64,000 nt of DNA from NCBI GenBank assembly GCA_002213445.1, contig NJIE01000008.1, positions 434,001-498,000 of the forward strand. The letters run 5' to 3'. The translations under genes and the position numbers were made by a program. Origin of the DNA: Xenophilus sp. AP218F. Lineage in GTDB: Bacteria > Pseudomonadota > Gammaproteobacteria > Burkholderiales > Chromobacteriaceae. Below, one piece after another: positions 1-64,000 of the stretch. The notes under the pieces are model-generated. The model saw only the letters and a list, made by a program, of their open reading frames with translations. It made no database searches and had not been told where the DNA came from. Position 1 is the first letter of the stretch. Each line of letters opens with the position of its first letter.

Positions 1-1
1 G

Positions 2-1186
2 GTGACCGTGTCGGAAAGCCTGGACAAGAACGGCGAGCTCGGCAACGTCGGCGGCCTGTCCTACCTCGCGACGCTGGCGCAGAACACGCCGTCGGCCGCC
101 AATATCCGCCGTTACGCCGAAATCGTGCGCGAGCGCTCGGTGATCCGCCAGTTGGCGGTGGTGGGCACGGAAATCGTCGAGGCCGCGTATTCGCCGATGG
201 GCCGCGACGCCTCGCAGCTGCTGGACGAAGCCGAGGGCAAGGTGTTCCAGATCGCGGAATCCACCGCCAAGTCCAAGCAGGGCTTCCTGGAAATGCCGGG
301 GCTGCTGAAGGAAGTGGTGGAGCGCATCGACATGCTCTACAGCCGCGACAATCCCGACGAGGTGACCGGCGTCCCCACCGGCTTCATCGACCTGGACGCC
401 AAGACGTCGGGCCTGCAGCCCGGCGATCTGATCATCGTCGCCGGCCGTCCGTCCATGGGCAAGACCGCCTTCTCGATGAACATCGCCGAGCACGTGGCGG
501 TGGAAACCCACCTGCCCGTCGCCGTGTTCTCCATGGAAATGGGCGGCGCGCAGCTGGTGATGCGGATGCTGGGTTCGGTGGGGCGGCTGGATCAGCACAC
601 CCTGCGCACCGGCAAGCTGGGCGACGACGACTGGCAGAAGCTGACTTACGCCATCGGCAAGCTGTCGGAAGCGCCGATGTACATCGACGAAACCCCGGCG
701 CTGACCGCGCTGGAAGTGCGCGCCCGCGCCCGCCGTCTGGCGCGGCAGCATGGCGGCAAGCTCGGCCTGATCGTGATCGACTACCTGCAGCTGATGTCAG
801 GCTCTGGCCGCGGCGACAACCGCACCGCCGAACTGGGCGAAATTTCGCGGGGCCTGAAGGGCCTGGCCAAGGAGCTGCAAGTGCCGGTGATCGCGCTGTC
901 TCAGCTGTCGCGCGCGGTGGAGCAGCGTCCCAACAAGCGCCCGATGATGTCCGACCTGCGCGAATCCGGCGCCATCGAGCAGGACGCCGACTTGATCATC
1001 TTCATGTACCGCGAAGAGTACTACAACCCGGACAATCAGGACGTGAAGGGCCAGGCGGAGGCCATCATCGGCAAGCATCGCAACGGCCCCACCGGCGCGG
1101 TGCGGCTGGCTTTCGTCGGCAAGTACGCCAAGTTCGACAACGCCGCCACCATCGGCATCAGCGGTTGGGCCGACAGCGACGGTTAA
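2..1186 (+). CDS. dnaB: Replicative DNA helicase DnaB, 3' part
   Basis: Hexameric 5'-3' helicase that unwinds DNA at the replication fork and binds primase. The window opens inside the gene. The visible 394 residues cover the end of the N-terminal domain, the linker and the whole RecA-like ATPase domain. The region reading GGLSYLATLAQNTPSAANI is typical of the linker start; Walker A is GRPSMGKT, followed by a hydrophobic strand ending in the Walker B aspartate (IVIDYLQLM) and the arginine-finger region near DLRESGAIEQDAD. About 75 N-terminal residues compared with E. coli DnaB must lie before position 1, so the GTG at position 2 is not the real start. No intein is visible in the usual P-loop site. 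A ferredoxin-like gene follows 34 bases later on the same strand. Confidence 0.97.
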   Translation: MTVSESLDKNGELGNVGGLSYLATLAQNTPSAANIRRYAEIVRERSVIRQLAVVGTEIVEAAYSPMGRDASQLLDEAEGKVFQIAESTAKSKQGFLEMPGLLKEVVERIDMLYSRDNPDEVTGVPTGFIDLDAKTSGLQPGDLIIVAGRPSMGKTAFSMNIAEHVAVETHLPVAVFSMEMGGAQLVMRMLGSVGRLDQHTLRTGKLGDDDWQKLTYAIGKLSEAPMYIDETPALTALEVRARARRLARQHGGKLGLIVIDYLQLMSGSGRGDNRTAELGEISRGLKGLAKELQVPVIALSQLSRAVEQRPNKRPMMSDLRESGAIEQDADLIIFMYREEYYNPDNQDVKGQAEAIIGKHRNGPTGAVRLAFVGKYAKFDNAATIGISGWADSDG

Positions 1187-1220
1187 GATCGCGGCGGCAA
1201 ACACACAACGAGAGAACCCA

Positions 1221-1529
1221 ATGAGCTTTTTCGATAAACACGTTTTCGTCTGCTGCAATCAGCGCGACGCCTGTCAGGACTGCTGCAACAACCACGGCTC
1301 CAGCGAGCTGCTGGGCTATATGAAAGACCGCGTCAAGGCGCTGGGCCTGGCCGGCGAGGGCAAGATTCGCGTCAACAAGGCCGGCTGCCTGGGGCGCTGC
1401 GACGACGGCCCGGTGATGGTGATTTACCCGGAAGAAACCTGGTACACCTTCATCGACAAGCAGGACATCGACGAAATCGTCGATGAGCACATGGTGCATG
1501 GCCGCGTGGTGGAAAGGCTGAAAGTCTGA
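1221..1529 (+). CDS. Thioredoxin-like (2Fe-2S) ferredoxin domain protein
   Basis: Small protein of 102 residues of the thioredoxin-fold 2Fe-2S ferredoxin type. Cysteines come in two groups: an N-terminal set (CCNQRDACQDCC) and a later CLGRC (within KAGCLGRCDDGP), the spacing used by stand-alone ferredoxins of this family to hold a 2Fe-2S cluster. The DGPVMVIYPEETWY stretch is also characteristic. The extra cysteines near the N-terminus make cluster ligand assignment uncertain. A GAGAG ribosome binding site precedes the ATG. The stop codon overlaps the start of the next gene (TGATG), so it is translationally coupled to the alpha/beta hydrolase. Electron partner unknown. Confidence 0.85.
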   Translation: MSFFDKHVFVCCNQRDACQDCCNNHGSSELLGYMKDRVKALGLAGEGKIRVNKAGCLGRCDDGPVMVIYPEETWYTFIDKQDIDEIVDEHMVHGRVVERLKV

Positions 1530-2137
1530 TGCTGAAAGCCTTGAACAAACAGATGATCGCCGGCCCGGCCGGTTTGCTGGAAACCATCGTCGTGCCGGCG
1601 CAGGGTGAAGCGCGCGGTATTGCCGTGATCTGCCATCCCAACCCGCTGCAAGGCGGCACCAATACCAACAAGGTGGTGCAAACCGCGGCCAAGGCCTTGT
1701 CGCAGCTGGGGTATGTCTGCTATTGCCCCAATCTGCGCGGCGTGGGCGAGAGCGAGGGACGGCATGATTACGGCCAGGGCGAGGTGGAGGATGTCATCGC
1801 CGTGGTCGAGCATGCGCGTCGCGAACAAGGCGTTTTGCCGCTGGCGCTGGCCGGTTTTTCCTTCGGCGGTTTTGTCGCCGCGCGCACGCGGGCGCGGATC
1901 GAAGCCGACAAGCTGCTGCTGATGGGCGTGGCGGTGGGCAAGTACCCGATTCCGACGCCTGAGGTGCCAGCCGATACCCTAGTTATTCACGGGGAGGAGG
2001 ACGAGGTGATTCCGCTTGGCGCGGTAATGGATTGGGCGCGCCCGCAAGGCTTGCCGGTGCTGGTGTTTCCCGGCGCGGGGCACTTTTTCCACGGCAAACT
2101 GGTGCCGCTGGGCAAGATGATCCAGCGTTGCTGGTGA
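1529..2137 (+). CDS. Alpha/beta hydrolase, dienelactone-hydrolase-like
   Basis: Predicted cytoplasmic serine hydrolase of 202 residues. It shows an early oxyanion-type HPNP motif (CHPNPLQGG), the nucleophile elbow GFSFGG, an aspartate region (VIHGEEDEVIP) and the terminal catalytic histidine in GAGHFFHG. This matches the compact alpha/beta hydrolases (KANL3/Tex30-like and YcjY-like) whose substrates are mostly unknown. It is translationally coupled to the upstream ferredoxin gene by a TGATG overlap, which suggests a shared role. A strong hairpin terminator follows. No signal peptide. Confidence 0.85.
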   Translation: MLKALNKQMIAGPAGLLETIVVPAQGEARGIAVICHPNPLQGGTNTNKVVQTAAKALSQLGYVCYCPNLRGVGESEGRHDYGQGEVEDVIAVVEHARREQGVLPLALAGFSFGGFVAARTRARIEADKLLLMGVAVGKYPIPTPEVPADTLVIHGEEDEVIPLGAVMDWARPQGLPVLVFPGAGHFFHGKLVPLGKMIQRCW

Positions 2138-2153
2138 GTGTTTTTCGCCATTG

Positions 2154-2190
2154 AAAAACCGGCGTCTCGCGCGAGATGGCCGGTTTTTTT
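2154..2190. terminator. Bidirectional intrinsic terminator between hydrolase gene and rnk
   Basis: Inverted repeat AAAAACCGGC / GCCGGTTTTT flanks a short GC-rich loop, with T-runs on both sides. It sits between two convergent genes and can stop both transcripts. Confidence 0.85.
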
Positions 2191-2191
2191 A

Positions 2192-2596
2192 TCAGCGGTG
2201 CAGTTCCCCGGCCGCTTCCGGCTGGTAGGAAACCGCCAGCACCTTCAAGTGGGTGCTGCCGGACGGAGTGGGCCAGTCTATGCTCTGGCCTTCAGCCAGC
2301 CCCAGCAAGGCGGCGCCGATCGGCGCGAGCACCGAAATGCGGCCTTGTTCGCCGTCCGCTTCCTTGGGGTACACCAGCGTCAGGTCTTTTTCCTGCGTAT
2401 CGTTGATCAGCACGCGCGCGCTGCTGTTCATGGTGATCACGTTGCCGGGCATGGCCGCCGGCTCCAGCACTTCCGCTCTTTCCAGCTCGCTCTCCAGCTT
2501 GGCGGCGGTGGGATGGCTGCTGTCGCAGTTCTCCAGCAGCGCGGCAATGCGTTCGTAATCGAGCGTGGATATCGTGATCGCCGGGGTTGTCGACAT
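2192..2596 (-). CDS. rnk: Nucleoside diphosphate kinase regulator Rnk
   Basis: Rnk belongs to the GreA/GreB C-terminal-like family; it binds RNA polymerase near the secondary channel and affects nucleotide pools and alginate in pseudomonads. The 134-residue product has the N-terminal coiled-coil-like segment and the C-terminal FKBP-like domain with ISVLAPIGAALLGLAEGQSIDWP, which is strongly typical. The start at 2596 is chosen because a GAGAGGAGA ribosome binding site precedes this ATG; an in-frame ATG 18 bases upstream lies inside that site. It is convergent with the hydrolase gene. An intrinsic hairpin with a U-tract lies about 25 bases upstream of the start, so expression may need read-through or a promoter embedded in that hairpin. 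Confidence 0.92.
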   Translation of the reverse strand: MSTTPAITISTLDYERIAALLENCDSSHPTAAKLESELERAEVLEPAAMPGNVITMNSSARVLINDTQEKDLTLVYPKEADGEQGRISVLAPIGAALLGLAEGQSIDWPTPSGSTHLKVLAVSYQPEAAGELHR

Positions 2597-2618
2597 TGTT
2601 GGTCTCCTCTCCATATTC

Positions 2619-2653
2619 CAAAAATAAATAGGGTGCCTTGGACGGCACCCTAT
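2619..2653 (-). terminator. Intrinsic terminator between flagellin gene and rnk
   Basis: Perfect 10-base inverted repeat ATAGGGTGCC / GGCACCCTAT with a 6-base loop. On the minus strand it is followed by TTATTTTTGG. It probably ends the flagellin transcript, but it is so close to the rnk start that it could also act as an rnk leader attenuator. Confidence 0.75.
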
Positions 2654-2781
2654 TGGGTAAGAGTGGAATTCTGTCGCTTAGTTCGCGAAGCCGGCGCTTA
2701 AATTGCGGTGAAAATTGCAGCTTGGCGCTTGTTTTCCAGAAAGCCGCAGGCAGGAAATCCGGCGGCTTTCATGAGCGAAAA

Positions 2782-3639
2782 TCATCTCAGCAGCGACAGC
2801 GCGGCCCCCGGCGCGATATTGGCCTGGGATAGTGCCAAGGTGGAGGATTGCCCCAGAATTTGCTGCTGCGCGAGCCGGGCGCTGGCAGCGGCGTAGTCGG
2901 TGTCTATCAGCCGGCTGTTGGCGGCAGAGGCGTTGAGCGAGGCGTTTTGCAGATTGTTGATCGCCGCCTCGATGCCATTGCCGGCTGCGCCCAGCGCGGT
3001 GCGTTGCGCGCCTATCGCGCCAAGGTCGGCCTGCGCGCTTTGTTGCGCGGCCAGCGCCCCGGCCTGGGTGGTGATGTCTATCGTGTTGGTGGCGGACAGG
3101 TTGGCGTTGTAACTGTTGAGGCCGCCGCTGGACGGCGCGGCACTAAGGTTTGCGCCGGGTATCGTCACCTGGTTGGACGCGACGCCGTTGGGGCCGATTT
3201 GGAACGTGGTGTTGTTGTTGCCGCTCAGCAGCGGAATGCCGTTGTACTGGGTGCTTTGGACGATGGCGGAGTTGGCCTGGGTGAGCGCGTCCACCTGCTG
3301 CTGCAGCGCCTGGCGGTTGCTGCTGTTGAGAGCGCCGTTGCCGGCCTGGATCGCCAGCGCCTGGATTTGCTGGGTGTTATCCTGCAACTGGCTGAGCGCG
3401 CCGTCGGCGGTTTGCGTCAGCGAGATGCCGTCGTTGGCGTTGCTGACGGCCTGATTGCTGCCGTTGATCTGGGCCTGCAGCTGCTGGGCGATCGCCAGAT
3501 TGGCGGCGTTGTCCGCCGCGCTGTTGACGCGCTGGCCTGAGGCAAGCTCAGCCAGCGCCTGCTTGGTTGCCTGTTGCACCCGGTTGTTTTGGGATTGCGC
3601 GCTCAGCGATGTCAGATTGCTGTTGATGGTGAGTGGCAT
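2782..3639 (-). CDS. Flagellin
   Basis: Structural subunit of the flagellar filament, 285 residues. The N-terminal D0/D1 region (INSNLTSLSAQ, LASGQRVNSAADNAANLAIA, ISLTQTADGALSQ) and the C-terminal D1/D0 region (RLIDTDYAAASARLAQQQIL, ending in SLLR) are both intact. The central variable part is short, so the protein is near the minimal flagellin size. Glutamine and asparagine are abundant. The gene stands alone with no flagellar cap, chaperone or assembly genes nearby, suggesting an extra or alternative flagellin. A possible additional hairpin lies at 2739-2770, before the stronger terminator at 2619-2653. No export signal is needed because flagellins use the flagellar secretion system. Confidence 0.93.
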   Translation of the reverse strand: MPLTINSNLTSLSAQSQNNRVQQATKQALAELASGQRVNSAADNAANLAIAQQLQAQINGSNQAVSNANDGISLTQTADGALSQLQDNTQQIQALAIQAGNGALNSSNRQALQQQVDALTQANSAIVQSTQYNGIPLLSGNNNTTFQIGPNGVASNQVTIPGANLSAAPSSGGLNSYNANLSATNTIDITTQAGALAAQQSAQADLGAIGAQRTALGAAGNGIEAAINNLQNASLNASAANSRLIDTDYAAASARLAQQQILGQSSTLALSQANIAPGAALSLLR

Positions 3640-3746
3640 GAGGCTTCTCCGCGGCGTGGCAAAGGTGCGCTTTCATTTTAGAAACAAGCGCTTGCGCCGG
3701 CAAGGATTGTTCCGGCCAAAAAGCGACGCGATGTGTCCGCTGGGCG

Positions 3747-3775
3747 AAAAAAATCCCCGCGGGCGGAGCGGGGAT
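3747..3775 (-). terminator. Intrinsic terminator of map
   Basis: Stem ATCCCCGC / GCGGGGAT with a 7-base loop. On the minus strand it is followed by a run of T, just after the map stop codon. Confidence 0.85.
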
Positions 3776-3797
3776 GTTGGCAGCCGGAGGCTCGAGC

Positions 3798-4595
3798 TTA
3801 CTGAACGTCGGGCTTGGCCGGGGTGCCGGCCGACTGGGTCAGGATTTCATAGCCGGTTTCCGTCACCAGCACGGTGTGTTCCCACTGCGCGGACAGGCTG
3901 CGGTCTTTGGTGACGACGGTCCAGCCGTCGCCCAGCATGCGCAGGTGGCGTTTGCCCTGGTTGATCATCGGCTCGATGGTGAAGATCATGCCGGCTTGCA
4001 GCTCAAGGCCGGTGCCCGGGCGGCCGTAGTGCAGGACTTGCGGCTCTTCGTGGAACTTCTTGCCGATGCCGTGGCCGCAGAACTCCTGCACCACGCTGTA
4101 ACCGGAGGATTCGGCGTGCTGCTGGATGGCGTGGCCGATGTCGCCGAGTTTGGCGCCCGGTTTGACCTGTTCGATGCCCTTCCACATGCATTCGTAAGTG
4201 ATGCGGCACAGACGCTTTGCGTGCGGGCTGACTTCGCCGACGAAGAACATCCGGCTGGTATCGCCGTGATAGCCGTCCTTGATGACGGTGATGTCCAGAT
4301 TGACGATGTCGCCGTTCTTGAGCGGCTTGTCGCTGGGAATGCCGTGGCAGATCACGTGGTTGACCGAGGTGCAGATCGACTTCGGATACGGATTGTGGCC
4401 ATCGGGAGCGTAATTGAGCGGGGCCGGGATGCAGCCTTGCTCCTTGACCATGTAGTCATGGCACAGCTTGTCGATGGCCTCGGTAGTGACGCCGGGCTTG
4501 ATGAACGGCGTGATGTAATCGAGTACTTCGGAGGCCAGGCGGCCCGCTACGCGCATTTTTTCGATGTCTTGCGCGGTTTTCAGTTGAATGCTCAT
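3798..4595 (-). CDS. map: Methionine aminopeptidase, type I
   Basis: Removes the N-terminal methionine from nascent proteins in the cytoplasm. The 265-residue protein has all metal ligands of the pita-bread fold: the aspartates in NLDITVIKDGYHGDTSRMF, the histidine in EFCGHGIGKKFHEEP, and the glutamates in FTIEPMI and WEHTVLV. The substrate-side histidine is in SVNHVICHGIP. It is a type Ia enzyme with no extra N-terminal extension. The C-terminal tail (SAGTPAKPDVQ) is slightly longer than in E. coli. It is transcribed alone here, whereas in many bacteria map precedes rpsB or adk. Confidence 0.97.
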   Translation of the reverse strand: MSIQLKTAQDIEKMRVAGRLASEVLDYITPFIKPGVTTEAIDKLCHDYMVKEQGCIPAPLNYAPDGHNPYPKSICTSVNHVICHGIPSDKPLKNGDIVNLDITVIKDGYHGDTSRMFFVGEVSPHAKRLCRITYECMWKGIEQVKPGAKLGDIGHAIQQHAESSGYSVVQEFCGHGIGKKFHEEPQVLHYGRPGTGLELQAGMIFTIEPMINQGKRHLRMLGDGWTVVTKDRSLSAQWEHTVLVTETGYEILTQSAGTPAKPDVQ

Positions 4596-4874
4596 TGTGG
4601 CGCAAAGCTCTTTTTCAGCTTAAGTGAGGCGTAATACTAGCAAAATAAAGCAGTTGGCGCACCCCGCTGGCCAGTAGGGTTATTCTGGCTTCATGTCTTG
4701 CTGGCGTGAAGCCCGGTTTGCATTTGAATTCGTACAGAAACAAGAAGCCAATCATGCCGCGGCCCGGGCGCGGACCTGCGCAAGCGGAGTGGGCGGTATA
4801 GACTGGAGATGGGGGGCTGCGCCGATGATCTGCCGGCGCGCATGAGATAGGTTTGCCAAGGCATTGATATTTAA

Positions 4875-5624
4875 ATGAAAAGCATAACGGTTGCGACATA
4901 CAATATTCACAAAGGCATGTCCCCGCTGAACCGGCATTTGCGCGTCGGCGACATGGCCGACGCGTTGGAGGGACTGGCGCCGGACATGCTGTTCCTGCAG
5001 GAAGTGCAGGGCAAGAATCTGGAGCGCGCCGTGGCGCATCTGGCGTGGCCGGCGACGCCGCAGCATCACTTCCTGGCTCGCCGGCTGACGCATCGCGCGG
5101 TGTACGGCTTGAACGCCGCCTATCGGCACGGCCATCACGGCAACGCGGTGCTCAGTCGCTTCGCCATTCGCGAGTGGTGCAACCGGGACATCTCCGTCAA
5201 TCGCTTCGAGCGGCGCGGCGTGTTGCAGTGCGTGTTGCAGCCGGAAGGCTGGCGCGAGCCGCTGGTGGCCTTGTGCGGCCATTTCAACCTGCTGGCCAGG
5301 GACCGGCGCAGGCAGTACCAGGGGCTGGTCAGCTATGTGCGCGAGGCGATACCGGCAGGCTTGCCGCTGATCCTCGCCGGCGATTTCAACGACTGGCGCG
5401 GCGAGGCCAGCGCCTATTTTCGCGACGAGCTGGGTTTGCAGGAGGTGTTTTTGCAGTGCCATGGCAGCCATGCCCAGAGCTTTCCGGCCCGCTTGCCGGT
5501 GCTAGCTCTGGACCGCATCTACGTGCGCGGCTTGCAGGCGGAGGAGGCCAGGGTCTTGCGCGGCCAGCCGTGGTCGGCGCTGTCCGATCACCTGCCGCTG
5601 ACGGCCACCTTGCGGCCGGTTTGA
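4875..5624 (+). CDS. Endonuclease/exonuclease/phosphatase family protein
   Basis: Mg2+-dependent phosphodiesterase of the DNase I / exonuclease III / phosphatase fold, 249 residues. The fold's landmarks are present: N-terminal VATYNIHKG, the metal-binding glutamate in MLFLQEVQG, a histidine in LCGHFNLLARDRRRQ, the aspartate/asparagine pair in LILAGDFNDWRG, and the final SDHLPLTATL. No signal peptide or membrane segment is seen, so it is probably cytoplasmic; it resembles YbhP-like proteins, whose substrate is not established. The 280 bases upstream hold no gene; an AT-rich stretch just before the ATG may contain the promoter, but no clear ribosome binding site is visible. Confidence 0.85.
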   Translation: MKSITVATYNIHKGMSPLNRHLRVGDMADALEGLAPDMLFLQEVQGKNLERAVAHLAWPATPQHHFLARRLTHRAVYGLNAAYRHGHHGNAVLSRFAIREWCNRDISVNRFERRGVLQCVLQPEGWREPLVALCGHFNLLARDRRRQYQGLVSYVREAIPAGLPLILAGDFNDWRGEASAYFRDELGLQEVFLQCHGSHAQSFPARLPVLALDRIYVRGLQAEEARVLRGQPWSALSDHLPLTATLRPV

Positions 5625-5931
5625 TACGGGCAGGGCATTGATTGCGCAGGGTTTTCAAAGCAACGCGGCAGTGTTGCGAAACGATCGGCTTGCGGTTGGT
5701 TATTACCAAATAACAGATTGGTATTGACGGGAAACGAAAAAAACTGTTCAATCTCAATCAAATTTATCGCCGATTTGAACACAGCTTGCGGGCGTAAAAC
5801 AGCTAAAGCGTGGGTAAGCAGACCCAGAGTTCCTGTATCTGTTTACAAGAATCTACCGGATAAGCCGCAGATTTCCACAGCTAAAGCCCGCCGCAGCAAT
5901 CGGCGGGCTTTGTGCTTTGGGAGTGTCTGGA
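5625..5931. other. Intergenic region upstream of metN with hairpin
   Basis: About 300 bases without a convincing ORF. The middle part (about 5,700-5,870) is markedly AT-richer than its surroundings. It ends in a long hairpin 21 bases before metN. It may contain the metNIQ promoter and leader, or a small RNA ended by the hairpin. I see no recognisable SAM riboswitch core. Confidence 0.4.
5883..5911. terminator. Hairpin with terminator shape upstream of metN
   Basis: Perfect 11-base stem AAAGCCCGCCG / CGGCGGGCTTT with a 7-base loop, followed on the plus strand by TTTGTGCTTTGG, which is a poor T-run. It could be a terminator of an upstream small transcript or a metN leader attenuator. Confidence 0.5.
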
Positions 5932-6669
5932 ATGATTCATTTGCAAAACGTCCGTAAACGGTTCCGTCGCCCGGAAGGCGGCTGGTTTGACGCCGTGGCG
6001 GAAACTTCTCTGTCCATCCACGCCGGCGAGGTTTTTGGCCTGATCGGCTTCTCCGGCGCCGGCAAGTCCACCTTGCTGCGCCTGATCAATCTGCTGGAGC
6101 GCCCGGATGCCGGCGCGGTCATCGTCGACGGCCAGGACCTGACCAGCCTGTCCGCCAAGCAGCTGCGCGCCGCGCGCCAGAACATCGGCATGGTGTTTCA
6201 GCAATTCAATCTGCTCGCCAACCGCACCGTGGCCGGCAACGTCGCCTTTCCGCTGGAGATCGCCGGCTGGAGCCGCGCCGATATAGACAAGCGCGTGGCC
6301 GAGTGCCTCGCCATCGTCGGCCTGGAAGACCGCGCCAACCATTATCCGGCCCAGCTCTCCGGCGGCCAGAAGCAGCGCGTCGGCATCGCCCGCGCCCTGG
6401 CGCCGCGTCCGCATGTGATTCTGGCCGACGAGCCGACCTCGGCGCTCGATCCTAAAACCACCCAATCCATTCTGGACTGCCTGAAGGACATCAACGCGCG
6501 CTTCGGCGTCACGGTGGTGATCGTCACCCATGAAATGCACGTGGTGCGCAGCATCTGCCATCGCGCCGCGGTGCTGGACCAGGGCCGGGTGGTAGAGGTC
6601 GTGGATGTGAAAAACACGGAAGTGGAGGCCGATTCCGATCTGGCCCGCTCGCTGCTGGAGGCCGCGTAA
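5932..6669 (+). CDS. metN: Methionine ABC transporter, ATP-binding subunit MetN
   Basis: ATPase subunit of the high-affinity methionine importer. The 245-residue protein has Walker A (GFSGAGKST), Q-loop ([13 protein letters not shown]), signature ([15 protein letters not shown]), Walker B ([14 protein letters not shown]) and the switch histidine (VTHEMH). It lacks the C-terminal regulatory NIL/ACT-like domain of the roughly 340-residue E. coli MetN, which mediates inhibition by methionine; short MetN proteins of this size also occur in Neisseria. The ATG at 5932 is chosen because GGGAG lies 8 bases before it; a TTG start at 5917 is possible but less likely. Its stop codon overlaps the metI start (TAATG). 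Confidence 0.93.
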
Positions 6670-7355
6670 TGGATGCCGCAACCCTGAACGAAGCGCTGCT
6701 CAATCTGCAGTCTATGGCTCCGGAAATCTGGCAGGCCAGCAAGGAAACCGGCGTGATGCTGGGCGTGGGATTGGTAGCGGCCGTGCTGCTGGGCGGCCCG
6801 CTGGGCGTCATCCTGTACCTGACCCAGCCCGGGCAGCTGTTCGCCAACCGCGCGCTCAACGGCGTGCTCAGCTGGCTGGTGAACCTGGTGCGCTCCTTCC
6901 CCTTCATCATCTTGATGGTGGTGCTGATTCCGCTGACCCGCCTGCTGGTGGGCAGCACCATCGGCCCGATCGCCGCGTCGGTGCCGCTGGCTTTCGCCGC
7001 CATTCCGTATTTCGCCCGCCTGGTGGAGCAGACCTTGCGCGAGATTCCGCGCGGCGTGATCGAAGCGGCCGAGGCGATGGGCGCGAGCCCGGTGCAGATC
7101 ATCGGCAAGGTGCTGATCAACGAAGCGCGCGCCGGGCTGATCTCCAGCCTCACCATCCTGACCATCAGCTTCCTGAGCTACACCGCGGTGGCGGGCGTAG
7201 TGGGCGGCGGCGGCATCGGCGACCTGGCCATCCGTTACGGTTACTACCGCTTCCAGACCGACGTGATGGTGGCCATGGTGCTGCTGCTGGTGGTGCTGGT
7301 GCAAATCATTCAGCTGCTGGGCAACCGCCTGGCGGCCAAGCTGGACAAACGTTGA
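6669..7355 (+). CDS. metI: Methionine ABC transporter, permease subunit MetI
   Basis: Inner-membrane permease of the MetNIQ importer, 228 residues with about five membrane segments. The EAA coupling loop that docks on MetN is clear (VIEAAEAMGASPVQIIGKVLINEAR). The C-terminal segment VVGGGGIGDLAIRYGYYRFQ is typical of MetI. Translationally coupled to metN by a one-base overlap and followed 31 bases later by metQ. Confidence 0.95.
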   Translation: MDAATLNEALLNLQSMAPEIWQASKETGVMLGVGLVAAVLLGGPLGVILYLTQPGQLFANRALNGVLSWLVNLVRSFPFIILMVVLIPLTRLLVGSTIGPIAASVPLAFAAIPYFARLVEQTLREIPRGVIEAAEAMGASPVQIIGKVLINEARAGLISSLTILTISFLSYTAVAGVVGGGGIGDLAIRYGYYRFQTDVMVAMVLLLVVLVQIIQLLGNRLAAKLDKR

Positions 7356-7386
7356 GTTTCAGACACGCACATTAAAGGAGAGAACA

Positions 7387-8196
7387 ATGCGTAGATTCGT
7401 TATCAAGGCAGTTGCCGCATCCGTGTTGGGCCTGGCTTTCGCCGGCAGCGTCCTGGCCGCCGACCCGGCCAAGAAGGAAATCGTGATCGGCACCACCGTC
7501 GGCGACTTCGGCGATATGGTCAAGCAGTCGATCAAGCCGCAGCTGGAAAAGCAGGGCTACAAGGTGCGTCTGGTGGAATTCACCGACTACGTGCGCCCTA
7601 ATCTGGCGCTGCAGGAAGGCTCGCTGGATGTGAACGTGTTCCAGCACAAGCCTTACCTCGACAACTTCGCCAAGGAACACAAGCTCAGCCTGAAGGAAGT
7701 GTTCCAGGTGCCCACCGCGCCCTTGGGCATCTACCCGGGCAAGCAGAAGTCGCTGAAGGACGCCAAGGCCGGCGTGACGCTGGCCGCGCCTAACGATCCG
7801 TCCAACTTCGCCCGCGCGCTGGTGATGCTGAACGATCTGGGCTGGGTCAAGCTCAAGGCCGGCGTCAATCCGCTGACCGCTTCCGAGCGCGACATCGCCG
7901 TCAACGTCAAGAACGTCAAGATCGTGCCGCTGGAAGCCGCCCAGTTGCCGCGCTCGCGCAGCGACGTGGACTTCGCAGTCATCAACGGCAACTATGCCAC
8001 CAGCTCCGGCATCAAGCTGACCGAAGCCGTATATCAGGAAAAGAGCTACGCCTACGTGAACTGGGGCGTGGTGCGCGCCGCCGACGCGGCCAAGCCGTGG
8101 GCCAAGGACGTGATCGCCGCCTACAATTCGCCGGCGTTCAAGGCCTATACCAAGCAGAAATTCGCCGGCTACAAGCTGCCGCAAGGCTGGAACTGA
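7387..8196 (+). CDS. metQ: Methionine ABC transporter, substrate-binding protein MetQ
   Basis: Methionine-binding protein of the NlpA family, 269 residues, with a strong AAAGGAGAG ribosome binding site. Residues 1-24 form a Sec signal peptide ending in SVLAADP. There is no cysteine at the cleavage site, so it appears to be a soluble periplasmic protein, not the usual lipoprotein. The mature part shows family landmarks: GDFGDMV, VEFTDYVRPNLAL, LDVNVFQHKPYLDNF, VPTAPLGIYPGK, PNDPSNFARAL and the end VINGNYA...YVNWGVV. It is the last gene of the metNIQ operon and is followed by a strong terminator. Confidence 0.95.
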   Translation: MRRFVIKAVAASVLGLAFAGSVLAADPAKKEIVIGTTVGDFGDMVKQSIKPQLEKQGYKVRLVEFTDYVRPNLALQEGSLDVNVFQHKPYLDNFAKEHKLSLKEVFQVPTAPLGIYPGKQKSLKDAKAGVTLAAPNDPSNFARALVMLNDLGWVKLKAGVNPLTASERDIAVNVKNVKIVPLEAAQLPRSRSDVDFAVINGNYATSSGIKLTEAVYQEKSYAYVNWGVVRAADAAKPWAKDVIAAYNSPAFKAYTKQKFAGYKLPQGWN

Positions 8197-8231
8197 GTTT
8201 TCTTGTAACACTCCTGGCTACAAGACTTGAC

Positions 8232-8257
8232 GGAGGGCTTCGGCCCTCCTTTTTTTT
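8232..8257 (+). terminator. Intrinsic terminator of metNIQ
   Basis: Stem GGAGGGC / GCCCTCC closed by a stable TTCG tetraloop and followed by eight T. Confidence 0.92.
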
Positions 8258-8309
8258 CGTCCTGGCTTTTCCTCCGGATCGCGCCGCTCCGGCAGAAAAT
8301 CCGGATCGG

Positions 8310-9002
8310 CTATCCGCCGCGCGGCCCGAACAGGATTTCCCGAGATCGTTCGGAGCCGACGGTGGGCGCGCGGTTGACGTCCTGAGCCAGCGCGTAGGCG
8401 CGGGCGACGGCCGGGCGCGCCGCCATGCGGGCGAACCAGGCTGCGAGGGCGGGGAAGTCGCCAAGCGCCTGGCGCTGCTTTTCATGCGGCACGATCCACG
8501 GATAGCAGGCCATGTCGGCTATCGAATACTCGCCGCAGATGTAGTCGCCGGCTTGGGCCAGCTGTCCGTCCAGCACCCGGTAGAGGCGCGTGGTTTCGCG
8601 CACGTAGCGGTCGATGGCGTAAGGGATGGTTTCCGGCGCGTACTGGACGAAATGGTGGTTTTGCCCGGCCATCGGGCCCAGGCCGCCCATCTGCCAGAAC
8701 AGCCACTGCAGAACCTGGTTGCGGCCGCGGATTTCCTGCGGGATGAAGCGGCCGGTCTTGTCCGCCAGATACAGCAAAATGGCGCCGGACTCGAACAGCG
8801 AAATCGGCTCGCCGCCGCTGGCGGGCGCGGAATCGACGATGGCCGGAATGCGGTTATTGGGCGCGATGCGCAGAAAATCGGGCTGGAATTGCTCCCCCTG
8901 GCTGATATTGACCGGGATGACGCGGTAATCCAGACCGGCTTCTTCCAGGAAAATGGTGATCTTGTGGCCGTTGGGGGTGGTCCAGTAATGCAGATCTATC
9001 AT
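8310..9002 (-). CDS. yfcG: Glutathione S-transferase family disulfide reductase, YfcG-like
   Basis: Glutathione-dependent disulfide-bond reductase of the Nu class, 230 residues. The N-terminal thioredoxin-fold domain has Thr9 and Asn11 (TTPNGHKITIFLEEAGLDY), which take the place of a catalytic cysteine in E. coli YfcG. The glutathione-binding cis-proline region (PNNRIPAIVD) and the ESGAILLYLADKTG motif follow. The C-terminal helical domain carries FWQMGGLGPMAGQNHHF and PYAIDRY, close to YfcG throughout. The gene stands alone between metQ and fbp. Confidence 0.9.
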   Translation of the reverse strand: MIDLHYWTTPNGHKITIFLEEAGLDYRVIPVNISQGEQFQPDFLRIAPNNRIPAIVDSAPASGGEPISLFESGAILLYLADKTGRFIPQEIRGRNQVLQWLFWQMGGLGPMAGQNHHFVQYAPETIPYAIDRYVRETTRLYRVLDGQLAQAGDYICGEYSIADMACYPWIVPHEKQRQALGDFPALAAWFARMAARPAVARAYALAQDVNRAPTVGSERSREILFGPRGG

Positions 9003-9071
9003 GGCGTGGCCTCTTGAAGCGTCGGGACGGGTTGCTATTGCATGCTTATATCATTGCCCGGGCCGGAAATG

Positions 9072-9093
9072 CAAAAGCCCCGCCAGGCGGGGC
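9072..9093 (-). terminator. Intrinsic terminator of fbp
   Basis: Stem GCCCCGCC / GGCGGGGC with a one-base centre as drawn (a few central pairs must open to form the loop). On the minus strand it is followed by TTTTGC, just after the fbp stop. Confidence 0.75.
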
Positions 9094-9112
9094 CGATTGG
9101 ACGCAAGGCCGA

Positions 9113-10123
9113 TCAGGCCTGCTGTTCCAGATGGTATCGGGTGACGCGCTCCACTTCCTGCTTGGAGCCGAGGAACACCGCCACGCGTTCGTGCAGTTTC
9201 TGCGGCTGGATGTCGAGAATGCGTTCGCGGCCGTTGGTGGCCGCGCCGCCGGCCTGCTCGATGATGAAGGCCATCGGGTTGCCTTCGTACATCAGGCGCA
9301 GCTTGCCGGCCTTGGAGGGATCGCGCGCGTCCTTGGGGTACATGAAGATGCCGCCGCGGGTGAGGATGCGGTGCACCTCCGCCACCATCGACGCCACCCA
9401 GCGCATATTGAAGTCGCGGGCGCGCGGGCCGGTGCTGCCGGCCAGCAGCTCGTCGATGTAGCGCTTAACCGGCGCTTCCCAGTGGCGCATATTGGACATG
9501 TTGATGGCGAATTCGCTGGTGCGCTCCGGCACGCGCATGTCCGGGTGGGTGAGCACGAAGGAGCCTTGTTCGCGGTCCAGGGTAAAACCGTGCACGCCGC
9601 TGCCGAAGGTCAGCACCAGCAGGGTCTGCGGGCCGTACACGGTGTAGCCGGCGGCCACTTGTTGCGAGCCGGGCTGCATGAAATCGGCTTCGCTGGGCAG
9701 GCTGGAGCCGCTCGGGCAGCGCAGGATGGAGAAGATGGTGCCCACCGAGATGTTGACGTCGATGTTGGACGAGCCGTCCAGCGGGTCGAACATCAGCAGG
9801 TATTCGCCTTTCGGGTACTCGCCCGGGATGTGGTAGGGCAGCTCCATTTCCTCGGAAGCCATCGCCGCCAGGCTGCCGCCCCATTCGTTGGCGTCCAGCA
9901 GGAAGTCGTTGGCGATCACGTCCAGCTTTTTCTGCGCTTCGCCCTGGATGTTGCCGGTGCCCGCTTCGCCCAGCACGCCCGCCAGCGCGCCCTTGTTTAC
10001 CGAAAAGCTGATGGCCTTGCAGGCGCGGCCGACGGTTTCAATCAGCAGGCGCAACTCCGGCGGCAGGGTGCCGGCCTTGCGTTGCTGTTCGATCAGGAAA
10101 CGGGAAAGGGTGATGCGGCTCAT
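9113..10123 (-). CDS. fbp: Fructose-1,6-bisphosphatase, class I
   Basis: Gluconeogenic enzyme that hydrolyses fructose 1,6-bisphosphate to fructose 6-phosphate. The 336-residue product has the Mg2+-binding motif [13 protein letters not shown] and downstream GTIFSILR. The ASEEMEL segment supplies another metal-site glutamate. The C-terminal half has the substrate-site [20 protein letters not shown] and the terminal region with [10 protein letters not shown]. The start at 10123 (MSRITLSRF) follows an AAGGA ribosome binding site and matches the family N-terminus; the ORF extends 29 codons further but without family similarity. It is divergent from nothing and stands alone, with its own terminator. 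Confidence 0.96.
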
Positions 10124-10284
10124 AGCAGTCCTTGTTGTATTCGAGGCGCAAGCAAAACGGGTGCGCAAGGCGCGATTATAAACGCATAGCGGGGGCGAGC
10201 GCACCGGCATTTTTCGGCGCGGAAGCCTTGCGCCGCCTGCCGCGCGGGCCGACGCGGGGAATATTCATTATGGTTGAAATTTTC

Positions 10285-11178
10285 CTACGCGGGGTTGGCG
10301 GCGGCGGCCTGCTGCTCCAGCCAGCGGCAAAACGCCGCGATCGTCGCGTCTTCCGCGGCGGTGCGGGGCGCTACCCAGCAGTAATCGCGTACCGTGACTA
10401 CAGGCGCGGGCAAGGGCGAGACCAGCTGGCCGGCATCGATCAGGGTTTGCGCCATCGGCAGGGGGCCCAGCACCACGCCCAGCCCGTCCACCGCGGCCTG
10501 CAGCGCGAGCGAGAAGCGGTCGAAGTGCAGGCTGCAGGCCGGTTTCAGCTCGGGCGCGCCCGCCAGCGTCAGCCAGCGCGGCCAGGCGGTGGGCCGGGTG
10601 TCGGCGTGCAGCAGGGTGTGGGTGGTCAGGTCGTCCGGCCGGGTCAGCGGCAGGTTTTCGAGCAGCGCCGGGCTGCAAAGCGGCAGTTCCCACTCCTTGA
10701 GGAAAGGCTTGGCGATGTGCCCGGGCCAGTCGCCCGGGCCGCGGCGGATGGCGATGTCGAACGGCGCGTCCAGCCGCGACAGGTCGCGGTCCGAAGTGAC
10801 CAGATGCAATTCCAGATCGGGAAACTGGGCGCGAAAGCCGGAGAGGCGCGGCAGCAGCCAGTAACTGGCGAAAGTGGGGGTGGAATTGATGCTCAGGCGG
10901 CGCTGGCGGTTGGGTTGCAGCAGTTGCGAAGTGGCGTTGGCGATCAAGTCCAGACCGTCCTGAACCTGCACCAGATAGCGCCAGCCGGTGTCGGTCAGCC
11001 GCACCCGGCCGCCGCTGCGTTCGAACAGGCGCACGCCCAGCCAGTCTTCCAGCTGCTTTATCTGTTTGCTCACAGCGCCATGAGTGACGAACAGCTCGCC
11101 GGCGGCGGCGGAAAAGCTTTCCAGCCGGGCCGCTGCCTCGAAAATGCGCAGGGTGTTGAGCGGGGGATAGGAACTCAT
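10285..11178 (-). CDS. LysR-family transcriptional regulator, GcvA-like
   Basis: DNA-binding regulator of 297 residues. The N-terminal winged helix-turn-helix (LNTLRIFEAAARLESFSAAAGELFVTHGAVSKQIKQLEDWLGVRLFER, about residues 7-55) is classic LysR and closest to the GcvA subgroup. The C-terminal effector domain contains the GcvA-like FDIAIRRGPGDWPG. It lies divergent to acnB with 179 bases between the starts, so aconitase regulation or simple autoregulation is plausible. Target and effector cannot be read from sequence. Confidence 0.9.
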   Translation of the reverse strand: MSSYPPLNTLRIFEAAARLESFSAAAGELFVTHGAVSKQIKQLEDWLGVRLFERSGGRVRLTDTGWRYLVQVQDGLDLIANATSQLLQPNRQRRLSINSTPTFASYWLLPRLSGFRAQFPDLELHLVTSDRDLSRLDAPFDIAIRRGPGDWPGHIAKPFLKEWELPLCSPALLENLPLTRPDDLTTHTLLHADTRPTAWPRWLTLAGAPELKPACSLHFDRFSLALQAAVDGLGVVLGPLPMAQTLIDAGQLVSPLPAPVVTVRDYCWVAPRTAAEDATIAAFCRWLEQQAAAANPA

Positions 11179-11357
11179 GCTGTGATTTTAACTCACAATC
11201 CATGTTGCCATTACTCGTTTGTAAGCCGACGCGCAAAAGCGTAATCTTCAGTCACTACAAAGCGCATATCGGTTTCACCGTGAAAATGCTTGCCGGCATT
11301 CCCCAGAGGAGAGCGCCGGCAGACCTGCAAACACCCTAAGCATAAAGGTCCCAAGTC

Positions 11358-13952
11358 ATGCTGGAAGCTTACCGCAAACACGTTGCCGAGCGCGCCGCGC
11401 TGGGCATCCCGCCGCTGCCGCTCACCGCCAAACAAGTAGAAGAACTGGTGGAGCTGCTGAAGAACCCGCCCAAGGGCGAAGAGGCCGAGCTGGTCGAACT
11501 GATCACCCACCGCGTGCCGCCGGGCGTGGACGACGCCGCCAAGGTGAAAGCCTCCTTCCTGGCCGCCGTGGCCGAGGGCGGCGCGAAGTCGCCGCTGGTC
11601 TCCCGCGAACTGGCCACCGAGCTGCTCGGCACCATGCTGGGCGGCTACAACGTCAAGCCGCTGATCGACCTGTTGGGCGACGCCGAGGTCGGCGGCATCG
11701 CCGCCGCAGGCCTGAAGAAAACCCTGCTGGTATTCGACTTCTTCCACGACGTGAAAAAACTGGCCGACAGCGGCAACGCCAACGCCAAGTCCGTGCTGCA
11801 AAGCTGGGCCGACGCCGAATGGTTCACCAGCCGTCCGGAAGTGGAAAAGAAGATCACCGTCACCGTCTTCAAGGTGCCGGGCGAAACCAATACCGACGAT
11901 CTGTCCCCGGCGCCGGACGCCTGGAGCCGCCCGGACATCCCGCTGCACTATCTGGCCATGCTGAAGAACACCCGCCCCGACGCGGCCTTCAAGCCGGAAG
12001 AAGACGGCAAGCGCGGTCCGATGCAGTTCATCGAAGACCTGAAGAAAAAGGGCCATCTGGTCGCCTACGTCGGCGACGTGGTCGGCACCGGCTCCTCCCG
12101 CAAGTCCGCCACCAACTCGGTGGTATGGGCTACCGGCCAGGACATCCCGTTCGTGCCGAACAAGCGTTTCGGCGGCGTGACGCTGGGCGGCAAGATCGCG
12201 CCGATTTTCTTCAACACCCAGGAAGACTCCGGCTCGCTGCCGATCGAAGTCGACGTTTCCAAGCTGGAAATGGGCGATGTGATCGACATCTACCCCTACG
12301 ACGGCAAGATCGAGAAGAACGGCCAGCAAGTGGCCAGCTTCCAGCTCAAATCCGACGTGCTGCTGGACGAAGTGCGCGCCGGCGGCCGCATCAACCTGAT
12401 CATCGGCCGCGGCCTCACCGCCAAGGCCCGCGAAGCGCTGGGCCTGCCGGCGTCCACCGCCTTCCGTCTGCCCAAGGACCCGGCCAATTCCGGCAAGGGT
12501 TTCTCGCTGGCGCAAAAGATGGTCGGCCGCGCCTGTGGCCTGCCGGAAGGACAGGGCGTTCGTCCGGGTACCTATTGCGAACCCAAGATGACCACCGTCG
12601 GCTCGCAGGACACCACCGGTCCGATGACCCGCGACGAGCTGAAAGATCTGGCCTGCCTCGGTTTCTCCGCCGACCTGGTGATGCAGTCCTTCTGTCACAC
12701 CGCGGCTTACCCCAAGCCGGTGGACGTGAAGATGCACAAGGAGCTGCCGGCCTTCATCTCCACCCGCGGCGGCGTCTCGCTGCGCCCGGGCGACGGCGTG
12801 ATCCACAGCTGGCTCAACCGCCTGTTGCTGCCTGACACCGTCGGCACCGGCGGCGACAGCCACACCCGCTTCCCGATCGGCATTTCCTTCCCGGCCGGCT
12901 CCGGCCTGGTGGCCTTCGCCGCCGCCACCGGCGTGATGCCGCTGGACATGCCGGAATCGGTGCTGGTGCGCTTCAAGGGCGAGCTGCAGCCGGGCGTGAC
13001 CCTGCGCGATCTCGTCAACGCCATTCCGCTGTACGCCATCAAGCAAGGCCTCTTGACCGTGGCCAAAGCCGGCAAGAAGAACATCTTCTCCGGCAAGATC
13101 CTCGAGATCGAAGGCTTGCCCAACCTGAAGGTCGAGCAGGCGTTCGAGCTGTCCGACGCTTCGGCCGAGCGTTCCGCCGCCGGCTGCACCGTGCATCTCA
13201 ACAAAGAACCGATCATCGAGTACATGCAGTCCAACATCACGTTGATGAAGGTGATGATCGCCGAGGGCTATCAGGACGCGCACACGCTGGAGCGCCGCAT
13301 CCAGAAAATGGAAGAGTGGATCCAGAAGGGCGAGCTGCTCAAGGCGGACGCCGACGCCGAGTACGCCGCCGTGATCGAGATCGATCTGGCGGACGTGAAA
13401 GAACCGATCGTCGCCTGCCCGAACGATCCGGACGACGTGAAGTTCATGTCCGAAGTGGCCGGCACCAAGATCGACGAAGTGTTCATCGGTTCGTGCATGA
13501 CCAATATCGGCCACTTCCGCGCGGCGTCCAAGTTGCTGGAAGGCAAGCGCGACCTGCCGGTCAAGCTGTGGGTGGCCCCGCCGACCAAGATGGACGCCCA
13601 GCAGCTGACCAAGGAAGGCCATTACGGCGTATTCGGCCAGGCCGGCGCCCGCACCGAAATGCCGGGCTGCTCGCTGTGCATGGGCAACCAGGCCCAGGTG
13701 CGCGAAGGCGCGACGGTGATGTCCACCTCCACCCGCAACTTCCCCAACCGCCTGGGCAAGAACACCAATGTGTTCCTGGGCTCGGCCGAACTGGCCGCGA
13801 TCTGCTCCAAGCTGGGCAAGATCCCGACCATCGAGGAGTACAAGGCCAATATCGGCATCATCAATGAAAGCGGCGCGGAAGTTTACCAGTACCTGAACTT
13901 CAACAAGATCGCCGACTTCCAGGAAGTGGCCGACACCGTCGCCGTCAAGTAA
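11358..13952 (+). CDS. acnB: Bifunctional aconitate hydratase 2 / 2-methylisocitrate dehydratase
   Basis: Citrate/isocitrate isomerase of the TCA cycle; AcnB also handles 2-methylisocitrate and becomes an mRNA-binding protein when its cluster is lost. The 864-residue product has the N-terminal HEAT-like domain (to about residue 160), the swivel domain with [16 protein letters not shown], and the catalytic domains. The 4Fe-4S ligands are near Cys713 ([10 protein letters not shown]), Cys771 and Cys774 ([10 protein letters not shown]). Length equals E. coli AcnB. A weak AAAGG ribosome binding site lies upstream, and a strong terminator follows. Confidence 0.97.
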
Positions 13953-13972
13953 GCGCCGGTTTGACCGCCAGG

Positions 13973-14000
13973 GGCGGGCCCGCCAGGGCCCGCCTTTTTT
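13973..14000 (+). terminator. Intrinsic terminator of acnB
   Basis: Stem GGCGGGCC / GGCCCGCC with a 6-base loop and six T. It lies just before the 3' end of the convergent eutR gene. Confidence 0.9.
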
Positions 14001-14009
14001 CATGGGGAA

Positions 14010-15053
14010 TCAGCCGCCGCGGTGCAGCAGGGTTTGCGACGGCTTTTCGCCGAACAGCCGGCTGTAGTCGACGGCGAACTGGCTCATGTGCCAGAAGCCC
14101 CAGGCGGCGGCGATGTCCTGCACCGCGCCGTAGCGGGAATCGGGGCACAGCAGCTCGCGGCGCACCGCGTTGAGCCGGATGGCCTTGAGGTAGGAGAGCG
14201 GGCACAGGCCGAGCGTGCTGCGGAAGATGTTTTGCAGCGTGCGGCGGCTGACGTTCAGATGCAGGCACAGATCGGCCACCACCAGCGGCACGTCGGGCTG
14301 GCTCATGGCGTAATCGCGCGCCTTGCGCACCATGCGCCAGTGACTGCTGTGGCTGCGCGGCGGGGTCGAGGCCGGGCTGCCGCTGGCCAGCAGGTCCAGC
14401 AGGCCATCCAGCAGCTCGTGGCGCATGAATCGATAGGCGGCGATGTCGGACGGGCCAAGCTTTTGCCGCTCGGCTTCGTCCAGCACCAGACGCTGGCGGC
14501 GGATGAAGGCCTGCTTGCGGACCGGGTCCACCTTCAACAGCGGATGCTGCTCCAGGTCCAGCGGCAGGCCTTTGTCCATCACCACCGCGGCGTGCGCCTC
14601 CAGCTCCTGTTGCGGAATCACCAGCCCCATGATCCGGTAATCGTCGGGCGTGGTCAGCTCGAACTCCCGGCCGCCGCCGCTGACGGCGATGGTGTCGTCC
14701 TCCATCTTGCCGCCGTCGCGGGCCGCGTCGGGCTGCTGCGGGCAGGGCAGGCCGAACCAGTACGCGCCGGGCCAGACCATGCAGGACTGGCGCAAGGCGA
14801 GACTGGTGTATTCCTCGAAGCATTGCAGCTGATCCAGCCACAACTCCTTCAGATGTCCGGCGAAACTGCCTGGCAGCAGCTGATCGTACAACTGCTGCCA
14901 GGCAGTGATGGCGCAGGCCTGCTCGAAGCTATTGCGGGCCTGGCGATGGCGAACGCCGACTTCCGCGCCCAGCGGGTCCAGCGGCGCGGCTTCGGCGGGC
15001 TTGTCGTCGACTTGCAGGTGGTGCAAAGGCCCTTTGGCGGGTCTGGCGGACAT
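14010..15053 (-). CDS. eutR: Ethanolamine operon regulator EutR (AraC family)
   Basis: Activator of the eut operon that responds to ethanolamine plus adenosylcobalamin in enterobacteria. The 347-residue protein matches EutR along its length: N-terminal ITAWQQLYDQLLPGSF, YTSLALRQSCMVWPGAYWFGLP, then FELTTPDDYRIMGLVIP. The C-terminal AraC domain has two helix-turn-helices (VADLCLHLNVSRRTLQNIFRSTLGL and the segment around VQDIAAAWGFWHMSQFAVDYSRLFGEKPS). It is the last gene of the locus, 70 bases after pduT, so it could be co-transcribed with the operon (positive feedback) and may also have its own promoter. No EutVW two-component system or antiterminator hairpins are present. Confidence 0.95.
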   Translation of the reverse strand: MSARPAKGPLHHLQVDDKPAEAAPLDPLGAEVGVRHRQARNSFEQACAITAWQQLYDQLLPGSFAGHLKELWLDQLQCFEEYTSLALRQSCMVWPGAYWFGLPCPQQPDAARDGGKMEDDTIAVSGGGREFELTTPDDYRIMGLVIPQQELEAHAAVVMDKGLPLDLEQHPLLKVDPVRKQAFIRRQRLVLDEAERQKLGPSDIAAYRFMRHELLDGLLDLLASGSPASTPPRSHSSHWRMVRKARDYAMSQPDVPLVVADLCLHLNVSRRTLQNIFRSTLGLCPLSYLKAIRLNAVRRELLCPDSRYGAVQDIAAAWGFWHMSQFAVDYSRLFGEKPSQTLLHRGG

Positions 15054-15123
15054 CGTATCTCCCCTGTAAACGTGGCGCGAATCCCTGTCCCGCGCTCTGC
15101 GGCGCGTGGACGAAGCCGGGCGG

Positions 15124-15672
15124 CTAGAGCAGGCTGGCGACCAGCGCCGCGTCCGGACGCGGAATCACGGTCTTGTAAACCAGCAAACCCTTGTCGCCGG
15201 CGCTGGCGGTGGCCACGGCCACCGCGTTGTCGGCGTCGGCGACTTCGCCGCTGAGCACGAAATAGCACTTGCCGCCGATGCCGAAGGCCAGATGGATGCG
15301 GATCAGCTCCACCCGGGCGGCCTTCACCGCCAGATCGGCGGCTTCGACGCAGGCGGCCACGCTATAGGTTTCCACCACGCCCACGGCCCGCACCTCGTCC
15401 AGCGGCGTGACGCCGCTGATGGCGGGCAGGACGGATGGGTGCAGATTGGCGATCAGGAAGTGATCGACCAGCAGGTGGCCGGCGGCTTGCCGGCCCTGCT
15501 CGCAGGCCTGGCCGACGGCGGCGACGTCGCCACCCACCATGACGATGAATTTGCCGGGGCAGATGGTCTTGGCCACCAGCAGTTCCACTTCCGCGCTTTT
15601 GAGCATGGCGTCGGCGGTTTCGATGCCCTTGGCGATGCTGGACAGCTCGATCAGAGCGATGGCGTGAGGCAT
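15124..15672 (-). CDS. pduT: PduT-like microcompartment shell protein with Fe-S pore site
   Basis: Trimer-forming shell protein with two BMC domains in tandem (about residues 1-90 and 95-182). It carries the PduT signature [11 protein letters not shown], in which Cys38 of each subunit would coordinate a 4Fe-4S cluster at the trimer centre. The closing segment [10 protein letters not shown] is also typical. In the propanediol system PduT works with PduS to carry electrons across the shell. Here it overlaps pduS by 22 bases and lies between eutK and eutR, an unusual place since enterobacterial eut operons lack it. It would give the Eut shell an electron-conducting facet (inference). Confidence 0.93.
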
Positions 15673-17012
15673 GGCGTATCCTGGCTTTGCAAGGTGATGA
15701 AGTCGGCGTCGACGGCGCTGACGCGGCCGGCGATGCTGGCGTGCAGCGGCGCGCCCAGTTGGCCCGGCGGCGTCCGGGCCAGCAGCTGGCCGACTTCGAC
15801 TTGATCGCCCGCCGCCACGCAGGGCTGGGCGGGCGCGCCGATGTGCTGGCGCAGCGGCAACGTGACCTCTTTGGGACTGTACGCCTGTGCCGACAGGGGC
15901 GCTTTGTGGTTGAGCAAGTCGAGGCCAAGCCGGGCGATCAAGCGCGAAGAAGGCAGCAGCCGGTATTCGGCCATCGGGTCGGCCGGGCGCAGCTCGCCTT
16001 GGTAGCGCAAGCCCTTGGCGCGTAGCTCGCGCTTCAGCAACTGGTTGACGCGCAGCGGCGAGATGTCCACTGGGCAGGCGTAGGCTTCGCATACGCCGCA
16101 TTCGGAACAGGTCAGCGCCGCCAGCACCGTGCTGGGCGAGGCGCCCATCTGGCGGTAATTCATCGCCCGGACGATCAGGTGCGGCGGCAGCTCGTGGCCG
16201 ATCAGGTGCCGCGGACACAGCTCGGTGCACAGGCTGCATTGCTCGCATACGGTGCGGGCCATCGCCAGCAGGGCGCTTTCCGGTTGCCGCCGCCGGCGGA
16301 TCAGCACGTGATCGGCGGGCAGCGCCAGAATGCCGCCGGTGGTCTTGGTGACGGGCTGGTCCAGCGTGGACAGGAGCTTGCCCATCATCGGTCCGCCGTC
16401 CAGGTAGGCGACATCGTCCCGGCTGGGGCCGCCGGCCAGCGCCAGCGCTTCGCGCATGCTGGTTCCCAGCGGCAGGGTAAGGGTGACGGGGCGCTTGACC
16501 AGGCCGTTGACGGTGAGGGTGCGATGCGTGACCGGCTGCGCTTCGTCCACGGCGCGGGCCACGTTGATCAGGGTTTGCACATTGCTGACCACCACGCCGA
16601 TATCCAGCGGCAGCCCGCCCGGCGGCACGCGGCGGCCGGTGGCCATCCAGATGGTGATCACCTCGTCGCCTGCCGGGTAAACGTCTTTCAGGATGTGGAT
16701 GCGGATATTAGCCGGCAGCAGCGGCGTCAGCGCGGCGATGGCCGGCTGGTACTTGGCCTTCAGCGCGATGACGCCTTCGGCCGCGCCGGTGGCGGCCATG
16801 CCGCATTGCAGGCCGCGCAGCAGCCAGGCGGCTTGCTCGGCCGCCAGTTGCTGATCCACCTTGAGCAGCGGCTCGCACTCCGCGCCGTTGACCAGGTAGA
16901 TGTCGGCTCGGGCCGCCAGCTTGACGGCGGCGGGGAAGCCGGCGCCGCCCGCGCCCACCACCCCGGCCGCGGCGACGCGGCTGCGGATTTCGTCCGCGCT
17001 TGGCAGCGTCAT
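15651..17012 (-). CDS. pduS: PduS-like cobalamin reductase (RnfC family)
   Basis: Flavin and iron-sulfur enzyme that reduces cob(III)alamin and cob(II)alamin in propanediol-degrading microcompartments. The 453-residue protein has the RnfC/Nqo1-like FMN-NADH core with [11 protein letters not shown] (about residues 17-27), the SLBB domain, two 4Fe-4S motifs (Cys256, 259, 262, 266 and Cys302, 305, 308, 313) and a C-terminal barrel-sandwich domain ending [16 protein letters not shown]. Similarity to Salmonella PduS is collinear. The ATG overlaps the eutK stop (ATGA), so it belongs to the same transcript. It could supply the reduced cobalamin that EutT needs and regenerate NAD+ inside the compartment (inference). 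Confidence 0.93.
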
Positions 17013-17521
17013 GTCGGTTCGCCTCCTTTGAAGTAACGGCCTCGCCGCCGGATCAGGCGGCCCGTCCGGCGTTGCGCTTCCAGCCATTGCCGGCTGAGGC
17101 CGACAAAGGGGAAGGCGGTTTGCAGCTCTACCAGGCTCATGCCGCCGGCCGCGGCGGCGATGCGGGCGAGCACCGCCGCCTCGTCGAAGGCGGCTGCCGG
17201 GGCGGCCGGCTCCGGAGACGGCGCGGCCGGCGCGTTTTCCGGCGGCCGCAGCATCACCTCCACCAGCGTTTCGGTGTCCGGGTCGGGGCGGCCGATTTCG
17301 CAACGGCTGACCACCTCGCCCAGCCGCCGCGCGGCGGCGCTGCCGGCGTCCAGCGCGGCGCGGCAGGCGGCGAGATCGCCTTCCACCACCAGCGAGATCA
17401 TGCCGGGGTCGGTGCGCCATTGCCGCAAGAGGCGCACGTTCGCCGACTTGAGCATCGCGTCCGCCGCCTCGATGGCGGCGGCCAGCCCTCTGACTTCCAG
17501 CAAGCCCAAGGCGTTGATCAT
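17009..17521 (-). CDS. eutK: Ethanolamine microcompartment shell protein EutK
   Basis: Minor shell protein of 170 residues. The N-terminal BMC domain ([28 protein letters not shown]) covers roughly residues 1-90. An Ala/Pro-rich linker (about 91-112) follows, then a C-terminal helix-turn-helix-like domain (SLVELQTAFPFVGLSRQWLEAQRRTGRLIRRRGRYFKG) rich in arginine, as in E. coli EutK where it is thought to bind nucleic acid. It sits between eutL and pduS and is coupled to pduS by an ATGA overlap. Confidence 0.9.
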   Translation of the reverse strand: MINALGLLEVRGLAAAIEAADAMLKSANVRLLRQWRTDPGMISLVVEGDLAACRAALDAGSAAARRLGEVVSRCEIGRPDPDTETLVEVMLRPPENAPAAPSPEPAAPAAAFDEAAVLARIAAAAGGMSLVELQTAFPFVGLSRQWLEAQRRTGRLIRRRGRYFKGGEPT

Positions 17522-17534
17522 GGCCTGCCTCCGT

Positions 17535-18194
17535 TTACATCAAGGTGATGGGCTGGCGGCCCACGTCCAGCACCGCCTGGGTGAAGGCCTGGCAGGCGGC
17601 GCTGCAAGCGGCCTGGCTGCCGGTGAGGAAAGCGCCGGAGTAGTTGGTTTCCGACGGCGGCGGCACGTAGCTGGCCAGTTGCACGTCGGCGGCCTTGAGC
17701 GCGGCGTCGATGCCGAAGGTGGCCTCCAGCGGCGGCGCGATCAGGTAGGCCAGCGGCTCGCCCAGGCGCACCCCGGTCTGCGCCGAGAGGTAGGAGCCGC
17801 TGCGCGACACCACATGGGCGAGGAAGGCGGTGTCTTCGGCGTCGTTGGCCCAGCGGAAGGCGGGGCCGTGCTCGATGGTGGCGATCATCGAATCCAGACC
17901 GGCGCGCACCTCGGCCGGCGAGCTGCCGCCCAGCATGATCAGCACTTCGCCGGCGGTGGGCGAGGAGCTGTGCGCCGCGCCGGCGTACAGCGAGCGGCCG
18001 AACACCACTTCCACCTGCGCCTGCTTGGTGGCTTCGTCGGCGGCGATGTAGGCCACGTCGTCGGAGTCGGCGGTGAGCAGGCCCAGGCAGTTGATGTGCG
18101 GGGCCAGCTTGAGCGCGGCCTTGAAGTCGGCCTGGGCCGAGGCGATCAGGCGAACCGCCTTCACGCTGGGTTTGATCAGATCCAAAGTAGGCAT
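17535..18194 (-). CDS. eutL: Ethanolamine microcompartment shell protein EutL
   Basis: Trimeric shell protein with two circularly permuted BMC domains and a gated central pore, 219 residues as in enterobacteria. Landmarks include [14 protein letters not shown] at the N-terminus, [50 protein letters not shown] and the C-terminal [19 protein letters not shown]. It lies 14 bases after eutC. Confidence 0.95.
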
Positions 18195-18208
18195 GCTAAA
18201 TCTCCCGG

Positions 18209-19090
18209 TTAACGGTTCAGCGCCATGCCGGAAGCTTTCTTCTCCAGCATGCGTTTGGCGAGGTCGACGATGACGGCGGCGGCTTCCACCGGCGGGGTGC
18301 CGCCGCGGTGGATGTTGGAAATGCAGGTGCGGTCGGCTTCCACCGTGGCGGCGGTAGGGGCATACACCATGTAGCAGGACAGGCTTTCCGACTGGCCAAG
18401 GCCCGGACGCTCGCCCACCAGCAGAATCACCACCTTGGCGCCCAGCGCCTCGCCCACCTGGTCTTCCACCTTGACCCGGCCGTAGCGGACGAAGAAGGGG
18501 GTGCCCACTTCCAGCCCGGCGTTTTGCAGGCCCTTGAGCAGCGGCGGCAGGATTTCGTCGAAGTTGGCGGTGATGGCGTCGGTGGACAGGCCATCGGACA
18601 CCACCACTTGCACTTGCGGGTTCTGCTTGCAGCGGGTTTTCAGCAGTTGCAGCGAAGCCTCGTTCAGGCGGCGACCCATGTCGGGACGGGTCAGGTACTG
18701 GTCCTTGTTATCGATCTCGCTTTGCAGCTCCAGCAGGCCTTTTTGCTCCACCCACTCTTGCGGCACTTCCTTGAGCACCGTGTCCTTGGAGCGCGAGTGG
18801 TCGGCCAGGAAGCGCAGCAGCGCGGTGGTGCGCGGGCGCGGGCCGGCGCGGCCGGTGCAGACGCGGGCGGCGGTGTTGGCGCGGAATTCGGCCAGCACTT
18901 CGGCGCGTTTGGGTTGCTCCACGCCCATCCAGACGCGGAAGGATTCGTCGCCCAGGTCGGGCAGCGGCGAGGGGTCGCCCTGGCCGGCGGTTTGCGGGCT
19001 GGCGGGGCGGGCGATAGCCGGAGCGGCCGCGTCCTGGCCCAGCTGGCTCATGACCGCGCGCACGATTTCATCGATTTGGTTCTTGTCCAT
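18209..19090 (-). CDS. eutC: Ethanolamine ammonia-lyase small subunit
   Basis: Small subunit of the adenosylcobalamin-dependent lyase that converts ethanolamine to acetaldehyde and ammonia. The 293-residue protein has the N-terminal amphipathic helix ([13 protein letters not shown]), a flexible Pro/Gly-rich linker, and the core with [31 protein letters not shown] split by family landmarks, SDGLSTDAI and [14 protein letters not shown] that line the cobalamin site. The ATG at 19090 is chosen because AAGGTGG precedes it; a GTG nine bases upstream lies inside that site. The helix is a likely encapsulation signal. Confidence 0.96.
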
Positions 19091-19106
19091 GGTTGCCACC
19101 TTTGAA

Positions 19107-20468
19107 TCAGAAGAAGAAGGACGCGTCGCCGGCGCGGCGGGTCAGCCTGCCGTTTTCCATCAGGCCCATTTTTTCCAGCCAAGCCTCGAATTCCGGCGCC
19201 GGACGCAGGCCAAGCAGCTGGCGGATGGTGGCGGTGTCGTGGAAGGCGGTGGTCTGGTAGTTGAGCATGATGTCGTCGCCCAGCGGCATGGCGATGATGA
19301 AGTTGCAGCCCGCCGTGGCCAGCAGGATGGCCAGGTTCTCGTTGGAGTTCTGGTTGGCGTCGGCGTGGTTGGTGTAGCAGCAGTCGCAGCCCATCGAGAT
19401 GCCGGAGAGCTTGCCCATGAAGTGGTCTTCCAGGCCGGCGCGGATGATCTGGCGGTCGTTGTACAGGTATTCCGGGCCGATGAAGCCGACCACGGTGTTG
19501 ACCATGAAGGGGTCGTAGTGGCGGGCGAGGCCGTAGTTGCGCGCCTCCATCGTCACCTGGTCGGCGCCGTTGTGGGCGTTGGCCGACAGCGCCGAGCCCT
19601 GGCCGGTTTCAAAGTACAGGTAGTTGCCGCCGGCGATGCGGTTGTGCTGGCGACCCACTTCGCGCGCTTCGTCCAGCAGCTCCAGCGTCACGCCGAATTC
19701 CTTCAGGCCTTTTTCGCTGCCGCAGATGCTCTGGAAGATCAGCCCGCCGGGCGCGCCCTGGCGGATGGCTTCGATCTGGGTGGACATGTGCGCCAGCACG
19801 CAGCCCTGGGTGGGGATTTCGTACTTGTCGATGGCGTCGTAGATGGTGTCCAGGATGCGGCGCACGTTCTCGACATTGTCGGTCACCGGGTTGACGCCGA
19901 TCACCGCGTCGCCCATGCCGAAGGACAGGCCTTCGAACATCTGCGCGGCGATGCTCTTGACGTCGTCGCGGGTGTCGTTGGGCTGCAGCCGGGCGCTGAA
20001 GCGGCCGGGCAGGCCTATTGTAGTGTTGGCGCGCTTGATCACCGGCATCTTCTTGGCGCCGTAGATCAGGTCGGCGTTGGAGCAGAGCTTGGCCACCGCC
20101 GCCACCATTTCCGACGTCAGCCCCTTGCGCAGGAAGTCCAGCGATTCGCTGTCGGTGTCGTCGCCCAGGATGGCCTCGCGCAGTTCGCCCACGCTCCAGT
20201 TGCGGATGCGGCTGAAGGCGGCTTCGTTGACGTCGTCCTGGATGATGCGGGTGACGCAGTCTTCCTCGTAGGGAATCACCGGGTTGTCGCGCAGGTCGGC
20301 CAGCGTCAGCTCCGACAGCACCTGCTTGGCGGCGACGCGTTCTTGCGCGCTTTGGGCGGCGACGCCGGCCAGCATGTCGCCGGAGCGCGGCTCGTTGGCC
20401 TTGGCCAGCACGTCCTTGACGTCCCGGAACTGATAGGTCTTGCCGAATAAATGTGTCTTCAGTTTCAT
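19107..20468 (-). CDS. eutB: Ethanolamine ammonia-lyase large subunit
   Basis: Catalytic large subunit of ethanolamine ammonia-lyase; forms the substrate-binding TIM barrel with cobalamin at the EutC interface. The product has 453 residues, the same as E. coli. Characteristic stretches are [18 protein letters not shown], the active-site [22 protein letters not shown], and [20 protein letters not shown]. The start ([14 protein letters not shown]) matches the family and leaves only two bases after eutA. The ORF continues upstream in the track of eutA, but that part is not EutB-like. Confidence 0.97.
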
Positions 20469-20470
20469 GA

Positions 20471-21913
20471 TCAAACACCTATGGAGGATGGAAAAGCCAG
20501 AGACTTGACGGTGATGGGCACGATGTCGCCGCCGAACAGCGGCGCGCCGATGTCGATGTAGTCGCCGTCGCGGGTGGCCACTTCGTCGATGACGGCCAGC
20601 TCGCGGCCGTCCAGCGCCGGTTGCAGCAACATGCCCAGCGCCTTGCCCAGATCCTGGCGGGCCAGCACCAGCAGCGGCCGTCCCGGCTGCGGGAAGCGGC
20701 GCGCGAAATCGGCCAGTTCGCCGGCGCAGGCGTCGATGGCGAGGTAGGCCACCGGCAGGTCGGCCGGCAGGGCCAGCGCGTAGCCGTCGACGGCGGGGTC
20801 GAGGTCCATGCGCCGGGCGGCGCGCTCCCAGCTGGCGCACAGCGCGCCGGGCGCGCGGTCAGCCCAGGACAAATCCGGATGCGCCACCGGAATATTGCGC
20901 AAGGGCAGGGCCAGGCGGCTGAGCCAGATGGTGCTGCCCGACAGCGACAGCGTGTAAGCGCCCGCGCCGATCACCGTGGCGCGCACGGTTTGCGCCGGCG
21001 TGCGCAGCGGCAGCGCCTGAAGGCCGGGGTGGGCGCGGATGGCGTCGGCCAGCAGCGGCCCGATGTCGCCGTAGGCGAAGGGGCTCGCGTCCGGCGCGGG
21101 GTGGTAATAGCAATCGCCGACGCCGCCGGAAATCAGCACCGCGTCGAAGGGACGGCCGGCGCGCAGGGCTTCGGTCATCAGCAGCTCGCCCGCCAGCGCC
21201 GACGGCTGGCCGAGCAGCACTTCCCACAGCAGCTCGGCCATGCGCGCCGCCACCCGCTCCATGCCGGCGCGGTCCAGCCGGCGCGGGTCGAAATCGCGGC
21301 CGAACAGCTCGGCGCAGATCCGGCGCGCCGGCTCGTGCGCGTGGCGCAGGCGGCCGTCGGTTCCGGTCTCGATCAGATGCCCGCCGACGTTGAGGCAGGC
21401 GGTTTCGGTGAGCCGGCCGGCTTCGAACACTGCGTAGTTGGCGGTGCCGCCGCCGATGTCGATATTGGCGACGCGGCTGGTCTGCTTCAGCGACAGCTCG
21501 CTGGCCCCGGAGCCGTGGCCGGCGATGGCCGACTCCAGGTGCGGGCCGGCGGTGGCCACCACGAAGTCGCCCAGCGTTTCCGCCAGGCGCAGCACCGCCT
21601 CGCGGGCGTTGCGCGCCTTGGAGGTTTCGCCGGTGATGATGATGGCGCCGGACTCCACCAGCTTGGGATCCACGCCCGCGGCCTGATACTGGCCGCGGAT
21701 GAAAGCCAGCAGCTCGTCTTCGCGCAGCCGGCCTTCGAAATCGATGGGCGTGAAGGCCACCGGGCTGACGTAGACGATGTCGCGGCGCGAGAACTCGTAG
21801 CGCGGCACTTGCGACACGCCGGCGCGGTTCACCAGTTCCAGCAGGGAAAAGATCACCTGGGTGGTGGTGGTGCCGATGTCTATGCCCACGCTGTGAATCT
21901 GGCGACGGTTCAT
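20471..21913 (-). CDS. eutA: Ethanolamine ammonia-lyase reactivating factor EutA
   Basis: ATP-dependent reactivase that removes damaged cobalamin from EutBC. The 480-residue protein belongs to the Hsp70/actin-like ATPase superfamily: phosphate-binding motif VGIDIGTTTTQVIFS near residue 9, second phosphate motif VANIDIGGGTANYAVF, and the adenosine motif LISGGVGDCYYHP. It is two bases upstream of eutB and ten bases after eutH. Confidence 0.95.
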   Translation of the reverse strand: MNRRQIHSVGIDIGTTTTQVIFSLLELVNRAGVSQVPRYEFSRRDIVYVSPVAFTPIDFEGRLREDELLAFIRGQYQAAGVDPKLVESGAIIITGETSKARNAREAVLRLAETLGDFVVATAGPHLESAIAGHGSGASELSLKQTSRVANIDIGGGTANYAVFEAGRLTETACLNVGGHLIETGTDGRLRHAHEPARRICAELFGRDFDPRRLDRAGMERVAARMAELLWEVLLGQPSALAGELLMTEALRAGRPFDAVLISGGVGDCYYHPAPDASPFAYGDIGPLLADAIRAHPGLQALPLRTPAQTVRATVIGAGAYTLSLSGSTIWLSRLALPLRNIPVAHPDLSWADRAPGALCASWERAARRMDLDPAVDGYALALPADLPVAYLAIDACAGELADFARRFPQPGRPLLVLARQDLGKALGMLLQPALDGRELAVIDEVATRDGDYIDIGAPLFGGDIVPITVKSLAFPSSIGV

Positions 21914-21923
21914 GGCGCGCTCC

Positions 21924-23162
21924 TCAGCCCTGGCTCGCCGGCAGGGCGTCGGGGACAGCGCTGGGCTTGGGCGCCAGCTTCATCGCCAGCAGCACCGCGC
22001 TCGCGCCGCCCACCAGCTTGCCGACTATCATCGGGAAAATCATGCTGGAGACGTTGGCGGCGGTGAAACCCAGGTGGTCGCCGAAGGTGAAGGCGGCCGA
22101 GACGGCGAAGGCCACGTTGATCACCTTGCCGCGGTCGTCCATCTTGCTCATCAGGCCGAACATCGGGATGGAGTTGGCCAGCGTGGCCACCATGCCGGCG
22201 GCGGCGCTGTTGTTCATGCCCAGCACGCCGCCCACCTTCATCAGCGGCTTTTCAAACCAGCGGGTCAGCATGAACACCATCGGGTAAGCGCCCAGCAGCA
22301 CGCAGGCGATGAAGCCGATCACTTCGATGGCGCGCATGGTCGCGCCCGGCTCGTCGCCCTTGATCATGAAGATCGGGTCCATGCCCGGCACCAGGCTGAG
22401 GCCCAGCGTGGCTTGCAGCACGGCCAGCGCCAGGCCGGCGGTGATCAGCACCACCAGGCATTTGGCGAACACCTGGAAGCCGGCGATCATCTTCTCCGGG
22501 CAGAGCTTGAGGCCGATGGCCAGCAGCACCGCCACGGCGATCACCGGAATCATGTTCACCAGGATCATGCTCATGGTGAAATCCACCGGCTGGCCATCCA
22601 CGGTGACGCCGCTGACCATGGCCACCGCGCCGCCGGCGATGCAGCCCAGCGGAATCGTGACCATGCCGGCCATTACGCCCAGCGCCAGAAAGCGGCGGTC
22701 TTCCTTGGCGATGATGCCCAGCGCCACCGGAATGTTGAAAACGATGGTGGGGCCCATCATCGCGCCCAGGATCAGGCCGGCGTAGAGCCAGGCCGCGGTA
22801 TCGCCGCCGGAGAGCTGCTTGGCGAGGAAGAAGCCGCCCATGTCGTTGGCCAGCAAGGTGGTGGCGAACATCGCCGGGTTGGCGCCCACCGCTTCATACA
22901 GCGGAATCACCACCGGCCCCAGCACGTGGGCCAGCACCGGCGCCAGCGCGATCACCCCCACCATGGCCAGGCCCAGCGCGCCCATGGCCATGAAGCCTTC
23001 CTCGAACTGCGCGCCCGAGCCGCCGATCTGGCGGCCGACGGCGCCCAGCCCCAGCTTGCCCAGCACGGCCTCCGAGCCGCCGAACTGCGCCAGCATCCGG
23101 TCCAGCGCCGCGATGACCATGAAGGTCATCATGATCCACATGATGATTTCGTTGATGCCCAT
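21924..23162 (-). CDS. eutH: Ethanolamine transporter EutH
   Basis: Inner-membrane protein of 412 residues with about ten to eleven hydrophobic helices, thought to import ethanolamine when it is scarce or the medium is acidic. Family landmarks include INEIIMWIMMTFMVIAALD at the N-terminus, GFMAMGALGLAMVGVIALAP, LLANDMGGFFLAKQL and GDHLGFTAANVSSMIFPMIV. The start is MGINEI at 23162; the reading frame runs further upstream only as a shadow of eutG. Confidence 0.94.
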   Translation of the reverse strand: MGINEIIMWIMMTFMVIAALDRMLAQFGGSEAVLGKLGLGAVGRQIGGSGAQFEEGFMAMGALGLAMVGVIALAPVLAHVLGPVVIPLYEAVGANPAMFATTLLANDMGGFFLAKQLSGGDTAAWLYAGLILGAMMGPTIVFNIPVALGIIAKEDRRFLALGVMAGMVTIPLGCIAGGAVAMVSGVTVDGQPVDFTMSMILVNMIPVIAVAVLLAIGLKLCPEKMIAGFQVFAKCLVVLITAGLALAVLQATLGLSLVPGMDPIFMIKGDEPGATMRAIEVIGFIACVLLGAYPMVFMLTRWFEKPLMKVGGVLGMNNSAAAGMVATLANSIPMFGLMSKMDDRGKVINVAFAVSAAFTFGDHLGFTAANVSSMIFPMIVGKLVGGASAVLLAMKLAPKPSAVPDALPASQG

Positions 23163-23191
23163 GAAGTCTCTCCCTGTTTCCTGTTGGATAT

Positions 23192-24403
23192 TCAGTTTTC
23201 CGGCGTCTGGCGCTGCCAGGCGTGGCGGTAGATGTCGATGATTTCGTCGCGGCCGGCGCTGCGCGGGTTGCCCGCCAGGCAAGCGTCGGCCAGCGCGGCG
23301 TCGGCCAGCGCCGGGAAGTCGTCCGGGTTGACGCCCGGCAGCCGCAGATTGCCCGGCAGGCCGATATCGGCGATCAGCGCGGAGATGGCGTCTATCAGTC
23401 CCGGCGCGTCCAGCGCCGGCCCGCCCAGCGCCAGGGCGATGTCGCGGTAGGCCTGCTGGCACACCAGGCGGTTGAAGCGCATCACCGAGGGCAGCAGCGC
23501 CGCGTTGGCCACGCCGTGCGGGATGTGGTAGCGCGCGCCGATCTGGTGCGCCATGGCGTGCACCAGCCCGAGGCCGGCGTTGGAGAAGGCCATGCCGGCA
23601 AGGTAGGAGCCCAGCATCATGTCCTGGCGGGCGGCCAGATCGTGGCCCTGGCCCACCGCGATGGGCAGCGCCCGGCTGATCAGGGTGATGGCGCGATAGG
23701 CCAGCGCCTGGGTCAGCGGATTGGCCCCGCGCGCCAGATAGGCTTCGATGGCGTGGGTGAGAGCGTCGATGCCGGTGGCGGCGGTGAGGCCGGCCGGCAC
23801 GCCCAGCGTCAGGCAGGCGTCGATGACCGCGAGATCCGGGATCAGCTGCGGCTGGATGATGGCCTGCTTGACGCCGCTGGCGCTGTCGGTGATCACGGCG
23901 ACGTTGGTCGCTTCCGAGCCGGTGCCGGCGGTGGTGGGCGCCAACAGCAGCGGCATCCGGCCGTTGGGCAGGGTTCGGGCGGCGGCCAGATCGGCCACCC
24001 GCATTTCCGGATGGGCCGCCAGCGCGGCGATGGCCTTGGCGGTGTCCAGCACCGAGCCGCCGCCGAAGGCGATCACGCCGTCGCAGCCGGCGGCCTGCAA
24101 TTGGCGGCAGGCGGCTTCCACGGTGTCGCTGTCCGGCTCGCCGCCCGGGTAGAGATAAAGCTCGGCGGCCACGCCGTGGCGCGCCAGCGAGCGGAACAGG
24201 TTGTCGGCCAGCCCCTGGCCGTGCAGGAAGCCGTCGATGGCGACGAATACCCGCGCGAGGCCGCGCGCGGCGGCGGCTTCGCCCAGTTTGGCGATGGCGC
24301 CGGGGCCGATGAAGGTGGCCGGCGGCGCGTCGAAGGACTGCACCTCGCGCGCGTTGATGATGTCGATGGCGTGGTAGAGCGCCTGGCTCAGATCAGCGGC
24401 CAT
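23192..24403 (-). CDS. eutG: Iron-containing alcohol dehydrogenase EutG
   Basis: Reduces acetaldehyde to ethanol and so recycles NADH to NAD+ inside the compartment. The 403-residue protein is a group III alcohol dehydrogenase with the NAD-binding GGGSVLDTAKAIA, APTTAGTGSEAT, and the metal-binding residues in ATGIDALTHAIEAYL and LGLVHAMAHQIGARYHIPHGVANA. An N-terminal extension of about 20 residues (DLSQALYHAIDIINAREVQ) is helix-like and may target it to the shell. It overlaps eutJ by 11 bases. Confidence 0.93.
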   Translation of the reverse strand: MAADLSQALYHAIDIINAREVQSFDAPPATFIGPGAIAKLGEAAAARGLARVFVAIDGFLHGQGLADNLFRSLARHGVAAELYLYPGGEPDSDTVEAACRQLQAAGCDGVIAFGGGSVLDTAKAIAALAAHPEMRVADLAAARTLPNGRMPLLLAPTTAGTGSEATNVAVITDSASGVKQAIIQPQLIPDLAVIDACLTLGVPAGLTAATGIDALTHAIEAYLARGANPLTQALAYRAITLISRALPIAVGQGHDLAARQDMMLGSYLAGMAFSNAGLGLVHAMAHQIGARYHIPHGVANAALLPSVMRFNRLVCQQAYRDIALALGGPALDAPGLIDAISALIADIGLPGNLRLPGVNPDDFPALADAALADACLAGNPRSAGRDEIIDIYRHAWQRQTPEN

Positions 24404-25247
24404 GGCAAGCCTCCTGCGGGGCGCTGCCCAGCGCGTAGCCGGCGATGGCCAGCGGGGTGAGGTAAATGGGGTGCTCCGGCAGATGCACGCGATGGCGCGG
24501 AAATTCGCGCTGGAACAGCTCGCGCACGCCGGGCAGGGCGCAGGAGCCGCCGGACAGGTAGAGATCGCCCTCCGGCAGGCGGTCCATATGGCGGCGCACG
24601 ATGTCGCACATCTTTTCGAAAACCGGCCGAACCACCGGCCAGATTTCCGCGCCGCGCTCGCGCTTCATGATTTCCGCCTCGGCCAGCGGCAAGCCGCTGT
24701 GGCCGGCCAGCGTCAGCGACACGTGATGGCCGCCGGTGGCTTCGTCGGCGCTGTAGGTCACCTGGCCGTCCTCGACGATGGCGATGCCGGTGGTGCCGCC
24801 GCCGATGTCCACCACGGCGGCGCGCTTGAGGCCCAGCAGGGCCGCCACCGCCGAAGGCTCGTCGATGACGCCGCTGACTTCCAGCCCCGCCGCTTCCAGC
24901 ACGTTGACCGAAATGCGCGGGTCGGTGCCTGGCGGGTAGGAAGTGGCGGCGGAGGCGAAGCGGTGTCCCAGCGTTTGCTCCAGCGCGTCCAGGTGGCGGC
25001 GTACGATGTCCACCGCGCCGAAGAAATTCCACACCACGCCGTCGCGCACCACGTCGGCCCAGTCCAGACATAGCGCCAGCGGTTCGCCGTCGGGGGCGAT
25101 GGCCACCGACACCACGTCGCTGGTGCCGAGGTCTATGCCCAGGCGCATGCCGGGCGCGGCGTCGCGCCTGGCTTCGCCGCCATGCAGCGCGCGGGCGGCG
25201 CGGAGTCGGGCTTGCAGCTGTTCGGGCGAGAGGAGGGAGGCGGGCAT
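24393..25247 (-). CDS. eutJ: Ethanolamine utilization protein EutJ
   Basis: DnaK-like protein of 284 residues with actin-fold ATPase motifs: LGIDLGTSDVVSVAI, VVDIGGGTTGIAIVEDG, and LSGGSCALPGVRELF. It lacks the Hsp70 substrate-binding domain. It is proposed to act as a chaperone in microcompartment assembly, but its role is not proven. The start (MPASLLSPEQL) leaves 11 bases after eutE. A longer frame upstream on the same strand is a shadow of eutE. Confidence 0.93.
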   Translation of the reverse strand: MPASLLSPEQLQARLRAARALHGGEARRDAAPGMRLGIDLGTSDVVSVAIAPDGEPLALCLDWADVVRDGVVWNFFGAVDIVRRHLDALEQTLGHRFASAATSYPPGTDPRISVNVLEAAGLEVSGVIDEPSAVAALLGLKRAAVVDIGGGTTGIAIVEDGQVTYSADEATGGHHVSLTLAGHSGLPLAEAEIMKRERGAEIWPVVRPVFEKMCDIVRRHMDRLPEGDLYLSGGSCALPGVRELFQREFPRHRVHLPEHPIYLTPLAIAGYALGSAPQEACHGR

Positions 25248-25258
25248 GGCGGTTCTCC

Positions 25259-26680
25259 TCACACGATGCGGAAGTGATCGACCAGCACGCAGCGGCGCAG
25301 GCGCACGAAGGTGCGCGCCGAGGTGACGCCTTCGCCGGTGGGCGTGGAGATGGTCATCGTGGTCCAGCCTTCGCCGCCGAAACCCAAACCGGCGAGGCAG
25401 GGGCCGTTCTTGACGAAGATGCTGGTATTGACGGCGTTGGCCATGCGGTCGAGGTTGTCCAGATTGCGCGAATGCATGGCCGCGGTGTGGCGGCAGCCGC
25501 CTTCCAGCTTCACGGCCAGGTCTATCGCCTCGTTCACGTCGCGGGCGCGCACCACCGGCAGCACCGGCATCATCAGTTCGGTGACGGCGAAGGGATGGTC
25601 GGCCGGGGTTTCCACGAACAGCAGGCGGGTGTCGTCCGGCACTTTCAGACCGATGGCGGCGGCGATTCTGGCGGCGTCGCGGCCCACCCAGTCGCGGCTG
25701 ACCACGCCGCGGCCGGCGTCGTCCACCTTGGAGAGCAGGATGGAAACCAGCTGTTCGGCTTCCTCGGCGGTCAGTTCCACCGCGCGGTGCTTTTCCATCT
25801 CCACCTTCAGGTCGTCGCAGATCGCGTCCACCGCGATCAGCGCCTTCTCGTCGGCGCAGATGATGTTGTTGTCGAAGGACGCGCCCCAGACGATGTCGCG
25901 CGCGGCGCGGGCGATGTCGGCGGTTTCGTCCACCACCACCGGCGGGTTGCCGGCGCCGGCGGCGATCAGGCGCTTGTCGGTCACCTTGCGCGCCGCGTCC
26001 ACCACCGCTTCGCCGCCGGTCACCACCAGAAGGTGGATGCCGGGGTAGCGGAACAGCCGCTGCGCGGTTTCGATGTCGGGCTTGGCCACGGTGGCGAGCA
26101 GGTTGGCCGGGCCGCCGGCGGCGACGATGGCCTCGTTGATCAGGGCGATGGCGCGTTGCGAGGTTTTCTTCGCCGCCGGATGCGGGGCGAACACCACGCT
26201 GTTGCCGGCCGCCGTCATGCTGATGGCGTTGTTGATGACGGTGGCGGCGGGGTTGGTGGACGGCGTCACCGAGGCGATGACGCCCCAGGCGGCGTTTTCG
26301 ATCAGGGTCAGACCCTTGTCGCCGGTCAGCACCTGCGCTTCTAGGCACTCCACGCCCGGCGTGTGCCGGGCTTGCGCCAGGTTCTTGGCGATCTTGTCGT
26401 CCACCCGGCCCATGCCGGTTTCGGCCACGGCCAGTTCGGCCAGCTCGACGGCGTGCGCTTCGCCGGCGGCGCGGATGGCGGCTACCACCCGTTTCCGCAT
26501 GGCGACGCTATGCAGCGCGGATTGCGCGTGTCTCGCGGCGGCGACCGCATCGTCCAGTTCGGCGAACACGCCGGGCGGCAAGGCTGTCGCCGCCGTTTCG
26601 TTCGCGGGCGCGCCCGCCTGCCCGATGGAGGCCAGCACCGCCTTCACCACTTGTTCGATATCGCTTGCTTTGAGTTCCAC
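25259..26680 (-). CDS. eutE: CoA-acylating acetaldehyde dehydrogenase EutE
   Basis: Oxidises acetaldehyde with CoA and NAD+ to acetyl-CoA. The 473-residue protein begins with an amphipathic helix (ELKASDIEQVVKAVLASIG), the known type of encapsulation peptide, then an Ala-rich linker. The aldehyde dehydrogenase core shows NAIVASVTPSTNP-type cofactor motif (as WGVIASVTPSTNPAATVINN), and the catalytic cysteine in SFDNNIICADEKAL. It lies 30 bases after eutN. Confidence 0.95.
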   Translation of the reverse strand: MELKASDIEQVVKAVLASIGQAGAPANETAATALPPGVFAELDDAVAAARHAQSALHSVAMRKRVVAAIRAAGEAHAVELAELAVAETGMGRVDDKIAKNLAQARHTPGVECLEAQVLTGDKGLTLIENAAWGVIASVTPSTNPAATVINNAISMTAAGNSVVFAPHPAAKKTSQRAIALINEAIVAAGGPANLLATVAKPDIETAQRLFRYPGIHLLVVTGGEAVVDAARKVTDKRLIAAGAGNPPVVVDETADIARAARDIVWGASFDNNIICADEKALIAVDAICDDLKVEMEKHRAVELTAEEAEQLVSILLSKVDDAGRGVVSRDWVGRDAARIAAAIGLKVPDDTRLLFVETPADHPFAVTELMMPVLPVVRARDVNEAIDLAVKLEGGCRHTAAMHSRNLDNLDRMANAVNTSIFVKNGPCLAGLGFGGEGWTTMTISTPTGEGVTSARTFVRLRRCVLVDHFRIV

Positions 26681-26710
26681 TCCGCGCTCCTTGTATTCGA
26701 TTGGCCAGGG

Positions 26711-26995
26711 CTATTTGTGGTACGCCACCTGCTGGCGGTACACCACTTCGTCGACGATGCCGACCACGCCCAGATCCACCGGCGTCTGCTCGTCCAGCAT
26801 GCGGCGGGCCGAGCTGCCGGAAACCAGCAACACCCACTCGCCGTCGCCGGCGCCGATGCTGTCGGCCGCCACGTGCATCTCGCCGCGCGAGCTGCCGTCC
26901 GGCTCTATCATCTCCACCAGCAGCAGCCGGTCTTTGTGCAGGCCGCTGTGCTTGATGGTGGAAACCACCTGGCCGACCACGATGCCCAGTTTCAT
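26711..26995 (-). CDS. eutN: Microcompartment vertex protein EutN
   Basis: Pentameric CcmL/EutN-family protein that caps the vertices of the shell. The 94-residue product starts MKLGIVVGQVVSTIKH, and has the typical DGSSRG, VAADSIGAGDGEWVLLVSGSSARR and GIVDEVV. The start at 26995 matches the family; the frame is open upstream but not similar. A 130-base gap separates it from eutM. Confidence 0.95.
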   Translation of the reverse strand: MKLGIVVGQVVSTIKHSGLHKDRLLLVEMIEPDGSSRGEMHVAADSIGAGDGEWVLLVSGSSARRMLDEQTPVDLGVVGIVDEVVYRQQVAYHK

Positions 26996-27125
26996 GCGCC
27001 TACTCCCGTTCGCCGCCTGGCGGCAGGCAAGACTTCCCCCTGCCGGACGGGCCGGCATTTTCAAGAAAGGGGGATTCGGAGGCCGGGCGGCTGGCGTTCA
27101 GCCCCCGGCCGGTATCGCCTGGCGC
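26996..27125 (-). other. eutM-eutN intercistronic region with hairpins
   Basis: This is the largest gap between the genes of the operon from eutS to pduT. It contains GC-rich inverted repeats: near 27086-27110 (CCGGGCGGCT facing AGCCCCCGG, with a bulge) and near 27016-27050 (a CCGCCTGGCGGCAGG block facing CCCTGCCGG). These may protect the eutM message or partially stop transcription. No T-run follows, so a full terminator is unlikely. Confidence 0.4.
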
Positions 27126-27419
27126 TTAGTCCAGGTTTTTGTCGGCGGACATCTTGATCGGAAACACTTCTTCCAGATCGGCGTGCGGGCGCGGGATCAC
27201 GTGCACCGACACCAGTTCGCCGATGCGCTGGGCCGCGGCCGCGCCGGCGTCGGTGGCGGCCTTGCAGGCGGCCACGTCGCCGCGCACCATGGCGGTCACC
27301 AGGCCGCCGCCGATTTGCTTCACGCCCACCAGCTTGACGCGGGCGGCCTTGACCATGGCGTCGGACGCTTCGATCAGGGCAACCATGCCGCGGGTTTCAA
27401 TCAGGCCTAGAGCTTCCAT
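27126..27419 (-). CDS. eutM: Major microcompartment shell protein EutM
   Basis: Hexameric BMC-domain protein that tiles the shell facets. The 97-residue product is almost identical in pattern to E. coli Eut[31 protein letters not shown], then [20 protein letters not shown] and [17 protein letters not shown]. The start at 27419 is chosen because AAGGAG lies 7 bases before this ATG; the ATG two codons upstream is only one base from the site. Confidence 0.97.
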
Positions 27420-27464
27420 TTGCATACTCCTTGATTAAGGTTGGGGTACAACACGAATTCCTGT

Positions 27465-28487
27465 TCAGGCGGAAGCGAGCGCGAGCCCGCTGCCGCTTGC
27501 CGCCGGCCCGTCGTCGCGGGCCATCCTGATCGCCAGCAAGCTGACGTCCACCATGTCCGCCGCGCTGCAGCCGCGCGACAGATCGTGCAGCGGGCGAGCC
27601 AGCCCTTGCACCATCGGTCCCAGCGCCTGGTAAGCGCCCAGGCGCTGGGCGATCTTGTAGCCGATATTGCCGGCTTCCAGCGAAGGGAAAACCAGCACGT
27701 TGGCGCGTCCGCCCAGCGGGCTGTCCGGCGTCTTGGCGGCCGCCACTTCCGGCACCAGCGCCGCGTCCAGCTGCAGCTCGCCGTCCAGCGTCAGGTCCGG
27801 CCGGCGCTGGCGCGCCAGCGCCGTCGCTTGGCGCACCTTGTCCACGTCCGGGTGGCGGGCGCTGCCGTGGCTGGAGAAAGAGAGCAGCGCCACTCGCGGC
27901 GCGATGCCGGCGACGCGCCGGTAGTTGTCGGCGCTGGCGATGGCGATGTCGGCCAGTTGCTCCGCAGTCGGCTTGGGCACCACGCCGCAGTCGGCAAAGC
28001 CTAGGGGCTCGCCGCCGTCAGGCGGCAGCATGAAGAAGATCGACGACACAGTGCGGTTGCCTTCGGCCAGGCCTATCACTTTCAACGCCGCGCGCAGCAC
28101 GTCCGAGGTGGACGAGTGGTTGCCGGCGACGCACAGGTCTACGTCGCCCACCGCCAGCATCGCCGCGCCGAACCACAGCGGCCGGGCGAGCAGGGCGCGC
28201 AGCGCGGCTTCGTCCTGATCCGGCATGCGCGTCGCCAGCCACGCGAGGTAAGCGGGCAGCCTGGGCGAGGCGGCCGGGTCGTGCAGCGGCACGCTGCCCA
28301 GCGGCAAGCCGCGCTGGTGGCAGAAGTGGCGCATTTCAAAGGGGTTGGCCAGCAGCACCGGCTGGGCATAGCCGGCCAGCGCCAGCTGGTGCGCCGCTTG
28401 CACGCTGCGCGCGTCCAGGCTGTCCGGAAAGACGATGCGGGGCGGTTGTCGCAGCGCTTCGGCGCGGCATTGCTGCATCAGGTTCAT
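27465..28487 (-). CDS. eutD: Phosphate acetyltransferase EutD
   Basis: Converts acetyl-CoA and phosphate to acetyl phosphate, recycling CoA within the compartment. The 340-residue protein belongs to the phosphate acetyl/butyryl transferase family without the extra N-terminal domains of housekeeping Pta. Landmarks: [68 protein letters not shown] and [19 protein letters not shown]. Its ATG overlaps the eutT stop by four bases. Confidence 0.95.
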
Positions 28488-29293
28488 CGCGCGTCCTCCA
28501 GTTTCGGCAGCGGCTGGCCGCGCTCTTGCAGCAGCACCAGCAGCATCAGCACGTACACCGCGCTGCTCAGGCGATTGAGCGCTTGCAGGATGTCCGGCCG
28601 GGAAGCCTGGTAATCCAGGTCTAGATACAGCGCCGCGGCGTCAAGCTCGCACTCGCGGATGCGGGCGCGCAGCAGGTTGAGGCGGGCGACGCTTGCGCCG
28701 TGCTCGGCGGCCGGCACGATGTGGTCGTGGCCCAGCAGGGCCAGCGGGCGGTGCGACAGCGCGTGCAGGCGTTCGTCGTTGGCTTCGCCCATCGCCACCG
28801 GCGGCATCGGCTCGCCGCTGACTTCGGCGCGCAGCGCGTTGCCGAGGCAGGAGCGGATGTCGGCCAGATACTGCGCCAGACGAACGCGCTTGCCGGCGGG
28901 GTCGAACTCGCTTTGCAGCCAGACCGCCAGGGCGATGGCGCTGTCCAGTCCGCCGCGAAAGCGGATGCGCGGGTCGTTCTTGGCCACCAGCGTCTGGGCG
29001 TCCAGATGGGTCAGCGCTTCGCTCTTGCGCGCCACCGGTTGATGGCAGAGCTGGCAGCTTTGCTCGGCGCGCCGGTCGCTGCCGGTCAGGGCGTGCACCG
29101 GGCGGCGCTCGCCGTCGCCGGCTTCGACCATGACGCGGCCTTGCTCGTCCATGAACTTGACGCTCAGCTCGCGGGCCTTGATCAGTTCTTCCGCCGCCGG
29201 CGTCAGCCGGCTGTCGGCGGGCAGATGAATCTCGGTGGCGCGCGCCAGGCTGTAGCGCTCGCGCAGCCAGTCTTCGGTGATGAAGGTGCTCAT
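28484..29293 (-). CDS. eutT: Ethanolamine-type cob(I)alamin adenosyltransferase EutT
   Basis: Makes adenosylcobalamin, the EutBC cofactor, from ATP and cob(I)alamin. The 269-residue protein has an N-terminal EutT-specific part and a C-terminal helical bundle. The family's metal motif HX11CCX2C appears here as His67, Ser79, Cys80 and Cys83, so the first cysteine of the pair is serine. An [19 protein letters not shown] segment begins the helical bundle. It lies 7 bases after eutQ and overlaps eutD by four bases. Confidence 0.93.
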
Positions 29294-29300
29294 GGCCGCC

Positions 29301-29993
29301 TCAGCATTCCTGCCAGTTGGCGGGGTAGGCGACGTAAAGGAAGCGGACCGAGGTCGGCGTGCCGAACTCGATGCTGGAACCCTTGGGGATGAAGATCACG
29401 TCTCCGGCCTTGCCGATGGTGGTCTGGCCGTCGCGGCGGATGTGCAGCTCGCCTTCCAGCACCATGTCCACTTCGTCGTAGTTGAGCGTCCAGGGGAAGA
29501 AGGCGTTTTCCCACTGCATGAAGCCGGCGGCCATCGAACTGCCGTCCTCGGCGGTGATCACGTCGGCGATGCCCACCTGCATGCCGGGGCCGGCGCCGTC
29601 GAATACGCCCATGCGCACGTCGGCGGCCCTGACGCATTTGACGGCGGGGCCGGCCGGCTTGCCGGCGTGTTCCGCGGCGGCCTTGCGCACCAGTTGCTCC
29701 ACCAGCGCTTCCGGCACCGAGCCGGCGGGCAGGCGGGCCAGCACCGCGGCGCGGATTTCGGCCAGAGCGTCGTCGGCGGCGGGCTCGGCGGCGGGCGAAG
29801 CGGAGGCCGCGACAGGGACGGGCTGAGGCGCGGCCGCGCCGTCCGGCAGGTCCTCGACGATGGCTACGCCCAGCCGCTCGGCCACCACCCGGGCTTCCGG
29901 GGTGACGATGCAGTCGCGCAGGTTGACGGCGATGCAGCTCTGTCCGGCGGCGTGCGCCGCGCGCAGGGTTTCGGCACTTATCAGTTGTTTCAT
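29301..29993 (-). CDS. eutQ: Ethanolamine utilization protein EutQ
   Basis: Cupin-fold protein of 230 residues. Acetate kinase activity has been reported for Salmonella EutQ. Residues 1-55 form an N-terminal segment (AVNLRDCIVTPEARVVAERLGV), followed by an Ala/Pro-rich linker and a short helical part. The C-terminal cupin has FPWTLNYDEVDMVLEGELHIRRDGQT and GDVIFIPKGSSIEFGTP. The ATG at 29993 overlaps the eutP stop (ATGA); the upstream extension of the frame is a shadow of eutP. Confidence 0.93.
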   Translation of the reverse strand: MKQLISAETLRAAHAAGQSCIAVNLRDCIVTPEARVVAERLGVAIVEDLPDGAAAPQPVPVAASASPAAEPAADDALAEIRAAVLARLPAGSVPEALVEQLVRKAAAEHAGKPAGPAVKCVRAADVRMGVFDGAGPGMQVGIADVITAEDGSSMAAGFMQWENAFFPWTLNYDEVDMVLEGELHIRRDGQTTIGKAGDVIFIPKGSSIEFGTPTSVRFLYVAYPANWQEC

Positions 29994-30484
29994 CTTTCCA
30001 CTTGCTCCGTGCTGTGCGCCGCCGCGGAGACGGCATAGTTGGACAGGCCCAATCCGGCCTTGAGCGCGGCCACGCTGTCGGGCCGCAGGCTGGATACCCG
30101 CAGGATGTCGCCGGGAAATCCCTGTTCGCGCAGCAGGGCTTCCACCGCGTCGGCTTGCGCGTCCGGCAGGTCTATCTTGCTGATCACCGCTACCACGCGT
30201 TGCCGGGCGTTGACTTCCAACAGGCCGGGCGGCATCCGCCATTGCAGATCGTTGGCGGGGTGTACGTAGATCAGCAGTTCGCTTTCGGCGATGGTGTTGA
30301 TCAGCGCGTGATACAGGCGCGGGTGGCTGAAGAATTCGCCCGGCGTATCCAGGCAGCCCTCGCCGTCGTACTCCACCGCCTGGGTCTTGCGCGCCTGGCA
30401 GCCGTCGCCGCGCAAGGCGTGAAACAGGGTGGACTTGCCGGCTTCCACCGGGCCGAGCAGGGCGAAACGCGTCGGAGCGCTCAT
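29990..30484 (-). CDS. eutP: Ethanolamine utilization protein EutP
   Basis: P-loop NTPase of 164 residues, with Walker A GPVEAGKST at about residues 11-19, a switch-like DTPGEF and the base-recognition-like VISKIDLPDAQ. Acetate kinase activity has been reported for Salmonella EutP. It lies 10 bases after eutS and shares ATGA with eutQ. Confidence 0.94.
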   Translation of the reverse strand: MSAPTRFALLGPVEAGKSTLFHALRGDGCQARKTQAVEYDGEGCLDTPGEFFSHPRLYHALINTIAESELLIYVHPANDLQWRMPPGLLEVNARQRVVAVISKIDLPDAQADAVEALLREQGFPGDILRVSSLRPDSVAALKAGLGLSNYAVSAAAHSTEQVER

Positions 30485-30494
30485 GGCGACGTCC

Positions 30495-30830
30495 TCAGGA
30501 GCGGGTCTGCGGACACACGCTGTAACCCAGCATGCGTTGCAGGCCGCCCACCGTCTGTTGCAAGGCTTCCTCCACCGCGCCGCAGCTGCCGGTGATCACC
30601 AGCGCGCCGGAGAAACGGTCCAGGAAGCCGATCTGGATATTGGCCGCCTTGCAGGCGAGATCGCCGGCTATCATCGCCGTCTCGCCGGGGGTCAGCGTCA
30701 TGATGCCGATGGCCTCCGCTTGCGGAACGCCTATCTTCTTGGACAGCTCTTCGGTCGGATGCGAGATCAGGTGCGCCAGGGTGACCTGCTTGCCCGGCAC
30801 GAATTCCTGGATGATGCGTTCCTTTTCCAT
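30495..30830 (-). CDS. eutS: Microcompartment shell protein EutS
   Basis: First gene of the operon. Bent-hexamer BMC shell protein of 111 residues, with the circularly permuted fold shown by the N-terminal [22 protein letters not shown] and then [41 protein letters not shown] split over the core. The ribosome binding site (GGGGC) is weak. Its bent shape is thought to shape shell edges. Confidence 0.96.
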
Positions 30831-31092
30831 GACAGCCCCGTGGTTTATCCGTGACGTTGATGCTAATCCGGACTATCAACGGACCTGTATCAAAAATCGG
30901 AAAATCTGCGCGGCTTGACGATGAAACACTTTTAAACGTTCGGTATATGACGAACGCCGGGCGCGGCCGTCTTGTTTTCTTCATGGCGCGCCGGGGCGAT
31001 GTCGCGGATACTGCGGAGGGGAGCGGCTGGCCAGACGCTGGCGACTGCTCTATCATCGCCCCCCTTGAAATTCACAGACCGACGCGCGCGCC
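30831..31092. promoter_or_regulatory. Divergent control region of eut operon and helicase gene
   Basis: 262 bases separate the starts of eutS (minus) and the helicase (plus). The eutS-proximal 150 bases are AT-richer than the coding DNA, as expected for a promoter and regulator site. By analogy with enterobacteria, EutR would bind here. I cannot assign its site by eye and see no cobalamin riboswitch. Confidence 0.5.
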
Positions 31093-33057
<1,965 letters not shown>

Positions 33058-33175
33058 AGGGCGGGCTGTGATTAATGCCAGGCCGGGCGTAGGGTTTCGG
33101 CGGGCATCCTCGCCGGGATTGGTACAGAATATCCAGCAACCGCGAGTGCTTGCGCCCGTCAGGGCGCATCGTCAC

Positions 33176-33198
33176 GAGGAGTTCGCGGCTCCTCTTTT
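33176..33198 (+). terminator. Intrinsic terminator after helicase gene
   Basis: Stem GAGGAG / CTCCTC with a 7-base loop followed by TTTT. It ends 17 bases before the glycerate kinase ATG, so it may also act as a leader hairpin for that gene. Confidence 0.55.
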
Positions 33199-33214
33199 GC
33201 CGAGAGCCTGTCGC

Positions 33215-34381
33215 ATGAAAATCGTCATCGCCCCCGATTCCTTCAAGGAAAGCCTGAGCGCGCTGGAAGTGGCCGCCGCCATCGAGGCCGGCTTTCGCCA
33301 GGTGTTTCCTCACGCGAGTTATCTGAAAAAACCGATGGCCGACGGCGGCGAGGGCATGGCGCAGACCTTGCTGGACGCATTGGGCGGCCGCTGGGTGGAA
33401 ACCGTCGCCTCCGATCCGCTGGGGCGGCCCATTCCCGCTCGCTTCGCCTTGACCGACGATGGCGTGGCGGTGATAGAAATGGCCGTCGCCAGCGGCCTGG
33501 CGCTGGTGCCGCCCGCGCAGCGCAACCCCCTGCTAGCCAGCAGCCGGGGCACCGGGGACTTGATCCGCGCGGCGCTGGACGCCGGCGCGCGCCGTTTTGT
33601 GCTCGGCATCGGCGGCAGCGCCAGCAATGACGGCGGAGCCGGCATGCTGCAGGCGCTGGGCGTCGGTCTTGCCGACGCTTCCGGGCGGGAGTTGTCGCCG
33701 GGCGGCGGCGCGCTGGGCCGGTTGGCGGCCATCGATGTCTCGTCGCTGGATAGGCGGCTGGCCGAGTGTCGTTTCGACGTGGCCTGCGACGTCAGCAATC
33801 CCCTGACCGGCCCGCAAGGCGCATCGGCCGTGTTCGGGCCGCAGAAGGGCGCGACGCCGGAAATGGCGGCCTTGCTGGATGCGGGGCTGGCCCATTTCGC
33901 CCGGCTGCTGGCGCGCGATCTCAAACAGGACGTGGCCGATGTCCCCGGCGCGGGCGCGGCGGGCGGGCTGGGCGCGGCGGCGCTGGCCGTGTTGCATGGC
34001 TGCTTGCGTTCCGGCAGCGAACTGGTGGCCGAATGCATCGGCCTGGACGAGGCGGTGCGGGACGCCGATCTGGTGATTACCGGCGAAGGGCGGATAGACA
34101 GCCAGAGCGTGCGCGGCAAAACGCCGATCGGCGTGGCGCGGGTGGCGCAGCGCCACGGCGTGCCGGTCATCGCGTTGGGCGGCTCGCTGGCGGCGGACTA
34201 CGCGGCGGTGCATGAGCACGGCGTGCAGGCGGCGTTTGCCGCGGTAAGCCGTCCATGTTCGCTGGAGGCGGCCTTGCGGGAAGCCGCCGCCAATCTGCAG
34301 ACCGCCGCCCGCAATATGGCGGCGCTATTGCGTCTGGGAATGCGATTGCCCGCCGACGGCGGCGCGCGCGCTCAGGATTGA
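33215..34381 (+). CDS. Glycerate kinase
   Basis: Phosphorylates glycerate with ATP, feeding it to glycolysis. The 388-residue protein belongs to the GarK/GlxK family (type 2-phosphoglycerate forming): MKIVIAPDSFKESLSALEVA, PMADGGEGMAQTLL, GSASNDGGAGMLQALG, FDVACDVSNPLTGPQGAS and TGEGRIDSQSVRGKTPIGVA. The start at 33215 is the conserved MKIVIAPDSFK; the reading frame is open for 49 codons upstream but without similarity. No glyoxylate or glucarate genes are nearby. It converges with the next gene, 13 bases apart. Confidence 0.94.
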   Translation: MKIVIAPDSFKESLSALEVAAAIEAGFRQVFPHASYLKKPMADGGEGMAQTLLDALGGRWVETVASDPLGRPIPARFALTDDGVAVIEMAVASGLALVPPAQRNPLLASSRGTGDLIRAALDAGARRFVLGIGGSASNDGGAGMLQALGVGLADASGRELSPGGGALGRLAAIDVSSLDRRLAECRFDVACDVSNPLTGPQGASAVFGPQKGATPEMAALLDAGLAHFARLLARDLKQDVADVPGAGAAGGLGAAALAVLHGCLRSGSELVAECIGLDEAVRDADLVITGEGRIDSQSVRGKTPIGVARVAQRHGVPVIALGGSLAADYAAVHEHGVQAAFAAVSRPCSLEAALREAAANLQTAARNMAALLRLGMRLPADGGARAQD

Positions 34382-34394
34382 TTCTAGCGGGCGC

Positions 34395-35255
34395 TCAAGG
34401 CTGAAGGGGAGCGACGCTCGCCTGCAGCCCGCCCATGCGCCGCAGCGCGGCGGTCCAGCGCGCCGGCGCGGCGCGGTAGCAGTTGTCGTGGTCGCCGCCT
34501 TCTATCAGCAGCTGTCGCTTGGGCGCGCGGCTGAGGCCGTACAGCTGCAATCCCAGCTCCACCGGTATCACCTCGTCTTGCGTGCAGTGAATGAACAGCT
34601 GCGGAACTTTCAGATCGTCGACCTTTTCCTTGGACAGGAAGCGTTGCCGCAGCAAACTCGCCAGCGGCAGCCAGCTGGCCGTCATCGCGCGGCCGACGTC
34701 GGCCGCGGAGGTGAACGCGCCGTCCACTATCAGCCCGTCCAGCCGCGGCGCGCGGCCGGCCAGGTCGATGGCGATGGCGCTGCCCAGCGAGTGTCCGTAC
34801 AGCAAATGGCGCGAGGCGTTCGGCGTCAGGTTCAGAAAATGGGTCCAGGCCAGGCCGGCATCGGTGTACACCGAGGTTTCGCTGGGCAGGCGCAGCGCGC
34901 TTTCGCCGTAGCCGCGATAGTCTATCGCCATCACCGAGAACCCGGCGCGGCGCAGGGCCAGCATCAGGCCGATGTCGGTGGACAGCGTGCTTTCGTTGCC
35001 GTGCAGGTACAGCACGGCCGGCGCGGCGGGTTGGGCGTCCGGCAGCCACCAGACATGCACGCGGCCGGCGCGGGTGCCGCCGCCTGCCGGCGCGTTCAAC
35101 CAATGCTCGGCGAACGGCAGGCCCAGATCCCGGGGGGTGACGCCGGTCTGGCGCGAGGGGTGCAGGATGACCAGCCGCTGCGCCACCTGCCAACCCAGCC
35201 ACAGCAGCGCGAGAATCGCCGCGCCGCCCATCCATTTCTTCCATTTCTTGTTCAC
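34395..35255 (-). CDS. Membrane-anchored alpha/beta hydrolase
   Basis: Serine hydrolase of about 286 residues, similar to the BEM46/ABHD13-type hydrolases. After a short basic N-terminus (KKWKKW) comes one hydrophobic helix (about residues 8-28) that would anchor it in the inner membrane, with the enzyme probably outside. Motifs: LYLHGNESTL (oxyanion), IDYRGYGES, nucleophile GHSLGSAIA, IHCTQDEVIP (acid) and EGGDHDNCY (histidine). I chose the GTG at 35255; an ATG at 35231 is also possible. Confidence 0.8.
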   Translation of the reverse strand: MNKKWKKWMGGAAILALLWLGWQVAQRLVILHPSRQTGVTPRDLGLPFAEHWLNAPAGGGTRAGRVHVWWLPDAQPAAPAVLYLHGNESTLSTDIGLMLALRRAGFSVMAIDYRGYGESALRLPSETSVYTDAGLAWTHFLNLTPNASRHLLYGHSLGSAIAIDLAGRAPRLDGLIVDGAFTSAADVGRAMTASWLPLASLLRQRFLSKEKVDDLKVPQLFIHCTQDEVIPVELGLQLYGLSRAPKRQLLIEGGDHDNCYRAAPARWTAALRRMGGLQASVAPLQP

Positions 35256-35359
35256 AATCCATTCCGCTTCGCAAAGTGAAAACCAGGCCGCTGCGGGCCA
35301 CCGGTATGGTAACGCTGGAACGGGGCGAACGGTTGGCGGGGCGGCGGGACGCACGCATG

Positions 35360-35385
35360 AAAAAACGGGCGCGATGCGCGCCCGT
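35360..35385 (-). terminator. Intrinsic terminator of the cyanovirin/cytochrome gene
   Basis: Nine-base stem ACGGGCGCG / CGCGCCCGT with a three-base loop and a run of six T on the minus strand. Confidence 0.85.
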
Positions 35386-35408
35386 CGGCTGGATTGGCAA
35401 AGCCGCGG

Positions 35409-37061
35409 TTATTTGTCGCTGTCTTGCATGTAGCCCAGCAGCGACCAGGCGAAGTCCAGCTTGAGCGAGCCGTTGAACGCCGGGTCTTGCAAGCTCATGT
35501 AGAAGTCCGTGGCGTAGGGACGTTCGCGATTGGCGGAGTCCTTGTAGTTGGTTTTCGGGTTGTACATCGCCATGTGGTGGCAGGTCATGCAGTTGGTTTG
35601 CACGCCGAAACGGTTGATGTTGGGATTGGGCTTGTCGCAGTTGGCCTTGGACGGAATCGCGTCGGTCCCGTCGCCGCCGACCGAAGCGCAGTAATCGAAC
35701 ACGCTGGGGTCGAAGCCGGATTCCAGATAGGGGTTGTAGGCGATCAGCGAGCTGCCCACGTTTTTGCCGCCGGTAATCGGCTGCGCCGGCTGCACCATCT
35801 GGTAGGCCACGGCCATGGCGTAGTGATTGGCCGCCGGGTCCAGCGGGGTTTGCTTGCGGAAAGCCGCGATTTCGGCGCTGCTGGGCGAATAGGGCTGGTC
35901 GGCGTTGGCGGACCACCAGTAGGTTTGCCAGGTCCAGCGCTTGATCTCGCGCGTGGTCACGTGCATGCCCACCAGAATGGCGTAATCGCCGGCGCTGGCC
36001 TGCGCGTCGGGCTGGCGCTTGTTGAGCGCCGCCGCTTCGGCCGCGTTCAGCTTGTGATGAATGAAGTTGTTCAGATAGAAGGTGTTGCCGGCGTTGGCGC
36101 CTTTGCAGCCGGTATCGATGCTGTTGCCGCCGGCGCCCGTTCCCTTGATGTTGACGTATACGCAGCTGCCCCATTCGCTTTGGTCAAAGGCCCGCGCGGG
36201 GCTGGGCGTGCCGGGCCAGCCCGGCATGACGTAGAGCTTGTTGCTGAAGACTTTGGCCGAAATGTGCTTGTAGACCGGCTTGATGGTGATGGCGTTGCTG
36301 GGGAAATTGGGCACCTCGGTGTAGCCGTTTTTCAGGTACTGGTCCAGCGTTTGCTGCAGGAACAGCTTGTTGTTGACCGCGTGCTGGGCGGCCGGCGGAT
36401 TGTAGGCCACCGATACCAGGATATTGGTGTCGCCGACCGGGGAGGCTCCGTTGGCGGCGGCTTTCAGCTTGGGCCTGATATTGACGAACTGGTGCGGGAG
36501 CTGCAATTCCAGCGAGGGCAGCGTCTTGACGGCGGGCGCTTTGGCCGGCGCGGCGTTGGCCTGCAGCGTCTTGCCGCCGTTGGTCTGGTACAGCATCAGG
36601 AAAGGCGTGGCCCAGGTTTCAAAGGCCCGGACCGGCACATTGTTCACCTTGCCGACCACCTGATTGAGGCCGGCCCAGATGTCCCAGCTGTGGCGGTACA
36701 GTTCGGCGTTCTGGCTGCCGTAAATCCAGTCGTTGAGCTTGGTTTCCGACACAGGGAAACTGGCCGGGCCGCGCACCTTGGGCAAATCCGGCATGCAGAC
36801 CAGATTGCCGTCGATATTGGCGATGTCGCCGTTGCTGGTGATGGAGTTGAGGCACAGGTTGAGCGCGGGCAAGGAGGTTTTCTGCCAGCCATCCTGCAAG
36901 GTCTTGCAACTGGCGTACAGGGCGTCGCCCACCACTTCGATGTTTTTACAGGATTGCGTAAACGACCCGCCGGGGGCCGGGGTGGCGGCGTAGATGGCCG
37001 GGGCGGCCAAAGACGCGGCCAGCATGGGAACACAGCGGAAAAGCCGGACGGTTGTAGGCAT
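35409..37061 (-). CDS. Secreted CVNH-domain protein with a c-type haem motif
   Basis: Exported protein of 550 residues that I do not recognise as a named family. A signal peptide covers about residues 1-25 (ends AIYAATP). Residues about 31-95 look like a cyanovirin-N homology domain (SFTQSCKNIEVVGDALYASC, SLPALNLCLNSI, NGDIANIDGNLVC). The long remainder has a single haem-binding CMTCH at 491-495, followed by a histidine. The middle region (LELQLPHQFVNI, HHKLNAAEAA) is conserved-looking but unassigned. It probably acts in the periplasm or outside, possibly as a cytochrome-like redox or sugar-binding protein. Strong AAAGGA ribosome binding site; its own terminator follows. Confidence 0.75.
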   Translation of the reverse strand: MPTTVRLFRCVPMLAASLAAPAIYAATPAPGGSFTQSCKNIEVVGDALYASCKTLQDGWQKTSLPALNLCLNSITSNGDIANIDGNLVCMPDLPKVRGPASFPVSETKLNDWIYGSQNAELYRHSWDIWAGLNQVVGKVNNVPVRAFETWATPFLMLYQTNGGKTLQANAAPAKAPAVKTLPSLELQLPHQFVNIRPKLKAAANGASPVGDTNILVSVAYNPPAAQHAVNNKLFLQQTLDQYLKNGYTEVPNFPSNAITIKPVYKHISAKVFSNKLYVMPGWPGTPSPARAFDQSEWGSCVYVNIKGTGAGGNSIDTGCKGANAGNTFYLNNFIHHKLNAAEAAALNKRQPDAQASAGDYAILVGMHVTTREIKRWTWQTYWWSANADQPYSPSSAEIAAFRKQTPLDPAANHYAMAVAYQMVQPAQPITGGKNVGSSLIAYNPYLESGFDPSVFDYCASVGGDGTDAIPSKANCDKPNPNINRFGVQTNCMTCHHMAMYNPKTNYKDSANRERPYATDFYMSLQDPAFNGSLKLDFAWSLLGYMQDSDK

Positions 37062-37229
37062 GTAGCTTCCTTTGCGTGAGAGATGGCGTGCATGAACCGT
37101 TTGGCATGAACGGCATTGCTCACTCTAGGAGCTGGTTCCCTGTCGCTGCCTGTACCAATGGCGGGCAATTGCGCGGATTTGGCGTTTGCAATTTCACAAA
37201 ACCCGTCTATCGCAAAGCGGTTTGCCCGC

Positions 37230-38066
37230 TTACGGCACCAGGTACTGATCGCAGTCCGGCAAGGGTTTATCCGGCGCGTAAACGCCGGCGGCGGCGTCAA
37301 AGCGCAGCGTTCTGTGGAAGCTGCAGGCCGGGTCCAGCACCGTGACGATATCGCGCTTTTTCAACTGCCCGCGCGCCAGCGAATCGCTTGTGCGGGAGAC
37401 GTGGCCGGGGAAGCTGGTGGCGCGGGTTTGATAAACCAGGCGCGGAAAGCCCGAGGATACTTGCTTGTCCAGGCTGATCCGGCTGGAAAACTCGTATTCG
37501 TCGTGGCACGCGCCGCGCCGCTGCCGGTAATCGCGGTCGGAGAAGCAGGCGCGTATCAGCGCGCTGCCGTAAACGGGCAAGGAGAGCGCCTCGCGCAGCG
37601 CCAGGCCTTTGCCGTCCGGATACACGCGCAGCAAACGCAGGATGCTGGCGCTGGCTCCGCCGCCGGAATACATGGCGTTTGCGTTTTCCTCCACGCCCAC
37701 CAGCACGCCCTGCGCCGCATCGCCCAGCGCCAGCAGGCGCGGCCACAGGGCCAGCCGGCTGGGCATCGCTTCCGTTTTCAGGTCCGCCAATTCAAACCGC
37801 GCGTCGCTGTCCTTGCCGCGCAGCCTGAGGAGGTTGAGCCGCGGCGGCGCGTCGTCTTGCTGGTAAACCAGCTCCACGCAAAAGTCCTTGCCCGGCGTGC
37901 AGGCTTGCTCCGAAACCGCCGGCTGGCCTTGGTAGCTTATCGCCAACGGCAAGATGGCGTTGCCCGCCTTGTCCGCGCCGGGCGTCACGGTTGCCGGCGC
38001 AGCGGCCAGAGGGGAGAGCGGGATGGCCGACAGCGTCAGCGCGAGGAAAATATTTTTCAGTGTCAT
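37230..38066 (-). CDS. Hypothetical exported protein
   Basis: Protein of 278 residues not recognised. A signal peptide is clear (MTLKNIFLALTLSAIPLSPLAA, about residues 1-22). The mature part has six cysteines (for example ACTPGKDFCVEL, LIRACFSDRDYRQRRGACHDEYEF, DPACSFH and PDCDQY), probably forming disulfides, and no membrane segment. The start at 38066 is chosen for the signal peptide; an earlier start 14 codons upstream would spoil it. It lies 168 bases upstream of the CVNH gene on the same strand, so the two secreted proteins might be functionally linked. Confidence 0.7.
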   Translation of the reverse strand: MTLKNIFLALTLSAIPLSPLAAAPATVTPGADKAGNAILPLAISYQGQPAVSEQACTPGKDFCVELVYQQDDAPPRLNLLRLRGKDSDARFELADLKTEAMPSRLALWPRLLALGDAAQGVLVGVEENANAMYSGGGASASILRLLRVYPDGKGLALREALSLPVYGSALIRACFSDRDYRQRRGACHDEYEFSSRISLDKQVSSGFPRLVYQTRATSFPGHVSRTSDSLARGQLKKRDIVTVLDPACSFHRTLRFDAAAGVYAPDKPLPDCDQYLVP

Positions 38067-38214
38067 CGGTTTGGTTTTCCGGCAATGGAATGGCCAGTCT
38101 GGGGGCAAAACGGCGATCGTCGCAAACGAGCATGCGGCGACGAACTCGACGCGCGGATGGCGGCCCGTCTTGCTGCTTGATACAATTCATTGTCATAATT
38201 ATTGGGCGCTGATC

Positions 38215-39228
38215 ATGATTATAAAGTCCGCAGACTCACGACTGCCACATATCCAGCAACTCATGCAGCTGCAATCCCGGCCAGACCTCAGCGACAAGCA
38301 GCGCGAGCTGCTGGCAAGGGAAATCCACGCCATCCAGAAAGGCGAGCAAGGCGAGCGCAATGGCGCCTATGAAATCGACTTTCACCTGAAAGACACCCAG
38401 AACTGGGCGGTGATCCACGATTTGCGCATCGAGCACCAAGGCCGGGCTGCGCAGATCGATCATTTGCTGATCAACCGGATGCTGGAAATCTACGTGGTGG
38501 AAACCAAGAATTTCAACGCCAACCTGGAAATCAACGAAGCCGGCGAATTCACCGCCTGGTACAACAAGACTCCGCGCGGCATTCCCAGCCCGCTGGCTCA
38601 GAATGAAAAGCATATCGCGGTGCTGGAGCGGCTATGCCAGGCGCTGCCATTGCCCACCCGGCTGGGCATCAAGCTGATGCCCTCGTTTTTCAATGTGGTG
38701 ATGGTGGGCAACCAGCAGCGCATTACCCGCCCCAAGCGGCTGGACACCAAAAACGTGATCAAGGTGGAAAAGATCAAGGAATGGGTGACCCGTAGCGACG
38801 ACGTCGGCTTCGCGCGCGCCATTTCCGGGCTGGTCAAGATCGTCAGCAGCGAAACCATGCTGGAGCTGGCCCAGGCCATCGCCAATCAGCACCTGCCGCT
38901 GAAACACGATTATTGCGCCCGTTTCGGCATTCCGCGCGTCGCGCCGGCAGCGCCGGCCCCCGCGCCCGTGGCGCAAGCGCCCGCGCAACCGGCGGCGGAG
39001 CCGGCAGGCAAGCTGACCAGTTCAAAACTGGCGGCCAAGCTGGGGTTCAAAAACACCCAGGCCTTGATCGAACAGCTGCTGGCGCAAGGCTATCTGGAAA
39101 TGGCGGAGGGCAAGGCCAGGCTCACCGAGTCCGGCAAGAATGCGGGAGGGGAATTCAAGCTCAGTCCCAAGTTCGGGCCATATTTCATGTGGCCGGAAAG
39201 CCTGGAGTTGAACGCCAAAGTCGAATGA
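38215..39228 (+). CDS. NERD-domain nuclease-like protein
   Basis: Protein of 337 residues. Residues about 40-160 form a NERD domain, a PD-(D/E)XK-type nuclease-related fold: GERNGAYEIDFHL, the aspartate in AAQIDHLLINRM and the ExK pair in YVVETKNFNANLEI, all apparently intact. An Ala/Pro-rich linker (about 243-265) is followed by a winged-helix-like part (SSKLAAKLGFKNTQALIEQLLAQGYLEM...KARLTESGK), resembling domains that bind DNA. No signal or membrane segment. It stands alone. NERD proteins are suspected to act in DNA processing or defence, but the role is unproven. Confidence 0.82.
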   Translation: MIIKSADSRLPHIQQLMQLQSRPDLSDKQRELLAREIHAIQKGEQGERNGAYEIDFHLKDTQNWAVIHDLRIEHQGRAAQIDHLLINRMLEIYVVETKNFNANLEINEAGEFTAWYNKTPRGIPSPLAQNEKHIAVLERLCQALPLPTRLGIKLMPSFFNVVMVGNQQRITRPKRLDTKNVIKVEKIKEWVTRSDDVGFARAISGLVKIVSSETMLELAQAIANQHLPLKHDYCARFGIPRVAPAAPAPAPVAQAPAQPAAEPAGKLTSSKLAAKLGFKNTQALIEQLLAQGYLEMAEGKARLTESGKNAGGEFKLSPKFGPYFMWPESLELNAKVE

Positions 39229-39281
39229 CCGGCGGCTTCAAACCATCGCTTGCCGGCATGCCCGGCGCGGCGGCGGCACGC

Positions 39282-39306
39282 AAAAGCCTCGCATGGCGAG
39301 GCTTTT
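39282..39306. terminator. Bidirectional terminator between NERD gene and slyD
   Basis: Eleven-base stem AAAAGCCTCGC / GCGAGGCTTTT with a three-base loop between convergent genes. Confidence 0.85.
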
Positions 39307-39348
39307 GTTTTGGCAGGCGCGGATTCGGGACGTCGCGCAGCGCGGGTA

Positions 39349-39825
39349 TCAGTGCTGATGCCCGTGTTCGCCGTGCACGTGCTGGTGGGCGATTTCTTCG
39401 GCTGTCGCCTCGCGCACGTTCAGAACCGTCAAGGCGAAGCGCAGGGTTTTGCCGCACAGCGGGTGATTGCCGTCCAGCAATACCGTGGGGCCTTTGATCT
39501 TGGTGACAAAGTAGTAGCGCGGCTGGCCGTCCGGGCCCATGCGCTGCAGCTGGCCGCCCACCTTCACGCCCGGCGGGAAATCGGCCTTGGGCATGGTGGT
39601 GACCAGCGCTTCGTCGCGCTCGCCGAAGGCGTCTTCGGTAGCCAGCTCGATCGTGGTTTTGAAGCCGGCCTCCTGGCCTTCCAGCGCCGCTTCCAGCTTG
39701 TCGAAAAGATTGTCGTAGCCGCCGTGCAGGTAAGCGACGGGGTGCTTGCCGTCGTCGTACACATTGCCCTGGCTGTCGGTGACTTTCATGCGCAGGGTAA
39801 CGGCGGTGTTTTCGGTGATTTTCAT
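39349..39825 (-). CDS. slyD: FKBP-type peptidyl-prolyl isomerase SlyD
   Basis: Folding catalyst and metallochaperone of 158 residues. Residues 1-65 and 125-145 form the FKBP domain (YLHGGYDNLFDKLEAALEGQEAG); the inserted IF domain lies between (AFGERDEALVTTM...). The C-terminus is histidine-rich (QHVHGEHGHQH), suited to nickel binding, but much shorter than in E. coli. The start MKIT is conserved; a start three codons upstream is possible, and no strong ribosome binding site is visible. Confidence 0.93.
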   Translation of the reverse strand: MKITENTAVTLRMKVTDSQGNVYDDGKHPVAYLHGGYDNLFDKLEAALEGQEAGFKTTIELATEDAFGERDEALVTTMPKADFPPGVKVGGQLQRMGPDGQPRYYFVTKIKGPTVLLDGNHPLCGKTLRFALTVLNVREATAEEIAHQHVHGEHGHQH

Positions 39826-39998
39826 GATGAGCAATGGCGAAATAATCGGAGGCGGGAAGGGTGGCAGCTTGGCGGGGCAGTGTCAACCAGCAGGCGATAC
39901 GGCGCGGGCACGGCGATAGCGGCATAGGGTGCAATACTCGGCCGCCATCCCCTCCATGCGGCCTACCCCCTCGGCCGGGCATCGCGCCGCGTTAGGCC

Positions 39999-40057
39999 GG
40001 TGCGACGCCCGGCGGATAATGTCGAGCGTGGAGAAGGCCGAAGCCGGGTGTCGCACC
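39999..40057. repeat. Inverted repeat, 15-base arms
   Basis: Arms GGTGCGACGCCCGGC (39999-40013) and GCCGGGTGTCGCACC (40043-40057), one mismatch, 29-base loop. It resembles dispersed REP-like elements. Confidence 0.75.
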
Positions 40058-40129
40058 CTACGAGCGCGCCGTACGGCCGTAAAATGATTAGATTATATGT
40101 GATGCGCCGATATCCCGTGGCGCGAGCCT

Positions 40130-40229
40130 TTCAAAATGATGCGCCCCAGGCGCTGCCGAACTCGCAACGCGCTAACGTCGCGTCGCTCGAACAGGCGGCA
40201 GCTTAAAACCTGGAGCGCATCATTTTGAA
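40130..40229. repeat. Long inverted repeat, 21-base arms
   Basis: Arms at 40130-40150 and 40209-40229 (TTCAAAATGATGCGCCCCAGG against its complement) match at 20 of 21 positions. Inside, GCTGCC (40152-40157) pairs with GGCAGC (40197-40202). The 100-base unit could fold as a long hairpin and has the look of a MITE or REP-pair. Confidence 0.8.
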
Positions 40230-40265
40230 CGGGGTTTCGAAGCGCCCCGGGTCGCCTTTTCTTTG

Positions 40266-40299
40266 GGTTCTTTCTTTTGGCGAAGCAAAAGAAAGAACC
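40266..40299. repeat. Perfect inverted repeat, 14-base arms
   Basis: GGTTCTTTCTTTTG / CAAAAGAAAGAACC with a GCGAAG loop. The A/T-rich arms make it unlike an ordinary terminator. Confidence 0.8.
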
Positions 40300-40434
40300 T
40301 CGCCGGCGGGGCGAGACCCGCGAAGTTTCGTTTTTCAATGATACTAGCTGAATCTGCGTGCTTACTGCTTGGGCTTGGTAGCGCGGCCAAAACAGGCTTA
40401 CCCCGGTCATCCAAACTATTGTACTTGCATGTTC

Positions 40435-40513
40435 GGCGGAATGCCCCGATAAAATCGTGGCTTCCGCCCTACGCGACAGATGTAGGGCGGAAGCCCCGTA
40501 GAGGCGTTCCGCC
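40435..40513. repeat. Nested inverted repeat
   Basis: Inner perfect 13-base arms GCTTCCGCCCTAC (40460-40472) and GTAGGGCGGAAGC (40482-40494). Outer GGCGGAA (40435-40441) pairs with TTCCGCC (40507-40513). Confidence 0.75.
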
Positions 40514-40605
40514 TCGATGCGCAACGAACGATATCCGGTGTATGCGGTGTTTTACGATCATCGTTAGACTTCACAAGTACAAATCAATATATGGTGTTAT
40601 TGGAA

Positions 40606-41517
40606 TTATTTACCCTGAAGGATTCCTGTGTCAAACAATGCGTTATAACTAGAGATAACTGCTTTGGAAAATAATTCACATATTACAGCGATTGATGCTG
40701 CATTTGAAGATTCATCTGTTGGTTTTGCCGAATGAAACCAACTGTGAGCCCCAGGTGAATTTCCGATAAGTTTTTTGAAAATTACAGCTTCTTTTTCTCC
40801 CCTGGTTGAGAAATAATCAGCATATTTATAGTTCCATTCATTACGTGTTTGGCTTGGGATTTTCCATTGATTTCCTTCGAAAAGTTTAATGTATTTTGCT
40901 AATTCAGGCCATCCCTTTTCATTATTAATACGCTTCATTATTTCCTGTGCATTGCTCCAGGCTGCTGCATGAGGTTTTTCACCTATTGAATCAAAAACGA
41001 TCTTTCCACCTCGTGGCTTCCCTATGAAATTGTTTGGGTTGGTATTTGTGAACTGACTAATTTTAGCAGGATCTCCTTTAATTCTTGCTATGAGTTGCTT
41101 CTGATCGTTTGAGTCCAATCCGAGAGGAATTTTATCTAACATTCTAGATATTTCATTTATTGCAAAGAAAGAACAATAGTAAGCGGTGACTAATAACCAG
41201 GGGGAGCTAATTGATGATTCTTTTGCTTTTTCAACATTGGAATATTGATTTGATACTCGACGTGAGCCCATTACAAATTCACATATTCTGGACTCGGTCA
41301 GAGTGGCTCCATTTATGTCAGGCAGCGCTGATGAGCCTTCGTAGATAGCAAATGAACTATTTGAAATTACTTCTATTTCAATGGAAGGCTCGTTTAGTAT
41401 CGCAAACTTTAAGCCATCTTTATAATTTACGTTCCCGAAATTTCTCCTATTTGTATTTTCTAATAAGGTTGCAACTTTCTTTGTGCAAATACTTTGCAAG
41501 TGATCATGTATTCTCAT
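40606..41517 (-). CDS. Protein of unknown function, partner of DGQHR protein
   Basis: A 303-residue protein I do not recognise. It is AT-rich in codon use, unlike the neighbouring genes. A long hydrophobic helix occurs at about 106-127 (WLLVTAYYCSFFAINEISRML), and an RNEWNY motif at 225-230. That helix plus Rx4Y-like motif is loosely reminiscent of HEPN-type RNases, but this is weak. A second helical segment closes the protein (AASIAVICELFSKAVISSYN). It starts 2 bases after the stop of the DGQHR gene, so the two are translationally coupled. It may be an effector for the DGQHR protein (inference). Confidence 0.75.
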   Translation of the reverse strand: MRIHDHLQSICTKKVATLLENTNRRNFGNVNYKDGLKFAILNEPSIEIEVISNSSFAIYEGSSALPDINGATLTESRICEFVMGSRRVSNQYSNVEKAKESSISSPWLLVTAYYCSFFAINEISRMLDKIPLGLDSNDQKQLIARIKGDPAKISQFTNTNPNNFIGKPRGGKIVFDSIGEKPHAAAWSNAQEIMKRINNEKGWPELAKYIKLFEGNQWKIPSQTRNEWNYKYADYFSTRGEKEAVIFKKLIGNSPGAHSWFHSAKPTDESSNAASIAVICELFSKAVISSYNALFDTGILQGK

Positions 41518-41519
41518 GA

Positions 41520-42503
41520 TTAAAATAGATCGGAAGGTATTTTTGATTTTCTATCTATGTCAAGTTTGTCAATAATATCTTTCTCTAAGTTTCTTATTGC
41601 TTCATCATTGCTACCTGAGTGGAGGTCAAAATTTATTTTTTGAAGAGATTCAAAGGTGAATGAAAAAGATTCTTTCTTGAAGTTTCTTTTGTAGAAATAA
41701 GTATTCTCACAAACTTTTTCAAAAACTCTGAATATGGCTTGAAAAAAGGCTGATTGAGAGATTTTATTGGTGGCATCCATCTCTTCAAGGTTTTCATACA
41801 CCCCGAATAAATAATTTTTCAGAAGGGTTTTTTTTCCATCATAGTCAAGGTCTTTCATGGTTTCTGTGGAAAGTACTTTGTTGATTGCTATTTCAAATGG
41901 GACATGTGAAAGGTACCCTGGTCCCTTTTGTTCTGCGCTCATTTTTCCACATAGAACCGAATCTGCTTCAGAGTTTAAATCCTTAAAGAGGCGTAATCTA
42001 ATATCATCAACTGACTCGCTCTCCACAAGGAAGCGTGTCAACTCAATCCGAAGTGTTTTAGGAACACCTTTTTGAGTTGAATTAATATCTACAAAGTATT
42101 GAATTTCGTCAATTAAATTTAAATTTGTAAGAATGCATACGGGGAGTTTTATGTTGTCAACCCCCGATTTGTAAGCTTTGTATGCTCCAAAGAGACGGTG
42201 CTGCCCATCAATTACAAGAAGTGAGCCATTCTCGTTATTTATTTCAAGCTCTTCTTTTTCCTCGTCGTAGAATATTCCAGCTTCTGGTTGAGCGCTGAGT
42301 ATAATGGCGCCAGGAATTATTTTTTGCTCAAAATACTTTGCGATTTTATTTGCACGAGTTTCTTCTAGCTGGCGTTGAAATCCCTCTTCAGGATTTTCAC
42401 TTACGCGCTCTACACGTGAAAGGTTGAATAGTGTATCTGGAGCCATCGCGGTAAGATAGAACCCTACATTATTTCTGCTTAGATTAAATGCTTTAACTCG
42501 CAT
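41520..42503 (-). CDS. DGQHR-domain protein
   Basis: Protein of 327 residues with the DGQHR motif at 99-103 (LLVIDGQHRLFGAYKA). It shares the fold found in DndB-like and related proteins linked to DNA modification or defence. The flanking FVDINSTQKGVPKTLRIEL (a region that in this family follows DGQHR) is also present. The start at 42503 has a strong AAGGGG ribosome binding site; the ORF could extend 15 codons upstream into the nrdB terminator. It is AT-rich (one 60-base line that I counted has 16 G+C), signalling transfer. The gene pair sits between nrdB and slyD. Confidence 0.88.
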   Translation of the reverse strand: MRVKAFNLSRNNVGFYLTAMAPDTLFNLSRVERVSENPEEGFQRQLEETRANKIAKYFEQKIIPGAIILSAQPEAGIFYDEEKEELEINNENGSLLVIDGQHRLFGAYKAYKSGVDNIKLPVCILTNLNLIDEIQYFVDINSTQKGVPKTLRIELTRFLVESESVDDIRLRLFKDLNSEADSVLCGKMSAEQKGPGYLSHVPFEIAINKVLSTETMKDLDYDGKKTLLKNYLFGVYENLEEMDATNKISQSAFFQAIFRVFEKVCENTYFYKRNFKKESFSFTFESLQKINFDLHSGSNDEAIRNLEKDIIDKLDIDRKSKIPSDLF

Positions 42504-42511
42504 AGTTTTCC

Positions 42512-42544
42512 CCTTATAAAAAGGCACACCGAAGTGTGCCTTTT
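42512..42544 (-). terminator. Intrinsic terminator of nrdB
   Basis: Stem AAAAGGCACAC / GTGTGCCTTTT with a CGAA loop (TTCG on the minus strand) and flanking T. It separates nrdB from the AT-rich cassette. Confidence 0.92.
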
Positions 42545-42575
42545 GCATGAAAACCTGTCAACGATCCATGTCAAA

Positions 42576-43655
42576 TCAATCCCAGCTCAACGCCCCGCCA
42601 GTCTGATACTCGGTGACGCGAGTCTCAAAGAAGTTCTTCTCCTTCTTCAAATCGATCATCTCGCTCATCCACGGGAAGGGGTTGTTCACGCCCGGGAACA
42701 GCTGATCCAGGCCGATCTGCTGCATGCGGCGGTTGGCGATGAAGCGCAGGTATTCCTTGAACATGGCGGCGTTGAGGCCCAGCACGCCGCGCGGCATGGT
42801 GTCTTCGGCGTAGGCGTATTCCAGCTCCACCGCGTGCTTGAACAGCTCGGTGATTTCGGCCTTGAAGCTTTCGGTCCAGATTTCCGGCTGTTCCAGCTTG
42901 ATGGTATTGATCAGGTCGATGCCGAAATTGCAGTGCATGGACTCGTCGCGCAGGATGTACTGGTATTGCTCTGCCGCGCCGGTCATCTTGTTCTGGCGGC
43001 CCAGCGCCAGGATCTGCACGAAGCCGACGTAGAAGAACAGGCCTTCCATGATGCAGGCGAACACGATCAGGCTTTTGAGCAGCTTCTGGTCGTTTTCCAG
43101 GGTGCCGGTCTTGAAGGCCGGGTTGCACAGCACGTCGATGAAGGGGATCAGGAACTCGTCCTTGTCGCGGATGGACTTGATCTCGTGATAGGCGTTGAAC
43201 ACTTCGCCTTCGTCCAGACCCAGGCTTTCCACGATGTACTGGTAGGCGTGGGTGTGGATGGCTTCGTCAAAGGCCTGGCGCAGCAGGAACTGGCGGCATT
43301 CCGGGCTGGTGATCTGGCGATAGGTGCCCAGCACGATGTTGTTGGCGGCCAGGCTGTCGGCGGTGACAAAGAAGCCGAGGTTGCGCTTGACGATGCGCAT
43401 TTCGTCTTCGGTCAGCTGGCCGGTTTTCCACTGTTCGATGTCGCGCTGCATGTTCACTTCCTGCGGCATCCAGTGGTTGGCGCATTGCGCCAGGTACTTT
43501 TCCCAGGCCCACTTGTGCTTGAACGGCACCAACTGGTTGACGTCGGTGGTGCCGTTGATCACTTTCTTGTCCACCACGTTGACGCGGGCGGTGCCGTGGG
43601 CGTCCATGGAGTTGGCCGCGGCGGCGGGGGCGATGGTGTCTTCAAAATTCAGCAT
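42576..43655 (-). CDS. nrdB: Ribonucleotide reductase class Ia, small subunit
   Basis: Houses the diiron centre and tyrosyl radical used to make deoxyribonucleotides. In the 359-residue protein Asp100 (FFVTADS), Glu131 and His134 (EAIHTHAY) are likely metal ligands and Tyr138 is the radical tyrosine, with [11 protein letters not shown]-like second ligand set ([12 protein letters not shown]). The C-terminus ends in a peptide for binding NrdA. It lies downstream of nrdA but with three small genes in between. Confidence 0.97.
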
Positions 43656-43701
43656 GGGTGCTCCTTGTTATGTCTTTGCGGGCTGCGCGGGGCAGCGTGT
43701 T

Positions 43702-43905
43702 TCAGGCCGCCGGCTGCGGCTCGGCCAGGCTGGGGCCAAGCGGCAGGCTGACGCGGCTGAGGATGGCGACGGCGGGCGCGGCCGGGGAGGGCGCGTCTTG
43801 CGGCGGCGCGGCCTCCACGTGGACGCGGACGCGGCCCAGCTTGCGATAGCCGGCGTGGCGGCCGGCCGTGCCGTGCCGGGCGATACAGAAAATGGTGGCG
43901 CTCAT
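43702..43905 (-). CDS. Small hypothetical protein between nrdA and nrdB
   Basis: A 67-residue product, rich in Ala/Pro/Val, with no recognised domain and a good AAGGA ribosome binding site 7 bases before the ATG. It ends 47 bases before nrdB. Composition could also reflect a GC-rich random frame, so coding is only moderately likely. Confidence 0.5.
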   Translation of the reverse strand: MSATIFCIARHGTAGRHAGYRKLGRVRVHVEAAPPQDAPSPAAPAVAILSRVSLPLGPSLAEPQPAA

Positions 43906-43924
43906 CGCGTGTCCTTGTCGGCGT

Positions 43925-44320
43925 TCAGAAGTGCAGTTGGCGGCTCAGTTCGCGCATCAGGGTGCGTTCGCGGGCTTCTTCCTGCTCCAGCTGTTCCTGC
44001 AGCCGGCTGCGTTGCTGGCGCAGGCTGCGCAGCTGCTGGTATTGGCGGTTGGCCAGCGCGATGTCCTGTTTCAGGGTTTCGATCTGCTGTTGCAGCTCTT
44101 CCGGCTGGCAGTACACCACCAGGAGGCTGTCTTCCACCCAGGCTTTGCGCCACAGCGGCTGGCGCGGGATGCGGCGCGCTTCGCCGAACAGTTCCTTCCA
44201 CTCGGCGGGCGGGGCGTGATTGAGTTGCAGGTACATGTTGAACAGCATGAATTGCTTGTCCGGGTTGTGCGAGCGCTCCTCGCAGAATCCGGTGATGCTG
44301 ATGGCTTCAAATGTCTGCAT
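43925..44320 (-). CDS. Hypothetical coiled-coil protein
   Basis: A 131-residue protein I do not recognise, with an excellent AGGAGGT ribosome binding site before the ATG at 44320. The N-terminal part includes FMLFNMYLQLNHAPPAEWKELFGEARRIPRQPLWRKAWVEDSLLVVYCQPEELQQ-type segments, and residues 75-125 form a heptad-rich Gln/Arg/Leu coiled coil. It lies in the nrdA-nrdB interval, so it may serve nucleotide reduction or simply be co-transcribed. No secretion signal. Confidence 0.75.
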   Translation of the reverse strand: MQTFEAISITGFCEERSHNPDKQFMLFNMYLQLNHAPPAEWKELFGEARRIPRQPLWRKAWVEDSLLVVYCQPEELQQQIETLKQDIALANRQYQQLRSLRQQRSRLQEQLEQEEARERTLMRELSRQLHF

Positions 44321-44400
44321 CTGACCTCCTGAGTGCCGACGGCACGTTGCTTGATTCCGTGGCGGCCGCGGATCGGCGGCTGCCCTTGTGCGCGGCGGCG

Positions 44401-44790
44401 TCAGGCCTGGGCCGCGTCCGGCATGTCGTCCAGCTGGACGATGCCGTAAATCTTCCAGTCGCCGCGCACCTTCTTGAGGTGGTAGCCGGTGAAGTACTGC
44501 CAGGGCGGCTGGCCGGCGCGTTCCACTGTCCAGGCCACCAGCGCGCTGGCGGCGGCGTCGCCCAGCATCTGCACGCCGTCCAGCCGGTGACGGGCGCCGA
44601 TAAAACCCTGGCCGCGATACCAGGCCAGCAGCGCGGCGGTGGTGTCGGTCAGCGCGGCCATATCGTCCCAGGCCGACAGATCGCCGTGATGAATGGCGGT
44701 GAACGGCACGGTGAACATGCTGGCGACGCCGGCGGTGTCCAGTTGCGAGTAATGCTGCTGGTACTGCTGGAAAAACGCTTCGATGCTCAT
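44401..44790 (-). CDS. NTF2-like / SnoaL-like small protein
   Basis: A 129-residue protein with the cone-shaped NTF2-like fold pattern: N-terminal helices (AFFQQYQQHYSQLDTAGVASMFTVPFTAIHHGD), HRLDGVQMLGDAAASALVAWTVER and YHLKKVRGDWKIYGIVQLD at the C-terminal end. A GGAAGA ribosome binding site precedes the ATG. Such proteins bind small ligands; the ligand is unknown. It is part of the nrdA to nrdB gene string. Confidence 0.75.
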   Translation of the reverse strand: MSIEAFFQQYQQHYSQLDTAGVASMFTVPFTAIHHGDLSAWDDMAALTDTTAALLAWYRGQGFIGARHRLDGVQMLGDAAASALVAWTVERAGQPPWQYFTGYHLKKVRGDWKIYGIVQLDDMPDAAQA

Positions 44791-44909
44791 CTGTCTTCCA
44801 TTCCCGCCAAGGCATGGTTGCCGACGTCGATCTGGCCTTGGCCATCCAGAAGCCGCCTGCGGGCAAGCGGCTTGAGGATAGGCCGCCGGGCTTGCGCCCG
44901 GCGGACGGC

Positions 44910-47762
44910 TTACTGGCAGCTCTCGCAGTCCGGATTGTCGATGCTGCAGAACTTGGCGTCGGTGGCCGGGGTGTTGTCCACCGCGGCCGCCGGCGCTTGC
45001 TGCGGCTGGGCGCCGCTGGAGACGGCGTTCAGCTCACCGCCGCGGCCGGTGGACTTCTCGGCGCTGGTGGCAGCCAGGGTGCGCAGGTAATAAGTGGTTT
45101 TCAGGCCCTTGACCCATGCCAGCTTGTACAGCTCGTCCAGCTTCTTGCCGGATGCGCCGGCCATGTACAGGTTGAGCGACTGCGCCTGGTCGATCCATTT
45201 CTGGCGACGCGAGGCGGCTTCCACCAGCCATTTCGGGTCCACTTCGAAGGCGGTGGCGTAGATGGCTTTCAGCTCGGCCGGCACGCGGTCGATCTGGCCC
45301 AGGCTGCCGTCGAAGTACTTGAGGTCGGCCACCATCACTTCATCCCACAGGCCGGCGGCTTTCAGATCGCGCACCAGGTATTCGTTGGTGACGGTGAATT
45401 CGCCGGACAGGTTGGATTTCACGAACAGGTTCTGGTAGGTCGGCTCGATGGACGCCGATACGCCGATGATGTTGGCGATGGTGGCGGTCGGGGCGATGGC
45501 CAGGCAGTTGCTGTTGCGCATGCCGTGCTGCTTGATGCGCTCGCGCAGCAGGTTCCAGTTCATGCGTTCGGTGCGGTCCACTTCCAGATAGCCGCCGCGT
45601 TCGGCCGCCAGCAGGTTGTTGCTGTCGTGCGGCAGGATGCCTCGGTCCCACAGGCTGCCCTTGTACGACGGGTAACGGCCGCGCTCTTCCGCCAGCTCGG
45701 TGGAGGCGAGATAGGCGTAGTAGGCCACCATTTCCATCGATTCGTCGGCGAATTCCACCGCCGCGTCGGAGGCGTACGGCACGCGCTTCTGGTGCAGGCA
45801 GTCCTGGAAGCCCATCACGCCCATGCCCACCGGACGGTGCTTGAGGTTGGAGTTGCGCGCCTTCTTCACCGGGTAGAAGTTGATGTCGATGACATTGTCC
45901 AGCATGCGCAGCGCGGTGCGGATGGTGCGTTGCAGCTTCTCGCTGTCCAGGCTGCCGTCGGCCTTGAGGTGGGCGGCCAGGTTGACCGAACCCAGATTGC
46001 AGACGGCGATTTCTTCCTCGTTGGTGTTGAGGGTGATTTCGGTGCAGAGGTTGGAGCTGTGCACCACGCCCATGTGTTGCTGCGGGCTGCGGATGTTGCA
46101 CGGGTCCTTGAAGGTCATCCACGGGTGGCCGGTTTCAAACAGCATGGTCAGCATCTTGCGCCACAGGCTCAGCGCCGGAATCTGCTTGAAGACTTTCAGC
46201 TCGCCGCGGCGGCCCTTTTCCTCGTAGGCGAGGTAAGCCTTCTCAAAGGCCTGGCCGTACAGGTCGTGCAGGTCGGGCGCTTCGGACGGGGACAGCAGGC
46301 TCCACTCGCCGCCTTCCATCACGCGCTTCATGAACAGGTCCGGAATCCAGTTGGCGGTGTTCATGTCGTGGGTGCGGCGGCGGTCGTCGCCGGTGTTCTT
46401 GCGCAGCTCGAGGAATTCCTCGATGTCGGCGTGCCAGGTTTCCAGATAGGCGCAGACGGCGCCCTTGCGCTTGCCGCCCTGGTTTACCGCCACGGCGGTG
46501 TCGTTGACCACCTTCAGGAACGGCACCACGCCTTGCGACTTGCCGTTGGTGCCCTTGATGTGGCTGCCCATGGCGCGCACCGAGGTCCAGTCGTTGCCCA
46601 GGCCGCCGGCGAACTTGGACAGCAGGGCGTTTTCCTTGATGCCTTCGTAGATGCCGTCCAGGTCATCGGCGATGGTGGTCAGGTAGCAGCTGGACAGCTG
46701 GCTGCGACGGGTGCCGGAATTGAACAGCGTGGGGGTGGACGACATGAAGTCGAAGCTGGAGAGTACGTTGTAGAACTCGATGGCGCGCGCTTCGCGGTTG
46801 ACTTCGTTCAGCGCCAGGCCCATGGCGACTCGCATGTAGAAAGCCTGCGGCATTTCGATGCGGGTGCCGTCCACGTGCAGGAAGTAGCGGTCGTACAGGG
46901 TTTGCAGGCCCAGGTAGCCGAATTGCAGGTCGCGGTTGGCGTCCAGCGCCGCGCCCAGCTTCTTCAGGTCGTATTCGGCCAGTTTTTCGTCCAGCAGCTC
47001 GGCTTCGATGCCCTTCTTGATGAAGGCGGGGAAGTACAGCGCGTACTGCGCGGCCATTTCCTCCTGGCTGACGGCTTCGCCCAGGATTTCCAGGCGGATG
47101 TTGTTCAGCAACAGGCGGGCGGTGACGTAATCGTAGGCCGGGTCCTGCTCGATCATGGAGCGGGCGGCCAGGATGGCGGACTTGCCCACTTCTTCTTCCG
47201 GCACGCCGTCGTAGATGTTCTTCAGGGTTTCGCTGAGGATGGCGTCGATGTCGATGCCGGCCAGGTTCAGGCTGGCCGATTCGATGGTGGCGCGCAGGCG
47301 GGCCACGTCCAGCGGCAGCTTGCGGCCGTCGCGGCGCAGCACGTTGATCTGGATCTGGGTGAGGGCTTCGCCGCGGGCGGCGCGCTCGCGGGTGCGCTGT
47401 TCGCGGTACAGCACGTAGGCGCGGGCCACGTCGTGCTCGCCGAAGCGCATCAGCGACAGTTCCACCTGGTCCTGGATGTCTTCGATATGGATGGCGCCGC
47501 CTTCCGGCTTGCGGCGCATCAGCGCGCTGGCCACCTGCTCGGACAGCTGGGCCACCTTTTCGCGCAGGCTGGCGGAGTTGACACCCTGCGGACCCATCAC
47601 GGCCAGGAAGGCCTTGGTCATGGCGATGGAAATCTTGACCGGCTCGAACGCCACCACGGCGCCGTTGCGGCGGATGGTCTTGTACTGGCTGTAGTCGGCC
47701 TGGGGTGCTGCGGCGCGGCCGAGTTCAGCGGCGATCTGGCCTTCGGAAGTGGTCAATTGCAT
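44910..47762 (-). CDS. nrdA: Ribonucleotide reductase class Ia, large subunit, double ATP-cone
   Basis: Catalytic subunit reducing ribonucleoside diphosphates. At 950 residues it is about 190 longer than E. coli NrdA. The extra length is at the N-terminus: a first ATP-cone (about residues 28-125, IRRNGAVVAFEPVKISIAMTKAF) is followed by a second, cone-like segment (about 140-220, VLRRDGRKLPLDVARLRATIE). A comparable double cone is known in Pseudomonas aeruginosa NrdA, where only the first binds dATP. The barrel has the STPTLFNSGT and NLCTEI regions, and the C-terminal redox cysteines end the protein (DCESCQ). Confidence 0.96.
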   Translation of the reverse strand: MQLTTSEGQIAAELGRAAAPQADYSQYKTIRRNGAVVAFEPVKISIAMTKAFLAVMGPQGVNSASLREKVAQLSEQVASALMRRKPEGGAIHIEDIQDQVELSLMRFGEHDVARAYVLYREQRTRERAARGEALTQIQINVLRRDGRKLPLDVARLRATIESASLNLAGIDIDAILSETLKNIYDGVPEEEVGKSAILAARSMIEQDPAYDYVTARLLLNNIRLEILGEAVSQEEMAAQYALYFPAFIKKGIEAELLDEKLAEYDLKKLGAALDANRDLQFGYLGLQTLYDRYFLHVDGTRIEMPQAFYMRVAMGLALNEVNREARAIEFYNVLSSFDFMSSTPTLFNSGTRRSQLSSCYLTTIADDLDGIYEGIKENALLSKFAGGLGNDWTSVRAMGSHIKGTNGKSQGVVPFLKVVNDTAVAVNQGGKRKGAVCAYLETWHADIEEFLELRKNTGDDRRRTHDMNTANWIPDLFMKRVMEGGEWSLLSPSEAPDLHDLYGQAFEKAYLAYEEKGRRGELKVFKQIPALSLWRKMLTMLFETGHPWMTFKDPCNIRSPQQHMGVVHSSNLCTEITLNTNEEEIAVCNLGSVNLAAHLKADGSLDSEKLQRTIRTALRMLDNVIDINFYPVKKARNSNLKHRPVGMGVMGFQDCLHQKRVPYASDAAVEFADESMEMVAYYAYLASTELAEERGRYPSYKGSLWDRGILPHDSNNLLAAERGGYLEVDRTERMNWNLLRERIKQHGMRNSNCLAIAPTATIANIIGVSASIEPTYQNLFVKSNLSGEFTVTNEYLVRDLKAAGLWDEVMVADLKYFDGSLGQIDRVPAELKAIYATAFEVDPKWLVEAASRRQKWIDQAQSLNLYMAGASGKKLDELYKLAWVKGLKTTYYLRTLAATSAEKSTGRGGELNAVSSGAQPQQAPAAAVDNTPATDAKFCSIDNPDCESCQ

Positions 47763-47823
47763 GGTGCCCTCAAAAGAAAATGGGTGATATCCGTCGGCGC
47801 TGCGTTCTGGCGGCAGGTCCGGC

Positions 47824-47832
47824 TGTGGACAA
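47824..47832. promoter_or_regulatory. Near-consensus DnaA box upstream of nrdA
   Basis: TGTGGACAA differs at one base from the consensus TGTGGATAA. Lies 62 bases upstream of the nrdA start. Confidence 0.5.
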
Positions 47833-47857
47833 AACTGTTAGCAAGCTGTGCGCGAGC

Positions 47858-47866
47858 TGTGGGTAA
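47858..47866. promoter_or_regulatory. Second near-consensus DnaA box upstream of nrdA
   Basis: TGTGGGTAA differs at one base from the consensus and has the same orientation as the first box 34 bases away. In E. coli the nrdAB promoter is DnaA-controlled. Confidence 0.5.
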
Positions 47867-47882
47867 ACACAATATGTACCGT
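47867..47882. promoter_or_regulatory. Possible NrdR box
   Basis: ACACAATATGTACCGT matches the left half of the NrdR consensus (ACACWATATATWGTGT) well and the right half partially. Immediately adjacent to the second DnaA box. Confidence 0.35.
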
Positions 47883-48343
47883 GTCAGCTCGGAAAGTACC
47901 CAAATTCTAGTGGTGGAGTGGGGATGGTTCAAGTCTTGACATCGCTCAAATTCGGGGAAAGCCGCGCCAATGCTGGTTTTGCGGGGCGAGATTTTTTTTC
48001 GGCGCGGTTCGGGCCTTTTGATCTGGCGGGCAAAAATCCAGCAATGGCGGCCTTCTTACAATTAGGAAGCCGCCGCTTCTCATCTGCCACTAGATGTTGT
48101 GTCTGGCGGCTGTTGCGGGCGTGCTACGCAATTGGAGTGAAAATTCGGTTTGCCGGCGGTTTTTTGTTTTCAGCTGAAGAGACGGCTCGCTTGCGGACGG
48201 CCGCGCGCCGTTTGCTGCCGTCTGCGGCGGGGCGCGCATTGGTTGCCAGCGGCAAGCGGCGCGAAAAACGCCAGATTATGGCGCGCGGCGAGGGGGAACA
48301 GGACAAGGCCGGCGACCTGTCGGCCGCCGGCGGAGCGGCGTTT

Positions 48344-49102
48344 TCAGTCCTGCAGCCAGATCAGGCTGGCCATGCGGCCGGTGACGCCGTCGCGGCGGTA
48401 GGAGAAAAAGCGGGCGCGATCGATCACGGTGCAGAAGTCGCCGCCGTAAACCCGCTCCACGCCCTGCGCGGCCAGGCGCTGGCGCGCCAGCAGATAGATG
48501 TCGGCCAGATACTTGCCATCGTCTATCGGGCTGAAGGCCGCGGCGGCGGCCGGGTCGCGGGCCATGAAGGCAGCGCGCACCTCAGGCCCGACTTCGAAGG
48601 CGTCCGGCCCGATGGCCGGCCCCAGCCAGGCCAGCAGCCGGCGCGGTTCCGCGCCCATGGCGGCTACCGTCGCTTCGATCACACCGTCGCACAGCCCGCG
48701 CCAGCCGGCGTGGGCGGCGGCCACCACGCTCCCGTCCTCGTCGCACAGCAGCACCGGCAGGCAGTCGGCGGTCATCGCCGCGCATACCGCGCCCGGCGCG
48801 CGGGCGAAGCTGGCGTCGGCGTCGGGCGGCGCGTCTCCCACGCTCGCGGCGTCGACGACGGCGACGCCGTGCACCTGATTGAGCCAGGCCGGTTCCGCCG
48901 GCAGCCGCTCGCGCAGCAGAGCGCGGTTGGCGGCCACGTCTTGGGGCGCGTCGCCCACGTGCAAGCCCAGGTTGAGGCTGGCGTAGGGCGGCTGGCTGAC
49001 GCCGCCCGCGCGAGTGGCGATCAGGGTGCGCACTCTGGCGGGCGCGGGCCAATCGGCAAGCAGGCAGCTGCTTGCGAGCGTGAGGGGGGTGTTTGCGGTC
49101 AT
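48344..49102 (-). CDS. pgeF: Multicopper-type laccase-domain protein, YfiH/PgeF family
   Basis: Purine nucleoside phosphorylase-like / peptidoglycan editing factor family, 252 residues. The zinc/copper-site motifs are present: NQVHGVAVVD, MTADCLPVLLCD and AAHAGWRGL. The end LIWLQD is typical. It is normally directly downstream of rluD; here phoX lies between them on the opposite strand. Start at 49102 matches the family; the frame continues upstream without similarity. Confidence 0.93.
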   Translation of the reverse strand: MTANTPLTLASSCLLADWPAPARVRTLIATRAGGVSQPPYASLNLGLHVGDAPQDVAANRALLRERLPAEPAWLNQVHGVAVVDAASVGDAPPDADASFARAPGAVCAAMTADCLPVLLCDEDGSVVAAAHAGWRGLCDGVIEATVAAMGAEPRRLLAWLGPAIGPDAFEVGPEVRAAFMARDPAAAAAFSPIDDGKYLADIYLLARQRLAAQGVERVYGGDFCTVIDRARFFSYRRDGVTGRMASLIWLQD

Positions 49103-49220
49103 GGAGCGGATTTTAATGCCGTCCGCGCCGGTTTGTCGCGCGCCGCAGCGCCTGGCGGACGTGACGGATGGTGGCGTTTTGTTGGCTTTTATTGACGAAC
49201 GGTGCTTTTGCGTGTGCCGC

Positions 49221-49238
49221 GCGTCATGTTCATGTAAT
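49221..49238 (+). promoter_or_regulatory. Candidate PHO box upstream of phoX
   Basis: GCGTCAT-GTTC-ATGTAAT matches the PhoB direct repeat (CTGTCAT, 4 bases, CTGTCAT) at 10 of 14 positions with correct 11-base period, 49 bases before the start. Confidence 0.4.
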
Positions 49239-49286
49239 GACGATTGCGCATCATTGCCATTTTCCAAACAACAACAGGATTGCGTG

Positions 49287-51488
49287 ATGAGCAAGCACAA
49301 TTTCGCGCCGGAACTTGGCGCGGACCCGGACGATATCGGCAACAACGTTTCCGCCAACCCGTCGATTCAGGACGTGCTGGCCTTGCGCGCCAGCCGCCGC
49401 GGTTTCTTGCGCGGCAGCGCCGGCGGCGCGGGCATGGCCTTGTTCGGCAGCCTGGGGCTGGCTAGCTGCACGTCGGACGGGTCGTCCGCCGGGGTCAAAA
49501 CGACGCAGCCGGGCCTGGACCAGGAAAAACCGCCGGCCTTGCTGGGCTTTTCCGCCGTGGCGAAAAGCGTGGCGGACGCCTTCGTGGTGCCGGCGGGCTA
49601 CACCGCCGCCGTGTTGTACGCTTGCGGCGACCCGCTGTTCTCCGATGCCGACGCTGCCCGCAATGACGGCAGCGACGCCAACTACGAGCGCCGCGCCGGC
49701 GACCACCACGACGGGATGGAGTATTTCGGCCTGAGCGTCGACGGCCGACCGCTGGCCAGCGGCAGCGAACGCGGGGTGCTGGCGGTCAACCACGAATACA
49801 TCAACCCGGTATTCCTGCACGCCAACGGCCCCACCAGCGTGGCCGGCGCGCGGCCCGCGGCCGAGGTGAACAAGGAAATCGCCTGTCACGGGGTGTCGGT
49901 GCTGGAGATTCGCAAAGGCGCGGGAGGACGGTTCGCCTATGTGGTGGATAGCCCGTTCAACCGTCGCGTCACCGCCGCCACGCCGGTGGAGCTGTCCGGC
50001 CCGGCGCGCGGCAGCGCCTTGCTGGCGACGCGCTACGACCCCTCCGGCCAGCGTACGCGCGGCACGCTCAACAATTGCGGCACCGGCAAAACGCCGTGGG
50101 GCACCGTGCTGACCGGCGAGGAGAACTGGTCAGGCTACTTCACCCGCGGCAGCGGCGACGACGCGAGGCGCAGCGCGAAGGAGGTGACGGCGCTCAAGCG
50201 CTACGGCCGCGCGGCCGGCAAAAGCAGCCGTTACGGCTGGGAAAGCGCCGGCGCGTCGGACGAATACGCGCGCTGGGACATCAGCGCGACCGCGGCCAGC
50301 GCCGCCGGCGATTTTCGCAACGAGATGAACGGGCAAGGCTATCTGACCGAAATCGACCCCTACAACGCCAGCTCGCTGGTGAAAAAGCGCACCGCGACAG
50401 GCCGCTTTGCGCACGAGGGCGCGGCGTTTTCCTTGCCGCAGGCCGGCCGGCGGCTGGCTGTGTACATGGGCGACGACTCCCAGGGCGAGTACGTCTACAA
50501 GTTCGTGTCCGACGCGGCGTGGGACCCGGCCGACGCGACGGCGGCCAACCGGATGGCGGCGGGCGACAAATATCTGGATAAGGGGCGGCTGTACGCGGCG
50601 CGTTTCAACGCCGACGGCAGCGGCGACTGGCTGGAGTTGAGTCTGGCCAATCCGCGGGTGGCCGGTTTCGCCGGCTACGCGTTCGCCGATCAGGCCGACG
50701 TGCTGGTGCACGCCCGTCTGGCCGCCGACGCGGCCGGAGCCACGCGCATGGATCGTCCGGAGTGGTGCGCCACGCATCCGCAAACCGGCGAAATCTATTT
50801 CACCATGACCAATAACAGCAGCCGCGCGCCAGGCGGCGTGGACGCGGCCAATCCGCGCAGCTACACCGACTTGCGCAGCGACGTCAAGGCGCAGAGCGGC
50901 AACGTCAACGGCCACATCATCCGCCTGGCCGAGCAAGCGGGCGCGGACAGCCTGCGCTTTGCCTGGGACATCTACCTGTTTGGCGCGGAAGCCGGCGCGC
51001 CGGCCAGCGTTAACCTGTCCGGCTTGAACGCCGACAACGATTTCTCCAGTCCGGACGGATTGGCCTTCGCCGCCAGCACCGGCATTTGCTGGATCCAGAC
51101 CGACGACGGCGCCTACAACGATGTCACCAACGACCAGATGCTGGCCGCGCTGCCGGGGACGGTGGGGGATGGGGGACCTGTCACGGTTGATAACGGCGGC
51201 GCGACGGTCAACACCTATCGCGGCGCGCTGGCGAGCAACGCCACCCTCAAGCGCTTCCTGGTGGGGCCGCGCGGTTGCGAGATCACCGGGGTGGCGGAAA
51301 CGCCGGACGGACGGACGCTGTTCGTCAACGTGCAGCACCCGGGGGAGGACACCAAGGCGTCCGATCTGGGCGACCCCGGCAAGTATCAAAGCCAATGGCC
51401 GGCCAACGCGGGTTATGGCGCGGGGCGGCGGCCGCGTTCGTCGACGGTGATGATCACCAAGAACGATGGCGGCAAGATCGGCACCTGA
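49287..51488 (+). CDS. phoX: PhoX-family alkaline phosphatase, Tat-exported
   Basis: Secreted phosphatase of the DUF839/PhoX family, 733 residues; PhoX enzymes release phosphate from esters using calcium and iron. A twin-arginine signal is clear (SRRGFLRGSAGGAG at about residues 36-49, then a hydrophobic stretch ending near LASCTSDG). A cysteine after LAS could be lipidated, so a Tat-lipoprotein is possible. Core landmarks: HHDGMEYFGL, LAVNHEYINPVFL, GTGKTPWGTVLTGEENW (active-site region), DEYARWDI, GRFAHEGAAF and SPDGLAFAASTGICWIQTDDG. The start at 49287 gives a 35-residue lead before the RR, common in PhoX. It is convergent with rluD. Confidence 0.9.
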   Translation: MSKHNFAPELGADPDDIGNNVSANPSIQDVLALRASRRGFLRGSAGGAGMALFGSLGLASCTSDGSSAGVKTTQPGLDQEKPPALLGFSAVAKSVADAFVVPAGYTAAVLYACGDPLFSDADAARNDGSDANYERRAGDHHDGMEYFGLSVDGRPLASGSERGVLAVNHEYINPVFLHANGPTSVAGARPAAEVNKEIACHGVSVLEIRKGAGGRFAYVVDSPFNRRVTAATPVELSGPARGSALLATRYDPSGQRTRGTLNNCGTGKTPWGTVLTGEENWSGYFTRGSGDDARRSAKEVTALKRYGRAAGKSSRYGWESAGASDEYARWDISATAASAAGDFRNEMNGQGYLTEIDPYNASSLVKKRTATGRFAHEGAAFSLPQAGRRLAVYMGDDSQGEYVYKFVSDAAWDPADATAANRMAAGDKYLDKGRLYAARFNADGSGDWLELSLANPRVAGFAGYAFADQADVLVHARLAADAAGATRMDRPEWCATHPQTGEIYFTMTNNSSRAPGGVDAANPRSYTDLRSDVKAQSGNVNGHIIRLAEQAGADSLRFAWDIYLFGAEAGAPASVNLSGLNADNDFSSPDGLAFAASTGICWIQTDDGAYNDVTNDQMLAALPGTVGDGGPVTVDNGGATVNTYRGALASNATLKRFLVGPRGCEITGVAETPDGRTLFVNVQHPGEDTKASDLGDPGKYQSQWPANAGYGAGRRPRSSTVMITKNDGGKIGT

Positions 51489-51502
51489 GCGCCGGCCGCA
51501 TG

Positions 51503-51532
51503 AAAAACATCCCCCGCGGGAGGCGGGGGATG
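51503..51532 (-). terminator. Intrinsic terminator of rluD
   Basis: Ten-base stem CATCCCCCGC / GCGGGGGATG with a GGGAG loop; a T-run follows on the minus strand. Confidence 0.85.
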
Positions 51533-51542
51533 CGATGGCGCT

Positions 51543-52637
51543 TCAGCGGACGTAGATGACTTCGACGTCGCCGTCGTCGTCTTCTTCGTCCCAGTCTTCT
51601 TCGTCCTCCTCCGCGCCGTAGGCGAAGGCGTCGTCATCGGCCACCGCGCCCTCGCCGCGCAGCAGGTCGAGCAGACGGCGGAAATCGTCCGGCAGCGGCG
51701 CTTTCCAGCTGCGTTCTTCGCCGCTGGCCGGATGCACCAGCGCCAGCGAGTAAGCGTGCAGCGCCTGACGGCCCAAGGCCTTGACGCCGGCGGCGATCTC
51801 TTCATCCATCTTGTGGCGCGGGTTGCCGTAGACCGGGTCGCCGGCCAGCGGGTGGCCCGCTTCGCGCATGTGGACCCGAATCTGGTGCGTGCGGCCGGTT
51901 TCCAGCTTGCACTCCACATAGGAATGGCTGGCATAGCGATCCAGCACCCGGATGTGGGTGATGGCCGGTTTGCCGCCGAACTTGAGCACCGCCATTTTCA
52001 GGCGATTGTTGGCATCGCGGCCGATATTGGCGTCGATGGTGCCGTCAAACGGCACCACGCCGTCGGCGATGGCGCGATAAACGCGCTTGACGGTGCGCGC
52101 CTGCAGCTGGCGAACCAGCTCGGTTTGCGCCGGCACGGTCTTGGCCACCACCATCAAACCACTGGTGTCTTTGTCCAGACGGTGTACGATACCGGCGCGC
52201 GGCACCTGCGCCAGCGACGGGCAGTGATGCAGCAGGCCGTTGAGCAGGGTGCCGCTCCAGTTGCCGGCGGCGGGGTGAACCACCAGGCCGGCCGGTTTGT
52301 TGATGACCAGGATGTGGTCGTCTTCGAACACGATGGGCAGATGCATGGCTTCCGGCTGGAAGGCCATCTGCTCGTTGGTTTGCATCAGCGTGACGTCGAG
52401 CTTCTCGCCGCCCAGCATTTTGGTCTTGGGTGCAAGTTGCTGGCCGTCCACCAGAACATGGCCGTCCTTGATCCACTGGGTGAGGCGGCTGCGGGAATAA
52501 TCCGGCAGTAATTTTGCCAAAACGGCATCTAGACGCTCGCCGCATAGCGAGAGCGGAACTTCCAGCCGTTGCGCGGCGGATACCTCGTTTTCCGAGATGT
52601 CGCTATAATCGTCCGGGTCAATGTAAGGATCAGTCAT
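51543..52637 (-). CDS. rluD: 23S rRNA pseudouridine synthase RluD
   Basis: Makes pseudouridines 1911, 1915 and 1917 in helix 69 of 23S rRNA. The 364-residue protein has an N-terminal S4 RNA-binding domain (SRSRLTQWIKDGHVLVDG), the catalytic motif with the aspartate GIVHRLDKDTSGLMVVAKT, and the RTHQIRVHMREAGHPLAGDPVYG motif. Its C-terminal tail is unusually acidic (DEEDWDEEDDDGDVE). The ATG at 52637 overlaps the bamD start on the other strand (CATG). No ribosome binding site is visible before it, so this start is uncertain. Confidence 0.93.
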   Translation of the reverse strand: MTDPYIDPDDYSDISENEVSAAQRLEVPLSLCGERLDAVLAKLLPDYSRSRLTQWIKDGHVLVDGQQLAPKTKMLGGEKLDVTLMQTNEQMAFQPEAMHLPIVFEDDHILVINKPAGLVVHPAAGNWSGTLLNGLLHHCPSLAQVPRAGIVHRLDKDTSGLMVVAKTVPAQTELVRQLQARTVKRVYRAIADGVVPFDGTIDANIGRDANNRLKMAVLKFGGKPAITHIRVLDRYASHSYVECKLETGRTHQIRVHMREAGHPLAGDPVYGNPRHKMDEEIAAGVKALGRQALHAYSLALVHPASGEERSWKAPLPDDFRRLLDLLRGEGAVADDDAFAYGAEEDEEDWDEEDDDGDVEVIYVR

Positions 52638-53427
52638 GAAAAGATACGTTGTTGCAGCAATGTTGGTGATGGGGCTTGCCGGATGTGCAACCACGGAAAC
52701 CTACGACGAAACGCGCGGCTGGACCGTGGAAAAGCTGTATTCGGAAGCTCACGACGAGTTGAATAGCGGCAATTATACTCGCGCTGTCAAGCTATACGAA
52801 ACGCTTGAGTCCAGATTCCCGTACGGACGCTACGCGCAGCAGGCCCAGATGGACCTGGCGTACACCCATTACAAGGATAACGAGCCGGAGCAGGCCATCG
52901 CCGCCGCCGACCGCTTCATCAAGCTGCACCCGACGCATCCGAATCTGGACTACATCTATTATCTGAAAGGCCTGGTGTATTTCAACGACGATTCCGGCTT
53001 GCTGGCGAAATGGGCCGGCCAGGACATGAGCGAGCGCGATCCGCGCGCGGCGCGCGAATCGTTCGCCGCCTTCCGCGAACTGGTCAGCCGCTTCCCGAAC
53101 AGCATCTACGCGCCGGACGCCACGGAGAAGATGAACAAGCTGGTGGACGCGCTGGGCGGCAACGAAATGCACGTGGCGCGCTACTACATGAAGCGCGGCG
53201 CGTATCTGGCCGCGGCCAACCGCGCCCAGGGCGTGGTCAAGGATTTCGCCAACACCAAGTATCCGGAAGAAGCGCTGGCCATCATGGTGACCGCTTACGA
53301 CAAGCTGCAGCTGCCCAAGCTGCGCGACGACGCGCGCCGGGTGCTTGCCCTGAACTACCCCGACAGCGCCTACCTGAAAGCGCCGTGGGTGGTGCAGGAG
53401 ATGCCGTGGTGGAAGTTGTGGAAATAA
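52636..53427 (+). CDS. bamD: Outer membrane assembly lipoprotein BamD
   Basis: Essential lipoprotein of the BAM complex that inserts outer-membrane beta-barrels. The 263-residue precursor has a lipobox (GLAGC, Cys17) after a short signal peptide. The rest is made of TPR repeats (AHDELNSGNYTRAVKLYETLESRFPYGRYAQQAQMDLAYTHYK-like repeats, PEQAIAAADRFIKLHPTHP). AAGGAT precedes the ATG. Its start codon overlaps that of rluD. A terminator follows. Confidence 0.95.
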   Translation: MKRYVVAAMLVMGLAGCATTETYDETRGWTVEKLYSEAHDELNSGNYTRAVKLYETLESRFPYGRYAQQAQMDLAYTHYKDNEPEQAIAAADRFIKLHPTHPNLDYIYYLKGLVYFNDDSGLLAKWAGQDMSERDPRAARESFAAFRELVSRFPNSIYAPDATEKMNKLVDALGGNEMHVARYYMKRGAYLAAANRAQGVVKDFANTKYPEEALAIMVTAYDKLQLPKLRDDARRVLALNYPDSAYLKAPWVVQEMPWWKLWK

Positions 53428-53452
53428 CCGCGGCGTGAACGCGCCGGCAAGG

Positions 53453-53479
53453 GCGGCCTCCTGCGAGGCCGCTTTTTTT
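53453..53479 (+). terminator. Intrinsic terminator of bamD
   Basis: Stem GCGGCCTC / GAGGCCGC with a CTGC loop and seven T. Confidence 0.92.
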
Positions 53480-53499
53480 ACGCGATGGAGAGGTAAGTC

Positions 53500-53847
53500 A
53501 TGGCGAAATCGATAATGGCGACGGCGTTCGCTCTGCTGGCGGCAGGCGCCGTCCAGGCATCCGACGCCGCAGGCCCGAGCGCGGCTCAGGCGGAGCAGGC
53601 GATGAAGGCCAAAATGCAGCAGGAGATCGCCGCGCGCGAGACGTCCAATCAGGTGATGGCCAGCATGATCGCCGTGCGCCTGAAGAGCCTGAAGGTCGAA
53701 TCGGTAACGGATTGCCAGCCGGAAGAGGGCGCGCTGGCCTGCGAGGTAAGCTACGCGTTTGACGGCGCGGGCGGCAAGCCGCACCAACAATCCCGAGCCG
53801 TGCGTTTTGAACGCCAAGGCGAGGGCTGGCGTCTGGCGGCGGAATAA
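53500..53847 (+). CDS. Small exported hypothetical protein
   Basis: A 115-residue protein with a signal peptide (about residues 1-20, ending AVQASDA) and a good GAGAGG ribosome binding site. The mature part starts with a helical, Ala/Gln/Met-rich stretch (about 25-60), then a beta-rich end with two cysteines (VESVTDCQPEEGALACEVSYAF) that could form a disulfide. No family recognised. It follows the bamD terminator and is independently transcribed. Confidence 0.7.
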   Translation: MAKSIMATAFALLAAGAVQASDAAGPSAAQAEQAMKAKMQQEIAARETSNQVMASMIAVRLKSLKVESVTDCQPEEGALACEVSYAFDGAGGKPHQQSRAVRFERQGEGWRLAAE

Positions 53848-53868
53848 ACGACCCGCTCGCGCCAAAAT

Positions 53869-53900
53869 CGAATCGGCCGCCCGAATAGGCGGCCGATTCG
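53869..53900 (-). terminator. Terminator-like hairpin after glnB
   Basis: Thirteen-base stem CGAATCGGCCGCC / GGCGGCCGATTCG with a 6-base loop, followed on the minus strand by ATTTTGG. Confidence 0.65.
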
Positions 53901-53920
53901 GCTTTGCGGACGGGGCTGGC

Positions 53921-54346
<426 letters not shown>

Positions 54347-54404
54347 TTAAATGCTGTTTTGCTGTATTATGGCGCCCTTTCCTGGTACTTGTCGCGGGTG
54401 TCTA

Positions 54405-57400
54405 ATGTCTTACATTACCAAGCTGCGCGGTGGCGTCGCACTGTCACCGTTTCGTCTTGAAAAATTGCTGGCGGCAGCTGCCGATGCCGGTTTGCAGGAT
54501 CTGGTCCTGACGGCCGAATATTGGCATTTCGCAGAGAGCGACAGCGAACTGACGCTGGAAGAACTGAGCGTGCTGGGCAAGCTGCTGAACTACGGCGAAG
54601 CTCCGCTGGCCAAGGAGCCCGACGGCGAGCTGTTCCTGATCACGCCCCGCCTGGGCACCTTGTCGCCCTGGGCCTCCAAGGCCACCGACATCGCCAGGCA
54701 CTGCGGGCTCGGCAAAGTCCGACGCATCGAGCGCGGCACGGCCTTTCGGGCCAGCCTCGCAGGCAAATCTTTAAATGAAGAGGCTCGTCATATTCTGGCG
54801 GGCCTCTTGCACGACCGGATGACGGAAACCGTGCTGTCGTCCATGGACGAGGCCGACAAGCTGTTCATCCATATCGAACCGCAACCGATGGCCACGGTGG
54901 ATGTCCTGGCCGGCGGTCGCGCCGCGCTGGTCGACGCCAACGCCAAGCTGGGCCTGGCGCTGTCCGAGGACGAGATCGACTATCTGGTGGAGAACTTCAC
55001 CAAGCTCAAGCGCAACCCCACCGACGTCGAACTGATGATGTTCGCGCAGGCCAACTCCGAACACTGCCGCCACAAGATCTTCAACGCCCAGTTCATCATC
55101 GACGGCGTGGAGCAGGGCAAGTCGCTGTTCCGCATGATCCGCGACACCCACGAAGCCAATCCGCACGGCACGCTGGTGGCGTACAAGGACAACGCCTCGG
55201 TGATCGAGGGCGCTTTCATCGAGCGCTTCTATCCGCAACCGGACAGCCATGGCTACGCCTATGTCAGCGAGCCGACCGACATCCTGATGAAGGTGGAGAC
55301 GCACAACCACCCGACGGCGATCTCTCCCTTCCCCGGCGCGTCCACCGGCAACGGCGGTGAAATCCGCGACGAAGGCGCCACCGGCCGCGGCTCGCGCCCC
55401 AAGGCCGGCCTCACCGGTTTTTCGGTGTCCAACCTCAATATTCCCGGCTTCAAGCAGCCGTGGGAATTGTACCGTCCCGGCCAGGCTGAATACGGCAAGC
55501 CCGGCCGCATCGCCTCGGCGCTGCAGATCATGCTGGAAGGCCCCATCGGCGGCGCGGCGTTCAACAACGAATTCGGCCGTCCCAATCTGGCCGGCTACTT
55601 CCGGGCCTTCGAGGAAGAGTTCGGCGGCGAGATGCGCGGCTATCACAAGCCCATCATGCTGGCCGGCGGCCTGGGCAACATCCAGCAACAGCAGATCCAC
55701 AAGAACGAGATTCCGGAAGGCGCCTTGCTGATCCAGCTGGGCGGCCCCAGCCTCCTGATCGGCCTGGGCGGCGGCGCGGCATCCTCCATGGATACCGGCG
55801 CCAACAGCGAAAACCTGGACTTCGACTCGGTGCAGCGCGGCAATCCGGAAATCGAACGCCGCTGCCAGGAAGTGATCGACCGCTGCTGGCAATACGGCGA
55901 AGACAATCCCATCGTCTCCATTCACGACGTCGGCGCGGGCGGCCTCTCCAACGCCTTCCCGGAGCTGGTCAACGACGCCGGCCGCGGCGCGATCTTCGAG
56001 TTGCGCAAGGTGCATCTGGAAGAGCCGGGCATGACGCCGATGCAGATCTGGTCCAACGAGTCGCAAGAGCGTTACGTGCTGGCCATCCTGCCTCAGGATC
56101 TGGACCGCTTCGCCGCCATCTGCGAGCGCGAGCGCTGTCCGTTCGCCGTGCTGGGCGTGGCCACCGACGACGGCCACCTGCAAGTGCGCGACGACCACTT
56201 CAACAACAAACCGGTGGACATGCCGCTGGAAGTGCTGCTGGGCAAACCGCCGCGCATGACGCGCGACGCGACGACTCTGGAGCCGGAATTCCAGGTATTC
56301 GACGCCTCCTTGTTCCCGCTGCGCGAAACCGCCTACCGCGTGCTGCGCCACCCGACCGTGGCCGACAAGTCCTTCCTGATCACCATCGGCGATCGCACCG
56401 TGGGCGGCATGACCGCGCGCGACCAGATGGTGGGCCGCTGGCAGGTGCCGGTTGCCGACGTGGCCGTCACCACCATGGGCTTCAACACCTATCGCGGCGA
56501 AGCGATGGCGATAGGCGAGCGCACGCCGGCGGCGCTGTTCAACGGTCCGGCCTCGGGCCGCATGGCCATCGGCGAAGCGCTGACCAATATCGGCGCGGCC
56601 TTCGTCGGCCATCTGGGCAACGTCAAGCTGTCGGCCAACTGGATGGCTCCGGCCGGCCATCCGGGCGAGGACGCCAATCTGTACCGCACCGTCGAGGCGG
56701 TGTCGGAACTGAGCCAGAGCCTGGGCATCAGCATCCCGGTGGGCAAGGACTCGCTGTCGATGAAGACGGTGTGGCAGGAGAACGGCGAGCAAAAATCGGT
56801 TACCGCGCCGCTGTCGCTGGTGATTTCCGCCTTCTCTCCGGTGGAGGACGTGCGCAAGACCGTGACGCCGGACCTGAAGGACGTCAGGGACAGCGATCTG
56901 ATCCTGATCGATCTGGGCTACGGCCGCTGCCGTCTGGGCGGCTCCATCTACGGCCAGGTATGGAAGCATTTGCAGGGGCGCGCGCCGGACGTGGAAAGCC
57001 CGCTGCAACTGGCGTCGTTCTTCAATACCGTGCAGTCCCTGCTGCGCGACGACATGCTGCTGGCCTACCACGACCGCTCCGACGGCGGTCTGTTCGCCAC
57101 GCTGGCCGAGATGATGTTCGCCGGCCGCGCCGGCGTGACGGTGGATTTGCAGGAGCTGGTGATCGAGCGCCGCAACACCCAGCGCATCATCGACGATTTC
57201 GTGCAGCCGACGCCGGAGGCCGCCACCCATGGCCGCATCATGCGCGTGCTGTTCAACGAAGAGCTGGGCGCGGTGCTGCAGGTGAAGAAGTCGGACACGC
57301 CGGAAGTGATTTCGCGCTTCATCAAGGCCGGCATCGGCCGCGAGCTGTTCGTGATCGGCCGCGTCGGCAGCCAGGACCGGATGGTGATCAAGTACAAGGG

Positions 57401-58364
57401 CCGCGAGCTGCTCAGCGAAACCCGCAGCGACCTGTTCTGCGCCTGGTCGGAAACCAGCGCCCGCATGCAGCGCCTGCGCGACAACCCGGCGTGCGCCGAC
57501 AGCGAACAGCTGCTGCGCAGCCACGCCAAGTCGCGCGGCCTGTCGGCGCAACTGAGCTTCGATGTGCATGAAGATCCGGCGGCGCCGTTCATCGCCACCG
57601 GCGCGCGTCCGCGCATGGCCATTCTGCGTGAGCAGGGCGTCAACGGCCAGATCGAGATGGCGGCTGCCTTCGACCGCGCCGGCTTCGAGGCGGTGGACGT
57701 GCACATGAGCGACATCATCGCCGGCCGCGTGTCGCTGACCGACTTCAAGGGCCTGGCCGCTTGCGGCGGCTTCAGCTACGGCGATGTGCTGGGCGCGGGC
57801 GAGGGCTGGGCCAAAAGCATCCTGTTCAACCCGCGCGCGCGCGAACAGTTCGAGGCCTTCTTCGGCCGCGGCGACACCTTCGCGCTGGGCGTGTGCAACG
57901 GCTGCCAGATGATGTCCAATCTGTCGTCCATCATTCCGGGCGCGGAGAACTGGCCCAAGTTCCACCGCAATGCGTCGGAGCAGTTCGAAGCGCGCTTCAG
58001 CATGGTGGAAGTGGCCGAATCGCCGTCCATCTTCCTCTCCGACATGGCCGGCAGCCGTCTGCCGGTGGTGGTGAGCCACGGCGAGGGCCGCGCGGTGTTC
58101 GCGCCGGGCCGCAAGGACAAGGCGCTGGTGGCGTTGCGCTACATCGACTTCGATGGCCGCCCGACCGAAACCTATCCGCTCAACCCCAACGGCTCGCCGG
58201 CGGGCATTACCGGCATCACCACGCCGGACGGCCGCTTCACCATCATGATGCCGCACCCGGAGCGGGTGTTCCGCTCCGTGCAGAACAGCTGGCATCCGGC
58301 CGACTGGGGCGAGAACGGCGGCTGGTACCGCATGTTCGCCACCGCGCGCCGCTGGGTGGGCTAA
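54405..58364 (+). CDS. purL: Phosphoribosylformylglycinamidine synthase PurL
   Basis: Fourth step of purine synthesis, FGAR to FGAM with glutamine. The 1319-residue large type has all domains: N-terminal PurS-like part, two AIRS-like synthase halves ([45 protein letters not shown]-type region, [18 protein letters not shown]) and the C-terminal glutaminase with the nucleophile cysteine in [10 protein letters not shown] and PHPERVFRS. The start at 54405 matches the family ([14 protein letters not shown]). Confidence 0.96.
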
Positions 58365-58385
58365 ACCGCCGCCCGCGCCGCATGC

Positions 58386-58415
58386 AACGGAAGCCGTCTG
58401 GCTTCCGTTTTTTTT
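58386..58415 (+). terminator. Intrinsic terminator of purL
   Basis: Ten-base stem AACGGAAGCC / GGCTTCCGTT with a GTCT loop and a long T-run. Confidence 0.92.
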
Positions 58416-58537
58416 GGGTTGGCCGCCGCGCCGCCGCCGTTCGCCGGGCATAAGCCGCCATTCGCCGAAAAGCGGCAGACAGTTTGCGCGCCGGCCGGTA
58501 TGTTGTAAGCATGTTCATCACTGACGAGGAGCGAGGC

Positions 58538-58942
58538 ATGCGCGAGTTCATCGAATGCCGCCATGGCGGTTTGCGACGCCGGGCGCAGTGGGGCGCGGCG
58601 CTGATCGCGGCGGGCGGCCTGTTGCTATCGAGCCGCGCCGGCTGGCTGCCCGCGCTGGCGCTGCCCGCCTGGGCCGGCGACATTCGCGATTACGGCGTCT
58701 GGCACCTGCTGGCCGGCCTGGCGGCGCTTTCCGGCCTGAGCCATCTTGTCTGCGCCGACGGCCCGCGCCGGGCGGCGAAGGGCGCGCTGCGGCTGGCCCT
58801 GGGCGCGTGGATTTTCATCTGTCTGCAGCACATCTGGGGCTGGAGCTTCGCCAGCAGCTGGCCGGTTTTGCTGATACTTTGGGGCGCGGGCATGCTGGCG
58901 CGCGGTTTGTGGCCGAAGAACGCAAGCGTCTGGAGAGCCTGA
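58538..58942 (+). CDS. Small membrane protein, first gene of LiaF/LytTR operon
   Basis: A 134-residue inner-membrane protein with four likely hydrophobic helices (for example WGAALIAAGGLLLSS, WHLLAGLAALSGLSHLV, LALGAWIFICLQHIWGW, WPVLLILWGAGMLARGLW). The last part resembles the DUF5668/LiaI-LiaF-type helix pair. The ATG at 58538 is chosen because GAGGAG precedes it; an ATG nine codons upstream lacks such a site. The stop lies 2 bases before the LiaF-like gene, so coupling is likely. Confidence 0.75.
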   Translation: MREFIECRHGGLRRRAQWGAALIAAGGLLLSSRAGWLPALALPAWAGDIRDYGVWHLLAGLAALSGLSHLVCADGPRRAAKGALRLALGAWIFICLQHIWGWSFASSWPVLLILWGAGMLARGLWPKNASVWRA

Positions 58943-58944
58943 GC

Positions 58945-59664
58945 ATGAGACAACATCGCGCGTTTCATTCTTGCCGCGGCGAGCGCAATCCCCGCAATCG
59001 CATCGGTTTCGGCTTGTTCGTGATCGTTCTGGGCGCGCTGGCGCTGCTCAACAATCTGAATGTTTTCAATATGTTCGGCATGCTGCAGTTCTGGCCGGTG
59101 TTCCTCATCGCGTTGGGCGGCTTGCTGTTGCTGCGCGGCGGCCGCGCCACCCGCAGCCTGACCGGCGGCGCGCTGATGGGCCTGGGCGCGCTGATGGCTC
59201 TGGATCAGGCCGGTTATATCCGGTTCAGCCTGCAAACCTGGTGGCCGGCGTTGCTGATCTACGCCGGCTTGATGGTGATCTTGCGCGGCGAGCGTCGCCG
59301 CGTCTGGCAAGGCGAGCGCGGCGAGACGGAAACGTCTGGCGATGCGGTGCGCGCCAACGTGGTGATGAGCGGCAGCGAGCTGCGCAATGACTCGCAAGAC
59401 TTCAAGGGCGGCAGCGTCTCGGTGCTGATGGGCGGCGTGAAGCTGGACCTGCGCGAGGCCTCGATCCAGGGCGAGGCGGTGCTGAACGTGGAGGCCTTGC
59501 TCGGCGGTCTTCAGATCCGGGTGCCGACGGACTGGGCCGTGGAGATCGAGCTGACGCCGGTGATGGGAGGAGTGGAAAACCGCGCCGTGCCGCCGCCTGG
59601 CCGCGACAAGCGCTTGCGGATACGCGGCGAGGCGTTGATGAGCGGCGTGGAAGTCCGCAATTGA
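58945..59664 (+). CDS. LiaF-like membrane protein
   Basis: A 239-residue protein with N-terminal membrane helices of the DUF5668 type (RIGFGLFVIVLGALALLNNLNVF, FWPVFLIALGGLLLLRGG, WWPALLIYAGLMVIL) and a C-terminal beta-helical domain of the LiaF/YvqF type (NVVMSGSELRNDSQDFKGGSVSVLMGG, then RVPTDWAVEIELTPVMGGVENR). In Firmicutes LiaF inhibits the LiaRS envelope-stress system. Here it precedes a LytS/LytTR pair instead. The stop codon overlaps the kinase start (TGATG). Confidence 0.87.
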   Translation: MRQHRAFHSCRGERNPRNRIGFGLFVIVLGALALLNNLNVFNMFGMLQFWPVFLIALGGLLLLRGGRATRSLTGGALMGLGALMALDQAGYIRFSLQTWWPALLIYAGLMVILRGERRRVWQGERGETETSGDAVRANVVMSGSELRNDSQDFKGGSVSVLMGGVKLDLREASIQGEAVLNVEALLGGLQIRVPTDWAVEIELTPVMGGVENRAVPPPGRDKRLRIRGEALMSGVEVRN

Positions 59665-60707
59665 TGCACCCGCTGCTGGCCGACGCCGACAGGCTGCCGT
59701 GGTACGCGGCGGCCTGGCTGGCCCTGGGCGTGTTGATGGCCGCGCTGCTGCGCTGGGCCGGCTTGGCCACGCCGGGCGCGGCGCTGGTCTTTTCGCTGCC
59801 GCTGTGCCTGCTGTACGGTTTTGTCGCATTGTCGGCGTTTTATCTGAGCCGGGCGATGGCCTTGGGGGCGCGCAGTCTGGGCGGCGTCATTCCGGCCTAC
59901 GCCTCCGCCTCCTTGCTGTGCGCCGCTTTGTGGTTGCTGGCGGCGGAGGCCTGGAACCATGCGGCGGCAGATGGCCTGGTGCGCTGGAGCGACGGCGCGC
60001 GCGCGGCCTTGCTGGCGGCAGGCTTCGGCTTGTACCTGCTCTCCTTGCTGGCGCACGACGCCGCCTACGCCTGGTGGCGGGCGCGCGAGGCCGAACGGCG
60101 CGAGGCGGCGTCGCGGCTGCTGGCGCGCGAAGCGGAACTGGCCTTGCTCCGCCTGCAGATCAACCCGCACTTTTTGTTCAACAGCCTGAATTCCATCAGC
60201 GCGCTGACCAGCCTCGATCCGGCGGCGGCGCGCGACATGGCCATCGAGCTGGCGCAGTTCTTCCGCCGCACGCTGACGCTGGCCGAGCGCGACCGCATCC
60301 CGCTGGGCGAGGAGCTGGCCCTGTGCGCCGATTTTCTGGCCATCGAGCAGCGCCGTTTCGGCAGCAAGCTGTCCTTCGGAATCGAAGCCGACGCGGCGGC
60401 GCGCCGCGGCCTGTTGCCGGCGATGCTGCTGCAGCCGCTGGTAGAGAACGCCGTCAAGCATGGCATTTACGGGCTGGACGGCCCCGGCCGAATCGATATC
60501 CGCGCCCAGGCGCGCGACGGTTGGCTGCATATCGAGGTGGAAAACCCCACGCCGGGGCAAGCGCAGCCTCGCGCCGGGCAGGGCGTGGGCTTGGGCAATG
60601 TCGCGGCGCGCCTGGCCGCGGCGCACGGCGAGCGCGCCAGGCTGCAAATCCGGCGCGGCGACGGCGTTTTCCTGGCCGCGCTGGCCTTGCCTCTGGAGGA
60701 AACATGA
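59664..60707 (+). CDS. Sensor histidine kinase, LytS/YehU type
   Basis: Membrane histidine kinase of 347 residues. The first 140 residues contain four hydrophobic helices without an extracytoplasmic domain. The His_kinase box is RLQINPHFLFNSLNSISALT with His169 as phosphoacceptor. The ATPase part has VENAVKHGI (N-box) and GVGLGNVAARLAAAHG (G-box). It lacks a separate HisKA dimerisation domain, as usual for this family. The final codon overlaps the regulator start (ATGA). The LiaF-like protein upstream may be its partner. Confidence 0.93.
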   Translation: MHPLLADADRLPWYAAAWLALGVLMAALLRWAGLATPGAALVFSLPLCLLYGFVALSAFYLSRAMALGARSLGGVIPAYASASLLCAALWLLAAEAWNHAAADGLVRWSDGARAALLAAGFGLYLLSLLAHDAAYAWWRAREAERREAASRLLAREAELALLRLQINPHFLFNSLNSISALTSLDPAAARDMAIELAQFFRRTLTLAERDRIPLGEELALCADFLAIEQRRFGSKLSFGIEADAAARRGLLPAMLLQPLVENAVKHGIYGLDGPGRIDIRAQARDGWLHIEVENPTPGQAQPRAGQGVGLGNVAARLAAAHGERARLQIRRGDGVFLAALALPLEET

Positions 60708-61423
60708 TTCGCGCCCTGATCGCCGACGACGAGCCGCTGGCGCGTCGCCTGATCGTCGAATTCCTGCGGCCGCACGCCGATATCCGCGTGGAGGCCGAGT
60801 GCGACAACGGGCTGGACGCGGCCAGGCTGATCGGCGAGCTGTCGCCCGACCTGGTGCTGCTGGACATCCAGATGCCCAAGCTGACCGGGCTGGAGGTGCT
60901 GGAGGCGACCGGCCGCCGCCACGGCGTGGTGTTCACCACCGCTTACGACGAGCACGCCTTGCGCGCCTTCGATCTGCGCGCGGTCGACTATCTGCTCAAG
61001 CCGTTCTCGCAGGCGCGCTTCGACGAGGCATTGACGCGCGCCAGGCAGCTGCGCCCCTCGCCGCCGGCGCTGGAGCAGGCGCTGAGCGAAGCGGCGGGAC
61101 GGCTGGAGAGGGTGGTGATTCGCGACCGGGAGAGAATGCATATCATCCCGGTCGAAAAAATAGACTGCATCGAGGCCCAGGACGATTACGTCGCCATTTA
61201 CAGCGAGGGCCGCTGCCATCTGAAAAACCAGTCCTTGTCGGCGCTGGAAGCCCGACTGGACCCCGGCGTGTTTCTGCGCGTGCATCGCTCCTACATCGTC
61301 AATCTGGCGCGGGTGCAGGCGATAGAGCGCAGCGGCAAGGACGGCCATGCGGCTCGCCTGCTGGATGGCCGCCGGGTGCCGATCAGCCGCGCCGGCTACG
61401 AGCGGATGCGCGAGGCGATGTAG
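60704..61423 (+). CDS. LytTR-family response regulator
   Basis: A 239-residue regulator. The receiver domain (1-120) has the acidic pair DD (residues 8-9), phosphoacceptor Asp54 (LVLLDIQMPKLTG) and Lys in YLLKPF. The C-terminal LytTR DNA-binding domain (about 135-235) has IPVEKIDCIEAQDDYVAIY and FLRVHRSYIVNLARVQ. It is co-translated with the kinase. Targets are unknown; the adjacent operon itself is a likely one. Confidence 0.93.
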   Translation: MIRALIADDEPLARRLIVEFLRPHADIRVEAECDNGLDAARLIGELSPDLVLLDIQMPKLTGLEVLEATGRRHGVVFTTAYDEHALRAFDLRAVDYLLKPFSQARFDEALTRARQLRPSPPALEQALSEAAGRLERVVIRDRERMHIIPVEKIDCIEAQDDYVAIYSEGRCHLKNQSLSALEARLDPGVFLRVHRSYIVNLARVQAIERSGKDGHAARLLDGRRVPISRAGYERMREAM

Positions 61424-61558
61424 GGTTCATGTCATGACCATGAAGTCTCAATTAGCATTGATAAAAAACAAACAGTTTCCATATGCAATGGACGAGCAGG
61501 TAATGACGTAGGTATTATTTAGATTTCGTAAAAATCCACCCTGCTTGGATCCATAAAA

Positions 61559-63196
61559 ATGAAACCTTCCGCCCTTTCGCTCAAGCAGCGCCTGTTGTTG
61601 TTGATCGCCAGCGTCACCGTCCTCGTTTGTCTTCTGGGCGGGCTGGTGCTCTACCATATGCATCAGCAAATGATGTCCGACCGGCACGATCTGGTGCGCG
61701 GCCAGGTGGAGAACGCCGTCAGCCTGATCGCCAGCCTGGAAGATCAGGCCGCCGCCGGCCTGATCAGCGAGGCCGAGGCCAAGGCCCGCGCGGCGCGGGC
61801 GATGACCGCCTTGCGCTTTGACGGCAAGGAATATTTCTTCACGCTGGACAAGAGCCTGGTCTGGGTGGCACACGGCGTGAATCCCAAGCTGGTGGGCAAG
61901 GACATCCACGCGGTGAAGGACGCCGACGGCAACAGCGTGGGCGACCAGTTCGACCGCGTGTTGCGCGAAGGCGGCGGCAAGGGCTTTACCCAGTTCCTGT
62001 GGGACAAGCCCGGTTCGGCCACGCCGCAGCCCAAGCTGTCGTACATCCAGAGCACCCCGCGCTGGGGCTGGGTGGTCGGCACCGGCCTGTACATGGACGA
62101 CATCAACGGCGCGCTGCTTGAACAATTGCTGAGCATAGGCGCGCAAGTGGCGCTGATCGTGGCGGTGTGCAGCCTGCTGGGCTGGTGGCTGTTCCGCAGC
62201 GTGATGCGCCAACTGGGCGCCGAGCCGGCGCTGGCCGCCGAGCTGGTGCGCCAGATCGCCGGCGGCAGGCTGGATATCGACATTCCCCTGGCCAAGAACG
62301 ATCAGGACAGTCTGCTGGCCAATATCTGCCACATGCAGCGGCAGCTGCGGCAAATGGTGGGCGAGATCGTGGACAGCGCCGAAGAGCTGGGCGGCCTGAC
62401 CCATGAAGTGGTGGGCGGCGCCAGCGCGGTGGCGACCAATTCCCAGAGCCAGAGCGAAGGCGCGGCGGCGATGGCGGCGTCCATCGAACAGCTGACCGTC
62501 AGCATCAACCACATCTCCCAGCACGCGCAGGATGCGCATCAGGTGTCGCAGGATTCCGGCAAGCTGTCGCAAGACGGCAACGCCGTCATCGCCCGCGCGG
62601 TGGAGGAGATGCAGGGCATCAGCAGCATGGTGGACCGCACCGCCGACGCCATCCGCGATCTGGCGGATAAAACCACCACCATCTCCAACATCATGCAGGT
62701 GATCAAGGACATCGCCGACCAGACCAATCTGCTGGCGCTGAACGCGGCCATCGAGGCGGCGCGCGCCGGCGAAACCGGCCGCGGCTTCGCCGTGGTGGCC
62801 GACGAGGTGAGAAAGCTGTCCGAACGCACCGCCAAGGCCACCCAGGAAATCGCCGGCATGATAGAGGAAATCCAGGCCAGCTCCGACGCTTCGCGCAGCA
62901 ATATGAGCGCCACGGTGGAGCGGGTGAAGACCGGCCTGGAGCTGGCCGAAGAGGGCGGCGAACTGATCCGCGACATCCACAACCGCGCCGGACAAGTGGT
63001 GCAGGTGGTCAACGACATCTCGCACGCGCTGCGCGAGCAGGGCATCGCCAGCCAGGACATCGCGCGCCACGTGGAGCAGATCGCCCAGGTGGCCACCGGC
63101 AACGCCGAATCGGCCACCGGCGCCGCCGCCAGCATCCAGCGCATGGGCGAAGTGACCGGGCTGCTGCGGCGCAGCGTGGCGCGCTTCCAGGTCTGA
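61559..63196 (+). CDS. Methyl-accepting chemotaxis protein with single Cache domain
   Basis: Chemoreceptor of 545 residues. A first membrane helix (about 9-32) is followed by a periplasmic single-Cache domain (about 38-185, with [30 protein letters not shown]), a second helix (about 190-208), a HAMP-like segment, and a cytoplasmic signalling domain with the hairpin tip [40 protein letters not shown]-type sequence. There is no C-terminal pentapeptide for CheR/CheB. The Cache type often binds small organic acids; the ligand is unknown. It has its own promoter region (135 bases, AT-rich) after the LytTR gene. Confidence 0.93.
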
Positions 63197-63214
63197 GGCA
63201 TGGCGCGGTGAACG

Positions 63215-63236
63215 ACAGCCGGGGCAACCCGGCTGT
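63215..63236 (+). terminator. Terminator-like hairpin after the chemoreceptor gene
   Basis: Stem ACAGCCGGG / CCCGGCTGT with a GCAA loop. There is no long T-run, so strength is uncertain. Confidence 0.45.
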
Positions 63237-63366
63237 TGCGCGTGGATGGGGCCGCAACGCTGACGTCGATCAGACATCCCGTCGATCCCAGTAGGGGAAT
63301 GCCGTCTTTGCCGCTACAATAGCGGCCTCGTTGAATAGACACCAACCTGTGACGGACGAAATACCT

Positions 63367-64000
63367 ATGTTGCGACTTTCCGAAATCAAGCTGCCGCTTG
63401 ATCACACCCCCGAAGAACTGGAGGCGGCCATCATCGCCCACCTCAAAGTGCCGGCGATCAAGGGCCACACCGTATTCAAGCGCAGCTACGACGCGCGCAA
63501 GGGCGTGATGAGCCTGGTTTACATCGTCGATGTCGATGTGGACGGCGAAGACAAGTTGCTGGCCCGCTTCAAGGGCGACCGCCGGGTGACGGCCACCCCG
63601 GACACAAATTACTACTACGTGGCGCGCGCGCCGGAGAATCTGACGCAGCGGCCGGTGGTGGTGGGCTTCGGCCCCTGCGGCATCTTCGCCGCGCTGATCC
63701 TAGCGCAGATGGGCTTCAAGCCCATCGTGCTGGAACGCGGCAAGGAAGTGCGCCAGCGCACCAAGGACACCTGGGGCCTGTGGCGCAAGAGCCAGCTCAA
63801 CACCGAATCCAACGTCCAGTACGGCGAAGGCGGCGCCGGCACCTTCTCCGACGGCAAGCTCTACAGCCAGATCAAGGACCCGCGCCACCTGGGCCGCAAG
63901 GTGCTGACCGAGTTCGTCAAGGCCGGCGCGCCGGAGGAAATCCTCTATCTGGCCCGCCCGCACATCGGCACCTTCCGCCTGGTGTCGATGGTGGAAAACA
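63367..64000 (+). CDS. FAD-dependent oxidoreductase, 5' part
   Basis: N-terminal 211 residues of a protein that runs off the window end. After an N-terminal module of about 90 residues (MLRLSEIKLPLDHTPEELEAAI, with VFKRSYDARKGVMSLVY), the FAD-binding Rossmann motif VVVGFGPCGIFAALILAQMGFKPIVLERG begins near residue 97; then RQRTKDTWGLWRKSQLNTESNVQYGEGGAGTFSDGKLY is typical of the COG2509-type uncharacterised FAD-dependent dehydrogenases. Substrate unknown. Confidence 0.9.
   Translation, partial: MLRLSEIKLPLDHTPEELEAAIIAHLKVPAIKGHTVFKRSYDARKGVMSLVYIVDVDVDGEDKLLARFKGDRRVTATPDTNYYYVARAPENLTQRPVVVGFGPCGIFAALILAQMGFKPIVLERGKEVRQRTKDTWGLWRKSQLNTESNVQYGEGGAGTFSDGKLYSQIKDPRHLGRKVLTEFVKAGAPEEILYLARPHIGTFRLVSMVEN

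Follow-up and report, generated by a model that had tools for sequence, protein, structure and literature searches.

A DGQHR protein and a predicted HEPN-fold partner form a conserved gene pair and a candidate anti-phage cassette behind nrdB in Xenophilus sp. AP218F

The DNA analysed here, which we call the window, is a stretch of 64,000 nucleotides from Xenophilus sp. AP218F (contig NJIE01000008.1, positions 434,001 to 498,000). It contains an AT-rich cassette of two genes (Table 1), which a preliminary description had proposed as a candidate defence system. Both open reading frames lie on the minus strand, and the spacing of two bases between them is as that description had it. An alternative in-frame ATG for gene 1 lies upstream at 42548 and would give a protein of 342 residues; as this ATG is just 5' of the nrdB terminator hairpin, translation from it would have to cross the hairpin. 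A GGGG resembling a ribosome-binding site precedes the ATG at 42503 (TATAAGGGGAAAACTATG). With a spacer of two bases, the ribosome-binding region of gene 2 must fall inside the 3' end of gene 1, and this spacing suggests that translation of the two genes is coupled.

Table 1. Features of the cassette and its immediate surroundings (positions in the window)
Feature	Position	Strand	Details
Palindrome cluster	40127-40498		other side of the cassette, opposite nrdB
Gene 2 (HEPN-fold partner by predicted structure, new family)	40606..41517	-	303 aa
Spacer between gene 1 and gene 2	41518..41519		2 bases
Gene 1 (DGQHR/DndB-like)	41520..42503	-	327 aa, ATG at 42503
nrdB terminator hairpin	42519..42544	-	AAAAGGCACAC-ttcg-GTGTGCCTTTT
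nrdB (presumed)	42576..43655	-	host gene flanking the insertion site, outside the cassette

The G+C content of the cassette (40606-42503) is 36.2%, as against 64.7% for the window and 64.4% and 65.1% for the 10-kb flanks, and is the minimum among 1243 segments of equal size. The 44 segments below 50% form a single consecutive run around the cassette (starts 39551 to 41701). The low G+C noted in the preliminary description is thus confirmed, and 60-base lines with the 16 and 24 G+C that it had counted do exist. Its placement of the cassette between the nrdB terminator and a group of palindromes also holds. One palindromic piece adjoining the cassette, at about 40482-40513, is a dispersed repeat with six further copies elsewhere in the genome. 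A nearby open reading frame (37954-39225) resembles, by eye, what we take to be a NERD nuclease-related domain protein.

The hairpin on the nrdB side has an RNA fold z score of -4.78 (none of 200 shuffles was as good) and is also present in four of seven aligned relatives; the terminator scan passed over it. About 15 nucleotides past this hairpin, gene 1 begins in the same direction as nrdB, and no promoter-like site was listed between the terminator and the gene 1 start, so expression of the cassette may need read-through from the nrd operon. An nrdB match was present in 17 relatives of the same genus, and 12 of these were compared at this site (one reaches only a contig end). In all 12 (loci L112-L123) similarity stops at window positions 42516-42578, the cassette is absent behind nrdB, and the 3' side of nrdB holds other DNA, mostly AT-rich, with at least 10 different first genes. 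Five families were identified, each in one relative: a SMODS nucleotidyltransferase (E 9.4e-48), a UG15-like reverse transcriptase (E 2.4e-12), an OLD-family protein (E 1.1e-16), an AIPR protein (E 2.9e-41) and Vsr (E 4.6e-29), the last being the loosest defence-type case because Vsr is a repair endonuclease. Six relatives have other open reading frames, two of these being the same gene, and one has insertion-sequence-like frames at the contig end. Within the genus, the region just 3' of nrdB is a site of variable insertions. In four of the relatives (L112, L113, L118 and L120) the hairpin is retained with the inserted gene behind it in the same direction, at 15-37 bases in the window and three of these loci and at about 150 bases in L120. 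AbiTii, considered as the identity of the site gene in G014 and G003, was not confirmed on checking; the site protein of G005 had no match in the PDB and later matched SMODS.

Gene 1 scores 113 bits against TIGR03187 (cut-off 58.85) and also exceeds the PF14072 cut-off, which bears out its earlier assignment as a DGQHR protein. It reaches 71.9 of the 450 bits set for TIGR04172 (DNA phosphorothioation-associated DGQHR protein 1) and 43.1 of the 300 bits for DpdB, and so is assigned to neither. The predicted structure places gene 1 in the ParB/sulfiredoxin (ParB/Srx) superfamily, with a nucleotide-binding domain of this type at about residues 8-146 and a helical remainder. Its invariant residues are Q43-R44, V97-IDGQHR103, F137 and N141, the DGQHR pentapeptide being present in all 33 aligned rows. 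There is weak similarity to GmrSD_N (E 0.057), and BrxU and SspE appear low in the list of fold matches. A search of the PDB with the DGQHR profile returned designed helical proteins only (E 0.022-0.36), and the DGQHR rows matched only DpdB/DndB models in PADLOC (2023). A second match to the DndB model in the same genome, at C6:6983-7288, is a fragment. The preliminary description had spoken of a modifier/effector pair; the term modifier is not borne out, and gene 1 is better described as a nucleotide-dependent switch or sensor. A DNA-modifying enzyme was rejected, no such domain being found in either protein. Neither has an HNH or other recognised nuclease domain above cut-off.

The faint likeness of gene 2 to HEPN RNases, as first suspected, holds for the fold and fails for the motif. 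The predicted structure has the HEPN four-helix fold, with a HEPN-like core within residues 77-293. The canonical Rx4-6H motif is found in none of 32 family members; all 32 have R225-N-x-x-(N/Q)-Y230, an Rx4Y motif with no histidine at the motif position in any of them. H183 and R225 are both kept in 32 of 32 partner sequences, and the invariant or near-invariant residues are W107, Y113, Y114, H183, W187, R225, N226, N229 and Y230. Judged by these residues, the family would be an alternative-site HEPN of the AF0298/AbiV type, in which the arginine is kept and a conserved histidine lies N-terminal to the motif. A non-canonical active site of R225 and H183, possibly with Y230, is likely to replace Rx4-6H. 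The hydrophobic helix that had been remarked upon probably corresponds to residues 105-126 and is better described as a core helix of the predicted soluble HEPN-like bundle. A membrane toxin was rejected for this reason.

Single-sequence searches with gene 2 gave no match in Pfam, NCBIfam, PADLOC or PHROGs, none in the genome contigs, and only chance-level matches to PDB sequences (best E 1.5). The gene 2 alignment matched nothing in viral contigs or the PDB, and Foldseek returned nothing significant from the PDB or viral models. None of 31 partner members matched a Pfam HEPN family at E up to 0.1; members of the alignment gave scattered single weak matches to unrelated Pfam and NCBIfam families and, in PADLOC (2023), a lone weak match to PDC-S11 (E 0.026, 1 of 31). 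On its predicted fold, gene 2 represents a HEPN-like family that Pfam, NCBIfam and PADLOC do not model.

The two genes are conserved together. The DGQHR alignment, run against 84,980 species, gave 121 confirmed loci, of which 80 were kept; in 33 of these 80 a partner homologue lies downstream of the DGQHR gene on the same strand, in most cases with an overlap or a gap of up to about 20 bases (exceptions are L011, with 150 bases, and L030, with about 1.7 kb and a shortened DGQHR frame). The pairs come from groups that include Proteobacteria, Verrucomicrobiota, Kiritimatiellota, Planctomycetota, Nitrospirota, Myxococcota, Bacillota and Bacteroidota, and the G+C content of the pair falls below the value for the remainder of the locus in 32 of 33 cases and equals it in one. 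As the first partner profile contained most of the sequences that it recovered, the search was repeated with only 14 dnd-free members. This profile found 26 further loci: in 25 the match follows a DGQHR gene, and in L002 it is a fragment; remote dnd-linked loci were recovered weakly (E 4e-5 to 3e-3), and the partner in an Acinetobacter phage (L091), which is tentative, was missed. The trees of the two genes agree (Mantel r 0.886 over 35 rows each, with 0 of 2000 permutations as high; r 0.888 in a 23-row inner group). Of the 33 pair loci, L028, L033 and L044, which are cut or broken, are omitted from alignment A3, and these and L030 from the trees. The partner evolves faster, its top identity to the window copy being 36% as against 63% for gene 1.

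Among genomes close to that of the window the pair is rare: of 101 searched, its own included, only that genome contained a full partner, and one other, a member of the same taxonomic order, contained a fragment. A genome of the same class carries a DGQHR and HEPN-like pair (L008, 1096-3029) with a divergent partner and the motif RNAVNYQH. Five distant DGQHR loci in IMG/VR had no partner, and an E. coli genome search with the Providencia pair as query gave no match.

The pair is also carried on mobile elements. By tblastn, 19 plasmid records contain the partner, 15 of them from Providencia and 4 from Burkholderia glumae, and these are the same 19 that have the closest DGQHR matches (41.8-62.8% identity) among 26 plasmid records with such a match. 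Six phage records had a DGQHR match, and one, Pseudomonas phage PfAC19, had tblastn matches to both genes. The pair in PfAC19 lies just past the repressor; in the three sister phages compared, the same side carries, as annotated, SeAvs3 and IetAS (PfAC11 and PfAC08) or an ATP-binding protein and a cytosine methyltransferase (PfAC20). TA and PfsE are all that the publication on these phages, in the passages used here, attributes to PfAC19 (PMC11878078). On Providencia plasmids the pair lies between umuD and umuC in 15 of 54 matching records, and these flanks are close together without the pair in 22 of 54. In one such plasmid (L004, 7700-12300) stretches of the segment are 96.5-98.5% identical to Vibrio, Proteus, Alteromonas and Shewanella DNA, and two of these near-identical stretches lie under DUF4113 genes, as if umuC were an integration target. 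Around 17 dnd-free pair loci, 104 of 111 called neighbour proteins matched 179 PADLOC models (E 1e-10), and 52 window open reading frames used as a control matched two (one frame mad3, E 1.5e-32; one PDC-S69, E 6.7e-12), a crude comparison given many near-duplicate models per protein, crude gene calls and a weak, one-region control. Among the 25 of these 179 models that were listed are type I and II restriction enzymes, methyltransferases, AbiEii, PD-Lambda-5 and PD-T4-3.

A further association is with DNA modification. In an Oleispira MAG (L025) the pair adjoins dndB-dndC-dndD-dndE, which lie on the opposite strand, and in a Desulfurellaceae MAG (L061) it forms the end of a compact operon of dndC, dndD and a dndE-ATPase fusion. 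Using proteins of these two loci as queries (E below 1e-15), we found dnd-type genes within the fetched DNA in 15 of 33 pair loci and in none of 47 partner-less DGQHR loci (Fisher p 1.6e-7). This p-value is indicative only, since the loci share ancestry, Nitrospira accounts for many of the 47 and two of the 15 supplied the queries. One of the 15, L033, was included solely through a DndD-like ATPase of a second dnd-type module, and L024, labelled 'nodnd' in the tree, has a homologue of an upstream gene of L025, read as part of another dnd-type module. Seven loci have a separate DndB homologue beside the pair (L021, L022, L023, L025, L026, L030 and L036), that of L025 being supported by Pfam as well. 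Compact strings of dndC, dndD, a dndE/HerA-like or similar gene, DGQHR and HEPN occur in L061, L056, L065, L074 and L083, from Binatota, Desulfurellaceae and Bacteroidota; in such strings the pair is a natural candidate for the effector arm. A methyltransferase and a NotI-family restriction gene precede the pair on an Acinetobacter plasmid (L090), and a methyltransferase precedes it in the Acinetobacter phage. The window's own clade (15 rows; SH-aLRT 98 in the gene 1 tree and 80 in the gene 2 tree) has no dnd-type genes within the fetched DNA and keeps the invariant residues. DndE and DndC had no match in the window's whole genome, in a search whose positive control did not respond.

The preliminary reading of the cassette as a candidate for defence is supported by the conserved pair, by predicted folds (ParB/Srx and HEPN-like) that are not metabolic, and by neighbourhoods that are defence-like in other genomes (dnd genes, nrdB-site genes and PADLOC neighbours). 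We regard a role in defence of some form as highly probable, and this mobile, widely conserved pair probably protects against phages. From the conserved pair with its congruent trees, the predicted folds, the residues that never vary, the mobility of the pair and its defence-like surroundings we infer a model that includes use of nucleotides, sensing of DNA, inhibition and later release of gene 2, cleavage of RNA and resistance to phages. With its QR and DGQHR motifs, gene 1 would bind a nucleoside triphosphate, and probably hydrolyse it, and would contact DNA as an NTP-dependent switch, like DndI and SspE, restraining gene 2 while the DNA appears to be self. A change in the nucleotide state of gene 1, brought about by invading DNA, by DNA with the wrong modification or by disturbance of the nucleotide pool, would free gene 2 to cut RNA; the infected cell would then be arrested or killed, stopping phage growth. 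In the dnd-linked copies the mark read by gene 1 would be phosphorothioate. We lean slightly towards the view that the cassette is horizontally acquired and works against phages by this full mechanism. It is a more tentative, indeed doubtful, idea that the pair is a compact immune system distinct from those already named, in which an NTP-gated ParB/Srx DNA sensor, akin to the regulator of phosphorothioate modification, controls a separate HEPN RNase with a rewired His/Arg site, and that this module is an effector arm of dnd-type systems that has escaped as a free, modification-independent cassette.

Other explanations have to be weighed. The pair could be a toxin-antitoxin module, in which the DGQHR protein is antitoxin and autorepressor, the HEPN protein is an RNase or RNA-binding toxin, and the pair stabilises mobile elements with defence as a side effect. 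HEPN toxins are well known, and the pair is carried on plasmids and phage. However, typical antitoxins are smaller than the DGQHR protein, which is also the more conserved of the two, the chromosomal site holds unrelated defence-type genes in other strains, and addiction is not an obvious role beside or inside dnd clusters. The gene order would place the antitoxin first, as in several type II pairs (PMC3710099, in the sections drawn on), and the relevant part of PMC12704722 describes DndB as repressing the dnd operon in an ATP-dependent manner; on balance we consider addiction unlikely. This same repression underlies a reading in which the pair tunes the activity or expression of dnd or methyltransferases without being an effector, its stand-alone copies being relics or regulators of other loci. 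Such tuning would suit the pairs that adjoin dnd or, in L090 and L091, a methyltransferase, but seven loci possess a separate DndB homologue and the dnd-free clade retains the invariant residues, which makes it very unlikely.

Direct restriction of DNA is a different possibility: the ParB/Srx protein would nick or load on foreign DNA, with the HEPN-fold protein as a non-catalytic, nucleic-acid-binding subunit. ParB/Srx relatives with nuclease activity are reported in portions of PMC10853773 and PMC12839542, the weak likenesses of gene 1 to GmrSD_N, BrxU and SspE point the same way, and gene 2 does not have the canonical HEPN histidine. Against this, neither protein has a recognised nuclease domain above cut-off, and the invariant polar H, R, N and Y of the partner point to catalysis or specific binding; we regard restriction by gene 1 as quite unlikely. 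It is also conceivable that the pair is neutral or metabolic cargo riding in variable sites. Conservation of the pairing and of the invariant residues over several phyla, congruent trees and defence-like contexts make such cargo highly improbable.

In relation to known systems, gene 1 shares DGQHR and QR motifs and the ParB/Srx fold with DndB/DGQHR proteins (TIGR03187, PF14072) and DpdB, but differs from them in being paired with a HEPN-fold gene and, in the window's clade, in having no dnd-type genes in the fetched DNA. No sequence relationship was detected between the partner and the HEPN proteins AF0298 (2hsb) and AbiV, from which the partner differs by additional N-terminal sequence and by long insertions that separate the matched helices; AbiV was found in 1 of 143 genomes and has no similarity to the partner. 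The partner also matches no Pfam HEPN family, unlike the MAE_28990 and RiboL-PSP HEPN families, which presumably have Pfam models. The latter keep Rx4-6H in the sections of PMC3710099 drawn on, whereas the partner family has Rx4Y. DndI, SspE and GmrSD-BrxU combine a DUF262 DGQQR NTPase with an HNH nuclease; as portrayed in parts of PMC11662687 and PMC4619093, they have in common with the cassette a ParB/Srx NTPase-type domain, a DGQ(H/Q)R motif, coupling to an effector and a link to DNA modification. However, the effector of the cassette would be a separate HEPN-fold protein rather than an HNH nuclease, and the fold similarity of gene 1 to SspE and BrxU is weak. What is already known, from the portions of two papers used here, is that a HEPN gene (MAE_28990, RiboL-PSP) can lie in an operon with a ParB-type gene (PMC3710099) and that HEPN RNases occur at the boundaries of Dnd systems (PMC10853773, section 17). 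In the open-access literature, covered mostly through listings, we recognised no paper that names the DGQHR-HEPN pair as a system.

In summary, a conserved, co-inherited partner with a predicted HEPN fold gives DndB-like DGQHR proteins a testable effector, beyond repression. The pairing would tie phosphorothioate systems to abortive defence at the level of RNA, and the free-standing cassette would show that such a module can do without a modification system. A partner in which the catalytic histidine appears to be replaced offers a direct test of the idea of alternative active sites put forward in 2013 (PMC3710099, within its section 6).
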